A stretch of DNA of 64,000 bases, taken from contig JASFAU010000015.1 of the NCBI GenBank assembly GCA_039704465.1, positions 248,001 to 312,000 of the forward strand, given 5' to 3'. This DNA is from Plasmodiophora brassicae. Its lineage: Eukaryota; Endomyxa; Phytomyxea; Plasmodiophorida; Plasmodiophoridae. Shown piece after piece: positions 1 through 64,000 of the stretch (the stretch's first letter is position 1; every line of letters begins with the position of its first letter). The translations under genes and the position numbers were made by a program. The notes below the pieces were generated by a model. It saw only the letters and a list, made by a program, of their open reading frames with translations, searched no databases and was not told the origin of the DNA.

Positions 1-3000
1 GCCTTGCTGTTGAATAATAATGGAGTGTCGATGCAGCGATAGCATGGAACACGCTACCGTGCGCGTTATTCCAACGTATGTTTCGGCAGGACCTGCTGGT
101 CGCAAGCCTGTTTCGAAATTACTTGTTGGCCGAACGCATAATGCGCTCTCTTCGATGTACGCCCGTCTCACTTCCACCCCTGCCGTCAACATGTTTGCAT
201 CCGATGTGGAATGCATGGGATTTCGCAGCGGAAGCCGCTCTCGCCCAGCTTGAAAAGTACGTTGCAGATCCGGATAACGTCACATTCCAAGTAAGTGGCG
301 AGGTCCAGATTGAAGTTCGAGGGTCTCATTGCAGTTTAGCCTAGCTCCTTCTTTACAGAGCAGTTAACGGCTTTCGAAGTTTGGCTCGAGTTTGGCAGCG
401 AGTCAAAGCGCCCGATGGAGCTTCCCGTTGTCCTACAGGTCCCATGGGATTGCACATTGCACGACCTGTTACGATGTCTCACACCATTGCCTACAGGTAC
501 TGTTGAGCCAGGCGCACAGGTTGAGGGCACTGCAACTGCTCGCCACGTTTATCGATCTCGGGCCTTGGGCAGTCAATTTGGTATTGTGCAGCTGTAACTT
601 GGGATGACCCAAATTGTATTCATTGTAAGCGAATAATAGGCGCTGTCCGTTGGTATATTCCCGTACGTCTTGAAGCTGCTGCAGAGCCCAACTACAGAGC
701 TTCGTCACGTTTTGATCTTCATCTGGACCAAGATCATCGCTTTTGATCAGGTTTGGCACGAGGCGACCTATCTATCATGCGAATACCTGAACGCGTTTCC
801 ATAGTCCTGTCAGAGGGAACTGGTCAAGGATCAGTATCATTTGTACTTCTTGAAACATATTTCCCCGACGTCGTCTCCTGTTTTCCTGCAGCGGCTGATG
901 TCCCTGTTTGTCGTCTCGGGAATCTGCGACAGGTTTAGCCAGGGCCAACACGCAATCCTAACTGCTGGCGGGCTCGGCGCCCTTGCCGGATGTATGACGG
1001 ACACCACTCCCCTGACAAGGGTTCTTGTCCTGGTGTGCTGTGCTAAGCTTTGGGAGCGTTATGAACCTGCACGCGAGGCTGCCCTTCGACAGCTGGTTAC
1101 CCCACATTCTCCACTCAACGTGGTCGATTACGTTGTATCAATTGCCCAGCAAGATGGTGTTCCCCAAGTTCGTGCAGCCGCCGCCTATGCCTTGGGCACC
1201 TTCATCGTCGCATCCACCGAAACCAACGCGTCGACCCGAGCACCAGCCGAAGGCAATAAGGTTCGTAGTCGTTAGACGGTCGCCGTCTTGCTGTTGATTC
1301 GTGGGTCTAGACGGCTCTGTTGCACCTTGGCATTGTCCGGCGACTCTGCACGTTGGCGACTGACGGGTCTGGCCTGGTTCGTGCGGAGCTCGTGCACACC
1401 ATTCAGGCACTAATCGGCGGCCAGCGGGTCCGTCACATCTGGGTTCACTCTGCTGGGCACCTCTGACCACGTTTCCAGGAGGCGTTTGCTGATATTGCCG
1501 CCATGATTCCATATGCAGATATGACTCGGCCGTTTCCTGATGAGAACGTTTCGTCAAACGTTCTCAACGGTATATTGTTGCCCCATTTTCATATTTCAAG
1601 CTCCTCTCATTGTTGTGCCAGAGAGTCGCGTGTTCATATGGAAAATCGTCCTGATGCTGTGCCGGGATCCATTGCCGCGAGTCGCCCAAATCGCTCTTAC
1701 GTTGCACAAACTGTTGTGCCCGTACCGCCTTGTTCGTTCAGCATCGGGGCAAGTCAGTTTGTCGTTCATCTTTAATGCTGTAAACGGATTGCGTATGATA
1801 TGATGTTAGGCCATTAACGCGTCGGCTGCACATGACGCTCCCGAGCACGGCGCCTCCATTCCCCGCATCAAGTCTGATTCGTCGTTCCTGCATATGCATG
1901 AGCCTGCAAGCACGACTATCGAGCACAGGTCTACGTTTTACGACTTTACCTGTGACCTGTTCTCTCGGGGATCGGAAGGCGGCCTGGGGCCGTCGTTCGA
2001 CGATGAGCGATGGATCGAGAGACAAGAACAGCCGCCGGATGCCGACCAGCAGATCATGATTCAAGAGGCGCGGTATCAGAAGGCGAATCAAACCGACCAG
2101 GAGGCATTACACCGGAATTACGAAGATATAGCTGAACGACGGTTGTCCGGGGAGGTGGGGACTTTGCATTCGCTCGCCAGTTCTAGCTCACTAACCGAAG
2201 CTAGTTGGCTCTGTTGACGTCGCCTTTCGAGCAAACCACGAAGCTGATCATGCACCCGTATGAGCCATTGGTCGTCAGTGCCGATCCGACCAGGCTAGCC
2301 GTATTCAACTACGAGACGTCGCAACTCCTCACCACGATTACAAACGGCAACACGCGAGGATCCGCCATCACATCTCTGCAGTGGCTTAATCCGAAGCACG
2401 TGTCTCTGGTCGCTGTTGGAAGCGACGACGGCGTCGTACGCGTGTGGAGAAACTGCCACGACGCTGCTGGCAAGGTCGCCATCATAAGCGCCTGGACTGC
2501 GGTCCCAGGCATGAAGCGCGGCGCGATCCCCGGGCTGGTTCTCGACTGGCAACAGCAGCAAATGCGGTTACTTTGTGCAGGGAATTCCAACGTCATCAAG
2601 GTACCGGTACGCCCTGCTGCTTGCGGAACACGTGCTTAGAGATAGCCGTGCAGGTTTGGGACACGAGCCGGGAGTTCCTGACTGCCGACATGGTTGTATC
2701 GGACACGAAGACATTGGCCATCACGAGCATTTGCGCGGACAACGACCTGGTGTTCACTGGCGGCTCAGACAACCGGGTCAGAATGTGCGACCTACGCGCG
2801 CCGTCATCGCCGGTGCGTTTCAGACATGCCCCTGCCCTGCTCTATCGCGCGTTCTTCTGACTTTGCGAAGGCCCAGGAACTGTGCACGCATGACGGTTGG
2901 GTTGTATCGGTACGGGCACAACAGCACACGATTGCGCCAATGCTTGTCTCCGCTTCCGTGCGAGGCGACGTCCGCGTCTGCGACCTTCGGAAGCCAACGG

Positions 3001-3439
3001 AACCGGTGTCGATCTTCCAGGTGAGCCATCGCCCTCGGCGACCGATTCACGCGCCGAATGAGGAACCCGTCGCAGGCGCACCATTCCGGGTCGAAGTCGG
3101 AGCCGCTGAACACGTTCGCCATCAGCGACGTCGCGCCGCTCTATGCTGCCGGCTCCGTGAAACAGTTCGTCAACGTAGGTCGACGCGTTACCCGCGCATG
3201 CCCGCCTGGCGTGTGCTGATAACGGGGCCTGCCATCAGATCGGGACCCTGTCGGGGACGCCCATGAACGCGCTGCGGTACCAGGACGGGTTCCTCGGGCA
3301 GCGCATCGGCCCGGTCAACTGCGTCGCGTTCCACCCGCGCGCCCTGCTCCTCGCCGTCGGCTGCGGCGACCGCACCATCTCCATCGTCAACGACCGCGAC
3401 GACGACCACCACAACCACCCCGTCATCGTCCAGCGATAA
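1..3439 (+). CDS. RPTOR: Raptor (regulatory-associated protein of TOR), 3' part
   Basis: Scaffold and substrate-recruiting subunit of TOR complex 1. The first coding block (about 24-290) carries the conserved stretch around [20 protein letters not shown], followed after introns at about 291-349 and 471-498 by [20 protein letters not shown] and [13 protein letters not shown]-type blocks continue to about 1720, including [12 protein letters not shown] near 1170. The C-terminal WD40 propeller starts near 2205 ([26 protein letters not shown]) and ends with [20 protein letters not shown] before a TAA at 3437-3439. The order and motifs match animal and fungal Raptor C-terminal halves. The N-terminal caspase-like RNC domain lies left of the window. 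About ten short introns interrupt it, so exact exon joins in 1260-2210 are less certain. It is followed by a Ras gene on the same strand. Confidence 0.93.
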
Positions 3440-3495
3440 CGGTACACACACACACGAAGATGCGGTTAACGGGAGCAGCTGCGACGTGCGCGCGC

Positions 3496-3646
3496 ACGCG
3501 ACTGGTCAGTCTGTCCGACAGCTGCAGGCAGACAGCTGCAGCTCACGACTGGTCAGCCTGTCCGACAGCTGCAGGCAGACAGCTGCAGCTCGCGACTGGT
3601 CAGTCTGTCCGATAGCTGCAGGCAGACAGCTGCAGCTCGCGACTGT
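3496..3646. repeat. Tandem repeat, three copies of a 47-bp unit
   Basis: The motif ACTGGTCAG starts at 3501 and 3548 and ACTGGTCAGTC again at 3595, with the next partial copy at 3642, giving an exact 47-bp period. Copies differ at only a few bases. Each unit contains two CAGCTG palindromes (E-box cores) within GACAGCTGCAGGCAGACAGC. It lies between the Raptor stop and the Ras start, upstream of a TATA-like element. Confidence 0.95.
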
Positions 3647-3805
3647 CGCCCGGGCGCGTCGTATATTTAGGTCGAGGGGCGCGGCCGCTGGAGGGCGGGC
3701 GGGGGAGGCCGCGCGGCCCCGTCCCGCGGTGGGGTCGTGTCGCCTGGATCGTGCTCGAAATAGATAGATCCGATTGCTGGATTGGGAGTGTGTCCTCGTA
3801 GGGCC

Positions 3806-3820
3806 GTTTATAGCCAGGCC
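3806..3820 (+). promoter_or_regulatory. TATA-like core element upstream of Ras
   Basis: GTTTATAGCCAGGCC lies about 75 bp before the Ras start codon. It resembles TATA-type elements followed by AGCAGGC seen upstream of other genes in this window (34104, 56124, 61592). Promoter role is inferred from position only. Confidence 0.4.
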
Positions 3821-3893
3821 CCGTCAAACAGCGTGTCGCGTCGACGACGACGGTACGACGGCGTTTGGGCGCGCACAGACCGCGGGGCCGACC

Positions 3894-4586
3894 ATGGGCG
3901 ACGCACAGAACCTCGAGTACCGAATCGTACGTGCGGCGGCGCGGTCGTTCGTACGCGCCCGGCTGGGTCATTGACGGTGGTGCGTTCAGGTCGTGTTGGG
4001 CGGCGGCGGCGTCGGCAAATCCGCACTGACGATCCGCCTCGTCACTGACAATTTCCTGGATGAGTACGACCCGACCATCGAGGACAGCTACCGGAAGCAG
4101 GTCATGGTCGACGACGAGACCGCCCTGCTCGACATCCTCGACACGGCCGGCCAGGAGGAGTTCTCCTCCATGCAGGATCAGTGGATGCGCGATGGCAAGG
4201 GGTTCCTCCTCGTGTACAACATCACCGCTAGGTACGACCCCGCCTATTGGCGGCGCGCTCGAACCGGTCTGACGCGCGCACTGTCCAGGAACACGTTCGA
4301 TGAAGTATCCGGCCTGTACGATAAGATCCTGCGTTCCAAGGACCAGGAGAAGGTCCCGATCGTGCTGTGCGGGAACAAATGCGACCTGGTCAACGACAGG
4401 GAAGTGCAGACGAGCGAAGGCGAGGAACTAGCGGCGCAGTGGGGGTGCCCGTTCTTCGAGACGAGCGCGAAGGAGAAGATCAACAACGAGGAGTGCTTCT
4501 TCCAGGTCGTGCGCGAGATCCGGAAGATGGAGAAGAAGACGGCGCCGCCGACCACGCAGCGGAAGAAGATGTGCACCATCTTGTAA
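3894..4586 (+). CDS. RAS: Ras-family small GTPase
   Basis: Membrane-anchored GTP switch. Three exons (3894-3926, 3990-4231, 4289-4586) join in frame. The P-loop GGGGVGKSA has glycine at the position equivalent to Ras Gly12, so it is not an activated form. Switch I is YDPTIEDSY, a perfect Ras-type effector loop. Switch II is DTAGQEEFSSMQDQWMR with the catalytic Gln. The NKCD and ETSAKE motifs for guanine binding are present. The C-terminus has basic residues (QRKKM) then CTIL, a CAAX box whose final Leu predicts geranylgeranylation. About 190 residues, the usual family length. The short intron after NITA/R removes a stretch that otherwise reads through. ATG at 3894 gives MGDAQNLEYRI before the first intron. 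Confidence 0.96.
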
Positions 4587-4747
4587 ATTGTATTCGGCCC
4601 TGCTATACAGTATTCGCGTACCGACCGCAGATCCCGCCCAGACGTCCCATACAAAACCCATCCCCTCAAATACAACGAGTCGCCGCATTGATCTCCCTGG
4701 GCTATAGGGGGCGCATACTTTATACAAGGAGAGACGGGCGGCCGCCG

Positions 4748-5559
4748 TCATTCGTTGGCGTCGTCGTGGTCCGGATGTGCCGCGTTGACGTGCCGCTGGA
4801 GTTTCGACTTCTGGTAGAACGCCTTGTCGCAGACGGCGCAGTGGTGCGATTTCACGCCCGTGTGGCTGGCCTCGTGGACGGCCAGCGACGACGGCGCCGC
4901 GAACGACTTGTCGCACATCTTGCACTGCAGCGGGCGCTCGCCCGTATGTACACGCATGTGCACCGTCAGCGTGTCCTTCTTCGCGAACGCCTTCCGACAG
5001 ACGGTGCACTCGAACGGGCGGTCGCCCGTGTGCGTTCTCTTACTAAACGGAGGGGCGTCAGACGAGGCCGACGCAAGGCAGTGATGCATGCGACGCACTG
5101 TGCAATGAGGTTGGACGAGTGCCGGAACGTTTTCAAGCAGACGTTGCAGGTGAACGGGCGCTCCTGCGTGTGCGTCAGCACGTGGCTCTCCAGCGTGCAC
5201 TTGCGTGCGAACCGCTTCCGGCAGACGTCGCACTCGAAGCGTTTCTCGCCCGTGTGGCAGACCATGTGCGTCTTCAGGTTGCCCTTCTGGCTGAACGCCT
5301 TGCCGCAGACGTCGCACTCGAACGGCTTCTCGCCCGTGTGCTTCCGCAGGTGCGACGTCAGGCGGCTCTGCTTGTTGAAGGTTTCGTCGCACGACGGGTG
5401 CGGGCACACGATGACGGCCTTGCCATCCGTCGTAGGGGCGGCAGCATCTAGGGCAGCGTTATCAGGCGCTGTCGTCTCATTCGTCGACATGGACGTTCCA
5501 CGAGTGTTCAGACTATGCCCCCGAAAGGGGACGAATCGTCGGAACCGCTCGTGACTCAT
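4748..5559 (-). CDS. C2H2 zinc-finger protein, seven fingers
   Basis: Probable DNA-binding regulator. Two exons on the minus strand, 5099-5559 and 4748-5042, joined across a 56-bp GT...AG intron; splicing restores NLIAHKRTHTGD, whereas the unspliced frame stops. Seven C2H2 fingers can be counted from CPHPSC through FECDVC, FECDVC, FTCNVC, FECTVC, LQCKMC to HHCAVC, most with TGE(K/R)P-type linkers. The N-terminus is about 50 residues, Ser/Thr/Ala-rich, without a domain. ATG at 5559 gives 251 residues; an internal ATG at 5490 is an alternative. It is clearly paralogous to the protein at 12976-14231 (shared ARKCTLE and AAPSSLA blocks). Target genes cannot be inferred. Confidence 0.9.
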
Positions 5560-5966
5560 GGACGGGATCCCGTTGAGTCACACGGCCGGGGATCGTTCGC
5601 CGAATCCATTATCGCGTTCCGATCGTTCCGTTCAAGTGTGAGTCACCGCAACGGTTTCCTGCCATAGCGCGTGCCTCGTGCGTTAGGGCCCTGTGTCCCT
5701 CGCGCGGATCTAACGGGAGACAGGCAGCAGCAATCGTCTGTAGGCGACGCACACCACCCATCAACCGGACTGCCCCCGATTAGCTGAGCGCCGATGCACG
5801 TTGCTGAATGAAACATTGTATTTAGGCGAGCGGGTGCTGCGTGCCTTCCTGGGAGGACGCTCTGGACAGGATGGCCTCGGAAGGAAGGGTCCCAAGTAGA
5901 ACGTCTTTCACTTGCTTGACCTGCGCAAGGCAGTGGAGGAGGCGCTGTTGATCGCACTTGTCGGAC
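5560..5966. other. Intergenic, no gene seen
   Basis: This lies upstream of the zinc-finger gene and downstream of the TBC gene stop, both on the minus strand. Open frames here are short, lack conserved motifs and have no plausible splice partners. It should hold the promoter of the zinc-finger gene. Confidence 0.5.
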
Positions 5967-8081
5967 CTAGCGAACGATCAGCCGCCTGCCGGAGAAGGCA
6001 CAGTGTGTGTGAAACCGTTCAGCACCCTTGAAGAATCTCCACCTGCATCTCGTTGCAGATGACGGCGAGGCGTTCGCCGAGGCGGACGTTGAGCGAAGTA
6101 GCGTCTCCAGACGCGCCCGAGGGTCCAGGACGCAGCGCGCGCGAGACGTTGTCAGCGAATTCGTGAAACATGGCCGCCAAGGCCGGGCCCTTGCTCGAAT
6201 CGGCGGACGTCGGGTCGGCAACCGGCGCCTTGGCGACGTCGGGCGCCTTCGCATCCGCCGACCTTCTTCTACCGTTGCCTGACAGCGTATCGCTGACGGC
6301 TCCCACTGCCTCGGGGCTTGCTGCCCGCTGAACAGGCGCGGGCGCCGCTGTGCCTCCCGTCGGTCGCAACAGGAACCCAATGGCTCTGGTGGACACGGCG
6401 GACGTTCACGATATGCGATGCCTGGAGAGCGCGCGGACGCTTACTGTGCAATCAAAGGTCGCACATCGCTGACCGCCGGGAACGAGAGCAGCCGTTTGAC
6501 GCAGGAGCTGCTGTCGGACGACAGCAGGTCGTTGCGGACCCTGCAAAGCATCGCGACGGCGATGCAGTCCAGCAGGGGGAGATCATACGCCGGTGCAGGC
6601 GCGTCCGTGCTACTGACGGCCGAACCCAGGATCGCGTCCCATAGAATCGGGCTGCAGCCAGACGTCGTGAGCGACGGGTCGACAACCGCCTGCCTAGCCT
6701 GCCCCGCACGTACATTTGCGACAGTGTGAATTCCCGAGCCAGCATCAGCCGGAACCAGCGAAGGCCATACAGTTGCGGCTGAAGGTCGACCTGTTTCGCT
6801 CCACGGCCGTCAACCACAGCGTGCACACAAGGCGCACAGCGCGGCGGTTCGTACCCTTCGCAGATGGGCGTGCAGATCGGGGTCGACACGCCTCAGCAGC
6901 TGGTCCTGCAGATGCTCGGACCTTGAACAGGCACATGGTCAGATCCGCGAACGCGCGGCGCGCGGCGATGACGCCTAAACCTGGCCACGACACACGGCAC
7001 CGATCCACCGGCGCCTTCCCCTTGGTACATCTTGATCAGGCGCTCCATCAGCGCAGAGAACACGGCATACGCGTCGTGCTCGACGAATGCAGGGTCTGCC
7101 GGCAAAAGCATGAGGACAGCGTTGCCTCGGGGCTACCCGTCGTCGTACCGCATAGCGTCGCTAACGGTTTCGCTTGCTGCTGCTGCTCGGCGTCGTGCTG
7201 GACTTGTTGCAGAATGGGCGCCACGATCTCGTTCATGCCTTGGCGGTACGACAGGTCGCGGTGCTGTTTGCACCAGACGAACAGGACGTTCAGCATGCGC
7301 GCCTGCGTGTCCGGGTCCTGGAAGAAGGCCTCGGACGGGTGCGTCCGCACCAGGTCCATCTTGATGACCTCGGACAGGTCGGCGTCGGCGAAGAACTGCG
7401 ACCAGGGCGACTGCTGCGCGGTCGACAACGGGTTGTTGAGCGACAGGTCCGTTATGGACGCGTTATCCGCTGGGTTGGCCGTGCACGCGTCCAGCATCTC
7501 CTGGAATCGTCGCCGATGCGACGACGCCTGTTCCGGCCAGGATGCCGGCGGTCCGGTGTACACGCCCAGGAACACGCGCCAGTGGATCGACCGAAACGAC
7601 GACACGCCACGGCGCATGGCGCGCGCCCCGCACGACTCTGGACAGCACAACGGCGTCAGGAGGCCCGACCGCGACGCACAACAGGCCCAACGCCCCCCGG
7701 GACGTACTCAGGTCGAACCCGTCGCCATCCCATATCGATGCGCTGCCGGCGTCGTCGTCGGCTGCAGCGATGCCAGCGTCCAGCGCCATCACGGGTTGGT
7801 TACCTCTCTCTCTACGTACGACCGGCGACGATCATTGCGCCGCTCGACCCGGTCATGGACAAAATGTTCCCCCCTGACCCGTCGACCGTCACATTTTGGG
7901 ACGGGCGCGCTACAGGCGCAGTTCCGCAGTCCCCGTCGCCCGCGGCGTCCGGGGGGACCCTGTTCTCCACTTGCGCCGGCCAGACTTCCGCTATCTCCGC
8001 CATGTGGACATGGTAATCCGGTTGCTTCAACACGGCGTCCATCGCCGGTGCCGTATCAGCAGGCCTCTTGAAATACGGCAT
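5967..8081 (-). CDS. TBC-domain Rab GTPase-activating protein, TBC1D5-like
   Basis: Stimulates GTP hydrolysis by Rab proteins; TBC1D5 acts with retromer on late endosomes. Nine exons (7820-8081, 7708-7761, 7149-7637, 6996-7095, 6855-6921, 6714-6790, 6445-6651, 6026-6385, 5967-5985) keep phase throughout and give 544 residues. The TBC fold begins at FRSIHWRVFLGVY. The arginine finger is in IKMDLVRTHP and the glutamine finger in YRQGMNEIVAP, so it should be catalytically active. Further TBC1D5-type blocks are DPAFVEHDAYAVFS, QPQLYGLRWFRL and PILWDAILGS. The C-terminal third is Ala/Pro-rich with no motif. ATG at 8081 is the only upstream start; it lies only 36 bp from the stop codon of Sec15, another trafficking gene. 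Confidence 0.9.
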
Positions 8082-8117
8082 TGATATATAAGTATGTGCT
8101 TCTATGGGCTGAGGCAG
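8082..8117 (-). promoter_or_regulatory. 36-bp gap between Sec15 stop and TBC gene start, with TATA-like run
   Basis: On the minus strand the gap ends CTTATATATCA immediately before the ATG of the TBC gene. Either a promoter is squeezed into and behind the Sec15 3' end, or the two genes share a transcript. The sequence alone does not decide. Confidence 0.4.
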
Positions 8118-11100
8118 TCAGGGCGAATGTCGCAGCCTGCGGACGACGTTCTCGACGTTCTTCTTCGCGACTCGAGGGACATCAGCGGGGACAACGCTGA
8201 GGAAGGCGGTCTCCTTGAACCTGTTCCATGCAACGGTTAGTGGTGGGGAAGTGTGCAGTGACGCAATGCCGATTACTTGTCGAGGAACATGCACATCTTG
8301 GAGACGGGGATCAGGGGGAACCTGGTCCTCCGTACGTTATCGTCAAGAAGCTAGGCACGAGGTCAGCGCCAAAGCCCCGCTGAAACCGGTGCTTCAGGCA
8401 GTTACCTGTTCTACGTTCGGGTTCAGGAAGAGGGCGATCAACTGCCTCACCTCGGCGAACGCCTCGTGCAGGTTCGGGATGCCAGTGTTGTTGGCATACG
8501 CCTCGAGATGCTTGACGTCCTGTTCAAGATTATACATTGCGAGGACATTGAGCTGCTTGGCAGAGGCAGCGAACTGCAGAAGCGTTCGCGATATGGATCG
8601 GCACGAGGCAAAGTGAACTGTTGGTCTGTGTAAGTCACAATCGTGGCACAGACATTGCTGCAGGCTCACCCGCTGTGCGAACATGTGCCGGCATATACTG
8701 GGCAGACATGGTCGTCTCCAGGAACGACACTAGCATCTGAACAGAGTCGTTCGGGCCCGACTGAAGGGAGGCTATCACGAACAGATCGGACAGATGTACA
8801 TCAAGCGGGGAGTAACCTGGACGTTCTGGGGGCACCAGTCCAAGTTGCAGTTCATCAAATCGAGCATCTCATTGATCTTGCGTTCGATGACCTCAAAGAT
8901 TAAGTCCTCAGCGCGGGTTCGCAGGTCGCCGAACGACGTACGTGCAGCTATTGCCAGTTTAGCGCGATTTGCAAACAGTACTGACGTTGCCTACATAAGG
9001 TGAAAGGCTTGATGTAGTATTTCGGGTCGTTGAACACGAGAGTTAGGCGCTCCCAGTACAGGCACGCAGTGACCAAGTAGTCGGCATTGACCGCGATTTG
9101 CACTGCCTGCGAGACGTTGAGCGATGGCGAATTGTCAATGATCTCGTTCAGGCGAGCATTGACGAGATTCATCAGAATGTCGTCCAGAGCACGGCGAATA
9201 AACACAAACATGTCTGGCAAGTGCATGGTAAACTGCGCAATCGCAATAAGCGGGCCGAATGAAGCAAACGCGAACGCACGTACTGCAAAGTAATCTGCAA
9301 CGAAGTGCTTGACCGTCCGGCATATTAACGGGACGGTCCCCGAAAAAGGAACGCCCACCGGGAACGTTCGCGGTCCATCAGGGGCAGGTAAGTTCGCGCT
9401 GTCGCATGCTTAGAGCCGGAACCATACGCAGCAATCAGGCGTAGCACGACTTACTCGAGGCCGAACACGGTGACAAACTTCCCTGATATCGACAGTCAGT
9501 GTACAGACAGTCGGACATTAGAGTAACTGCTCCTACTGAACGTTTCAGGCGTGTCAATAGTTAACGGCTCGTATTTCTCCTTCGAGAAAATCTTCTCAAG
9601 ATCGGCACGAAATCTGGCAGTCAAAAGCTCCTCGTACTTGTCGCTGGACGGATGTTAACGATTCATAGCGGTAGAAAGCAATGAACCCTACCGGTGCGAA
9701 GCGATGAAGCTGATTAGCGGAGCAACGTTGAAAGAATACACGTCCATGGTTCGACAAAACAGGACCACCTGAGGTTGTTCAGCGGCATTCGATCCACTAG
9801 TAACGGGACGCCCTACCTGGTGCTTTAGTTCAAGAAGATCGGCGCTAGCTGAAAGCTGCATCAATTGCTCCAGAAGGGCAACTTTCATCTTAGAAACGAA
9901 AAGTTCCCATAAAGCTGACAAATCGGCCCTGCTCATTGTTCAAATCAAATCCACTGTTCAAATCAAACCTCCTAAGGTCAAACAGGTCGCCTACCGTGAT
10001 ATAAGGCGATTGCCCGATTTGAAGATCGATTCTTCAATGATAAACAATCCGGCGCATTGAGAGAAGTAAGATGACAACGCCATTAAGAACTTGCTATCAT
10101 CCTCAGGACGAGTGAATTCGACGCACTGCATGGAGCGTTTGAGAACCGCGACCCGGTATCCACATCAACAGCGTACCTTTGTGACTTGCGCAGCACGCCG
10201 CTCAAAGTAGAACGCGGCAAATATATCTGGTTCGTTGAGCGTCTCGTAAATGTGGAGCGCCTTCCGCAATGTTAGAAACGACCGCTAGCCATAGTCACCA
10301 CGGTTTCACCTGATACACAGGCGCAAAGTCGAACTGAATTCGCTCAAATAGATCCTCCTCCCCAGCGTGCACACCGAGGTCCACCGCGTCGCAAACAGCA
10401 GAGCTCAGATGTGAAACGTCCAGATCACCATCCGCGTCGGCAGCCTTTTTAAACGCTTGGTTACTGTACGAAACCAACTTTCAGTCCATACTGTTACCGA
10501 GTTACACAAAGCCTTCAGCCTCTGATGCCGTCTCTTCGTATCCTTGTCCATTTCTGCACCGCATGTAAATATCCTCTGGCGCGTCCTCTAGGCCACAATC
10601 GATACCATTCCGGACAACCTTCTCCATGTTCACTATCGCCCAGGCACCGATCTTGGATGCCTTTTCGTCGGCGGCAGTGAGCCACTTTTCGAAATCATTC
10701 CGCACTTTGTCCTTGATGTTCCCGATAATGCCAGGCAAGATGTCGCGGTCGACCGCTGCAACCAGTGAACTGTTCCGGGCGGTGCCAGACTGAAGTGGGC
10801 GCAGAGATTCCTTCTGCAGCTGGGCGATTGTTTTCAGTGCGGGGAACAGTTTGCCTTCACTGATCTGGGACTGCGCTTTACTGAGCAGCCCAAGGGTCGC
10901 GACACACCTACCAGCATCGGTCAGTTCGACGATGAAACATCAATCGACGTTTACCCGGTACCGATTAATGATTACTCTGGCGTTGCCAATGTTGATCTGC
11001 ATTCGCCGCAGGTCGCCCAGTTCCTCAGCAGTGGACAGCAGTTCATCCCCCGACGCCTGCTAACGGCCGTCAGAACACGGAGGAGCATTGAACCGGATGG

Positions 11101-11498
11101 TGCGTCTTCACTAGCCTGTACGCCATCATTGAGTCGAACAATGTCGTCTCTCAGTTCGCGAATGTCTGATTTTAACGTCACGAGGCTATCGATCGATTCG
11201 ATAAACTCCTGCACTGCGCCTCTCAGTCATGACAGATATGGAATACGCCTGCAGGCATCCATACCTCGTAATGCTGATTGCAAATGTTCTTAATCTGCGT
11301 GTTCTGAATGCGAACGTGTTTGTTCAGGGCCTGTTCATACGTCGCCTGCATGCCTCTGTCGAACACGGCCTTAATGGCGGCGCCCAGCTGCGTCGAAGCC
11401 TGGTCGCCCTCCAGCAGGCCCGCCAGCGCCAGCGCATCCGCCGATTCAGCACCCTCCTTCGCATTGGCCACCGCCGTCGACGCCACCGACGACACCAT
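8118..11498 (-). CDS. SEC15: Exocyst complex subunit Sec15 (EXOC6-like)
   Basis: Exocyst subunit that binds Rab-type GTPases on secretory vesicles and tethers them to the plasma membrane. Many short introns. The N-terminal block TYEQALNKHVRIQNTQIKNI, then SIDSLVTLKSDIRELRDDI, fits the Sec15 coiled start. Middle blocks include VRNDFEKWLTAADEKASKIG. The C-terminal helical bundle is recognisable in VPLICRTVKHFVADY, MYNLEQDVKHLEAYA and EVRQLIALFLNP. The last two introns (8351 upward to the NVEQ exon, and 8221-8276) join FPLIPVSKMCMFLDK to FKETAFLSVV and end RRLRHSP-stop at 8118. The start MVSSVAS at 11498 is the first ATG in the coding frame. Exon limits in 9360-11200 are approximate. Identification rests on block order and length. 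Confidence 0.82.
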
Positions 11499-11752
11499 CT
11501 GGGAAGAATGACATCTCCGGGAACGGCCACCACCCCCTCTTTTGCGGGACGATGTGCTCGACAATAATAATTCCAACTTAACGTAAAACCGTTCATGCCA
11601 CAAGGTAGCCACTGGGCCGAAACGATTGGGTCACCCCCACTGGGTGTAAACGGAAGTGAAACGCCAGCAGCGGCACGTACCGCGACCGATCCTGAGCCGA
11701 GCCGGAACGTCACGTCCACGCGATGTGTGTGCGACACGGGGGTGCTGTGCGG
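11499..11752. other. Intergenic between Sec15 start and an unknown minus-strand gene
   Basis: Contains Sec15 upstream sequence. The minus strand has GAAATAGCCGCAC near 11752, a weak relative of the TATA/AGCAGG elements elsewhere. No gene is seen. Confidence 0.35.
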
Positions 11753-12355
11753 CTATTTCATGTACTTATACTTTCTCAACGGACGTCGGTTGCCGAGATT
11801 GTCATATCGACCTGCCTGTCGCGCCGTACAGCACATAGCTTGCTTGCGTCGCTCTTCCTGCAGCCGATGGTAGTGACGGATCAGCAGGTCACGGTCCGTC
11901 CCTAGGCGCAACCGCAGCAGCGATTCCATTAGGGCGATCTGCTGTCGTGTTTGGTTGGGGATCTCGCCCAGCTTCGGCACAGACAGCGGGTAGGGCTGTT
12001 GACCCCCGCTTCTACCGGTATTTTTTACCGGTACGTCGTTGAACATCAATCGCCGGACCCTCAGCCCACGGGGCGTCTCCAGGTTGCCATCCTCTGCAGA
12101 CTGTCGTCGGGCTGGTTTAGCGCGTCGCGTTTCTCTCAATGTCCTTTGGGGAGCGACCGCTCGCCTCCCGAACTTGGGCAGATGAGAGCCTGTCTCAACA
12201 TCCCATGCGGAATGGATAGCGTCGTCATCACAGCCGTAATCCGCGTCGATCCCCCGTGCGATCCTCTGGATAAACGTCTCCCTATAGCTGGGCGGCGCCG
12301 GCGCCCCCTGCGCGCCATCAGAAGTGCTCGCCATTGACGATATTTCACGGGTCAT
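11753..12355 (-). CDS. Unrecognised basic protein, about 200 residues
   Basis: A continuous minus-strand frame from ATG at 12355 (second ATG 12334) to a stop at 11753. The product is rich in Arg, with an acidic patch (DADYGCDDD) and a basic helix-like tail around LIRHYHRLQEERRKQ. No known domain, signal peptide or membrane segment is visible. A 39-bp in-frame stretch near 12007-12045 begins GTACCGG and ends CAACAG, so it could be an intron retained in the open frame; splicing it would leave the frame intact. The upstream interval is shared with the divergent zinc-finger gene at 12976. Function is unknown. Confidence 0.55.
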   Translation of the reverse strand: MTREISSMASTSDGAQGAPAPPSYRETFIQRIARGIDADYGCDDDAIHSAWDVETGSHLPKFGRRAVAPQRTLRETRRAKPARRQSAEDGNLETPRGLRVRRLMFNDVPVKNTGRSGGQQPYPLSVPKLGEIPNQTRQQIALMESLLRLRLGTDRDLLIRHYHRLQEERRKQAMCCTARQAGRYDNLGNRRPLRKYKYMK

Positions 12356-12975
12356 GGCACGCGATCTCGTTCACTCTCAGGGCATTCTATTCCTAGCACT
12401 GATCCGGTGGCGGAATCGAAGCCCCAATGCCCGAGCATCAAGCCATAAGTCAGAGCACGCTCGTTCACGCATAGGATACCGGCTGCCCCTCGTCCGTCGA
12501 CTCGGTCTCTTGATACCGTTGCCAACGCTACTGTCGCCGCTGTTACCGTCGCTAATGTCCTGTGCGCGCTGTTGCTGTTCCTGTTGTTACGTCTGTCGCT
12601 GCCCCCGCTGCTGAATCCGTTGTTGCCTCTCGGCAGACCTAGTATTACATTCAAAGAGCCCCTTACCCAGATAGGGAAACCTTCATCCCGTTGCGTCCTC
12701 GTAGGCAATAGCACCCCGCCACGTCGGGCGTCCCGAGCTGCAAAGAGGCCACGGCGCCACTGTTCTCGGGTCGCGCGTCACAGGGTGGGTGCGCCTGGTC
12801 GGTCGGTGGTGGAATTTCGTCTTCCTGTGAGGGAATGGCTGCGGAGTCCGTCGCAAAATGCGTCTGACCGACAAATAATAGCTCACTGCGGTCCGGCGCG
12901 TTCGACGCGAGGCTAGCGCGCTATATCCGCGCGCGGCTCTGCTTTTCGTATACTTCACACGCGGCGCGCATCAGC
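12356..12975. other. Divergent intergenic region, about 620 bp
   Basis: Lies between two divergently transcribed genes (start 12355 minus, start 12976 plus). It holds pyrimidine-rich and CTG/TTG-rich runs (12520-12620) and a GCGCTATATCC stretch about 55 bp before the 12976 start. Overlapping open frames show no motif. A bidirectional promoter is the simplest reading. Confidence 0.45.
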
Positions 12976-14231
12976 ATGGCCTTGCCGGGCCCTGCCGGCA
13001 ACGACCAGGGCCCGCAGGTCGCCGGGCCGTTCCAGTGTGACGTCTGTCTGCGGACCTTCACGAAACTCGGTGGGCTGAAGATTCACGCCCGTATCCACAC
13101 TGGCCTGTACGTTGGACGGTTTGCACCCGCCTGCGCGTCTCCATGTGCTGATGACGCCGCCCAGGATGCTGTCGTGCCCGGAGGCGGGCTGTGGCCAGTC
13201 GTTCACGAAACAAAGCCTTCTGGACGCGCACATGAGGAAGCATACAGGGGAGAAACCATTCCCGTGTACGATCTGTGAGAAGCGGTTCAGCCAGAAGGGC
13301 AATCTCAAGACGCACATGCGCATCCATACGGGCGACAAGCAGTTCGAGTGCACGGTCTGCCGGAAGCACTTCGCAAGGAAATGCACGTTGGAGGTCCACA
13401 TGCAGACGCATACGGGCGAACGACCGTTCGCCTGCAACGTTTGCATGAAAACGTTTCGGCATGGGTCCAACCTGGCTGCCCATATGCGCATCCACACCGG
13501 CGACAGGTAATCGCTGCTGTGTGCTTGCAGCTATGGCGCGAGTCTGAACCCCTGCGTGCCCATAGGCCATTCGAGTGCAATATCTGCCGGAAAGCCTTTG
13601 CGAAGAAGGACACTCGTAAGCCTCCTTCGTGCGTCCTGTGCTGTTTGTAAAGGTACCTGAAACCGTGCAATTGGCAGTTGTCGTGCACATGAGGGTGCAT
13701 ACGGGGGAGCGCCCCTTGCAGTGCCGCATATGCAGCAAGTCGTTCGCCGCCCCATCATCGCTGGCGATGCACCTGCTGTATCACAGCGGGGAACGGGCGT
13801 ACAAATGCACGCAGTGCCCGAAGGCGTTCTCGAACAAGTCGCGACTGGACCGGCATACGAAGACGCATGCGCGCGTACGCCCCGGCAAGTTCAAATGCTC
13901 CGCCTGCGACAGGACGTACATGTGGAAGGTGTCGCTCTCCAAGCATATTCGTCATGCCCACGATGGTCAGGGTGCCGAGATCATCGTCATGGACGATTGT
14001 GATGGAGAAGCGGACGGCGTCGACGAGAAGGACGAGAACGATCAGGCCCTGGCCAACGGCGTTGGCTATGCCGAGGATGAAGATGATAACAAAGACGAGG
14101 AGGAGGACGAGGATGATGATGATGATGATGAAGGCACCAACTTTGCGTCACAAACAAGTGCTTCCGCAACACTTCTATCAGTATTGGAGGCTGCGACGAT
14201 ATCAGGAGACTTCTTTTCAAGGTCGTCGTAG
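12976..14231 (+). CDS. C2H2 zinc-finger protein, nine fingers, acidic tail
   Basis: Probable transcription factor. Four exons (12976-13106, 13165-13506, 13566-13615, 13678-14231) total 1077 bp and stay in phase, giving 358 residues. Nine C2H2 fingers run from FQCDVC through GCGQSF, FPCTIC, FECTVC, FACNVC, FECNIC, LQCRIC, YKCTQC to FKCSAC, with TGE(K/R)P-like linkers between most. After the last finger comes a strongly acidic region with runs of Asp and Glu (about 13985-14130), typical of activation or histone-interaction tails. The third exon is only 50 bp. It is a paralogue of the minus-strand gene at 4748-5559, sharing long identical blocks. The genes lie about 8 kb apart and use different intron positions. 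Confidence 0.92.
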
Positions 14232-14550
14232 CTCACCAAGGGTCCAGGGTCTCTCCTCGCCAATGACCATGTACATGCCTTCGACTGCTGGGAGATTCCC
14301 AGTCGTCTACATATACACACATATATATACACCAGCTAGGTTGTTATCGTTTGCCTTGCTCGACCGACGTTGACAAGCCATATCTGTACGTGCTCAGATA
14401 TTGTAACAGGCGAAAGCGATATGTCACCATCGGTACGGCGCTTGCGACTCCTCATGCGTCCAAAAGGTCACCATGTCCACCTTTGAAGTCCTACCACATG
14501 ATTACAGTACGCTATGGCAACATCGAACGATTGAGTATAGTGGATATTCA
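14232..14550. other. Convergent 3' region with short TA/CA run
   Basis: Separates the stops of a plus- and a minus-strand gene. It has a purine-pyrimidine alternating run (ACATATACACACATATATAT, about 14308-14330). No gene is seen. Confidence 0.5.
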
Positions 14551-16847
14551 TCACGACGTAGCATGATCGGCGCTAGTCGACAAGCGTGGTAACTCAGACA
14601 ACCCTTCGGATTCGTCTGCATCGGGACCGTCATCACCGTGCGACCCATCAGTGCCACCGTCGACGTCGCGATAATCATTGGACTCGTCGAGGCCCGCAAT
14701 GCCATCGTCACCGCTGTCATGGCCGTCGTCGCCGAAACGACAATCCGGTGCAGGAACGTGATCTTCGTCGTCTTCGCCAAGCCGGGACAGCTCCTCAGTG
14801 TCTAAAGCGCCTTCGCTTGGACGTTCGTCGTCTGACTCATTAGCAACGTTGGCGTCTCCCTCGTAGTCGTCCTCATCGTCCTCGTCTTCCTCCTTTAGGT
14901 GCTCAGACGCCATGCGAAGAAGCGGGTGCCCAGGTGGCAGAACAAGAGTCCTGCTGGCCCGCGATGCCGCTAAGTACAGCAGGTTGAGCTCATTGTCGAT
15001 GGCTTCGGCCACGTTCGGGTCGTCGCTTTGCGGCAGCGCATAAGGATCAATGAAGTCGTTGCCCAGCTCGACGACATCGAATTCCATTCCTGGAGAAGAA
15101 CCACATTTCAGGCAGAGGTACGGTAGAAACAGAAGGAACGTACCCTTTGCCTGATGGACAGTGCCTAGTATAAGGTCGGCTCTGGACAGCGAGTAGTGTC
15201 GTAGTCCCTGAATGTCTTTCGCCTTGAGCGAGCGTTGCTTGACGAGTTCGTACGTGTGCGCGATCTGCAACTCGGTCTCCAGCGGCACAGGCAGGACGCG
15301 CGCGCTATCAATGCCGGTGGACGTCCGCTGGACCATGAGCTTACGGAACTGGTAGAACGTCATCCCCTTCAACGTCGGCGTCTGAACCTCCCAGGATTTG
15401 TCCTCGCGGATGAGGCAAACGTCAAGCATGACCTGGAGTTTGTAGGCCGCCTTGCCGCCGATGAAATGAACGCGAATGCCATGCCGTTGCGCGTCCAGCG
15501 CTCGCATGACGATGCTGGCAGTCGTCCGCCCGATAAACACAGGAACGTCCAAGGTGACGTCTTTGTAATCGGTCTTGCACAGGACTTCGCCGTAATGCCC
15601 ATCGGACTCCAGCCTCTCTGTGGGTGGCCGGCTCTTCTTGGCGAGGATCTCATTGCACAGGGTCGCAATCGAGAACGGCACGCGGAAGCTGCAGCTGAAG
15701 TCGAACGTCTTCGTGAAGTTGACCTCGTCCAGGGCGTTCAACGAATCCGGGAAGCCAGCAGCTGACAGGCAAATGTTAGATCCGTCGCCAATCGCGCTAG
15801 TGCACAGGGCCTACTCTTCTGGTTACGATCTCCAACGAAGATGCGAGTGCACTTTTGAAGTGCAACGATGGAAATCGCGGCTGCGCTGGCGTCCTGGGCA
15901 TCGTCCAAGATGACGATGTCATACCCGAGCTGACGAGGAGCGATCTGGAGCGCTTTGACTTGCGCGGACGGGCTGATGTCCACCACACCGCGAATCATGC
16001 GCTCCCACAGACGTTGAGCATTGTCCCGCATCCGACGTCGAAACGGTAGATCATTGATATGCTTCGCTCTCGGTACAGGAAGTTCGTTGACGCCCGTCGC
16101 GATGTCGTCCAGGCAGACGGGATCGGTTCTTGCTGAGTTCATCCAGCGTTCAAGAGCGCTGCCAACAATGATCTGCTCGTCCTGCGACCAATCGGTCGGC
16201 AGCGTCAGCCATGGCCGAACGTCCTTCTGCGAGCAGCACTCGAACGCAATCGCGTTGATCGTTCGGCAGTGAACATTCGGCGGGAACGTCATCTTCGCCT
16301 GGTCGCACGCGCTCTTATTGACCGCCAAATAGAGAATCCGGCTCGTCTGATGTGCCCAGGCAAACTCGCGGATGGCATACGTCTTCCCTGCAACGTCCAT
16401 CAGCAATGCGGAAGGTAGGGAAATGCCAATGGACACACCAGTCCCAGCAAACGCGAACAGCCGGACCAAGTCGGTCCGACTGAAGACGGTCCCGCTGATG
16501 AACTCGCGCTGCTCTTTCGTCACATGCACAAGGCCATCGTCTTCGTGCGGTTCCTCCATCAGGGCGCGATCCTGTTCTGTGGACCCGGCAACCTGTGCTT
16601 CGGAGTCGCCCGATTCGCCTTGGATACCAGCGACTTCGTCGGATACTGCGACCTCGCTTCCCACTGCTTCACTACGCGCATCATCGACGGGCGCCCGCAA
16701 CGAAACCAGCTGTTCAACAGGCGCGCCGATTGCAGGCTGATCACCGGTGTTGGCCGTCGGGGGTGCTACCGACGACGTCGACGTCAACCATCGACGGATG
16801 GCGATGCCGGGAAGACGGCGACCCGCTCCCAGGACGACGCGCAGCAT
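14551..16847 (-). CDS. UvrD/FBH1-like superfamily 1 helicase, likely mitochondrial
   Basis: ATP-dependent 3'-5' DNA translocase of the FBH1 (F-box DNA helicase) branch. Exons 16439-16847, 15815-16387, 15144-15761 and 14551-15089 join in phase to 712 residues. The first intron splits the Walker A motif, which after splicing reads AFAGTGKTYAIREFAW. Walker B is VILDDAQDAS; motif III is VGDRNQ; the UvrD C-terminal half shows FSCSFRVP, LGTVHQAKGMEFD and NLLYLAASRA. No F-box is visible, unlike metazoan FBH1. The start at 16847 gives MLRVVLGAGRRLPGIAIRRW, an Arg-rich, acid-free amphipathic N-terminus typical of a mitochondrial targeting sequence. The last 110 residues are a very acidic tail. Recombination control in mitochondria or nucleus is inference. 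Confidence 0.87.
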
Positions 16848-17354
16848 CAGGGGCACCCCGCAGTTGAGTCCGTTGCGAGTGCAGCTCCGCTGTCCGACGC
16901 TCCACGCTGGCGCTGCAGCTGCGCACTGGGGGAGCTGCAGGCGGCAACCGGCCACGTTCACGCGAACGCGACACCCGACTGGGAACTGCACGTACGCATC
17001 GCAGGTTTGGGGGATCAGCCATGTAAGAAGGGCGAGACTTGTTGAGGAGGCGCGCCACGTGGTTCGACGTGGCGTGCTCGTTCTGCCCACCTTGGCGAAC
17101 GCCCTCATGTGGTTGTCGCAACCTCGCTCCAATCGACCGGTGTGGTTTCGAGCGCCGAAGGACACGCTCTGCACCACGTTGCGATTTACAACTAGAAGTC
17201 AGGTGCGTTAACGCGAGGACGTGTCCAGCACGGTCTATACATTCTACGAGCGTTTCTGCCCTTCCGACCCTGATAAAACTGAATTCGTAACGCGCTAACG
17301 TCGTGGCACACTGTTTCAAATGAGGTTTCATTGTGTTGCCTGGGGTGGATGTCT
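16848..17354. other. Intergenic upstream of the helicase
   Basis: About 500 bp between the helicase start and the stop of a secreted-protein gene, both minus strand. The helicase frame remains open upstream to about 17177, but without an ATG context or conserved motif, so I do not extend it. Confidence 0.45.
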
Positions 17355-17930
17355 TCAAGCAAAGACGGCAAGGGCCAGGGCCAGCGCGATGAGGAGTGCC
17401 CCGGCCGAGTGCAGCATGGTGCCGCCGTTGGTACCTCTTCGGCGTCCGGAGGCGCCCCGTCCCGTGTTCCTGTTCGTGTACGACGACCCGGTGCCCTCGA
17501 CACTGCCATCGCCAACAACGACCTGGGTCGACGGTGCTGGTTCGCTTCGCGGCTGGTCAACAATGACAGGGGCGGGTGGGAACTCGGTGCGGCGCGTGGA
17601 TGATGCGCTCCCATCCGACCCATCGCAGTCGTCGACAGGAACGTCAGCGACCCGACGAGGGCGGAATCGCATTGCCTGCAGAGGCGCCACCGTTCGCAGC
17701 GACTCGCTGCAGTCGTCGATTGAAAACGACGGCTGCGTGAACGTGACTGGTGGATCCGGCTGGGAGAACACAACGGGGGCCACAGGAGGAGCCTGGTAGC
17801 CAGCCACTTGCTGCTGGAACCCGCCGGACGTCGCTTGCGTCATTCGCTGGTCATCACCGTACAGACCGCCTTGAGCGGACGCTGTAGCAGACAACGCGAG
17901 AGAAATCGCGACGACGGCAGCGGCAGACAT
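17355..17930 (-). CDS. Secreted, probably GPI-anchored protein
   Basis: The ATG at 17930 opens a clear signal peptide (MSAAAVVAISLALSATASAQ, cleavage expected after ASA). The body is Gln/Pro/Ser/Thr-rich and low complexity, with two Cys (SIDDCSE and PVDDCDG). The C-terminus ends in a short Gly/Thr stretch followed by a hydrophobic tail (LHSAGALLIALALALAVFA), the classic arrangement for GPI attachment at the Asn-Gly-Gly-Thr region just before it. 191 residues, no introns, unlike its neighbours. No family is recognised. It is probably a cell-surface or cyst-wall protein. It is transcribed divergently from neurochondrin with about 350 bp between the starts. Confidence 0.75.
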   Translation of the reverse strand: MSAAAVVAISLALSATASAQGGLYGDDQRMTQATSGGFQQQVAGYQAPPVAPVVFSQPDPPVTFTQPSFSIDDCSESLRTVAPLQAMRFRPRRVADVPVDDCDGSDGSASSTRRTEFPPAPVIVDQPRSEPAPSTQVVVGDGSVEGTGSSYTNRNTGRGASGRRRGTNGGTMLHSAGALLIALALALAVFA

Positions 17931-18280
17931 GTTCGATTCGGGTTTGAAGTCGGTTTGGCGGTTTTCGGGACGACACGGGCAACGCTGTTCAGGAGTGAAC
18001 GCCAAACCCGCCCAGGTTCCGATTCGCCGCCGAATGGCGTGACGTCATCCGTGTACGTACCGAGAGTGACATCACGAGTTGAATCAGCGACCGGAAAAAA
18101 AGAGATGCAAGCCCATAGCCGGCCACTGCGCTGCCGCCGCTGCGGTGCGCTCCCAAAACGGACACGCAAGTATGTTTTGTGCGTCGGTCGGCGACTGCAC
18201 TGCAGTGTGCAGTCTGCACTGGGGCAGGACTCGCAACTTCAGGAAATTGCCGTGACACGGCGACCGCGTGGGACTGCATC
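17931..18280. promoter_or_regulatory. Divergent intergenic region, GPI protein / neurochondrin
   Basis: A 350-bp interval between start codons on opposite strands; expected to hold both promoters. No TATA-like run stands out. Open frames running through it lack motifs. Confidence 0.4.
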
Positions 18281-19987
18281 ATGTCGGGTGGTGTGGATGC
18301 CGCGGAGCGCCTGCTGCGTTCGTCGGTGGACGAGGAGAAGCTGGCGGGGCTGCTGCTGCTGTCGCGGTCGGGGACGGTGCCCGCGGTCGACGATTTGGAC
18401 AGGTTGGCGTCGGCGCTGGGCGTGACGTTCCTGCGGCGGCTGCTGCGGACGCCGGATGCGGCCCCGCTGGCCGTCTCTGTCCTCGCGGTGTTCTCTGCGA
18501 GCCCGGCCGTGGCGTCCCGGTTCGCGCAGCAGCGAATCTGCCGCGACGTGGAATCGGTGATAGATGTCGTCCCACTTGACGATGTGTTCACGCTGTATTC
18601 CCATTGCATCGCGGCTGGAGACCCTACGCCGCTATTGGATAGCGCCCTACCGCGTCGGCTGTGGAATGATCCGGAACAGTCCGACAAATTCGCGGTTGTT
18701 GTCGGGGAATGGCCTGCATACGTATCTGACCCGGATGCGGTGCTACTACATCCGAACTCTATTGTCAATGACCTCGCGGCTGAGTTCCACGATAGCGCCG
18801 ATAAACGCAAGTTCGATGCGCTCGCTGCTCTGGTTGCTATCATGGGGAACCCCGATGACGATCACCCACTGAATCAGCTTCCTTCATGGGCGACGAATGT
18901 TCGCGATGGTCTTGTTCAGGTAACGCGCGTTCTTTTCCCGTTTGCGGACTCATCAGGTGACATGTTTGGCTCGTAGGTACTCTCGTCTCGTATTGACGAT
19001 GAAAACCGGAGGCTGGCGATTTCTCTGGCACGATTGTGTTTAGTCAAGTTCGGGGCGAAGTGGGCCACGGGCACGAAGCTGCCAGCCGTTATTGTGGCGA
19101 CGGTCTCGATCGAGACGCGCATTCTCCTAGAGGCGCGTCTTGACGCGGCCAAGGACGAGGACGACGAGCGCACACTGTGCACGTGCTTCGACATTACGGC
19201 CCGCGTGATCGGCTTTCTGGTTGAGGACGATGGGTGGTCGGACCTAGACGCCGACACGCTAGGCGTCATGCGCGATCGTTTATGCGACGTTATGCGAGCG
19301 ATCTTCGCGTTCATTGCCCAGTGCGAGTCTCGGGACATTGTCGATGACGTTATCCTGATCAGGTGCATTCGTCCACTTGGTATTTGGCTCTCGGAGGACA
19401 CCGAATCGTTCCGTTCGGAGGTGCTTGTTAACGCTCCGTTCCTGGTCCGGGTGTGCAAGTCGTGTCGAGAGTCAGCCAACCCTCTTCCGGATCTTCTGCG
19501 ACCGTTTGCCCACGTTGCAGCTGACGCTGAAGGGGCCCAACGCTTGATTGAGAATGGCCTTCCGGATGAAGTACTGCGACTACTTGAATCGTCGAGCGCC
19601 TCTGATGAACTCGTTGTCTGGGATTCGCTGTCCGTGTTGATTAACCTGGCCGAGCACGACCAGAACGTACTACGGGGTAATGACAAGGCGATCGATATTC
19701 TACTTGCACGGTTCAAAATTACTCGAGATGACCATGTGCAATTGCTGGCCGTCCTGCTTCGGCTGCTGTCACTCGGGCCCATCCCGAAATCCATCCAGTC
19801 CGATTCGACGTTCTGGCAACGTGTCGTATCCGTACTGTCAATGTCGGCCGCCATTCCCGAAGACGATCAATTGTTATCAATCTGCCTTCGCTACCTGAAA
19901 CCACTAATCTCCACCTGTCCGGCCCTGCAGAAGGTCCAGGTGCCTCCCGCGTTGAGCGACGCGTTTCAGAGCCGGAGGTCGATCTGA
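18281..19987 (+). CDS. NCDN: Neurochondrin-family protein
   Basis: Armadillo-like helical protein; in animals neurochondrin is a cytosolic regulator of signalling and of Rab/dynein-linked trafficking, but its ancestral role is unclear. Two exons (18281-18919 and 18977-19987) flank a 57-bp intron and give 549 residues in phase. The N-terminal block LLRSSVDEEKLAGLLLLSRS and the following LGVTFLRRLL are characteristic of the family. The rest is Leu-rich helical repeats. The ATG at 18281 is preceded by in-frame codons but starts the conserved region, so it is preferred. No signal peptide or transmembrane segment is visible. Confidence 0.82.
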
Positions 19988-20180
19988 AACTGACGTTGCT
20001 CGTGTTTGGCGATTTCGCATCCTCATCGTTCAATCCATGGCTGGCTCAAGCGTAGGTACTGCGTTGTCGGGACGAAGCAGCTTTGACTGCTTCCACAACC
20101 GAGCTAATGTATACCTATGAATATAATATAATGCACTTATATTATTCGCGTGTGTGGATACCAACCAGCATGTGAGCGTG

Positions 20181-23100
20181 TCATCGACTAGGCGTCTTCG
20201 GTTCATCTTCCCGCACGAAGTATGAGCCGTAGACGTGCGTCAGCATTTGGATGTAGAGAGGCTGATCGAGGAACAGAATGTGTGCTGCCCGGCCAATGAC
20301 TTGGTCGAGCGTTTTCCATTTGCCGTTAACGAACGAAATGTCGAATCGCAATAGGCAAACGTGCTGGAGCGGTTCTAGAATATTGCGCGCCATCTCGTTG
20401 CAGAGCGTGCCTGCGGGAGCAGTGAGGGACAACGATGGGCGATTTGCACAGTGCGCCCCTCACCCCATTTATCACTCGCCGATGTAAGTTCCAAGCGCGC
20501 TGAATTATGTGGGACATATTGATCCTGGGGCGACGAAACAAGCACAACGTTGTTGAAGAACTCCAGTCCAGGCTGTTTGCTAAGCTTGTATAGCATTGAC
20601 TGCCGAGCATCACCGGGGTCATCCGTCATGGACATTTGGGACAGGGAAACCGACTTGTACAGTTTCTGGATGAACCACAACCCTGTTGCACAGCGGATCA
20701 GTTTACGGTTTGAAACCCCGAGCACCACTCGAACCCGCATCGAAGACCAGACTCGACCCATGAATGTAACCCAGGTGAGGACACCCAAGAGAAAAGAAGG
20801 TGTAGAAGTGCGCCTGGAGCTCGATCATCTGCGGCTGGGTCAGCGCGGAACGGACAATAAGCCCTCCCAGACTGTGGCAGACAAACGACACACGGCCGAG
20901 TTTTCGTTGAGGTCGCGACCATATATTCACCTACAGCGCACATCCTGATGAGGTACAGCGTCCAAACCCATGGAAACCATTGTTACCTGCAGAAACGCTG
21001 CTATTTCAGCAGCAAGACGTTTACCCATGTTCTCAATCGGACCGTCGGTTCGCTCCTCATTAACGGTCGACGAAAGCATTAACGAGCACGGTGCCTTGAC
21101 AGCAAGCGTATTTCGAAACAGTCGCAGATCGGAACTGCGGCCCTGATACCCGTGCACAAACACAATAACGTCCCGCACTGTCTACAGAGAAGACGTCAGA
21201 TACGATGAACAGAAGCAGCAATGCACCCTTGAACGAACCGCTGGTCGAAGGTCAGGTCCGATTGACGAGACCTTTGCAGGTTCGTTGTGCGGCGTTTCTG
21301 GAAGGAATATCTGCTTGAACACGACGACGTGCTCGCTAGCGGACCTTAGCAACGTTAGGTCCTCAATGGGAGCCTGGGACATAACCGGCAACGAGGACGA
21401 TGCGCGGATTGTGTCAGAAATGCGTGCCCTGGTCCTGAAGCTGTGCCACGACTCAGTCGTTGTCCCAAGCAGTGTCCGACAAAAATACCTGTCTGACGTA
21501 ACGACATCAAATCGAGCATCATAACTCAACGTCTCTCGAAAGATGCATGCTCCCCACCTGTCCAGTGCTGCATCGTGCCACGCCTTCTTCCTACGACACC
21601 AACGCACGTTAGAAGCAGAATACAGGTACCTCGAGACATTTACAGGTGCGGGATCAAAGCATCGGCGATGAAAGGAAGTTTCTCAATGAAAGCGTTCCAC
21701 ACAGGGTAAATCTGCAGACGTGCATCAGCGCACTGCTTGGGATTAACTTCCAACAAGACAGTACCTGTGCCGCGACTTCATTCAGGTCGCGCCTTATGCG
21801 CCAAGCGGCTTTGTCGCAAGATATCGTCTCAGGTTTGTCTGCCTAAACCACAATCAGGCGATGCCGAGAGCGAAAAGGACCCAGACGGACGCGGAAAGTC
21901 GCTTCGTAGGCGGTCAGATCTGGAATGGAGAGCTTCCTTGTTAGACTTTTAGGGGTTGCTTCAAGGACGACACTGGTTTCATTCTTAGCCTACGGAGAGG
22001 AGCATGCGATTATGATACGGTAAGTACTAGCATACGCTGGCCCATACAGATCGCGACAATGACATGCGCGGGTTAGATGGCAGTAAGGTCCTGCCTGCGT
22101 TCGTCAGGTGGACGTTGTATTCGGCAGACCAGTCACAAAGATCGTTATGCGCCGATACAAGGCTGTGCATATAAAATCTATAGACGTCGCTTCCATGGGC
22201 GATGATGTCCTCGAGGTCGTGTTCAACCTGAATCAGCATCATCAGTAACGGGAACAACGCGCTGACATGGTGTACCAGACTTGAGATTGCGATGGTCCTT
22301 CTACACAGGCTGAAATCAGTGGGACGTCCCCAGATGTGTTCAAGGTTTGGCGCATACCGGTGGAAGACAAAGATTGGCTAGAGGTGCTCCGAATAAGCTG
22401 CGGGAACAGCGCGCGGGAAAGCGTTTGAGGCCCAACGGGTACGGTTCGGGTTTCGGCAGGCGTGGCCCCCGGCACAATTCGACTGTAGAGTCGTATTCAG
22501 AATAAACATATTAACGGCGTCCAACGCGCATATTGCCTCTTCGGGTTGAACTGGAAGTTGATCAACAGTGAATGCAGGATGATCTCAACACAGGCGAAGT
22601 GCAGGTCGGACGTCGTCAATGGATAGTAATCACGCAGGCCATCATATCTGCCAGCAAGAGTGTCACTGACGCGCACCCAGACTCGTCAAAGCGAATGCGG
22701 AAACATTTTCGGCAGTCGTAGCATCTTCCGACTGACGACCTCGAAGTGGTCCAGCGACGGCAACTCCATCTCCTCGCTGTACAGGGCCCCGTTCAAATCG
22801 AAACACATCATTTCGACGTCCAGGTAAACGTTTGGCTTCTAGCAATCATTTACGACTGTGATCGACAGGCGTCGCAGAGAGCGCCTGGGTTTACCTGGAC
22901 GACGTCGAGTTCGATCCGGAACAATAGCGTATCGTTCAGTTCGACTCTCTGGTCGCAGTACTGCACGCGAAACATTCGCGTATACGCGGATGTGCCATTA
23001 GAGTCGATCCGTCCATGGGCGCGCCTGACCGCCTGTCACCCCCGACATCTCCTCGACTATCCGAGCTGACGTACCGCGACTGCTCTAACGACAGATTATC

Positions 23101-23340
23101 GTTGATCTTGACAGGCGTGGGTTCCAGTATCCGGAACGGGATGGCCCTGGCGGCGACCGGCAGCGCCAGCGTCAGCACGGCCGTGTTCCTGGTCTTGGCG
23201 TCGGCGAACTGCGCCAGGAGCGGTTCGCCGCCCGCGTCGATCGTGTAGCAGCTGACCCGGAAGCGGTACAGGCCCTGGCGGTACAGGTCGATATTGCGGA
23301 ACGAGGCCAGGTGCACGGCCAGCTCGAAGCAACCCTCCAT
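20181..23340 (-). CDS. FAM135-family protein with DUF676 lipase-like domain
   Basis: Two-part protein typical of FAM135A/B. The N-terminal DUF3657 region starts at ATG 23340 (MEGCFELAVHLASFRNIDLY) and continues YRQGLYRFRV. The C-terminal alpha/beta hydrolase begins VIVFVHGYQGRSSDLRLFRN near 21170. The nucleophile elbow FVCHSLGGLIVRSAL has the GxSxG serine at about 20880. Later blocks are LYKLSKQPGLEFFNNVVLVS, SPQDQYVPHNSARLE and IGRAAHILFLDQP, ending before the stop at 20181. Many introns break the gene; the middle (21200-22900) is poorly conserved and exon limits there are approximate. The family is predicted to hydrolyse or bind lipids, but no substrate is known. Confidence 0.87.
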
Positions 23341-23879
23341 CAGCGCTGAATCCGTCTCATCACACGTCACCCCCCAAAATGAACCAAAAGATTGCCCGCT
23401 GCCCCGATCACCGCAGTATCTATCACCGTTCACATCCGGTACATTCGCGCGAACACCATGAACCTTCGGTACAAACGGTTCCGTTACGTCCTGGACTGTC
23501 GAAGACGCGTGGCAAATTGTCAGACGTTGGCGTCTGCTGGCAAGCCCACTCGGCCGTCGAGTTCCGGGTCATCGTGCCAGGCGTTCGTCCCGTGACTCCA
23601 GTGGAACGTTCCGGGAAGGTTCCAACGGTATCGTCGCGGGCCAAGATCCGGCGCTTCAAGTGGGAGCCGATCGATAAAGGATATTGAGATGCAGCGTACA
23701 GTACGTTGCATAGCCGGTCGCCGTTATCGGGACCCACTTGGAGCGCATTGGTAAGCTCCACGTGCTGTCGATCTAAAGACAGGTTCCTGCATCCCGCTGG
23801 GGCGATCGCGAAACCCATGTATCATTGGAAACAGAAAACGGGCGATCGATCGATGCCGAGGCAGCGCGCCGACGTGTGG
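23341..23879. other. Intergenic, about 540 bp, no gene supported
   Basis: Between the FAM135 start and the receptor stop on the same strand. A 131-codon minus-strand frame starting at ATG 23818 has no motif and irregular composition; I leave it out. Confidence 0.45.
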
Positions 23880-26490
23880 TCAGGATCGCGTTTGGCCCGG
23901 GTTGCTGGCCTGCTTCGGCGGAGCGGCGCCCGCCATCTGCGACGCGCTCGTCCTCTTGTTCGGCGTCCCGGCCCGAAAGCCGAGTGGCGGCGGCGTCGAC
24001 GTCAAGTGCTTGTCCGTGCCATCGCAGACGGCCTTGATCTTGGGGACGAACACGATGAGCAGGACGGCGCCCGCCGACACAATGACCGCCAGGGACGTCA
24101 GCGCGAACAGGGCGCTCGCCTGGCGGTAGTCGATCAGGCCGGCGATCGGGTAGACGATGACGGCGACGATGCCGGAGATGTACGTCGACAGGCCGATCTG
24201 GCGCGAGTCGTTCAGCGCCGGGATCGACACGTTGCGCGTCTGGAACGCGGTGAACGCCGCGATCAGGATGACGACGGCCTTGTACGCGTACATGATGGTG
24301 GAGAACACGCCCGCCTGCGACGACGAGCAGTGCACCGTGTACACGTCGAGGTACGTGTCCGGGTCGCTCGGGTCGACCTACTCCCAGGGGGGGCATCCAT
24401 TAGATCAGCACGCGTTGGACAACCGACCGCGCGAGCCGGACCTGCGTGCCGTGATCGATCGTCTCCATCGCGTACGGGCTCATGCCCAGCCAGACGGCCA
24501 GGAAGACGACGTCGAGGGCGACCAGGGCGAACAGGTACTTGAACAGGTCGGACAGCGTGATCACGACGACCTGCATGACCTTGCCGGCAAAGATCTGCGG
24601 CAACGTCATACGGGGCACCGAGCGACGTCGGGTGCGACTGCCCGCTCACCTGGGCGACCCGGTACGTCTTGATGAACAGGCTGCCGAACGACAACGTGAA
24701 GCCGAGCGCGAGGCAGACGAGGCGCGCGTTGCAGTTGACGGCGAACCGGGCCGGCGACGTGATGGTCGGCGCCGCCGCCAGCAGGTACACGAACGCCATG
24801 CAGAGGACGACGCCGACGGCGACGACGTTGTTCATCGCCGGCGTCGACATCTTCACGTACGGGTTGCTGCGGTAGTACACGTTGAACGCCAGCACGAGGA
24901 CGGCGACGACGACGACGACGGACGCCAGGGCGACCATGGTCGTTGTCAGGCCCGGCGACGGCTCCAGGCGCGTGCTCAGCGTTTGCGGGGCGGCGATCGG
25001 CACGTTGTCGCCGTCGCGTCCCATGCCCCACTGGACCTTCGCCGACGTGGTCCTCAGCGGCTGCCCGTCGAACACGGTGCCGACAACGGCCCAGGCCTTG
25101 GTGCCGTCGGGCAGGACCTGGTAGTTGGCGAAGTTGACGTTGTTCGGCGAGTCGCCGTTGCTCTTCAGGCGGACGGTCCCGCCGATGCCCGGCCAGGTCG
25201 TGTTGCGGATCGCCTGGATGATGTTGGCCGGCGTCCAGGGCACGCCCCCCTTCTGCAGGTTGGACAGGACCTGCGCGCCGAACTTGATGACGTTGTAGTG
25301 CAGGATCGGGACGAGGCCGAGCGTCGGCACGCCGAACGTGTTGCTCGGGTTCGCCTTGTACGCGTCGGCCCATTTCGCGGTGATGCTCTTGTACATCGGG
25401 CTGGACGTGTTCAGGTACTCGCCGATGGCGATAAGGCCGACGGGCAGGTTCGGGATGTTGACGTAGTACTGGTAGGAGCTGGCGATCCAGACGTAGCTGG
25501 CGCTGGTCAGCCCCATCTGGGCGGCGACCGGCACCAGGACGTTCCAGTCGGCCAGCGTCAGCATGACGAACAGGATGCGCACCTTGCTGTCGACGACGCG
25601 CTGCAGGACGGCGGCCGGGTCGTCGCCGCCCGCCGAGTTGAATTGCAGGTTCAGCGCCACGTGGATGCCCTTGCTGGGTGCCAGCGACACGAGCGTCGAG
25701 GCCAACCTGTGCGCGCGGGTGCACGTCAGCGGTCCTGTCTGGCCAACAACCGAAACCGTGGTACTCGATGCTGTACGCGTCGGTGGGCGAGCAGATGACA
25801 ACGACCTGGTCCCAGCCGTAGTACGAGATGAACTGGACGGCCGAAACGGCGCCATACGCGTTCGTCGACCGGATGCGGCTGAACGTCGGGTACAACGTCT
25901 TGTCGGACATGCCGGTGGCGGCGACGGTCCCAGACAGGACGGGCACGTTCATCCTGGGACGGGACGGTTAGTTCGTCCCCAAGTCGTCGTCGTCCCCATC
26001 ACCAGGCGTGCGGCACCCACATGCCGGCGATCTGGGCGACCTGGACGCCCTCTGCCGACAGGACCGGGCCGATCAGAAGCTGGACGATCGGCTGGTAGGT
26101 GGGCGACAGCGTTGTGCACGCGAACGCGTTGACGGTGGCCCCTGTGCGCGCACGCTCGCCACGTTAACGTCACCCGGCCGTCCCGATACGCGGATCAGGG
26201 TACCGACCTGGGTTCCCCAAGCGGGTGCTCTGCCAGCGCACGCGAAACGTCTGGTTGGGAAACATGGCGGGGTCGCTGTTGATCTCGTCGACGGCGAGGC
26301 GGACGATCTCGGGGAACCCGTACAGCTCGAACGGGAAGATGGACGACACGTCGACCGTGTTCGGCATGGTGGCGTTGCACGGGTACGTCGGGCAGCACCG
26401 CCCGTTGACCGTGACGCACGGGTTCTGGTCGCAGACCAGGGCCGTCGCCGCGCCCGCCAGCAGGGCGCACAGGACCAACGAGGCCATCAT
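23880..26490 (-). CDS. Class C GPCR, GABA-B-receptor-like
   Basis: Seven-helix receptor with an extracellular Venus-flytrap ligand domain. ATG at 26490 gives a signal peptide (MASLVLCALLAGAATALV); an upstream ATG at 26541 is possible. The ligand domain runs through PFELYGFPEIVRLAVDEINS, an exon with LLIGPVLSAEGVQVAQIAG, PVLSGTVAATGMSDK and FISYYGWDQVVVICS to LNLQFNSAGGDD. Seven hydrophobic segments follow from about 24960 (LTTTMVALASVVVVVAVLVL) to 23980. Introns are removed within LTVGNP/GATVN, QIAG/MNV, YSIE/LAST, RVAQ/IFAG and HGTQ/VDPS; each join is in phase. The cytoplasmic tail is short and Pro/Ser/Thr-rich. Ligand is unknown. Amoebae and other protists use such receptors for environmental sensing. 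Confidence 0.88.
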
Positions 26491-26579
26491 TTTCGCGTCT
26501 GACCTCGTTCTGGGCGCCTCGACCGGGCAGCTGTCTTGCATGCATGCCGGACGTCACAGGGTCCGTTCCCATCCAGAGC

Positions 26580-26624
26580 ACCGCCGCCGCCGCTGCTGCT
26601 GCTGCTGCTGCTGCCGCCGCCGCA
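26580..26624. repeat. GC-rich triplet microsatellite
   Basis: CCG triplets, then seven CTG triplets, then CCG triplets again, about 90 bp upstream of the receptor start. On the transcribed strand it reads CGG/CAG. Confidence 0.9.
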
Positions 26625-27059
26625 GACGCGCGTGCGTGTGCCGGACAGCGAATGTACCCGCTCGTGTGACGGACGGCGAGTGCTCTCTTCGAGCGCATGC
26701 CTGGACTGTATGCGGGTGCTCGCCGGGTCAGCCTGAGGCGACGGGAAGTGCAGGTGGACGACGAGAGCGCTGCTGAAAACGATTAGGCAGTGGAAAGGCG
26801 CACGGGACATCGAAATTATCAGGTGGTCCTCTCGACGAACGGCGATCAGTGTCCAGGACTAGGACCCCGCCTCCCCCGGGGTTACTGGCCACGTCGAGGG
26901 AACGAAGCGCGTTCGTCAGCGGCAACGGTAGCGACACGTCGTGCCGCGATCATATGGGTTAGAATATAACGACCAGGAATGTTGCTGTTATGACTGGGCA
27001 GGACACACTGAACGTGTATGACATATCTTTTGGCCGAAGGTGGAACGACATGGGACGGG
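26625..27059. other. Intergenic between receptor and catalase
   Basis: Upstream sequence of the receptor gene and downstream sequence of the catalase gene (both minus strand). No gene is seen. Confidence 0.45.
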
Positions 27060-29009
27060 TTAGAGGCTGGCCTTGCGAAGACCGTCGGCCACACGGCGGC
27101 CGTACTCGGGGTCGCACTTGCTGAAGTACTCGACGACGCGCTTCTGAATCGCCGGAGTCGCACCGGACACGTTGCCGACAATGTTGTGGATGAGGTTGGT
27201 GCGTTCCTGCTCCGACATGACCTTCTTGAACAGCGCACGCGCCTGCGCGAAATCATCGTTCGGGTGCGTTTGAGGATACCGCGCTGCTTTGGCCGCCGAG
27301 ATCGGATACGCCTGTTGTGCCGCGGCAGGAACCGGAGCTGGGGCTCCAGGGACAGAGTTCGGCCAGTAGTTCGGCCCGTCATTCTGTATTCGAACGTTGA
27401 GTACAAACACAACAGCGTACGATTTTCGGTATGAACGAACCCCGTTGCCGTTGACAGCCATGGTACCGTCACGCTGGTAGTGGTTCACTCCACTCACGTA
27501 GGGGCAGTTCACCGGGATCTGTTTGTAGTTGACACCGAGACGATGGCGGTGCGTGTCTGGGTAAGAGAACACCCGCGCCTACCGAAGCAAAAGGATCAGC
27601 ACAATCCCAGAAGGAACGCGGGTACAAACATCGCACCTGTAGCATGCGGTCCAGAGACACCTCAATACCAGGGACAGTGTGTCCAGGGCTGAAGGCAGCC
27701 TGCTCGACTTCGGCAAAGTAGTTGCGCGGGTTGCGGTTCAGAACGAGCTTGCCGATGGGCACCAACGGGTAGTCGCTGTGCGGCCAGACCTTGGTCACGT
27801 CGAAAATGTTCCACTTGTAGTTGTAGCCCTCCTTCTCGGGGATAACCTGGATGTAGACGGACCATGTGGCCGTCTTCCCAGACTTGATGTGGTTGAAAAG
27901 ATCGCGGGTAGCGTTATCAGGGTCTTTGGCACGAACCTGCGCCGCTTCCTCGTTCGTGAAGGTCTATACGACAGGGTGGGGAACTGAACAGAACCGAGGG
28001 CACCGACACGCGAGTACCTTGACGCCAGCATCCGTCTTGTAGTGGAATTTGACCCAGAAAGCTTCGTCCTTGGCATTGACCAGCTTCAGCGTATGCGATG
28101 AATACCCTGCGAAACGTCATCGTCACGATATCGGAATGACCCTTGAATGCCGTACCGTTCATGTGACGATACGAGTACGGAGTGCCACGGTCCGACATCA
28201 GGATGGTAACTTGGTGAATGGATTCAGGTGTCAGCCTGCGCCGCACCAACTCAGTTGAGTGCGATTGCGACAGGAACACAGCAAAGGCGTTACGTTAAGA
28301 AGTCCCAGAACATGTTGGGATCGGGGCAGTTCGTCGCCGGGTGGCGCTTCTGTGTGTGAATGAAATCGGGGAACTGAAACAAGGTCGTCAGTGAATCGAG
28401 GCGCTAGCCCTTGCCGTTGCGTTGAACCTTGGTGGGGTCGCGGATGAAGAATACGGGCGTGTTGTTCCCGACCATGTCCCAAACACCATCCTCGGTGTAA
28501 TGTTTCAGTGCAAACCCACCTGGACAGAGAGTGAGCCGCTGCATGGAAACGCAGGTGACTCCGACACTCACGAGGGTCGCGGGCGGCATCCGCCGAGCCC
28601 TTTTCGCCACCGACCGTACTGAAACGAAGGAAAACGGGAGTGCGCTTCCCAACCTACTCGTCGTTCATGAGTCAGCTTACGGAACGTTGGGGACTTGAGC
28701 GTTGCGTACCTTGTTGAACAGTTTGGCCTTGCTGTACTTGGTGATGTCATGGGTCACCTCGAAGTACCCGAACGCTCCGGCACCTTTCGCATGCACAACT
28801 CGCTCGGGAATACGCTCGCGATCGAAATGAGCCAGCTTGTCGACCAGGTGGAAATCCTCAAGCAGGATCGGCCCGTACGGCCTTGAACCAACACGTCTGT
28901 CAAGCACGTTCGCGCGCGCGACCATGCACATACACACGTACCCGGCCGTCTTCGAGTTGTTGTCATCGCTGATCGGTGCCCCGTTGCCCGACGTCAATGG
29001 AACCGACAT
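27060..29009 (-). CDS. CAT: Catalase (haem, small-subunit type)
   Basis: Breaks down hydrogen peroxide, normally in peroxisomes. From ATG at 29009, after an intron in the N-terminal region, the core shows [20 protein letters not shown] with the catalytic His. [16 protein letters not shown] carries the distal Asn. [19 protein letters not shown] sequence and [20 protein letters not shown] follow. [12 protein letters not shown] contains the haem-ligand Tyr. Several 50-65 bp introns interrupt the frame. The C-terminus ends KASL; like the KANL of human catalase this is a non-canonical peroxisomal targeting signal, so peroxisome import is likely but inferred. Transcribed divergently from the gene at 29276. 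Exon limits in 27800-28650 are approximate. Confidence 0.93.
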
Positions 29010-29275
29010 GTCGATCGCGCGTGTGTGCGTGCGTGTGCTCCACCCACCGGTGACGCGATGAGGAAAATGATTTTATGCGCGCTATTACGTCGGCCGTCGA
29101 CGGAGTCGGCTTTGCCAAGACAACATCACGTTTTTCCGCGAACGTTCCTCGCAATGTTCCGCGTCACCGATATGTATCACGCAGGTAGCAGCGTCGTAGA
29201 TGGCCGGAAACCGACCAGTTCGTGCGGAATCGTTCACAGCGACATCTGGGGCATCCGGCCCAAAGGAGAGACGAA

Positions 29276-29988
29276 ATGGCGACCTTGCTGGGGAAGTTGC
29301 CGACGGTAAGTGCCCAAGGCAGAGAGGCCTGTCACGGCGTTTGCGCAGTATTGCGTGACGGGGTGAAGGCACCAGCACAGCAGCAGCAGCACTTGGGAAG
29401 GCCATGGGGCACAAAGACGACGCCGCCGTAACTGACGCTGCGGAGGAGTCGTACGTGGATTTGGCGGTCCTGATGGCGCCGCTGTCGCGCGATCGTCTCG
29501 AGGTCGTGTTGGCGCAGTGCATCGCGCAACACGAGGACTGCCTGGACGTCCTGAGAAGCGAACTGAGGCGGCCGATTGAGGATGACGACGTTGAAGTCGA
29601 TGTCTCGAACGCGGATGCGCTGCGCGATTTGCTGGACCGGGCGAACGCGTATCTGGCGGCCGGCGCTAGCGACCAGTGCAGCGGTATCCTTGAGCGCATC
29701 ACGACGGCGTTATGGTCCGTGTCCGGCGAGGGCGACCAGGAGGACCTCGAGGCGATCTGGCAAACCGTGGAGCAGACCTGGCAGAGTGTCATCGATAGAT
29801 ATGATCCCAAGAACGACTACAAGGTCATGAAGGGGCTGTTCGAGAAGATGGCGCGCTGGCGTCAGCGAGTGCAGCCGCTGCTGACGGAGCCGCTGCGTGA
29901 CCTGAAGGTTCGCATCGACGCCGGGCGCTCTGAGCGACCCAACAAACGCGCAAGGTCAGCTGCCACTGGCAACACACCTGCTGCCTAG
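29276..29988 (+). CDS. Unrecognised alpha-helical protein
   Basis: A first exon from ATG 29276 (MATLLGKLPT) with a GTAAGT donor at 29306 can splice to an acceptor just before 29401, in phase with the long exon; alternatively translation starts at ATG 29404. The main exon encodes about 195 residues, strongly helical and acidic in its first half (PIEDDDVEVDVSNADALRDL), with Trp-rich helices later (EAIWQTVEQTWQSVIDRY). The end is basic (ERPNKRARS) and could serve as a nuclear localisation signal. No known family. It shares a short divergent promoter region with catalase and converges on the E2 gene. Confidence 0.65.
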
Positions 29989-30150
29989 GTTGCAGGGTCT
30001 ATTGCATCCATTTCGTACGGCCATAAACCAAAGCACGTGATATTGTCGACTACCAGGCAGAATTGCTATGTACAGTGCTGACGGTCGTTGTTGATGACAT
30101 TTGACACAGAGAACGCAAGATATCAGTAGTTGGATTCGGCCGCCAGACCT

Positions 30151-30877
30151 TCACAGCACTTCAGTTGATTGGCGTACGAGCTTCCGGATGCGCTTGCGAT
30201 AGCCCTCCGGATCTCTTTGCAGGTTGACGGACGCGTCAATGTTGGCTGGGCTCTCCAGATTGGGGTCGGACAACATGGACACGACGCTCACGAGTATGCT
30301 CTCAACCTATGCGCGTACGCGTCAATACGGAACAGCTGATGACGAGTCCTGTGAAACGGTACGCCGAGAATAGGTCGCCATTTCTCCTCCATCAGTTCTT
30401 GCTCGTTGAAGGAATCTTCCTTGGCTTCGTGCAAGATCGAAATGCAAACTCGCCCATCTAAAACAGGACGGTCAGCGACGATCGCACCGTAGATACATCA
30501 AACGCAACCCACCAGGATACACGTTCGGGTGCCAGAAACCGGGTGTCTGGAAGTACATGGTCGGTGGCGCTGTACCAAACTCGTCAGCACGCAGATCCAC
30601 TAGATACTGTCCTGAAAATACAGTTGGGATACGTCGTGGGGAATTTCAGAAGAGCCGGAAACAATCCGCCTTCGAACATAGTGCCCGATGGGCCTTCAAT
30701 CATGACCTGCCATTCGTATACATTCGAATCATCGACGAGGCCGACCGAGAATCCGTCGACAGGGTGCTTCATGAGCTCTACAGGGACGAATCAGGCCGGT
30801 CGCCACGTCGATCAGGCACGTTCCCGACCTTTCAGCTGATTTCTCAGGAGGATAGCGCCGTAGTCGTTGTTCGCCAT
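30151..30877 (-). CDS. UBE2G: Ubiquitin-conjugating enzyme E2, UBE2G/Ubc7 type
   Basis: E2 enzyme of the Ubc7 class, which serves ER-associated degradation in other eukaryotes. Starts MANNDYGAILLRNQLK at 30877, then after an intron ELMKHPVDGFSVGLVDDSNV. Another intron restores YPNSPPTMYFQTPGFWHPNV, including the HPN motif. The next exon holds the active-site Cys in DGRVCISILHEAKED and is followed by the acidic loop insertion typical of UBE2G. The last exon, SMLSDPNLESPANIDA through LVRQSTEVL, ends at 30151. About 170 residues. No transmembrane anchor, so it would need an ER partner such as Cue1. Confidence 0.9.
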
Positions 30878-31260
30878 TGCACTGCGGCCGCACACATCAG
30901 CACACGGGACGCACCACATACATCCCGCATCGCCCTACCGCTGCGCGACAGCCAGTCGTTGACCCCGTCACGTACCAACGACAATGAATAGTGGCCGCAC
31001 TTGGCTGCGGACTTCTACGTTATCACGTCTGACCCGCTCCAGGCCGACGAAACGTCAAACCGTAAGCTGATGCCTCAGCCTCCTCAGCTTTGCTACGCTG
31101 TTCCTGCATACATCGCCCCGTGTTCAAGACCTGCTAGGTAGACTGAAGCAGTGCATATGTCGTGCCGTGAAATGCACGTTGTCGGAATTTTCCCGATCTA
31201 TGTACGAGATGGTCGCATGTCGAGCATTTTATTCCAAGGCGGCACAGACCGCAGGATCGT

Positions 31261-31369
31261 GGTGGTTCACCACTCAGCAGCTTAGGTAACCGAGAGATCG
31301 GTGGGTATAAACCCGATCCGGTTGTTGGCGTCCGCGGAGTCCGCCACGGGGTGCGTAGCGGACTTTTTT
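31261..31369 (+). ncRNA. Candidate structured small RNA with T-run end
   Basis: A non-coding interval with successive short hairpins: GTGGTTCACCAC (31261-31272); ACCGA-gaga-TCGGT (31288-31301), which closes a GNRA loop; GGGTATAAACCC (31302-31313); and AGTCCGC...GCGGACT (31338-31364) running straight into six T residues (31364-31369). A hairpin followed by T6 is what a polymerase III terminator would look like. No known RNA family is recognised and no clear A or B box is visible. It could instead be only promoter DNA for the DNAJC2 gene. Confidence 0.3.
31305..31310 (+). promoter_or_regulatory. TATAAA box upstream of DNAJC2
   Basis: TATAAA lies 103 bp before the start codon of the zuotin gene. 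The function is inferred from position. Confidence 0.4.
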
Positions 31370-31412
31370 GTTGACTGAGGTCGGTGCGCCCCAGGCTTGC
31401 AAAGGCGAAATC

Positions 31413-33268
31413 ATGTCGATCCTCCTAATCGAGTTCGGGGCGGAGCGCGTCGAGACGCCGATCACGTTCGCGTCATGCTGCACGCCGCAGAAGAAGGCGG
31501 TCGAGCACGCCGGGCGGGCTTATCATGAAAGGTTGCATGGTCTGAACCGCGCCGAAAAACAACCAGAGAACGCGCCTGTAGGTCGGCTGTTCATTGCGAA
31601 ATTCACGTCCTAACAGCGACGTAGGCAAAGAAGAAGCACCATCACAAGAAGAAGAAACGGCATTCGTCGAACGTCGACTTGAAGAACTACTATGCGTTAC
31701 TTCATCTCGAGCATCTGGGCATTGACGCCACTGTCGACGACATCCGGAAGGCCTACCGAGAAGTATCGCTGATGTACCACCCGGATAAGAACCCGGAATC
31801 CGAGCACATCTACAAGGCGATTCAAGAAGGTATCCTAGTTGCTTTTCATTTGTAGACTCTGGCTGAGTCTGGCCCACAGCTCAAACCACTCTGACCGACC
31901 CGAGACGTCGCCGTGTGTACGATTCCACGCTGCCATTTGACGACGACATTCCTCCGGAGAATGTTCCATCGTCCGATTTCTACAAGGTCTTCGGTCCAGT
32001 ATTCGCTCGTAACGCTCGGTTCAGCGAAATGACGCCGTGCCCGTCTCTCGGTGATCACACGACGCCCTTCGCTGAGGTCGACGCGTTCTACGACTTTTGG
32101 TTTGGATTCAAATCGTGGAGGGACTTCTCATCCGAGTGCGAGCACGACCCATCCTCTGCTGAGAACCGAGACGAACGTCGATGGATGGAGAAGCAGAATG
32201 AGAAGGTGACCAACTCTCTCAACAAGGCCGAAGCAGCGCGCGTTCGACGTCTTGTTGATCGTGCTTTCAGAATCGGTAGGGTCCTTCGGTATAGTGCTTA
32301 TCGTGTGAGCTTACGTTTCGTTTCGTTATGCAGACCCACGAGTGAAAGCGCAGCGAAAACTCGAGAAGGAACAGAAGAAGGCGAAGAAGGCTGAACGCAA
32401 CCAGGAACGATTGCAGGAGAAGGCTCGCGAGCAAGAGGAGATGGAGCGACGTCAGCAGGAAGCCGCTGCGGCCGAGGAGGCGGCGAAGGAAGCGGCCGCT
32501 GCTGCCAAACGTGCCGCCCAGGACGAGAAGCGACTGGGACGAACGTTGCGGAAGCAACTCCGGGCGGCGATCAATTCCGACCGTTACGCCGACATCGTGG
32601 CGCAGGGATCGTGGGACCTTGACGAGCTGTTCGTTGGCCTGGAAAACGCTGCTTTGAGCGAGTTTCTCGCTGCCGTCGATCCCGCTGCCAGCGAAGACGC
32701 CGCGCATGGCGTCAATGTGCTCTGCGAGCACCTCTCGCGAGTGTACCCGGACGCGAACCTCAATCGCGTGGTGTCGCCAGAGCGCTCGCAGGCTGAGGCT
32801 GATGGCGAACCCGTGGTTCAGGAAGAAGATTCGAGGACGGAGGACGCAAATGATGACGCGTCTGCCAGATCGTTGCCATGGACGACTGAGGAACTGGGCC
32901 TGCTCGCGAAAGGTGTCGCAAGGTACCCTGGCGGTACACCGGAGCGCTGGACCAAGATCACGCAGATGGTCAAAGGGCGGACGCAGGACGAAGTCATCGC
33001 CAAGGCCAAGAGCCTCACAAAAGGGAGCGCAGGCGGTGTGGAAGCCAAGCGAGACGCTGTGCAGGCTCCCGCTGGCTCCGATAATTGGACCCAGCCCCAG
33101 CATGCTGCCTTCGAGGCGGCGCTGAGAAAGGTCCCTGCCAGCCAGCACGACAGGTGGTCGGCGATTGCCGCTCTTGTTCCCGGCAAGGACAAGCAGCAGT
33201 GCATCAAGCGGTTCAAGTTCCTAAGAGCGCAGGTGCTGCAGGCTGCTGGAGCAGCTGTGCCGAAATGA
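31413..33268 (+). CDS. DNAJC2: Zuotin / DNAJC2 ribosome-associated J protein
   Basis: J-domain co-chaperone of the ribosome-associated complex, also a chromatin factor in animals. ATG at 31413, with introns near 31582, 31830 and 32274. The J domain contains KNYYALLHLEHLGIDA and the HPD motif in SLMYHPDKNPES. The zuotin homology region follows: FYKVFGPVFARNARFSE, EVDAFYDFWFGFKSWRDF and NRDERRWMEKQNEKV. A long charged coiled coil rich in Lys, Glu and Ala spans 32340-32540. Two SANT/Myb domains close the protein: PWTTEELGLLAKGVARYPGG and NWTQPQHAAFEAALRKVP. The stop is at 33266-33268, only 9 bp from the stop of the convergent acetyltransferase gene. Confidence 0.93.
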
Positions 33269-33277
33269 CATTCGCCG

Positions 33278-33967
33278 CTATCGTATCGTAAATGCCTGAC
33301 GGAATTCACGTGAATGGACCTTCATAATATGGCACATTGTGTTGCGTGTCTCGTTGCATCGCCGAGCTGTTTTTCCAGCTGGATGGCGTCATGGTGTCGG
33401 TTATCAAAATAATAGTGTGCCTGCAGGAATCGCACTTGATCAAACCCGAATTCTTTGTACAGTTTCAGAGCTGGAAAATTATCTGCCTATAAACGCAGGT
33501 CAGCCAAGGACCGGCAGGCAGAGCAACGATTCTCAGCGAACCTTTACATGGAGGTAGACCGACTGGCACTGGCAATCCCGTTTCAGTACAGAAATGATGC
33601 GTTCCAGAAGGAGCTTGGCAATGCCTCGGCGACGGTACGGCGGCAGGACGCCCAGTGTCGAGATATACCCGACATGGTGATTGTATCCCATCAGGTTTCG
33701 ACACGATAGTCGCGAATGGATGACACGGCTGGATACAACGGCGACGATATTGTCGTCATCGACAGCAACCAGCGTCATCGACGGGTTCTTCCCCAGCGAC
33801 GTGTAGAACTCGTCGCTGTACCGCACCGGGAACAGCTGCAGGTCGACCCGGCGCACCTCGCCAATGTCGGCCAACGTCAGCGTCCGGATCACAATTCCGC
33901 TGCCGCTGCCGTCGTCGACGACGCCGTCGCGCAGCAGCGCCGACGCCGTCCCGTCCCGATTGATCAT
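33278..33967 (-). CDS. GNAT N-terminal acetyltransferase, NAA60/NAA50-like
   Basis: Acetylates protein N-termini. Two exons: ATG 33967 (MINRDGTAS) through YLHVK, and ADNFPALKLYKEFGFDQVRF to a TAG at 33278. The FP.RY substrate loop is present in LQLFPVRYSDEFY. The acetyl-CoA site is LPPYRRRGIAKLLLERI, matching Q/RxxGxG/A. The C-terminal AHYYFDN resembles the NAA60/NAA50 YY motif. No membrane-binding C-terminal helix like that of Golgi NAA60 is obvious, so NAA50-like activity remains possible. A TATA-like motif lies about 140 bp upstream. Confidence 0.87.
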
Positions 33968-34648
33968 CGCATCACGAGAACGCCTGCCCAAAATAAAACC
34001 GATGCTCGAACCGTGCCCGAATCGGAAAGTGACGTTCGCGACGTCGTCGCCGCAGCACGGCGTACTACCTACGGAACGGAACGGCAGCGCCACTGGCTAA
34101 CGGGCCTGCTATACGCAATCCAGTACATTCCAGTCAGTGCAGCATTGGAGAAACGGACTGCGACGGCGACTGGACCTCGGTCGCCCCACCTACCCTACTT
34201 CGGAATCAACGGTGATGGCTCCTGTATAGGATGGCCAGTCCCGCCAAGATATACAATAGACAGACCTGTATTACGGCGACTCCCACGGCAGGAAGGTCGG
34301 CCGGTACTGATCCCCAGGTCCACTGCTTTAATGCCCACAGATCAAGATGAATGGGTCACATGATCCAGGAGGTATGCGGCCAGTGTACAGTACAGATTCT
34401 CGTCGGTCAGCGTCCTCGCGACCGGCGACTGGCACGCGGCGCCGGCGATACGTTCGTCGCGTCGCGGACACAGGAAGGCGCGTTAAAACGCAGCCCGGAA
34501 GGGCCCGAAGGACCCCGCGGGCGCGCGCGGCATGATGCAGCTCGTTTCCGGATCCCCCGGGTCCGAACTGTGCTGCCCCGGCGGTGTCCGTTGCGGAAAA
34601 GACCGCAACTGCACGCCAACTTGCTATCGTTGTTGTTCTTCGGGTACT
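33968..34648. other. Intergenic, about 680 bp
   Basis: Upstream of the acetyltransferase (minus) and of the small membrane protein (plus). It contains the TATA/AGCAGG-like motif at 34104-34116. Open frames on both strands are short, Arg-rich and unsupported. Confidence 0.45.
34104..34116 (-). promoter_or_regulatory. TATAGCAGGC-type core element
   Basis: On the minus strand reads GCGTATAGCAGGC, about 140 bp upstream of the acetyltransferase start. It is nearly the same as elements before two histidine kinase genes. Confidence 0.4.
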
Positions 34649-34874
34649 ATGACGTCATCGACTGCTGCTGTCCGTGCCTACGTGATCGTCGGCAACGTGT
34701 TCATGTCGTCGGTGACGGCCGTCGGGCTGTTTGAGGCGTGCCGGCGGTGAGTGGCCCAGGGGTACACCCGTACTGAACGATGTATAGGGTGGGCTGATGT
34801 GGTTGCGTTGCAGGGTCCGGGCGAAGTTCTGGAACAGCCCGATCGCCGACCATCATCATCACGCAAGCGCGTAA
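34649..34874 (+). CDS. Small single-pass membrane protein (predicted)
   Basis: Two exons (34649-34746, 34814-34874) join across a 67-bp GTGAGT...CAG intron to give 52 residues in phase. The first exon encodes a hydrophobic helix (VRAYVIVGNVFMSSVTAVGL) after a short Ser/Thr-rich start; the second adds a basic, His-rich tail (VRAKFWNSPIADHHHH). Size and layout are like small subunits of mitochondrial membrane complexes, but no family is recognised. The gene converges on AHI1. Support is the clean splice and codon phase only. Confidence 0.45.
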
Positions 34875-34982
34875 CGTGTCGATGCTGCCGATGTCCAGTT
34901 GCTCTGCTCGCTGTCGAATCATACAACGCTTTGTCGCAATTCGTTGCTCTGCCCGACGTCGTACTCCATGTGTCCCAGTATA

Positions 34983-37771
34983 TTACGAGATAGCGCCCGG
35001 GAGCTGCGTCTGCCTTCGAGGGCTGTCTGCGCTTGCAACGGGGTCGGGCGCCGCGCCGCTCCCATCTATGCAGTCGAACACCATGATCGGGTAGTCGCCG
35101 CCGAACGAGCATGCAGCAATTAGGTGCTGGCTTGGGTGCCATGCGACGCCGTAACATGCTGCCGTGTACCCTGTGCGAACGCAATCAGCAACCGTGTCTC
35201 TAGGCCGGCGACTACTGCCGCGAACCGGTCTCGATCTGCGATACGAGCTCGCCGCTGGCAACCCTCCAAACGTGCACTTTGCCATCCTCGGACCCGGACA
35301 CGACGAACGCCCCGTCTGGAGAGAACTGTGCCCGAATCGCCGAATGGTCGCACTGGACGCCTGACAGGACGCGGCGAAGATCGTATCTACACCGACGTGG
35401 ACGTCAGTCTTCCCAACATGGATGCGATGAGCGCATGCTCCACTGGTACCTGCGGACGCCAAACACGTAGAGAAGGTGGTTCCTGGCCATGACAACGATG
35501 CTGTCCCGAACAGGATCGTGTCGCACAGACGTAATGGCGACGTCTTTCAGCTCCGGGTGCTGCAGGCGGTGCACGGGTCGGAACCGCGACGCGGACTGAG
35601 GCAAGTCCCGGTCCCAGCTCTTTACCGACCCGCTTGCATCGCCGGTCCACATCCGCAACCCCTGCTGGTCGACAGCGATCGAATTGATCGGCGCGTCGTG
35701 CCCACTGAGCTCGTGGATCACAGCGCCTTGCAGCGCGTCCCATACGCGAACGACCCGGTCGACGCCAGCGGTGACGACAACGGCGTCAATGTCGTGGGTC
35801 GGAACGAACCGGGCGCTGTACACGAAGGCCAGGTGCTGCAACGATGCAATAGCGGACACGCCGCGTTCCTTCGCCCAGATCTTGACCGTGTTGTCCGCCG
35901 AAGCGGACGCGAGGAACCTGGCGTCGGCGGACCACGCCAGATCGTGCACCAGGCCGTAGTGTCCAGCGAACGTGTGTTCTAGGGCGCCGTCATCGCTGTC
36001 GAACAGCTTCACCGGGAACATCAGGTACTCGGCGCAGGCCGCCGCGACGAACCTCCCGTCCGGGCTGAACTCTACGACGAAGGCACCGAGCGTGCCGCTG
36101 CTCAGGCGCCCCGCCTCCTCGTTCGGCACCAAACACGGGTCGCCACGTAGACGCTGCCGGCAATTGCTGCGCTGACGAGTGCTGACCGGCACCGAATCAC
36201 GCGCATGGCCGGGTGTGTCAGTAGGCGACGCCGGGCCGAACTTGCTCCGCATCTCGTCGTACCCAATACGACCTTGCTCAATGTCGGTTGGCAGGCGCGG
36301 GCGCTTGCCCCGGACGATGCGGGATCGCAGCGGGGCGATCCCGCGTAGGTTCAGGTACAGCGACGACGGGTACGGAACGAAGCCGCAGTTCTTCTGGACG
36401 ACGTACTCGACGTAGGGGCGCAGTGCACCAGAGCGTTCGCGCGTGGCGGCCTCGCGCGTGTACTCGTACAATTGCACCCGGATGTGGCCGTGATTTGGGG
36501 CGCCGGACGCGCTGAGAGGCTTCACGAACGCCCAGGCGATGGGCAGCGTCCCAGATGGGTACATGTTCAAGTTGACGTGTGGGCCGAAGTCTATTGGAAT
36601 TGGTCAGCAGACCTCGGCGTCGCTACTGACGACCTACCTAGAATCTCAAACAGGATCAGGACACGGTGCTGGAAGAAATGCTGCAGGGATTCGTTGAAGA
36701 TCACCGGTTCCTCCCAGACTGGCGCAAGGACGCGCCGCCCCACGATGTCCCACGGTTCCTACTCGCGAGCGTCAGTGCGTCGTGCCGATTCGCATTCGGG
36801 CCTGCGCTCACTGTTTGCACCGGGAGGATTCGACTACCGGGCGACTCGTAGCGCGTCACAACCGACCACTGTGGATGCGCCTTCTCGAGCAGCTGCCCGG
36901 TCTGCACGTCGACAACGCTGACCTGTACCCAGCGTGTTAAGCCACATTCAGGCAAACTGGATGTGCCGCTCTCACCCGAACAACCGGGTTCATGCAGAGT
37001 GGCACCTCTCGCAGCAGATCGGCTCTGAGGCCAGAAACGCAAAGAATCGGTTGCAACGGGTACTGCTCCATCATGTCCTGGATGAGGTCGGGGCGAGCAG
37101 GAGCCCAGCTCGGCGGTAGCACGACGCCGTCCGCTAGTTCCTGCCAGCACGTTCAACGTCGGCCATACGGTTCAGACACGTTATGCGACCATTTCCAAGG
37201 TTCGTCGTGTCTGTCTATGGGCACTGATCATCATGGCGAACCACTCGACGATCGAGTGCCCGAGCTGGCAGTCGAAGAACGCTAGCAAGAATCGTCCAGC
37301 CAGGTGGGATGTCGCTGACTGCGCAGGTGCCTGTTCGGGAGGCACGTCGATTGCAACATCGCCCGAAGGACGCCCTTCCTTCTCTTTGGGCGTCGGCATC
37401 TCGATTGCATGGTGGTCCGGGGAAGGGCTGGCTACCCGCCTGGGCGACAAGCGGCGGGTCGCCTCGGCGGACGGCATTCGCGATCGTCTTCGCCCCGCGA
37501 AGGTTTCGCTTGGCGATAGCAGGACGGACCGTCGGGTCTGCCGCCTGTGCTCGGCGAAGTCGAACACCGTTGGAGCGGGTTTCGCAGGCGACGAAGGCGA
37601 CTCCATCGCTCCCGCTGCCATCGACATGCGGAGCCTCCGCTTGGTGGCGAAGTCATCAGTAGGTGCCGATGGTTGTGGCAGTGATGGTAGGCGCTGCGGG
37701 CGGTGTATCGGGGACAGAGGCGGTAGCGGGCGCAACGTGCGCCTAGGAGGATCTGGGGCCGACGACGTCAT
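34983..37771 (-). CDS. AHI1: Jouberin/AHI1-like WD40 protein
   Basis: Transition-zone protein of cilia; in animals AHI1 helps gate the ciliary base. ATG at 37771 opens a 130-residue low-complexity N-terminus. Splicing then gives ILCVSGLRADLLREVPLCMN, VSVVDVQTGQLLEKAHPQWS and VTRYESPG, the C2-like pre-propeller block of jouberin. The block MYPSGTLPIAWAFVKPLSAS and IRVQLYEYTRE follow. The WD40 propeller includes VVEFSPDGRFVAAACAEYLM, HDLAWSADARFLASASADNT and VKIWAKERG. The last exons carry CYGVAWHPSQHLIAACSFGG and end LPGAIS before the stop at 34983. The C-terminal SH3 domain of vertebrate AHI1 is absent. Exon limits between 35100 and 35400 are approximate. Confidence 0.83.
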
Positions 37772-37803
37772 ATCGACCCCGGGAGATCTCTGCCGCCGCC
37801 CAC

Positions 37804-38136
37804 CTACTCGTCACCAATGACTGGAAGCGGCACGCCTGCACGAACGGAGGAGGATGGCATCCTGTGACACGCTGCGACCATGAGGCAACCGAATAGGCCC
37901 GAATCATGAGCGCGCCCATTTTCAGACAGGGCGCCGCCCAGGCCATACATCCAGGAACCGTCAGCGTGCTGCAACAGGGAGTCCCGCCCATCTGAACGAC
38001 GTCGTCGGCCGGCGACCTGGACAAATGCGCCACGTTGAATTGCCCACGAGTGACCCCCCATTATGTTGGATGAAGATTCTAAAGATGGACCGACTATAAA
38101 CCCATCGTGGTAGCCCCTGTAGGTCTGGTAGCCCAT
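37804..38136 (-). CDS. Unrecognised small Gly-rich protein (tentative)
   Basis: A minus-strand frame from ATG 38136 (MGYQTYRGYHDGFIVG) of 110 codons to a stop at 37804, 32 bp before the AHI1 start. It is Gly-rich, with SWMYGLGGALSENG and LFGCLMVAACHRM that might form membrane segments like small mitochondrial Gly-zipper proteins. A 25-bp GTCGCC...TTCAG stretch at 37999-38023 might be a very short intron. No family can be named. The frame could be fortuitous. Confidence 0.35.
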   Translation of the reverse strand: MGYQTYRGYHDGFIVGPSLESSSNIMGGHSWAIQRGAFVQVAGRRRRSDGRDSLLQHADGSWMYGLGGALSENGRAHDSGLFGCLMVAACHRMPSSSVRAGVPLPVIGDE

Positions 38137-38519
38137 ATCACCGCGTGCACGGCAGTTGCCCCCCAAAGTCCGTGGTGTACCGTAAACCAGGCCGGCGATC
38201 AGTCCGTGGGTAGGCTATTTACGGCGCTTACAGTGATGGATTGGTCCGTGAATGAAGAGGCCTGCGCGCGCCGTAGCCCCCGAGTGCACTCCAGCGCCCG
38301 ATTTACGCGCGCTGGGTGTGGGCCCCGGATTCCCAATCAGACAGAAGCATCACGTGCGATTTGGGTGCGGGAGCGATGCTCATCGTCATTGCCACTGCAA
38401 TCGTTGCCGTGGCCATTGCCGCTCTCGTAAGTCGATCGGGTGTCCGGGGGTAGCGTCATGGGTGCGATTGATGGCACTTGTAGGGTGCTGCGCAGCCCGT
38501 CACGACGCCGCCACCGCCC
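38137..38519. other. Intergenic between the small minus-strand ORF and the pseudokinase
   Basis: About 380 bp with divergent promoters expected. No gene is seen. Confidence 0.4.
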
Positions 38520-39791
38520 ATGCCGTGTCGGTTGGAAGACTTCGAGACACTGTTTCCTCTCCGCGAGTACAAAGGGCACTACATCGTGAACCTAGTTAGG
38601 CACAAGGCAACGAACGTTCCGTACGCGTTGAAGAAGGGATGCAAGTGGGTGGCATAGAGTTCGCTGTCCACTGATTTGACGACACAGATTGCAAAGGAAA
38701 GCGACCCAAATCATGTGAGGTTGTCCTTTGCTGACCGGGATGCACTGCTGCTGCATCTACGCGGCACGCCTGGTGTGGTCAGGGCATTCTGCACGATGCA
38801 GGACGCCGACTATGCGTACATCCTGATGGAATATTTACCTGGTGGCAATCTATACGTTCGTGTTAGTGGTGACATGTGCTTAAGGGGGGCTATGGTTTGA
38901 TATTGAGTCGCGCCTTGCTATTTAGTGCCCATCATTCCCGACGACGGCGCCAGAGCATTTGGTGAAATTCTACGTGGCGTCGACGGTGCTGGTGCTGGAG
39001 AAGGTGCACCAAAAAGGGATGTTCTACAGTCTCTTGAACCCGGAAAACGTCTTCGTGGACGCCAAAGGATACATACGAATCGTCGACTTCTCGACCTCCA
39101 GGTTCTTTCCACGGGGACACAAGCTGTGTTTCTTCCAGGGCAAACTTGAGTTCGCGTCGCCAGAGGTTGCCGCCTTAGATCGCCGCAGATTTGTTCGTTT
39201 GCTGACTACTGGATCTGCTAGATGGTGAAGACCCTGGGCGCTCTAGAATATTTCCAGGGCATTGGTCTGCCGAGGCGCTATGCTGGATACGACCAGATCA
39301 GTGACATATGGGCACTGGGCATATTCGTGTGCGCCCTGTTTGTGGGCACGACACCGTTCGCCATACACGATATCCAGTACGAAAGCCCAGAGCAATGGGC
39401 GGCTGTGGTCGCGTGCGCCATCCTATCGACACCGGAGCCCGACATTCCGGTCCCGTCAGCCCTGCCACCACTTGCACAGAACTTCGTACGAAGCCTTCTG
39501 AGGCACAGCCCACGGAAGCGCCCGAGTAAGTTGCCAGCCTCCCAGGTTGGCCTGGCCCGTTCTAACTACGTCCGCGTTTGAGCAGAGTTCGACCAGATCA
39601 AAACCCATGCCTGGTTCTGTGGGTTTGACTGGGGAGCGCTTGCCGCAGGCATCATGAAAGCGCCCTACGAGCCGGCGCGTCACCTTTCCGGTCCTTTTGA
39701 CCGGATGAACTTTATGCAGATCCGTCATCCTCGTCATCCTGTCCCTCCGACGCCGCGTCCCAAACGTAACCGTGCCTGGGACGATTTCTGA
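38520..39791 (+). CDS. AGC-family pseudokinase (PKA-like)
   Basis: Protein-kinase fold most like PKA/PKG catalytic domains. Exons start at 38520, with introns at about 38649-38690, 38854-38922, 39190-39260 and 39530-39585. The first exon is LEDFETLFPLREYKGHYIVN with a beta3 Lys in PYALKKG, but the Gly-rich loop is lost. The hinge region is YAYILMEYLPGGNLYVR. Where active kinases have YRDLKPEN this protein has YSLLNPENVFVD: Arg, catalytic Asp and Lys are all replaced. The DFG motif reads DFS. The activation segment keeps FASPEVAA, and the F helix SDIWALGIFVCALFVG is intact. The tail has the AGC-type WFCGFDWGAL and MKAPYEP. Catalysis is unlikely; a scaffolding or regulatory role is inferred. 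Confidence 0.85.
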
Positions 39792-40449
39792 CCCCGCAAG
39801 TAAGGATCAGCTGGATGGACATGGTCAGCCTCCGTTACAAGAACGAGGTGTCATCGCACAGGAGCCCTCTGTCTGTATAAACCTCGTTATCGGCCCTGGA
39901 GAAATGGATCAAGGCACATGAGGGCGAACAGTATTCCGACCCTGTCTGACCGGGACTCAATATGAGCGGGCACAGGTAGTACTGCCAGTACTGGCAACCG
40001 TGCCACCTTTCATTTGCATCCCTTCTCATTTGCGAGTGGAGCCTGCTCTTGCAATTGCCATGACTGGAAACGGCATACCTATCAGTGTTGACTGGTTACT
40101 CGTTGCCACGCCGACTTGGCTTCGTCGAATGCTGTCGTCTCCAGGCAGTTGGTTCGCCGAGCCGCTACAATGCAGGACATTGCCAGGAACTGGAGAATGT
40201 AGCCCTGCGTGCTATCCTGACAGCGCCGGAGGCCGACGTTAATGAAGACCGCTGAGACCTCTCGCATCGGCCTGGGCGAGTTCTCGAGCTCGACACAATG
40301 GACACTACGTCGTAGCACTAACCATGCTGTGTGGCACGCCCCATAGAATATCGAACCCGTGTCGGCGACTTCACGACAGCCTATCGCTGAGGAGCGGTGC
40401 AACGCGCCCAATGGAGTGCAGACAGTCGTTGTATATGTAGGCGTGGGCT
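39792..40449. other. Intergenic, about 660 bp, no gene supported
   Basis: Convergent 3' region between the pseudokinase (plus) and SNRNP27 (minus). Several overlapping open frames of 60-110 codons occur on both strands, none with a recognisable motif or consistent splice joins. Confidence 0.5.
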
Positions 40450-41049
40450 TCAGAACTGCTTGCCAAGTGGGCGATTGAACCCACCGAGCCGGTTCATGTA
40501 CTGCCTGTACTTGCGCTTGCTCATGACTCGAGCGCCAGACATATTCGCTGCGTCGTCTTCGACATTCTTGCCCTTCGTTGACGACAGCTGCGTCGGCAGG
40601 CCTAGGGCGGCCATCATTTCTTCCGGGGCCATATCGTCGGTGATGGCAACGGTAGGCTTCGTCGGGGCAGGCTTCCCATCAGCAGGCGCCTTGCCGTCTC
40701 TCCTATCGTTCCGTTCCCGGGAATCACTCCGCCGGCGCTCGCGAGAATATGATCTGGACGGCGATCGACGGGCATCCCTCCTGTGGCGCCGTTCCCGGGA
40801 AGCACTCCGTCGGCGCTCGCGCGAATCCGACCTGGATCGCGACCGACGGGGCCGGCGCGCCGGGCTGATCGACCTCCGGCTTCGACGCCTGGCGGGACTG
40901 CGCCGCTGCCGATGCGGCGAACGTGACCGGTCGCTTCGCCGCCGCCCGACCGGCGAACGCGACCGCAATGGCATCTGCCGCTGCGATGTCACGGACTTGT
41001 TCGCTGAGTGTCGCGTTCTGTGATCCGCGGAAACCACGTCTCCTGGCAT
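40450..41049 (-). CDS. SNRNP27: U4/U6.U5 tri-snRNP 27 kDa protein
   Basis: Spliceosomal tri-snRNP component. ATG at 41049, or at 40974 ([10 protein letters not shown]), leads an RS domain of repeated Arg-Ser and Ser-Arg dipeptides ([15 protein letters not shown]). The diagnostic C-terminal block is [13 protein letters not shown] followed by [19 protein letters not shown], nearly identical to the family signature in animals and plants. The acidic [14 protein letters not shown] segment sits where the human protein has its EEEIEMM helix. No intron is seen. It fits an intron-rich genome that depends heavily on splicing. Confidence 0.94.
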
Positions 41050-41249
41050 CAACGATCCGAGGCCTGGGTGTATGGCGCACGCGCTCTAATGTCCTGCTAC
41101 CGTAGCGATCAACACTGTGGAATGCTACAATCGTCATGCCCCCTCCGTCAGAGGAGCGCCCTCCCCCCTGGTCCTTGCCAGCTGCCCCGGGGGCTCATGG
41201 TCTCCCCGGCGTGCGACCAGCTGTGCGATTACGCACGTCAGGCGCGCTG

Positions 41250-41615
41250 CTACTTAGCTGATACAGGTACATGTGTTGACATTGACGATATTATCGATGT
41301 AGTGTGGTTGTTGCGCTTGACAGTTGCGACGATAATTTGATGACGGCAAGGACGCGAACAGGACGCCTGGCTATCAGGTGGAGTTCGCAGCAAGTCGTTC
41401 GCGTCTGCGTCGCTCAGTCTACGGAGGCAATTGCGATCAGAGTCACTTTGCGGGGCGGTTGCTGCCGGGGCGCACGCCACCTCCGCTTTGACGCACGCCT
41501 TATACGCCTGGAAGTGTGCATCGCAGGCGGACTTGTCGCCATCGTTCTTCTCGATGCATGCGTAGCTGGCGTCGGCCAGGGCCGCGCACGGGTTGTCCTT
41601 CCTCCACGAGGACAT
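41250..41615 (-). CDS. Twin CX9C (CHCH) mitochondrial protein
   Basis: Small intermembrane-space protein of the CHCHD7/COX23-like class, normally oxidised by Mia40. From ATG 41615 the core is NPCAALADASYACIEKNDG then SACDAHFQAYKACV, a perfect pair of CX9C motifs with the usual helix-turn-helix spacing. The open frame continues for another 70 residues after the core to 41250, longer than the family norm. An alternative is an early stop after a very short intron near 41430. Its start is 129 bp from that of the divergent ornithine aminotransferase, another mitochondrial enzyme. Confidence 0.78.
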   Translation of the reverse strand: MSSWRKDNPCAALADASYACIEKNDGDKSACDAHFQAYKACVKAEVACAPAATAPQSDSDRNCLRRLSDADANDLLRTPPDSQASCSRPCRHQIIVATVKRNNHTTSIISSMSTHVPVSAK

Positions 41616-41744
41616 GACGCACGCAGGCGGCGCCCACAGTCAACCGAGTGCCGCTTTTTTGGACCCGTCAAGGACAAGTGACCACCGCACCCGCCGCCCG
41701 CCGACTCAATACAAAGTCGCCGAAATCATATTCGACTCGTTGGC

Positions 41745-43321
41745 ATGGTGCTCTGTTTACCACGTACGCGCCTGCCGGTCGCGTCGCGAACGCTGCATCG
41801 ATGGGCGTCGTCGACGTCGACGTCGACCTCAGGTGCCACAGGGGCATCTGCGGCATGCATCGAGCTTGGTAGGTGGGCGAGCGCCACGGCTCGACCGCCC
41901 GTCTTAAGTGCTCGGTTGTCAGAGAAGAAGTACGGGGCGTTGAACTACAAACCGTTGCCTGTGGTATTGTCGAAGGGTCGTGGGGTTGAAGTGTGGGATG
42001 TCGATGGGAACAGGTACCTGGACATGCTTAGCGCGTATTCTGCCGTCAATCAAGGACACTGCCATCCTCGTCTCGTTGCGGCCATGTCCAAACAGGCCGA
42101 AGTTTTGACTCTGACTTCGCGCGCCTTTCATAATGACCAGCTGGGACGCTACGAGGAATACATGTCGAAACTCTTCGGATACGATCGGCTCCTGCCAATG
42201 AACACCGGCGTTGAGGTTGGACTATTCAATTTCTTGGGATGTACCTCCTTCGCACTAATGTTTATCACAGGCTTGCGAAACTGGTAAGTTCCATCGTGCT
42301 CAATGCGCGCGTAGCATGCCTTGCTCATGGAACTCGTGCAGCCGTGAAACTTGCCAGACGGTGGGCGTATGATGTCAAGAAGGTCAAGCCGAACGCCGCC
42401 CGCGTCGTGTTTGCTCGCGGGAATTTCTGGGGCCGCTCTCTTGCGGCCGTGTCGGCGTCAAGTGACCCGACATGCTCGGCTCGTTTCGGCCCGTTCATGC
42501 CCAACTTTGACCTAATTGACTACAATGATACCAAGGCGCTCGAGAAAGCAGTCTCACATCCAGACTGTGCCGCATTCATGGTCGAGGTACGAACCATACG
42601 ACGTCGTCGCCATCGGTCCACTAAGTAGGGACTGTCTAGCCCATTCAAGGTGAAGCCGGCGTTATCGTTCCTGACCCTGGCTACCTAAAAGAAGTGTCCC
42701 GAATTTGTAAGAAGAACAACGTGCTGTTTATCGCTGATGAAGTAAGGATCGGTAACGGGGCCGTCATGGAGTCTTATATCCTGTGTTTCGCAGGTTCAAA
42801 CAGGAATTGGAAGGACGGGCCGCATGCTCTGCGTCGATCATGATAACGTTAGACCCGACCTCGTCATCCTTGGGAAGGCGCTGTCAGGCGGTATGATGCC
42901 TGTTTCTGCAGTCCTAGCTGACGATGAAGTCATGCTAACGATCGGGCCCGGTGAGCACGGGTCCACATACGGAGGCAACCCGCTGGCCTGTGTCGTCGCC
43001 ATGGAAGCCCTCGACATAATCCAAGACGAAAACCTCTGCGAGAACGCCGAACGCCTCGGCGCCGTTTTCCGTGACGAACTGTCAAAGACACACCCTGACA
43101 TCATCCAGGCCGTTCGCGGCAAAGGACTGCTGAACGCTATCGTGATCAAACCGAAGGGCGACAAAACCGCATGGGACCTGTGCCTGCAGATGAAAGATCG
43201 CGGCCTGCTGGCCAAGCAGACCCACACGCACATCATCCGGTTCGCCCCTCCCCTCGTCATCAACGAGGATCAGGTCGCCGAAAGCATCGACATCATCAAT
43301 GCTGCAATCGCGGCCTACTGA
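41745..43321 (+). CDS. OAT: Ornithine aminotransferase, mitochondrial
   Basis: PLP enzyme that converts ornithine plus 2-oxoglutarate to glutamate semialdehyde and glutamate. Exons 41745-42215, 42271-42283, 42342-42586, 42640-42741 and 42794-43321 give 452 residues in phase. The N-terminus ([20 protein letters not shown]) is a mitochondrial presequence. Hallmarks are [76 protein letters not shown] and [15 protein letters not shown]. The PLP Lys is in [30 protein letters not shown] and [13 protein letters not shown] follow. The second exon is only 13 nt long; without it ACET is lost from the NTG(V)EACETAVK motif. Confidence 0.96.
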
Positions 43322-43542
43322 ACATTGCCCGATCCTTTGCCGTTCCCAAAGTTCATGCCCTGGCTTGGAGTCGGGTCGATCTGGGCTGCCTGCCAGACCC
43401 TTTTGCTACTAGTAGTGCCAACTGCCAACCCACCTACACTGTGACTACGTATAGCCGGAATGTTCCACTGGCCGGTCCGTGCGGGACCCAAAACGCGTCA
43501 AACGGCATTCTTTGTTGGCAGCCGGCAGAGGCAGTTGGCGCG

Positions 43543-44598
43543 ATGATGGTGCGGTCGTGGGTTGGTCTGGGGGCGCGGTTCGCGACCAGGGCGCCGGCGC
43601 TGTGCGCTCGCCCGCTCTGGCAACAGGGCAAGACGACGACGGTGCGCTGGTTCGCGCAGCACGCGCCGGTCGTTCCGCAGCATGCGGCGCATTCTGGGGC
43701 GATGACGCTGGTCGGCGCCGGCGGCCTCATGGTGTCCACGTATCTCGTCCTGAATCACCTGCTGAACAAGCGCGAGGGGTATTCATTCGGGGCGATTCCG
43801 TCGTCGGTGCACGAGTACATGCGTGGGACGTACGGCTACGTGCTTGGTGGACTGGGGATCACAGCCGCGTCCGCCGTGGTCGCGTTTCGGCAGGGTGCTG
43901 CGCTTCGTATGCTGCAGATGAACCCATGGGGATACATGGGCCTGTCTCTGGCCAGCGTGATGGGCGGGACGATGATTACGATGAGTTTGTCATCGACAGA
44001 GTCGCCCGTGATGAAGCATGCCGCATGGGTCGCGACCATGGCTGCCGTCGGTGCCGTTACGATGTCGCCATTCGCCCTTGTCCCCGCCCCGATTTTGTAT
44101 CGTGCTGCGCTGTATACTGCGGGCATCGTCGGATCCCTGTCCCTGGTGTCAATGAATGCTGAACAGGGCGCCTTCCTGTACCTGGTAAGTGCCCTTGTTT
44201 GTTTCATGGCTTCGACATGCTGCTGACGCGTTAACGACACAGGGTGGTCCATTGTTCGCTGGGCTCACCGTTGTCGCGCTGTCTAGTATCTCTGGCATGT
44301 TCCTTCCTGTCGGTGGGGCAGCGTTCAACATTGCGCAGTCGCTTTCGCTCTATGGCGGGCTTGTCGTTTTCGGTGCGGCTCTCGGAATCGATCATGCGTG
44401 CATCGCTTACAGAATTTGCTAGGCGGGCTCGTCCTATACGACACGCAAGTCATGATGGAACGTGGGCGCATTGTTGCTCGCACCGGCCAGCACCCCGACT
44501 ACATCAACGAGTCGTTTGGCCTCTACTGGAACATCCTGAACATCTTCATCCGAATGGTCGACATCCTTCTCAGACACCAAGGCTCTCAGAAGAAGTGA
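43543..44598 (+). CDS. GHITM: GHITM/TMBIM5 mitochondrial inner-membrane protein
   Basis: Bax-inhibitor-1 family member of the mitochondrial inner membrane, linked to cristae structure and cation exchange. Exons 43543-44184, 44243-44372 and 44423-44598 give 315 residues. The start MMVRSWVGLGARFATRAPAL is a presequence. Seven or eight hydrophobic segments follow, from GGLMVSTYLVLNHLL on. The C-terminal signature after splicing is SLYGGLVVFGGLVLYDTQVM, then NESFGLYWNILNIFIRMVDI, as in animal GHITM. The Asp pair needed for channel or exchange activity in this family is represented by the DTQ Asp and the late VDI Asp. The gene converges on TTC1. Confidence 0.93.
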
Positions 44599-44698
44599 CA
44601 GCTCCCCGCTGAATCGATAACTACATTCGTAAGAGCAAGCAATCACAATATAGAGTTTCCAGGTATATTCACAAACTTGGGGGGTTCTCGCCGAGTGT

Positions 44699-45443
44699 TC
44701 ATTGTTTGAAGTTGATGCTGTACGATCCTGTATTCGGATCCTTGGTCGCCTGGAAGTTGTCCAGACTCATGCCGAATTTCCCTAGCAACGAGTTGCCCAT
44801 CTCCTTCAGCTTGCCTGCAGCAGTCGTCAGCGTACGATGGCTGTTGAACAGCTGCGGGCACATACTCATCATCTCGTCTTTCTGCGCCTCCTGGTACGCG
44901 GCGTTGTCCCGCTCCAGACGCGCCAACTCGTTCCTGTAGTGTTTCGATTCGGGAGACAGCTCCACGAGCTTCTTCGCGTCTGCAGTCATGTGTTATATAG
45001 CTCCCCAGATGAGCGCTCATCACAGGACCCGACCTTCAACTGCATCGTTGTACTTCTTTAACGCTTCCGCTGCTTTCGCACGCCTGACGAGCGCTTTCTC
45101 GTATGATGGATTCAGCTCGAGTGCAGTGGTGCAATGGGACACGACCTAGCAGGCAATGAGATCGATCGCATGCTGGACTCGGATTTAAGCCATATGACCT
45201 TCTCGTGCTCATTCAGTGACAGATAGCATGCGCCCATGTTGCAATGCAGGACGGCGAGCAGCGCCTTCTCTTCGTCACCCTCGGCGTCTCCCACTGTCGC
45301 ATACTGTCAGCTCCCGACCCTCCCACGGCGGAAACGCAATGATCCGTACCCGCGGCGACCGCCTCCTGGTACTTGCCGACCGCGCCTGCCATGTCGCCAT
45401 CGCTGAACAGCCGATTGCCTTCGTCCTTGAGCGTGGTCGCCAT
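44699..45443 (-). CDS. TTC1: TTC1-like tetratricopeptide protein
   Basis: Three-TPR adaptor protein that in animals binds Hsp70/Hsp90 and G proteins. ATG 45443 starts TPR1, MATTLKDEGNRLFSDGDMAG. After an intron comes KALLAVLHCNMGACYLSLNE, then TALELNPSYEKALVRRAKA and EALKKYNDAVE. The final exon (44989 downward) is KKLVELSPESKHYRNELARL, with the diagnostic end GKLKEMGNSLLGKFGMSLDN FQ region and SYSINFKQ. Introns are short and several; limits in 45000-45240 are approximate. Length about 200 residues is compact compared with human TTC1 because the acidic N-terminus is missing. Confidence 0.87.
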
Positions 45444-45722
45444 TGGCGATACGAGGGCCGCGGGCTGCGCACAATTGGCCGCTAAGAATATTCCCATCGG
45501 CGGTAGCCGGTAGGCCAAGACGGCATTGTGCCCAGTTCAACAGAAACCTGACTGCCAGCAAAACGGCGCGACTCCAACCGCTGTCCGGCCACGAGCGTGG
45601 AACAGGCCCCGTTGCGGAGAGCGTCTCCAACGCAGCGAAAACAAACGCTAATACACTCTGGGCAAACCGACAGAGGTTCGGTTGGGAACTCAGAAGCCGG
45701 CCCGAAGCAAGCAAAGGGCGCC

Positions 45723-46339
45723 ATGACGACTAGAGATGTTTATCGCCGGCATCGGGATGACAAGCGCCACGCCGGCAGATGCCGGGGCCTCGTTTCGAAG
45801 TTATTCCGAGCGGTTCCGCGGGGCGCGCTGCGCAATTTGCCGCTGACCGGCCCCGACGGCGCCAAGCCAGCCATGTCGTTGGCGCTGGACGACCTCGATG
45901 CGGAGATCCAGGTGATGCAGGCCGAGAAGGTCGAACGGCAGCAGCAGCAGGTCTGCGAGGCCATGGACCAGGTCGGCAGGGCAAATCGGCCCCCGATTCG
46001 TCGCCCGCGCGCCGTCACTGACGCTGCCAGTGCAGGTCCGGCTCGGCCGCGATCCGTTCGGCTGCCTCCCCATGCAGTCGCAGTCCAGCCTGGAGCTTCA
46101 TTCGGCAATCGTCGAGCACTATTCGTATGGTGCTTGCTACGCTCGCCGATCGGCTCCCGCATCTGACTGCACCCATTAGGAATCGGCACCAGATCGGGAA
46201 AGAGATTTCATCCGTTTCGCGGCGGCAGGCCCGTCGCCAGCGGAAAGCGAAGGCCAAGGGTGCCGACTACGCCGATAGGAATACGTCCAGCATCGCGTGC
46301 AAACTCTCGAAGCGTAAGCGGAGGCAGCAGTCGAAATGA
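45723..46339 (+). CDS. Unrecognised basic, Gln- and Arg-rich protein
   Basis: ATG 45723 (MTTRDVYRRHRDDKRH). Splicing at a GTCGGC donor after MDQ (about 45972) to the acceptor near 46035, and from EHYS to NRHQIG near 46118-46171, gives one continuous frame ending KRKRRQQSK at 46337-46339. A central coiled-coil-like segment is LDDLDAEIQVMQAEKVERQQ. The C-terminus is very basic (SRRQARRQRKAKAKG, then KLSKRKRRQQ), as in nucleolar or ribosome-assembly proteins. I recognise no family. The retrotransposon lies just downstream. Confidence 0.6.
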
Positions 46340-46584
46340 AGCGCTCGTTGAAGTTCCCATGGGACATTATTGCGTTGCACTGGCCGCACTCTGTGGCTGC
46401 CGAGCCCGCTTGCCGATCTTACGGCCGTCGACGTCCTTTGTTGGCGGGTCCTGTAGCTCAGACATCGATCCCACCCGTGATCCCAGCCCGGTTCCCGCTT
46501 CTGGTTTGATGGTCCAGAACGTGGACTTACGATCGGAGCTCGCTGGTGTTCGGCAGCCGTTAACGGGGACGCCTGTTGGCCGGG
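46340..46584. other. Interval downstream of the old DUF2235 stop
   Basis: Convergent 3' sequence between the basic-protein gene (plus) and the former end of the DUF2235 gene (minus). A minus-strand frame encoding STFWTIKPEAGTGLG and a Lys/Arg-rich end runs through it but has no start of its own that I trust. Confidence 0.4.
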
Positions 46585-46615
46585 TCAGGAGCGCTGTTCC
46601 CCCACAGCATATCCA
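46585..46615 (-). pseudogene. Detached 3' end of the DUF2235 coding region
   Basis: Before insertion, the minus-strand frame of the DUF2235 gene would have crossed TGGAT (46611-46615, also 51741-51745) and continued nine codons here to TGA at 46585-46587. The element now separates this tail from the gene. Confidence 0.8.
46611..46615. repeat. Target-site duplication, left copy
   Basis: ATCCA directly abuts the LTR and matches 51741-51745. Confidence 0.93.
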
Positions 46616-46795
46616 TGATTCAAGCAGTTCGAAGCGCTTAGGAAAGTGAAAGTCCCCAGTGTATCTAACGTGGGGGAAGCCGACGTCCCCATGACGTCGC
46701 ACACACAGTGGCACGGTCGCCACTGTGCACCAGTTGCGTCACGTCGTCGTGACTCATGGGTCGGCCACTGTCGCTAGCCTTCCCATTATGAATCA
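46616..46795 (-). repeat. LTR (3' LTR in element orientation)
   Basis: 180 bp, beginning TGATTCA and ending TGAATCA, so the ends are 7-bp inverted repeats with the TG...CA signature. By eye it is identical to 51561-51740. Confidence 0.96.
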
Positions 46796-46801
46796 GCCGC
46801 C

Positions 46802-49800
46802 CTAAGGCGCCAGCGACAGGTCCACCCGACCCATCCCGGCCGCCCTCTTCATGACCTCCACAGGTTCACGAGTGGTCGGCTTGGTGAGCGCGTCCGCCGG
46901 ATTGTTCTTTGACGCCACGCGCTCGAACCGGAGCAGTCCCTCCTGGACGCACTCTCGCACATAGTGCCATTTCACCCGAATGTGCTTGTTCCGGTCCGTG
47001 ACCCCGAGCGTCTTCACCATCTGCTCGGCAGCCGTGTTGTCCTCCAGCACAATCGACGGGTCCGTCAGAGTGAACCCGATGTCGGTGAGGAGCATCCGGA
47101 CCCACACTACTTCACGCGCCAGCTCGCTGGCCGCCACGTACTCCGCGTGCGCTGAGGAGGTCGCCACCAGGCTTTGCTGCTTCGATCGCCAGCTCACAGC
47201 TGCGTCCATCAGCGTGACGATGAATCCCGTGACCGACTTGGATGTGTCCGGTCCATCCATCGCAAAGTCCGAGTCGACCGCCGCCCGGGGCTCCGACTCC
47301 TTCACGTTGTCTTTGTTCAGTGCCATCGGGTCGAATTCAGTCGCCGGTGTCTTGCTCTTCGCGTAGATGATGCCGACATCCGTGTTGTTCTGGACATATC
47401 GCAGCACGTGGAGCATCGCCTCGAAATGCTCCCGACCCGGGTTGTTCAGGTGACGCGACAGCTGCGACACCGCGTGCGTGATTGTCGGCATCGTGCCGAT
47501 CGACAGATGCGCCAGGCAACCAACGCCCTCGCGGTACCGCTCATGCTGGTGCGGAACACCGTCGGTTCGCCGGGGCATAATCTGCCCGACAGGCAGAGCC
47601 GTGGCCGGCGCGCGCAAGCGGCGCCCGGCGGCTGCCTCGTCGATGTCGGTCTGGAACCGCGCGACCACCTCCTTGGCGTACTGCTGTTGGTCGATCGTGA
47701 TGCGCGTTGCCTCCTGCTTGATGCGCATCCCCAGGATCCATCTCGCGATGCCAGGTCCTTCATCTTGAACTTCTTGCCCAACGCTGCCTTGACGTACTCG
47801 ATGACGTCGGGATCCGTGCCAAACATCATAAAGTCGTCCACGAACACCCCGAGGATCGTGATCTGTCTGCGGCCGTCCTTCGTCGTGAACATAACGAACA
47901 GGCACGGGTCGCCGGTCACCCTTGTGAAGCCGATTTCGAACAGAACTGATACGAGCTTATCGTACCAGAGCTTCGGCGCCTCGACCAGGCCGTACAGCGC
48001 CTTCAGGAGCTTCATCACCTTGCCGCGTCCTCCGACCACGAAGTTCTTCGGCTGTTCACAGTAGATCGGGTACGGCAGGTCTCCATTCAGGAACGCCGTC
48101 TTAACGTCCAGCTGGTGGATGACCACGCCCAGCATGGCCGCCAGCGCCACCATGATGCGCAACGTCGCATACCGGAGCGTCGGCGAGTACGTCTCCTTCT
48201 GGCCCTTGAACTTGTCGCAGCATCCCTTGACGCAGAAGCGGGCCTTGTGGCGCGTGATCCCCCCGTCCTCGTCGCGCTTCGTCGTGTGCACGAACATTGT
48301 TGGCAGCACTTGAGCGTCGGTCGGGCGGTCCACGATCTCATACGTGCCCGCTTCCTTCAGCGACTGCATCTCCTCGACCTGCGCCGCCAGGTACTTGTCC
48401 CGGTCAGGCCCGTTCTCGGCCTCGTACTCAGTGAGGAACGCGTTGCCAGCGTCCTCCTCCTCCAGGTAGCTGTCCTCGTTCTCGAGCGCCTCGTCCTGGT
48501 TGACCTGGTCCTCGTTGTCCGGGTCGTCGTTGGCCTCGTTGTCGTGGTCGACAGCATCTGCTGCTGCCGCCTGGTCGACGTTGTCGGCAGCCCCTGCTGC
48601 CGCCCTGGCGCTGGCCGCCCTCTGGCGCCGCGCTTCGCCGTCGTAGTCCACGTCGGCAAACCGAGCGGGCGCTCCTCTGATGCGCGTCGACCGCCTCGGT
48701 TCAGGGACGCCTTGAGCAGCAGGTCCTCGATCCCCGCCGCCCTGAGCTGCTTGCTCATCGCGTCCGTCATGCCGGTCTTCACCGGCACCTGCGAGTTCCC
48801 TGGCACGGTCGTCCCCGCCGCCGCCTCGCTGAATGGCGCGGCCATCCTGGCCGCCGCCCTGTTGTTGACCGACGCGACCTTCTCGATCGCCGTCGTCTTG
48901 TCGTGCGACGCGATCGTCCCGACCGCCGTCGTCTTCTTGCCCATGACGATCGTCTTGACCGCCATCGCCGCCTCCTTGCAGCTGGGCTTGCGCCGTCTCT
49001 TGGCGCTTGCGGGTCTCCTCTCCGCGGGAGCCGCTGTCATCCTTGAACGGGAATTCGTTGGGGAAGAAGACCACGTCCGAAGACTCGATCATCTTGCGGC
49101 TGTGCCACAGCAGCAGCCGGTACGCCTTCTTGTCGATGCACACCCCCATGTGGACCGCGCGCTCGGCCCTGGCGTCCAGCTTGCACTTCTTTTGCCGCCG
49201 GATCCTGACCCACGCCTCGCAACCGAATGGCATCGCCCTCGACAGGTCTGCTTGTTGTTCCCCGTCAGTTCCTCGATTGGCGTCGTCCGGTGGCCGTGTC
49301 GTTGGAGCGGCACGCGGTTGGCTACCCACGTCTGATGCCGCCCGTTCTCGGTCCAGTACTTGCGCGGGACGCCTGACTGGACACGAGCTGCGCGCATCAT
49401 CTTGACAATCTTGCCACCGAACGTCTCCGCGAGACCGTTCTGGTGCGGGCGGTCCGTGTCGCTGAACTCCTGTGCGATTCCCCGCTCGCGCAGCAGCAGC
49501 CGCCAGGCGCGTCGAGGTGAACTCGCCGCCCTGGTCGGCGCGGAACGTGTCGACGCGTGTGCCGCCCATGACCTCGAGCCGGGTCAGCACGTCCATGACG
49601 ACTTGCTCCTGGTCACCCTTATTTGCCAGGTTGACCGTGGCACCGACACCAGTCGCGTGGTCAACGTAGCACGCCATGTACGTCTTTCCGTCATGCGACC
49701 TGGTGTCGAACGTCTGCAGGTCCGCCCCGACGATCTGCAGCTTCGAGAGCACCGTCGTGTCCGTCTCCGCGGGATCGCCGTTCGGTTGAGGTTGGCCTCG

Positions 49801-51539
49801 ATGCACACCTTGCACCTGGGCACCTCGTCGCTCGCCAGGTCGGCCTCGTCGATGTTGAGACCGGTGATTGCCCCGTTCTTGACTGCCTTTCTGATCGTGA
49901 TCGTGGACAGGTGGCCGCACCTCGCGTGCGCCTCCGCCAATGATATCGTTCTGTCGCGCTTTACGTCCGCGGGCTTGCGCGTTTCCTTCTTCTCGGCCGG
50001 CTCCTCCTTGCTCGGGCTCTTGTTTTCTGGCTGGTTTGGATGATCGTGATCGGGGCGGCCAGCGCCACCCCCGCTACTCGAAATCCTGGACCTTGTGCAG
50101 ATCCAGGTAGTACAGGCCCTTGCGGACCGTACTGGTCACGATCGTCCTTCCGGCCCCGTCCAGGAGCCGGGCTGAGCGCGTCTGCTCATGGTGCTCCGCG
50201 CCCGTCTTGCCGTCCTTGCCGAGCTGCAGGAGTGCCGAACGCACCGCGAAGATGTCGCGGATGCATCTGGCGCGTACGCGACGTTTGTCAGCGTGATCGA
50301 CTTGCCGTTAGCCAGCTTGAGGCGGACGTTGCCCCTGGCATGGACCTTGATTCGCTGCGGGCCGATGCCGCCGATCGTCGGCCGGTCCTTGTCGGCGATG
50401 AAGTCCAGCTCCTCGAAGTGCGCCTTGTGGGTGGACACGTGGCCGCACGTCGCCGCGTTGTCGACGATGAAGTCGCGGATGCCCTTCCGCGGCGCGTCCT
50501 CGACGCCCGCCAGGCTCGTCAGGAGCGCGATCGACGCCGAACCGCCTTCCTCTTTGCCCCCCTTCCGCTTGCCGTTCCTGGCCTTGCCGCGCTCGGCGTT
50601 GCCGGTCTTCTTGCGGCTACGGCAGTCGGCCGCCCTGTGTCCAGCCTTTCCACAGTTGAAGCACTTGCCGGAGAACCCCGTCGTCGTCATGGCCGCCGAG
50701 GAGCCGCTGTCGTCGTCGCCGCGCTCTATCGCTCCCCGCTTGTACTGAGCGAGCCTTCTGCGCGGACCTTGCTTTGCGTCAGCTCTCCGATGGGACCGCG
50801 CAGCATCGCGTTGACTAAGTCCTTGTACTCGGTGTATGGCAGCGAGATAAGGACCTTCGTCGCCATGTCCGACTCAGTCTTCGTCCGATTCGGATCCGCC
50901 CGGGCCAGGTTGATGCCCAGGTCGCGCATCGCCGTCAGGTGCGCCTTGGTCTCCGTGAGGTCGGCGCCCGCCTTAAGCTTTGTTGTTGACAGAAGAATGT
51001 CGAACATCGCCAGGTCCGTGCCCGTTTGGCCGGAATACTCCGTCTGGATGGCGCTCCACGCCAGGTCCGGACGGTCGTCGGGTATGTCGAGTATCAAGGG
51101 AAGTTCGTCTTCATGCACGTTCTTCTTGATAGCGTACATTGCGTGGAGCCTCTCTTGCTCCGACGCCGGCTCTTCGTTGTGCCCGCGCGTCGCGGGCTCC
51201 ACGGCCTTTTGCAGGCCCGACTTCTTGAGCATCGTCGTCATCGACGACGCCCAGAAGGTAATTGTCCTTGCCCTTCAGCTGGACGGAGATCTTGATGCCG
51301 GACTCCTTCAGGCCCGTCAGCCTTTCCTTCTGCGCAGCTTCCAGCCGCGCCAGACGATCCTTGAGCGCCGCGTTCTCGCGCTGGCCGGTCCCGCTCCCGG
51401 CCGCCGCTGCTTGCAGACGTTCAACCTCCGCCTCCAGCCGATCCTGCTGCCGCTGGGCCTCGGACAGCGCAGCGCTTATCTGGGCGATCACGGCCTCTGC
51501 TTGGGCCAGGTCGGCTGGGATGCTTGGGATCGTCGCCAT
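46802..51539 (-). pseudogene. Copia gag-pol, frameshifted
   Basis: ATG 51539 (MATIPSIPADLAQ) opens a coiled-coil gag. CCHC knuckle CFNCGKAGHRAADC is near 50650. A protease-like DNAATCGHVS follows near 50460. Integrase has the HHCC start (HARCGHLSTITIRK, CKVC) near 49920 and GADLQTF...DQGGEFTS core Asp residues. Reverse transcriptase shows AFLNGDLPYPIY, KLWYDKLV and the catalytic FVDDFMMFG near 47830. RNase H shows AVDSDFAMD, TSSAHAEYVAASE and LEDNTAAEQMV, ending at 46802. I count at least eight switches of frame along this path (near 51255, 50755, 50262, 50090, 49790, 49510, 49240 and 47755), so no full-length product can be made from this copy as written. Confidence 0.9.
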
Positions 51540-51540
51540 C

Positions 51541-51560
51541 AGAGAGTGGGACTCTTAATC
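51541..51560 (-). other. Primer-binding site, tRNA-Lys(CUU) half-molecule type
   Basis: Immediately inside the 5' LTR, the plus strand reads GAGTGGGACTCTTAATC (51544-51560), which equals the anticodon arm of a tRNA-Lys with anticodon CUU: stem GA, loop CTCTTAA, then TC. The element strand is its complement. This resembles the half-tRNA priming known for Drosophila copia (initiator tRNA-Met cut near position 39). Confidence 0.7.
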
Positions 51561-51740
51561 TGATTCAAGCAGTTCGAAGCGCTTAGGAAAGTGAAAGTCC
51601 CCAGTGTATCTAACGTGGGGGAAGCCGACGTCCCCATGACGTCGCACACACAGTGGCACGGTCGCCACTGTGCACCAGTTGCGTCACGTCGTCGTGACTC
51701 ATGGGTCGGCCACTGTCGCTAGCCTTCCCATTATGAATCA
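51561..51740 (-). repeat. LTR (5' LTR in element orientation)
   Basis: 180 bp, identical by eye to 46616-46795. It provides the last codons and stop (51610) of the interrupted DUF2235 gene. Confidence 0.96.
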
Positions 51741-53347
51741 ATCCACACTCTGTCACACCGGAACAGGCGTGCCGGGTCGCGGGTATCGCCGTGGAGAGAT
51801 CGATGCGCCGGTCGGATGCCCACTTCACCAGGTTCGCGGGCCTGTACGTTGGATCGGTTTGCCACCGCTTGAATACCGAAACGTCGATTGTCTCGTTGAC
51901 GTTCTCGACATCGGGCGTTCCGGCTTCGCCTATCGCCCTGAAGTTCGGGGCACCGATAACCGGGACATACTGTCGAAGCGGGCGTCAGCAACAACACGCC
52001 GTGCGTACATCCCGCGTCGAACCTGGTAGATGCCAAACAGAGCCGATGACCGGGAATCGACAACCCTAACTGCTGTCAGCATGGCTCACCAAGCGGGGCA
52101 AAGCCAGGTCGGCTCACGGTGAGACGATGCATTCATCAACCACGATGGGCTCCGCCTGACGGAATGCAAGTCCCGCACGCTCAGCACCTTCCATGATCCA
52201 CACCATTGATATCTGAACCAGGCCACAGACGATCAACATGCAATACGACTGCAATAACGTGCTGGCCAGCACCTGCTGGAGCGCGTCGTTGGGATATCCA
52301 CCACCGACGTTGCTGTGCGAACCACTGAACCACCGTTGCTCAATCCGATCCGCGAAACAGTGAGCGGATGGGGAGCGGGGCAGGTCTGGATCATGAATGC
52401 GTTCGCATTCACCCTTCGCGACGATCCACAGCGCTGCTCAGAATCAGACCTTGGGCAGCGCGATGCACAATCGTCACCTACTTGGACGGAACGACTGCCT
52501 GAACTCGTCGAGGGCAAGCGCGTGCCGTGCACTCAGCACATTGGCGCACATGCCTACCCGCCTGAACGCAAGCGTCGAGCTGCTTACATTCCTAAAGCTG
52601 CCCAAGGGGATCCCCGACGGGGCCACCTGTATGACCCGGTCAGTTGCCAATCGCGAGCGTACGACGCACGACCGAACGTTGTCGAACAGGCCAATGTAGG
52701 TGATGGTGACCGTCTTGCTGTACTTGCGCAGGCAGTACTCGGCAAAGTTGTCCCTGATCGTATAGCGCTCTGGTGGCGCTTCGTCGATGACCCGTTTTGT
52801 AGCGTGCGAAATCGGGTTGCTCGGGTCGTTCGACTGGCGATACCGCTGGTACAACTGGTCCACCGTCAGTGGCGACGTGCCCGACAACAGGCCGCATTCG
52901 TCCAGCATGCCAGCCAGACAGTTGGCCGAGTACGCTCCACGACTGAACCCGAACAGGAACAGCTCATCACCGTCCTACAAACCAACATGGTTCGCAGGCG
53001 AAAACGGTGCCAGGACGTCATCGGCCGACCTGGTAACTCTCCATCAGCCAGGAATACGCCTCTTTGATCTGGACGTCGACTCCGACAGGAACGACGCCAC
53101 CGACAACCCGCTCGATGAACCCGACACCGCCCTCATAGTACACGACCTGTTCGACGCCGCTGAACCCGACGGGCGCAACCAGGGCCTTCATTCGCTTCAC
53201 TATGCAGGACGGGATGCGTCACGCCCCAGATAATCGTTCGGGCACAGGCGCAACCGCACCGTTCGTGCAGGCGTCCGGCAGGAGGTCCCAGGTGCCGTCC
53301 AGGAACATGGCCAGGCGGCGCGACGATGTCGACTCGGGCGACACCAT
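51610..53347 (-). CDS. DUF2235 alpha/beta hydrolase, 3' end replaced by LTR
   Basis: Predicted hydrolase of the DUF2235 family, which includes bacterial Tle1-type phospholipases. ATG 53347 gives MVSPESTSSRRLAMFLDGTW with the family opening FLDGTW. Splicing adds VEQVVYYEGGVGF, then DELFLFGFSRGAYSANCLAG with the GxSxG nucleophile. CANVLSARHALALDEFRQSF and QRWFSGSHSNVGGGYPNDAL (His and Asp region) complete the core. The C-terminal block DPTYRPANLVKWASDRRIDL leads to VTECG, where the Copia insertion begins. The present frame continues into the LTR for about 43 codons to a stop at 51610 instead of nine native codons. Several short introns; limits near 52070-52450 are approximate. Confidence 0.85.
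51741..51745. repeat. Target-site duplication, right copy
   Basis: ATCCA, same as 46611-46615. Confidence 0.93.
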
Positions 53348-53844
53348 ACCTCGCGACTGACTGCCCCGCGACGCGATGTGTGCGCCCCCACCTCCCCCCG
53401 ACCCAACAGGCAGTGTCAGCGCGCGTCTGACACCCGTCGACCCAAAATGACAATGGCGTGCAGTACTGTACCGCCCCCACCATCCACCACACGCCAACGC
53501 GACTGGACCACGTCACACAGTCGCTGCCGACGACTGGCCACGAGTCGGTCGCGCACTGCAGTTCGGAGCATAAAAAAGGGCGCCAGCATCACCTCTTCGT
53601 AGCCACTACCAGCCGCGTGACGGTTTGCTTGCAGCGGTTATCCTGCGATGTACGCGCCGTCGCGCGCGCAGATCGATACCGACCAAGTAACATGAGGTTG
53701 CTGATCGACTCCCCGGGAGCTGACGCGCAGCACACCCGGGCTTATAGCATCGCCAAGAGCAACCTGCGCCATTGCATCTGACGCCGAATGTGTGTTCTCC
53801 TACTACGGAGCCATAAACCCAACTGTGTATAGGGCGGTCACCGG
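53348..53844. other. Intergenic, about 500 bp
   Basis: Upstream of the DUF2235 gene and downstream of histidine kinase 1, both minus strand. No gene is seen; the plus-strand frames have no motif. Confidence 0.45.
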
Positions 53845-56032
53845 TTACCCTGCATCCGCTCTCCGGTCACCAAAGTCGCTGATCATCTGTTTGAGTAGCT
53901 CAATACGGATCGGTTTCGTCAGGTAGTTGTTCATGCCGGCCTCCAGACAGCGCTCCCTGTCGCCCTTAATGGCACTGGCCGTCAGTGCGATAATCGGCAG
54001 CGTCTTCCGGTGCGGTATCGCACGAATGGCTCTGGTCGCTTCGTACCCATCCATGACCGGCATCTGGCAGTCCATGAGGACCAGGTCGAACCGTTCCGTA
54101 CCCTGCAGCAGGGCGACAGCCTGCATCCCCTCGTTGGCGATCTCCACGTTGTGCCCGAGCTTCTCCAAGACGCGCTGCAGGATGGCACGGTTGACGGCGT
54201 TGTCCTCCACAACTAGAATGTGTAGCGGAGACCCGGCAGGCTGCCAGACGTCATCCGATTGTCGAGCCTGCTCGACACCACCACTCAAGGGTTCACGCTG
54301 TGAGACGGCCGAAGGTCTTCCGGGGTTCGCGCACATGAACGCCAACGTGATCACGAAGGTCGTTCCTTTACCCTCCTCGGACTGGACCGAAATCGACCCG
54401 CCCAGCATGTGGACCAGTTTCTGGCAGATCGCCAGGCCTAGCCCGCTGCCACCGTACCGCCTCGTTGTGCTCAGGTCGGCTTGATGGAAGTCGGAAAAGA
54501 GCTCATTCATGGCGTCCTGGGACATACCGATCCCGGTGTCGGCGACGGTCAAGCGGACAGTGACAACGAGTGGAGGATCGACCGTTCTGCTGCTCGGCGG
54601 CGGCAGCAACGCGTTCACAGCCTCAACAGGATCCACGATGTCCAGCAGAAGAGCAATGGAACCCTCATCGCCAGTGAACTTGACCGCGTTGTCAAGAATG
54701 TTGACCAGGACCTGACGGACCTTGACCTCGTCAGATTTGACGATAATGGGACTCGTTGGGCACGAAGCGTGGAACGCGATGCCACGATCGGCGGCGCGGC
54801 GAGAGAACAGGGCGTGCATTCTCCGGGCCAGCTCGCACAGGTCGAACTCGACGAATTCGACTTCGGCCTTGCCGGCCTCGATCTTGGAAAAGTCGAGGAT
54901 GTTGTTCACGATACCCAGAAGCATTTGCGACGAGTCCTGCATCATGCCCACGTACAGGCGCTGTTCTTCAGATAGGTCGGTGGACGATAGCAGATCCACG
55001 GTCGAAACTAGCGCCAGGTTAACAGATGCAATCATGACGATGATACGAAACGCTGAACGTACTGATGCCGCTCATTGGCGTTCGAATCTCGTGGCTCATG
55101 TTGGCCAGGAAGATGGATTTCAGGCGCGACGCCTCCAGCGCGACCTGGCTGGACTTGATCAGGTTCTCCATCTTGATTCTATCGGACATATCGATGATGG
55201 ACACCAAGAGAAGCCTATCGTCGTCTTTGTCGGCGTCGACCATATTTAAACCGATCACAATCGCAAGCTCCGTCCCGTCCTTCCTCAAGCCGTACACGGT
55301 GCGTTCCGGTCCCTTGCTCGCCGTGGTTGCCATCGCCTGTTGCATAACGAGTGTCGTCTGTGCCAGGGACCGTCCAGATATGACGACGCTGAAGTTTTTG
55401 CCGACCAATTCAGTTCGCGTGAACTGGAACAGTGCTTCCGTCTTCGAGTTCACCAGCACGATTCGCATGGCGGCGTCTACCAACATCATGGCCGTCGGAG
55501 ACGCCTCGACAGCGGTCTTAAACATTCGCTCAGCGCGCTTGCATTCGGTGATGTCGACTATAATGGCGGCGACGAAGACGTCATCCTGGACCTTCATCGG
55601 GCTGAGGCTGATGTCCAGCGGGACCTCGCGGCCGTCTTTTCTGACGCCGTACAGGTTGTGTCCGGCTCCAATTGGCAAATATCGAGGCTTCTTCATGAAC
55701 TCAGCCACCCCCTGGGCGTGACACTCGGCACAGCGTTTGGGTACGAGCATGCCGACGTTAGAGCCGATCAGCTCGTCACGTTCGTACTGGAACAGTTCCT
55801 CGGCTTTGCTGTTGACTAGAACGATCTCGCCGGTCGTGTCGACGATCACCATAGCGTTCGAAGACGCATCGAACACCTGCCCGATCGCCAAACACACCGA
55901 CAGGTACCGCTTGAGCTTGCCCGTCTGGATGAGGCGTTCTCGTTCCGCAGCGTTTGCGGGCGACTGGAACCGAGCCCGCTGCTTCGGCGTCAAGTACAAG
56001 CTGATCTTGGGGAATGCCATCGAACGCGACAT
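53845..56032 (-). CDS. Hybrid histidine kinase 1 (PAS-PAS-HisKA-HATPase-REC)
   Basis: Soluble phosphorelay sensor. Exons 55063-56032 and 53845-55007 give 710 residues. Two PAS domains follow an N-terminal SLYLTPKQRARFQ segment: SSNAMVIVDTTGEIVLVNSK and ASPTAMMLVDAAMRIVLVNS. The H-box is FLANMSHEIRTPMSG with the phospho-His; the single 55-bp intron falls right after it. ATPase boxes are NILDNAVKFTGDEG (N), VADTGIGMS (G1) and YGGSGLGLAI (G2). The receiver has VVEDNAVNR, phospho-Asp in DLVLMDCQMPVMDG and LTKP. There is no membrane segment, so the signal is probably cytosolic. First of three tandem paralogues. The phosphotransfer partner is not in the window. Confidence 0.95.
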
Positions 56033-56641
56033 TAGGTCATCCACAGAGACGATTCGGGCAGTGATAGCCACCCGCACCCGGACACTATTTGGGACCCTTT
56101 CCTATACATCGGGTGTCCGAGCTGCCTGCTATTTATGGCATCGGACCATGCCGTGATCTCATCACCGGTGGAGGCTCTTTTGATGCGGGTCGGCTTCGCC
56201 CGGTCATCGGTGATGCCCGCGTCCCCGGATGTCGCGCTATGGCTGTCAAGGCAACAAGCGTAACCAGCAGAGTATTCCCACTGTGGCATTCGTATCGCAC
56301 CGACGAACTAATTGGTCGCCTCGTGCCCCGTCCATGGCAACGAAGACGAGGTCGAATGGATCGGGACCTTCCCAGCGTCGAACAGACTGCCATGCGCCGG
56401 CCCATCCCGCTGCGTATCCGCAACGATGGACTCCCCCAAGGTATGTTCGAGCGACCCTGCTATGGATGGCAAGGCTGGCTCATGTGTTTCGCGCCTGTGT
56501 TCTGCATCGAGGGTCCCCGCTATGTACGCTGCGGTAGGACTCGGTTGAACATACGCGGACCGCGTTCAGACGGGTTTCCATCGACTGTGAAAGATCTGTT
56601 ATTCGGTGGTGTTCTAACCAACACCGCCGGGCCTGCAGAGG
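56033..56641. other. Intergenic between kinases 1 and 2, about 610 bp
   Basis: Holds upstream sequence for kinase 1, including the element at 56124-56139. Open frames are unsupported. Confidence 0.5.
56124..56139 (-). promoter_or_regulatory. ATAAATAGCAGGC core element, kinase 1
   Basis: The minus strand reads GCCATAAATAGCAGGC about 95 bp before the start codon; near-identical to the element before kinase 3. Confidence 0.55.
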
Positions 56642-58851
56642 TTACACCTGTTCCGGTCTCACGCCGACAAAGTTGTTGATCATCTCCTTGAGCTTTTCCA
56701 TGCGGATCGGCTTCGTCAGGTACTCGTTCATGCCGACCTCCAAGCAGCGCTCCCGGTCGCCTTTGATGGCGCTGGCCGTCAGCGCGATGATCGGCAGCGT
56801 CCGCCGCTGCGGCATTGCACGAATGATCTTGGTCGCTTCATACCCGTCCATGACCGGCATCTGGCAGTCCATGAAGACGATGTCATATCGAACGGGTTCC
56901 TCCAACATCGCAACGGCCTGGATCCCATCAGTCGCGATCTCGACGTCGTGCCCGAGCTTCTGCAGGACGCGTTGCAGGATGGACCGGTTGACATCGTTGT
57001 CCTCGACGACCAGGATGTGCAAACGTGCCGCGGCACGCTGCCAGGTCTCCTCCGGTTGTCGGGCCTGCACGCCGCTACTGTTCTTGGATCCACATTCCCG
57101 ATCGGCTACGCTGTCACGTACAGCACTGGGCGTGTTCGTGCACGCGAACGCCAGCGTGATCATGAACGTCGATCCTTTGCCTTCCTCCGACTCGACCGAT
57201 ATAGTCCCGCCCAGTATCTGGATCAGCTTCTTGCAGATCGCCAGGCCCAGGCCGGTGCCACCGTACCGCCTGGTCGTGCTCTGGTCGGCCTGGTAGAAGT
57301 CGTTGAACAGGTCGCTCATGGCGTCCTGCGACATGCCGATGCCGGTGTCGGCGACGGTGAAGCGGACGGTGACGGTGTTCAGCTCGGAACCGGTGGGCGG
57401 GCTGCTGGACAGCGGCAGCCAGGGTCTGGTATCGTGGACGGGCTCGACAATGTCCAGCTGGAGCGTGATGGAGCCCTCGCCGGTGAACTTGATGGCGTTA
57501 TCGAGAATGTTGAGCAGCACCTGACGCACTTTGACCTCGTCGGAGACCACGACGATGGGCGTGTCGGGGCGCGAAACATGGAACGCGATGTTGCGGCCGG
57601 CGGCCCGCCCCGAGAACAACGCCTGCGCCTTGTCGACCAGATCGCACAGGTCGAACTCGACGAACTCGGTCTCGGTGTTGCCGGCCTCGATCTTGGAGAA
57701 GTCGATGACGTTGTTCAGGATGCCCATCAGCGTCCTCGACGAGTCCTTCAACATGTCGACGTACAGGCGCTGCTCCTCGGACAGCTCGGTGGACGCCAGC
57801 AGATCCATGGTCGAGACTGCACCATTCATCAGTTGTGGGATGACGACGTCAGCAGCGGGGAGTACGTACTGATGTCGCTCATTGGCGTCCGTATCTCGTG
57901 GGTCATGTTGGCAAGGAAGATCGACTTCAGGTGCGATGCTTCCAGTGCGACCTGGCTGGACTTGATCACGTTCTCCATCTCGATCTTCTCGGTCATGTCC
58001 GTGATCGACGCCAGGACCATCATGCCCTCCTCCTTCTCGTTGCCGTTGATCACGTTCAGGCCGATGGCGATGGCGAACTCGGTGCCGTCCTTCTTCAGGC
58101 CGTACAGGGTGCGTTCCCCCTTGCCCATGGCCCTGGTCGTCGGCTCCCGCATGAAGAAACGAGTGTGGGAGGCATGGTACGCTCGGTACCGCTCAGGGAT
58201 GATCATGTCCAGGTGACGGCCGACCATCTCCGCCCGCGTGAACTGGAACAGGGCCTCCGACTTGGAATTGACCAGGACGATCTGCATCGTGGCGTCCACC
58301 AGGATCATGGCCGTCGGGGACGCCTCGACAGCGATCCGGAACATTCGCTCGGCACGTTTGCGCTCGGTGATGTCGGCAATGATGGCGGCGGTGAAGACCT
58401 CGTCCAGGAACTTCATCGGGCTTAGGCTGATCTCCAATGGGATTTCGCTGCCGTCTTTCCTGACGCCGTACAGGTCGCGCCCGACGCCCATCGGCCGGCA
58501 GCACGGGTTCATCATGAACTCAGCGACTCGGTGGTGGTGCGACTCGGCGTAACGACCGGGGATCAGCATGCTGACGTTGTTGCCGATCAGCTCCACCCGC
58601 TGGTACTGGAACATGGTCTCCGCGTTATCGTTGACCAGGACGATGTCGCCGACCTTGTCCACGATCACCATCGCGTTCGACGAGTCTTCGAAGATCTGCC
58701 CGATCGCCAGACACGCCGACGAGTACCGCTTGAACCTGCCCGTCTCGATGAGGCGCTCCCGTTCCGCGGCATCGCCCGTCGACTGGAACAGGTCCCGCTG
58801 CTTCGGCGTCAGGTACGAACTGACCTTGTGGAACGCCGTCCCCTGCGCCAT
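56642..58851 (-). CDS. Hybrid histidine kinase 2 (PAS-PAS-HisKA-HATPase-REC)
   Basis: Exons 57870-58851 and 56642-57816 give 718 residues. Start MAQGTAFHKVSSYLTPKQRD aligns with kinase 1. PAS domains are SSNAMVIVDKVGDIVLVNDN and ASPTAMILVDATMQIVLVNS. The H-box reads FLANMTHEIRTPMSD, with Thr where the paralogues have Ser and Asp replacing Gly after the Pro-Met. The N box NILDNAIKFTGEG, G1 VADTGIGMS and G2 YGGTGLGLAI are intact. The receiver has VVEDNDVNR, DIVFMDCQMPVMDG and LTKP. The intron is in the same place and phase as in the neighbours. Long frame upstream of 58851 is not used because homology starts at MAQGTAF. Confidence 0.95.
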
Positions 58852-59365
58852 GACGACTTTCGTGTGCGGCGGGCTGGGTCCCCGAACTTGTGGGCCAACG
58901 ACGACCGCGGCCACACGCGGCACGCCGCGTCGGTCGCGCCCCGCCCCGTGCGCGCCTGCAGCTCTGCTGCCCCGACCCGGCTCCCGTTTTGGACACCCCC
59001 TGTCGCATCGGCACCGCCGCGATGCGCGGCGGCACGCGGCAGCCAGCCGAGGCGCGTTTGGGGACTCGCTGGTCATCGGCCCTGGGGAACCCCGCGTTTT
59101 GATCCAGTCGTACGCCCTGCTATGTTTAGCCGCGCTTTCCACCATCTCATGATATACGACGGGGTGGAGAGACGAGGTCGACGATTCGATTGTTGAGACG
59201 CGCGGGGTTGCTTCGTGACATGCTGTATTATATTGGATTGCAATCTGTCTGATACAGCATCGCCGAGGTTGTCGTCCGGCTCGACTCGCGTTCGTTGGAG
59301 CACTCAAACGCCTGATCGGCGCCCGCCAGCAGCTGGAATGCTAGAAGACCAGATGCGGGTGCCTT
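58852..59365. other. Intergenic between kinases 2 and 3
   Basis: About 510 bp, GC-rich near the start codon. A weaker version of the core element (minus GGCTAAACATAGCAGGGC) lies at 59114-59130, about 265 bp upstream of kinase 2. Confidence 0.45.
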
Positions 59366-61553
59366 TTAATGTGGTGATACCGGCCCCGCAACTGGTCGGA
59401 CAGCGTTGATCGTCTGTTTCAGCTTGTCGATGCGGATCGGCTTTGTCAGGTAGTCGTTCATTCCGGCTGCCAAGCAGCGTTCCCTGTCGCCTTTGATGGC
59501 GCTGGCCGTCAGCGCGACAATGGGGAGCGTCTTCCGATGAGGCATCGCACGAATGATCCTGGTCGCCTCGTACCCGTCCATGATCGGCATCTGACAGTCC
59601 ATGAACACCACGTCGAACCGGATGGGGTTCGCCAGCACCGACACCGCCTGCGTCCCATCGTTCGCGACTTCCACGTTGTGCCCGAACTTCTCCAGGACGC
59701 GCCGCAAGATGGCGCGATTGACATCGTTGTCCTCGACGACGAGGATACGTAATGGCGTCTCGGCACGATGCCAGGCCTCGTCCGACTGGCGACCCTGCAC
59801 GCCGTCCTCACGTTCGGTGTCACGATCACAGACATCGCACGTCTGAGCGCTGGGCAGCCCTGCCCTGCCATTGACGCGCAGAAACGCCAACGTGATCACG
59901 AAGGTCGTTCCTTTGCCCTCTTCGGACTGGACCGAAATCGACCCGCCCAGCATGTGGACCAGTTTCTGGCAGATCGCCAGGCCGAGCCCGGTGCCGCCAT
60001 AACGCCTCGTTGTGCTCTGATCGGCTTGGTAGAAGTCGGAGAACAGGTCGTCCATGGCGTCCAGAGGCATACCAATCCCAGTATCCGAGACAGACAGGCT
60101 GACGGTGACAACGTTGGACGACGACGACGACGACGACAGCTGGTCAGGCGCGCTCGGTGGCAGCAAAGGTTTCACGCCGTTGACGGGATCCACGACGTCC
60201 AGACGGAGCGTTATGCAGCCGTCGTCCCCAGTGAACTTGACGGCGTTATCGAGAACGTTGAGCAGTATCTGGCGAACCTTGACCTCGTCGGTGACGACGA
60301 TAACGGGTGTCGCCGGGGACGACACATGGAAAGACACGCCGCGATCTGCCAGACGGTGACGAACCAGAGCGCGCTGGTTCTGGACCAGCTCGCACAGGTC
60401 GAACCCGACGAATTCCATTTCGGCCTTGCCGGCTTCGATCTTGGACAGGTCGAGGACATTGTTCAGAATGCCCGTCAGCGTCCGCGATGATTCCTGCATC
60501 ATGCCCACGTACTGGCGTTGCTCGTCGGAGAGGTCGGTGGACGACAGAAGGTCGACGGTCGTCACTGCACCACTGGTCACTGTCTGGTCATGAGATACGC
60601 GGCTGGCATGCGGACGTACTGATCCCGCTGAGTGGCGTCCGAATTTCGTGGCTCATGTTGGCCAGGAAGGTCGACTTCAGGCGCGATGCCTCGAGTGCGA
60701 CCTGGTTGGACTTGATCAGGTTCTCCATCTCGATCTTCTCGGTGAGGTCCGTGACCGATATCAACACCAACGTATCGTCGCCACCAGCATCGTTGGCGTT
60801 GATCACGCTCACGCCGACGGCAATCGCTACCTCCGTACCATCCTTCTTCAACCCGAATAGGGCCCGCTCCGATCGCTTGCCGACAGCGGTCGTTGTCGTC
60901 GGTTCGTGCACCAGCAGGGCAATATGTTCCTGGAACCGCTCAGGGATCACCAAGTTCAGGTCGTTACCGATCACTTCAGCTCGCGCGAACTGGAACAGCG
61001 CTTCCGTCCTCGCGTTCACCAGTACGATCCGCATGGCGGCGTCCACCATGATCATGGCCGTCTTCGATGCTTCAACGGCAATCCGGAACATTCGCTCGCC
61101 GCGTTTGCGCTCGGTGATGTCAGCAATGACTGCAGCCATGAAGACGTCGTCCTGGACCTTGATCGGGCTCAGGCTGATCTCCAGCGGGATCTCCGTGCCG
61201 TCTTTCCTTACGCCGCATACGTCGCGCCCGATGCCAATCGGCAGAGAGCAAGGGTTCGTCATGAACGCGGCAACCGCCAGCGGATGGGACGCCGCGAAAC
61301 GGCTGGGCACCAGCACGTTGACGTTGTTGCCGACCAGCTCACCGCGTCCGTACTGGAACAGGTCCTCGGCAGTCCCGTTCGCTACGACAATGTTCCCGCC
61401 CTTGTCGACGATGACCATTGCGTTCGACGAGGCCTCGAACACCTGCCCGACCGCCAAACATACCGGCGACTGCTCCTTGGCCGGCTCGAGCCGGCTCCGT
61501 CGCTTAGGCGGCAAGAGGGAGCCGATCTTCGAGAACACCGTGCGGTGCGCCAT
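59366..61553 (-). CDS. Hybrid histidine kinase 3 (PAS-PAS-HisKA-HATPase-REC)
   Basis: Exons 60620-61553 and 59366-60564 give 710 residues. Start MAHRTVFSKIGSLLPPKRR aligns with the other two; an ATG six bases upstream is an alternative. PAS domains are SSNAMVIVDKGGNIVVANGT and ASKTAMIMVDAAMRIVLVNA. The H-box is FLANMSHEIRTPLSG, followed by the same phase-1 intron. N box NVLDNAVKFTGDDG, G1 VSDTGIGMP, G2 YGGTGLGLAI; a Ser run (about 60119-60138) separates N and G1 boxes. The receiver has VVEDNDVNRAI, DVVFMDCQMPIMDG and LTKP. Its start lies about 110 bp from the stop of the membrane protein gene upstream. Confidence 0.95.
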
Positions 61554-61591
61554 CGTCATCCGTTGCGTGCTGTCGCCGGGTGGTGGAAACG

Positions 61592-61607
61592 GCCTGCTAT
61601 TTATAGC
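61592..61607 (-). promoter_or_regulatory. TATAAATAGCAGGC core element, kinase 3
   Basis: The minus strand reads GCTATAAATAGCAGGC about 40 bp upstream of the start codon, close to a consensus TATA position. Confidence 0.6.
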
Positions 61608-61661
61608 GTTCGTCATTCAACGAGGAGGGCACCTATTAATGTCTCGACTCGCCATTATGTT

Positions 61662-63213
61662 CTATGCCTGTGAGGTTGTGTGTGCGGACATGGCCCCGAG
61701 TGACGTCGGTCTCCGCTGGGAGTTCAGGTACCCTGGCTGCGAGTGTGCCGATCGGCCTCGTCGACGGGGCTGGAACATGAAGACGCGGGCTAGGCCGCCA
61801 GTGGCCCTGGCGATGGATCCGGCGCCCCAGACCACAGTCCATCCGGTTGGTGCCCAGAACCACCTGTAGCAGGCGACCATGACGATGCCGCAGATCACGT
61901 ACGACATCATCGACAGGCCGATCAGGAACGCGCACCACCAGACACGACGCAGGACGCGGTGCACGCCGGTGTCCCGCTGCGCGATCGTCGTCTTCGACAC
62001 CTCGTACAGGTACCGGACAGTGCCGACCAGGAAGTTCACTCCCAGGATCAGCTCGACGAGCGCGAAGATGCCGGCGGCCAGCTGCGGCAACGGCATGAAC
62101 GGCGACCATCTCGACCTCCAGCTCTGGTACGTGATGTACGAGACGTCGATGGCGACCTCGAGCAGGAAGATCACGAGGCAGACGATGGCGCTGGCGCGGG
62201 GGTGTTCGCCGCGAAGCATGCCAGTGATGCACCACTTGCGCCCCGGGATGATCTTCTCCAGGCGCTGCGCCCAGAAGATCGACGACAGGAACGTGGCAAC
62301 GAACGCCCACCCGGACAGTTGCATGTGGAAGAAGAGCGTCGCCCAGGCGGGCGCGTTCGACGTCGAGTAGAACCCGGTGACGCCCATGACGACGGCCATG
62401 GCGAAGGATGACACCATCTCGAGGACCAGCGCGACAAGGTGGCCGTTAACGAGCGCGTTCGTAACAAACGCAACGCGACGACGCCACGTCCGTCGTTTCG
62501 CGACGGTCTTCGCCAGAAAACGGTCGTTGATCAACAGGAGGTGAACGACGAGGAAATAGACGCCGGCGACGCCAGCGACGCCAAAGACGAGCGCCGGGAT
62601 CCATCGTACGAAGGCCTGGTAGGGCCAGGACGCGAACGCGTCCACCCATTCGTTGTTGTCGACCGTGATCTGGACGGTCAGACCCGCTGGGGATTCCGCG
62701 TCCTCGACAACGCTGCGGGCGTAGTCGACCTCGACGAAGAGCATCGGGTGCCGACGATGCCAACCGGATTCGGAGCCGTCCCGGAAGTGCACGTATCGAC
62801 CCGGCTGGGTGCCCGTGGCCGCCTTAACTGTCGACAGCGAACGTGGGGGGTCAGCGTCGCACGCAGGACTTCCGGCGTGGCCGTCGTGTACCTAGAACGG
62901 CGGCGGCGCCTTTCGACGCGAAGTTGGCGAAGCGCTGTGTGAAGCTACAGGCCCGATTGCCGGTCATGACGACGGCACGATTGCGAACGAGGTCCGCGTC
63001 GATGTCGCTGGGGTTACAGGCGTCACCACGGAAAACGTAGACCCGAAGCGAGACGGGTCCCAGATGGTCGTCGACTTGCGGGCCGAGAAACCGGGACGCC
63101 GCCGGGCTGTGGAACGACAGGCGGCCACCTGTTCGCCTGTTGGGGAGTACAACGCTCCCGAACGCCGCCATTACTAAAGAACAAGTCAGTGCGCTGACGG
63201 GCCGTTCAATCAT
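61662..63213 (-). CDS. PA-domain-like multipass membrane protein
   Basis: ATG 63213 opens a possible signal sequence (MIERPVSALTCSLVMAAFG). The lumenal part includes LRVYVFRGDACNPSDIDADL and NRAVVMTGNRACSFTQRFAN followed by FASKGAAAV, which resembles the PA-domain core (GxCxF...K..NA...GA.AV). An intron of about 67 bp near 62830-62896 joins this to TGTQPGRYVHFRDGSE. About seven hydrophobic helices follow from WIPALVFGVAGVAGVYFLVV to VICGIVMVACYRWFW, then a basic Ser/Arg tail ending at 61662. The family is not recognised; a cell-surface receptor or vacuolar protein is possible. It lies directly upstream of the three histidine kinases on the same strand. Confidence 0.7.
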
Positions 63214-63637
63214 TGGCAGTGCGGACCAAAGACGGTGCAGGCGATGGACAGCAACGTCGACGTCGCCGGCATTGTCGCCAAGGTGCGTCCAGAACTGCGG
63301 TCTGCGCGATCAAGCGATGCCGGAAATAGACGCTGCGCGGGACGGGGGTGAGTCGACCGTGCACCTGCGGAGTGGGTGGCCGTGGGTCGAGTTAACGCGA
63401 CGGATTGCCCGTCTTGCGTGGCAGCGCCGGTAGCCGTGGTCCGCTTGCCGTGTTCGTTCTTGCATCGCAGCAGACTAATACAAGGGTGCCCCCATCGAAA
63501 CCGCCGCGTACTATTAATCCCAGGACTGATCCCGGTACCAGAGTTCGACGCCGTTCAGTCGTACAGGACCATCCGACATGTTCAGCAGGCAGCAGCAGGA
63601 TTTTTGTGTCCGGATCGCCCGTGTGTACCCCCCTTCG
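63214..63637. other. Intergenic, about 420 bp, no gene supported
   Basis: Upstream of the membrane protein gene. Plus-strand frames (for example from ATG 63243) need unproven splices and show no motif. Confidence 0.4.
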
Positions 63638-64000
63638 CTAGGAAGGAGACCACATGGCGCTGCACCTAGGGATGCCGTTTGGGATCATTGCGTTCCTGCT
63701 GGCGGTGCCGACATGGGCGACCTGGAACGTGTGTACCTGGTACTCTCCAACGCCGCCGTGCCCGTCCAATGGACAGATGTAGGCCGCCGAAAGGACAATG
63801 ACGAATACAGGGCGTAACGTTGCGTGGTGCCAGCACCCTGACAAATTTAGCGATAACGGGAACGATAACGTCGTCCTGGTTCCAAGGGCTGAACGTGTCG
63901 TCCATCACGACAGTGTAACCGTGTGCATTGCGTGCTGGGAAAACGCCCGCTGATCGGATAGACGCAGGGATCTCAGCAATAACAACATCCAGCAAGTTGC
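63638..64000 (-). CDS. 3' end of an unrecognised gene at the window edge
   Basis: The minus-strand frame entering from the right edge encodes NLLDVVIAEIPASIRSAGVF and GYTVVMDDTFSPWNQDDVIV, ending at a GT donor at 63842. A second exon 63638-63736 joins in phase and ends RCSAMWSPS-stop. Conserved-looking DDTFSPWNQDDV could be a substrate loop, but I cannot name a family. Confidence 0.45.

What the first reader, a model, noticed from the sequence alone, without database searches (positions are those of the whole stretch)
46585..53347. Copia insertion swaps the C-terminus of a DUF2235 hydrolase for LTR-encoded residues
The minus-strand frame of the hydrolase reads ...VTECG, then enters the LTR and stays open for about 43 codons to 51610. 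Removing the element and one TSD copy restores a frame that runs nine codons to a stop at 46585-46587. The insertion thus leaves the whole catalytic domain intact and changes only the tail and the transcript's 3' end. This is a natural chimera whose polyadenylation may now come from the LTR.
Basis: seen in the sequence. Interest (0 to 1): 0.75.

Follow-up and report, generated by a model that had tools for sequence, protein, structure and literature searches.

The report
Copia element inside a hydrolase intron
A very young Copia retrotransposon sits in a short intron near the end of a hydrolase gene of the clubroot parasite, so the gene's true tail is most likely a separate exon beyond the element and not the nine-codon stub that was first proposed.

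Summary
The sequence facts hold. A 5,125-bp Copia element (46616-51740, minus strand, LTRs 180/180 identical, duplication ATCCA) lies in a minus-strand DUF2235 (PF09994) gene. The gene's frame enters the LTR and stays open to 51610. Read straight through, the empty site would stop at 46585-46587. The inferred natural tail does not hold. The gene is spliced: seven GT-AG introns of 48-60 nt lie upstream, and the empty site contains an eighth of 56 nt (GTGTGA...CTGAC...CCAACAG), with the element 18 nt into it. The C-terminus is most likely exon 9 (46572-46367, 68 residues): its junction TRHACSGVP matches paralogues (TRSARTGIP, TRLASTGLP, TRRASNGLP, TRSARTGVA), and 2 of 2,187 open YAG sites of the window, itself included, score that well. 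The genome is Plasmodiophora brassicae, probably strain e3. At least eight full copies carry identical LTRs, so the insertion is recent. It is a new example of a known kind: an intronic, sense-oriented Copia insertion, as at Arabidopsis RPP7.

The parts
51759..53347 (-). DUF2235 (PF09994) hydrolase, exons 1-8: 53347-53260, 53199-53030, 52974-52678, 52626-52482, 52433-52273, 52212-52118, 52065-52023, 51969-51759
   Evidence: Seven GT-AG introns of 60, 55, 51, 48, 60, 52 and 53 nt give one open frame of 1,210 nt; PF09994 at 124.4 and 28.3 bits in the genome search, 95.8 and 29.1 bits on pieces; the spliced frame follows paralogues P0001 and P0002
46573..51758 (-). Intron 8 as it now stands, 5,186 nt; 56 nt in the empty site (51758-51741 plus 46610-46573)
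   Evidence: Donor GTGTGA, acceptor CCAACAG, CTGAC 12 nt from the 3' end
46367..46572 (-). Exon 9: 68-residue C-terminal tail and stop TAA (46369-46367)
   Evidence: Best coding score of the six frames of this stretch; junction SG|VP fits paralogues
46616..51740 (-). Copia LTR retrotransposon, 5,125 bp, same strand as the gene
   Evidence: RVT_2, SH3_retrovirus, Pol_BBD and zinc knuckle above Pfam cut-off; rve, gag_pre-integrs and Retrotran_gag_2 below cut-off
51561..51740 (-). 5' LTR (element orientation); gene frame open for 42 codons in it
46616..46795 (-). 3' LTR
51741..51745 (.). Target-site duplication ATCCA, copy 1 (inside intron 8)
46611..46615 (.). Target-site duplication ATCCA, copy 2 (inside intron 8)
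51547..51560 (-). Putative primer-binding site next to the 5' LTR, complementary to the anticodon arm of tRNA-Lys(CTT)
   Evidence: The 14-nt pattern occurs 22 times in the genome; of 8 loci away from these elements that were scanned, 3 carry tRNA-Lys(ctt) genes over the match

Best explanation
A recently mobile Copia element inserted, in the sense direction, 18 nt inside a 56-nt intron (intron 8) of a nine-exon DUF2235 hydrolase gene of Plasmodiophora brassicae. The intron's donor, branch-like motif and acceptor, and the last exon, all survive. Shown from sequence: the insertion, the duplication, the open upstream exons and the open exon 9. Inferred: that the 56-nt stretch is an intron (about 0.85) and what the transcript does. 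The likeliest outcome (about 0.6, inference) is that splicing over 5.2 kb is poor in a species whose introns average 60 bp. Most transcripts would then read into the 5' LTR and end there or in the element, giving a protein with the whole conserved domain and a 49-residue tail (7 up to the LTR border, 42 from the LTR) in place of the natural tail. A minority would be spliced normally.
For: Intron model: seven upstream introns of 48-60 nt; two of them (5 and 7) coincide exactly with introns of the P0001 gene and two more (1 and 3) lie at about the same place (exon map read by eye); species mean 60 bp and 4 introns per gene (PMC4471660, passages). Candidate intron 56 nt with YAG acceptor and CTGAC 12 nt from its end (a YTRAY motif at such a distance is in 8 of 13 known introns); acceptor score 5.7, within the range 0.27-6.49 of those 13. 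Junction: paralogues read TRSARTGIP, TRSARTGVA, TRLASTGLP, TRRASNGLP and the spliced product TRHACSGVP; anchored score 70, reached by 2 of 2,187 open YAG sites of the window including itself, against 39 for the straight-through tail and 35 for the LTR tail. The acceptor was chosen among seven AG sites within 140 nt, so by chance about 0.006 of such choices would do as well. Exon 9 sense frame +0.01 per codon, its five other frames -0.31 to -0.47, LTR frame -0.23. Conserved fold ends before the junction: in the model of paralogue P0001 the last helix of the domain ends at 404 and pLDDT is below 50 at 425-437, the junction lying at 421.
Against: The donor GTGTGA scores 0.88, below all 13 known donors (1.94-6.09). 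None of four paralogues has an intron at this position (the L002 gene has none at all). An unanchored comparison of exon 9 with the four tails is not significant (572 of 5,000 shuffles reach the sum), and against one tail (C18B) the LTR frame does better than exon 9 by that measure (177 against 345 of 5,000). The anchored shuffle test is clear for P0001 (4 of 1,000) but marginal for P0002 (50 of 1,000). Exon 9's coding score is ordinary: 34% of open 68-codon segments in the window score as high. Intron-like GT...YAG stretches with a branch-like motif cover 254 of 4,000 random positions. The seven upstream introns were set by eye to fit the family, not by transcripts. No transcript was seen. 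None of 10 poly(A)-like words tested is in the LTR, which does not favour termination there.
Confidence: 0.85

Rival explanations
1. One reading: the natural gene ends nine codons beyond the insertion site, and the LTR replaces this short tail with 42 codons.
For: The frame arithmetic is right. The consensus of 35 relatives ends shortly after the YRPxNLVxWA motif, so a short tail would be tolerable. The donor of the proposed intron is weak.
Against: The nine codons lie inside an intron-like stretch of the usual size with branch-like motif and acceptor. The straight-through tail fits the paralogues less well (7, 11, 11, 10 against 14, 14, 26, 16). All four paralogues continue for at least 47 residues beyond the conserved G.
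Confidence: 0.1
2. Splicing is efficient: the element is removed as a 5,186-nt intron and the protein is unchanged, so the insertion is nearly neutral. (A variant of the intron reading, not exclusive of it.)
For: Donor, branch-like motif, acceptor and exon 9 are intact; no stop or frameshift is seen in exons 1-9; no poly(A)-like word of 10 tested in the LTR.
Against: The intron would be some 86 times the species mean of 60 bp; a sense element brings its own promoter and 3' end (inference); the insertion is too young for decay to be expected.
Confidence: 0.35
3. The locus is a pseudogene or an assembly fault.
For: Plain frames are interrupted, and no near-identical annotated protein was listed in two searches.
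Against: The interruptions are resolved by seven GT-AG introns that fit paralogues, leaving one frame. GFSRG, LFDNV and GSHSNVGGGY segments are present. Element borders, TSD and LTRs are clean. The two searches see only proteins of about 0.55-1.75 times the query length.
Confidence: 0.05

Closest known systems
COPIA-R7 in intron 1 of Arabidopsis RPP7 (passages of PMC7529245)
   Same: Copia element inside an intron of a host gene; 5' LTR can end the host transcript; downstream exons depend on suppression of that ending or on splicing
   Different: There the short transcript is shown, non-coding and dependent on EDM2 and H3K9me2; here nothing is shown at RNA level and the short product would be coding, with all of the conserved domain
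COPIA4 at Arabidopsis RPP4 (passages of PMC7529245)
   Same: 3' UTR overlaps the 5' LTR, which supplies poly(A) sites at the gene's 3' end
   Different: Shown there by 3' RACE; only proposed here
DUF2235 / T6SS_Tle1-like_cat family PF09994
   Same: Gene over curated cut-off; GFSRG, D and H-NVGGGY segments present
   Different: Spliced eukaryotic gene with a rapidly changing C-terminal tail beyond the domain

Membership tests
Ty1/Copia LTR retrotransposon | Pol with Copia-type reverse transcriptase (RVT_2) | tested here: met
   RVT_2 155.8 bits against cut-off 31.6
Ty1/Copia LTR retrotransposon | Integrase upstream of reverse transcriptase | tested here: met
   rve segment (20.2 bits, below its cut-off of 32.6) and SH3_retrovirus (65.3 bits) precede RVT_2 in the same frame
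Ty1/Copia LTR retrotransposon | LTR pair with TG...CA ends and 5-bp TSD | tested here: met
Ty1/Copia LTR retrotransposon | Primer-binding site complementary to a tRNA | tested here: met
   14-nt match to the anticodon arm of tRNA-Lys(CTT), 3 of 8 scanned loci; half-tRNA priming as in Drosophila copia is recalled
DUF2235 / PF09994 hydrolase | Pfam model over curated cut-off | tested here: met
DUF2235 / PF09994 hydrolase | Ser-Asp-His segments GFSRG, LFDNV and GSHSNVGGGY | tested here: met
   Present in the spliced frame; S125 and H290 invariant and the D column nearly invariant in an alignment of 35 of 120 listed relatives; the catalytic role is recalled
LTR-terminated host transcript (RPP7/COPIA-R7 kind) | Host transcript polyadenylated in the 5' LTR | not testable with these tools
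   No RNA data; no poly(A)-like word of 10 tested in the LTR
Intronic Copia insertion | Insertion point between a functional donor and acceptor | tested here: inconclusive
   Good sequence case with a weak donor; no transcript

The most novel reading that the evidence does not exclude
The element has turned the short intron into a two-way switch: one hydrolase transcript ends in the LTR and carries 42 LTR-encoded residues, the other splices over 5.2 kb and keeps the natural tail, and the ratio is set by the parasite's silencing of the element.
Probability: 0.1. Interest if true: 0.5.

Novelty: new member of a known kind. Interest (0 to 1): 0.27.

Why it matters
It corrects the reconstructed end of the gene and shows that, in genes with introns near 50 nt, an insertion can look like a protein-tail swap when it is in fact intronic. 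It also gives a clean locus to test how a genome of tiny introns copes with a sudden 5-kb intron: splice, truncate or both. The eight near-identical copies point to recent Copia activity in a genome described as low in repeats (5.4%, PMC4471660, passages).

Tried and rejected
Rejected: nine-codon natural tail. Rejected: pseudogene, because the broken frames fit introns. Not supported: a family preference for introns; by eye on the three longest frames of each flank, one other copy (C1:61 kb) sits in a long open frame, antisense, and two (C19:317 kb, C15:690 kb) lie beside retroelement-like frames. Doubted: reading the frame breaks of the element as decay; the copies differ pairwise by 0-9 substitutions but, leaving out the copy with an internal duplication, by 5-20 gap openings, more like uncorrected long-read indels (inference).

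Led nowhere: no orthologue or other-strain version of the gene in two protein searches (one search lists 120 of 4,219 hits, one search lists 120 of 159); unanchored tail comparison not significant; no solved structure matched P0001 meaningfully (best E 0.14); no paper of the library held both Plasmodiophora brassicae and DUF2235 (0 papers); a search for at least 3 of the terms Plasmodiophora, Ty1, retrotransposon insertion and intron listed, among the first 6 of 135, none about this parasite's own elements (listing only).

Rows dropped: of the P0001 introns, a 37-nt annotated gap and the gap at residue 198-199 were left out of the 13-intron set. The alignment used 35 of the 120 listed proteins.
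Full report
What the sequence holds. The window is C15:248001-312000 of a genome of 25.34 Mb in 21 contigs. The two best protein relatives are named Plasmodiophora brassicae, and a gene of this genome (L002) matches one of them, P0002, nearly letter for letter. The contig number fits the long-read assembly of strain e3, 20 nuclear contigs and one mitochondrial, given there as 25.1 Mbp (PMC6823432, passages). The species is well supported, the strain inferred.

The element. LTRs at 46616-46795 and 51561-51740 are identical over 180 nt, with ATCCA on both outer sides. Frames on the minus strand carry Pol_BBD, zinc knuckle, SH3_retrovirus and RVT_2 above Pfam cut-offs and Retrotran_gag_2, gag_pre-integrs and rve below them. 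The 14 nt next to the 5' LTR are complementary to the anticodon arm of tRNA-Lys(CTT) genes of this genome (22 places of the pattern; tRNA-Lys(ctt) over the match in 3 of 8 scanned loci). Sixteen identical LTR matches form eight full copies, each with a 5-bp duplication. Five further matches at 88-90% were listed, two of them short fragments. The search scores only the best candidates, so eight is a lower bound. Internal parts of the eight copies differ pairwise by 0-9 substitutions. The insertion is recent.

The gene. The minus-strand gene starts at ATG 53347 and needs seven GT-AG introns of 60, 55, 51, 48, 60, 52 and 53 nt to give a single frame. They were set by eye to fit the family. The frame follows an intronless paralogue on C20 and P0001 on C2. 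By eye, introns 5 and 7 lie exactly where the P0001 gene has introns, and introns 1 and 3 at about the same place. PF09994 is matched over its cut-off.

From 51759 the frame reads GVTECGLIHNG...RRLPPR and stops at 51612-51610. The straight-through empty site reads GVTECGYAVGEQRS and stops at 46587-46585. Both are arithmetically right.

Why the nine codons are probably not the natural tail. Exon 8 is followed by GTGTGA at 51758. In the empty site an acceptor CCAACAG ends at 46573, which gives an intron of 56 nt with CTGAC 12 nt from its end. Introns of this gene are 48-60 nt, and the species mean is 60 bp with 4 introns per gene (PMC4471660, passages). The acceptor scores within the range of 13 known introns; the donor scores below all 13, in a set with weak donor consensus; a branch-like motif is in 8 of the 13. 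The frame after the acceptor is open for 68 codons to TAA at 46369-46367 and has the best coding score of the six frames there, though 34% of open 68-codon segments of the window score as high.

Paralogue test. Four paralogues in the same genome share the stretch before the junction and continue as TRSARTGIPMIGNRRNSLHRGTSW (P0001), TRSARTGVAVMLYRNRMSLERGPEW (P0002), CTRLASTGLPKTP... and CTRRASNGLPRTA... (two tandem genes on C18). The spliced window gene reads TRHACSGVPVNGCRTPASSDRKSTFW. Anchored at the G, the spliced tail scores 14, 14, 26 and 16, the straight-through tail 7, 11, 11 and 10, the LTR tail 7, 7, 11 and 10. Among 2,187 YAG sites of the window followed by 20 open codons, 2 reach the spliced tail's sum, itself included; since the acceptor was chosen among seven AG sites, the chance figure is nearer 0.006 than 0.001. 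Against shuffles of the tail, 4 of 1,000 (P0001) and 50 of 1,000 (P0002) reach it. Without anchoring the comparison is not significant (572 of 5,000 for the sum; against the C18B tail the LTR frame does better, 177 against 345 of 5,000). Tails differ greatly even between paralogues (the four distant pairs score 16-21). No paralogue of the four has an intron at this place.

What it does. In the model of P0001 (mean pLDDT 60, pTM 0.57) the last helix of the conserved part ends at 404; pLDDT is below 50 at 425-437 and from 464 on, with one better-scored helix at 443-464 between; the junction lies at 421. Loss or exchange of the tail would therefore leave the conserved domain. Whether it is lost depends on RNA that no tool here holds. 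A sense element with a donor upstream and an acceptor downstream allows splicing of a 5,186-nt intron, termination in the element, or both. I put 0.6 on mainly premature ending, from intron size alone; the lack of any of ten poly(A)-like words in the LTR is against it, and this species' signal is not known to me. Two protein searches listed no near-identical annotated protein, which might reflect repeat masking before gene prediction (PMC4471660) but is not evidence of non-expression.

Compared with what is known. COPIA-R7 in RPP7 intron 1 and COPIA4 at RPP4 are shown cases of host transcripts ending in a Copia 5' LTR (PMC7529245, passages). The present case has the anatomy of RPP7, near the 3' end of the gene rather than the 5' end. 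It is a new member of that kind at most, with the transcript step untested.

Verdict. Observation confirmed; interpretation corrected: most likely an intronic insertion with the natural tail in exon 9; the chimera is possible but not shown.

Noticed in passing
L025/L024 (C1:61744-66869): Another of the eight copies lies in a long open frame that runs antisense to the element on both sides, i.e. it appears to interrupt an exon of a TPR-like gene (by eye).
   Followed up: partly
46616-51740 and L062-L068: Copies differ by few substitutions (0-9 per pair) but by many small gaps that break reading frames differently in each copy; probably uncorrected long-read indels in repeats.
   Followed up: partly
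L064 (C15:690547-695907): One copy has an internal part 226 bp longer than the window copy's; a stretch matching about 2823-3051 of the latter is present twice.
   Followed up: no
L061 (C18:317500-323500): Two tandem DUF2235 genes with alike C-termini (KPSYWASILRK / KPSFWATILRK).
   Followed up: partly
53848-55035: Hybrid histidine kinase (HisKA, HATPase_c, Response_reg) on the same strand upstream of the hydrolase.
   Followed up: no
45213-46300: A TPR-like start on the minus strand near 45440 and a possible plus-strand gene around 45720-46166 lie downstream of exon 9 (by eye).
   Followed up: no
L028-L030 (C15:71840-72292): A diverged (88%) LTR with two short fragments beside it, one of them inverted.
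   Followed up: no
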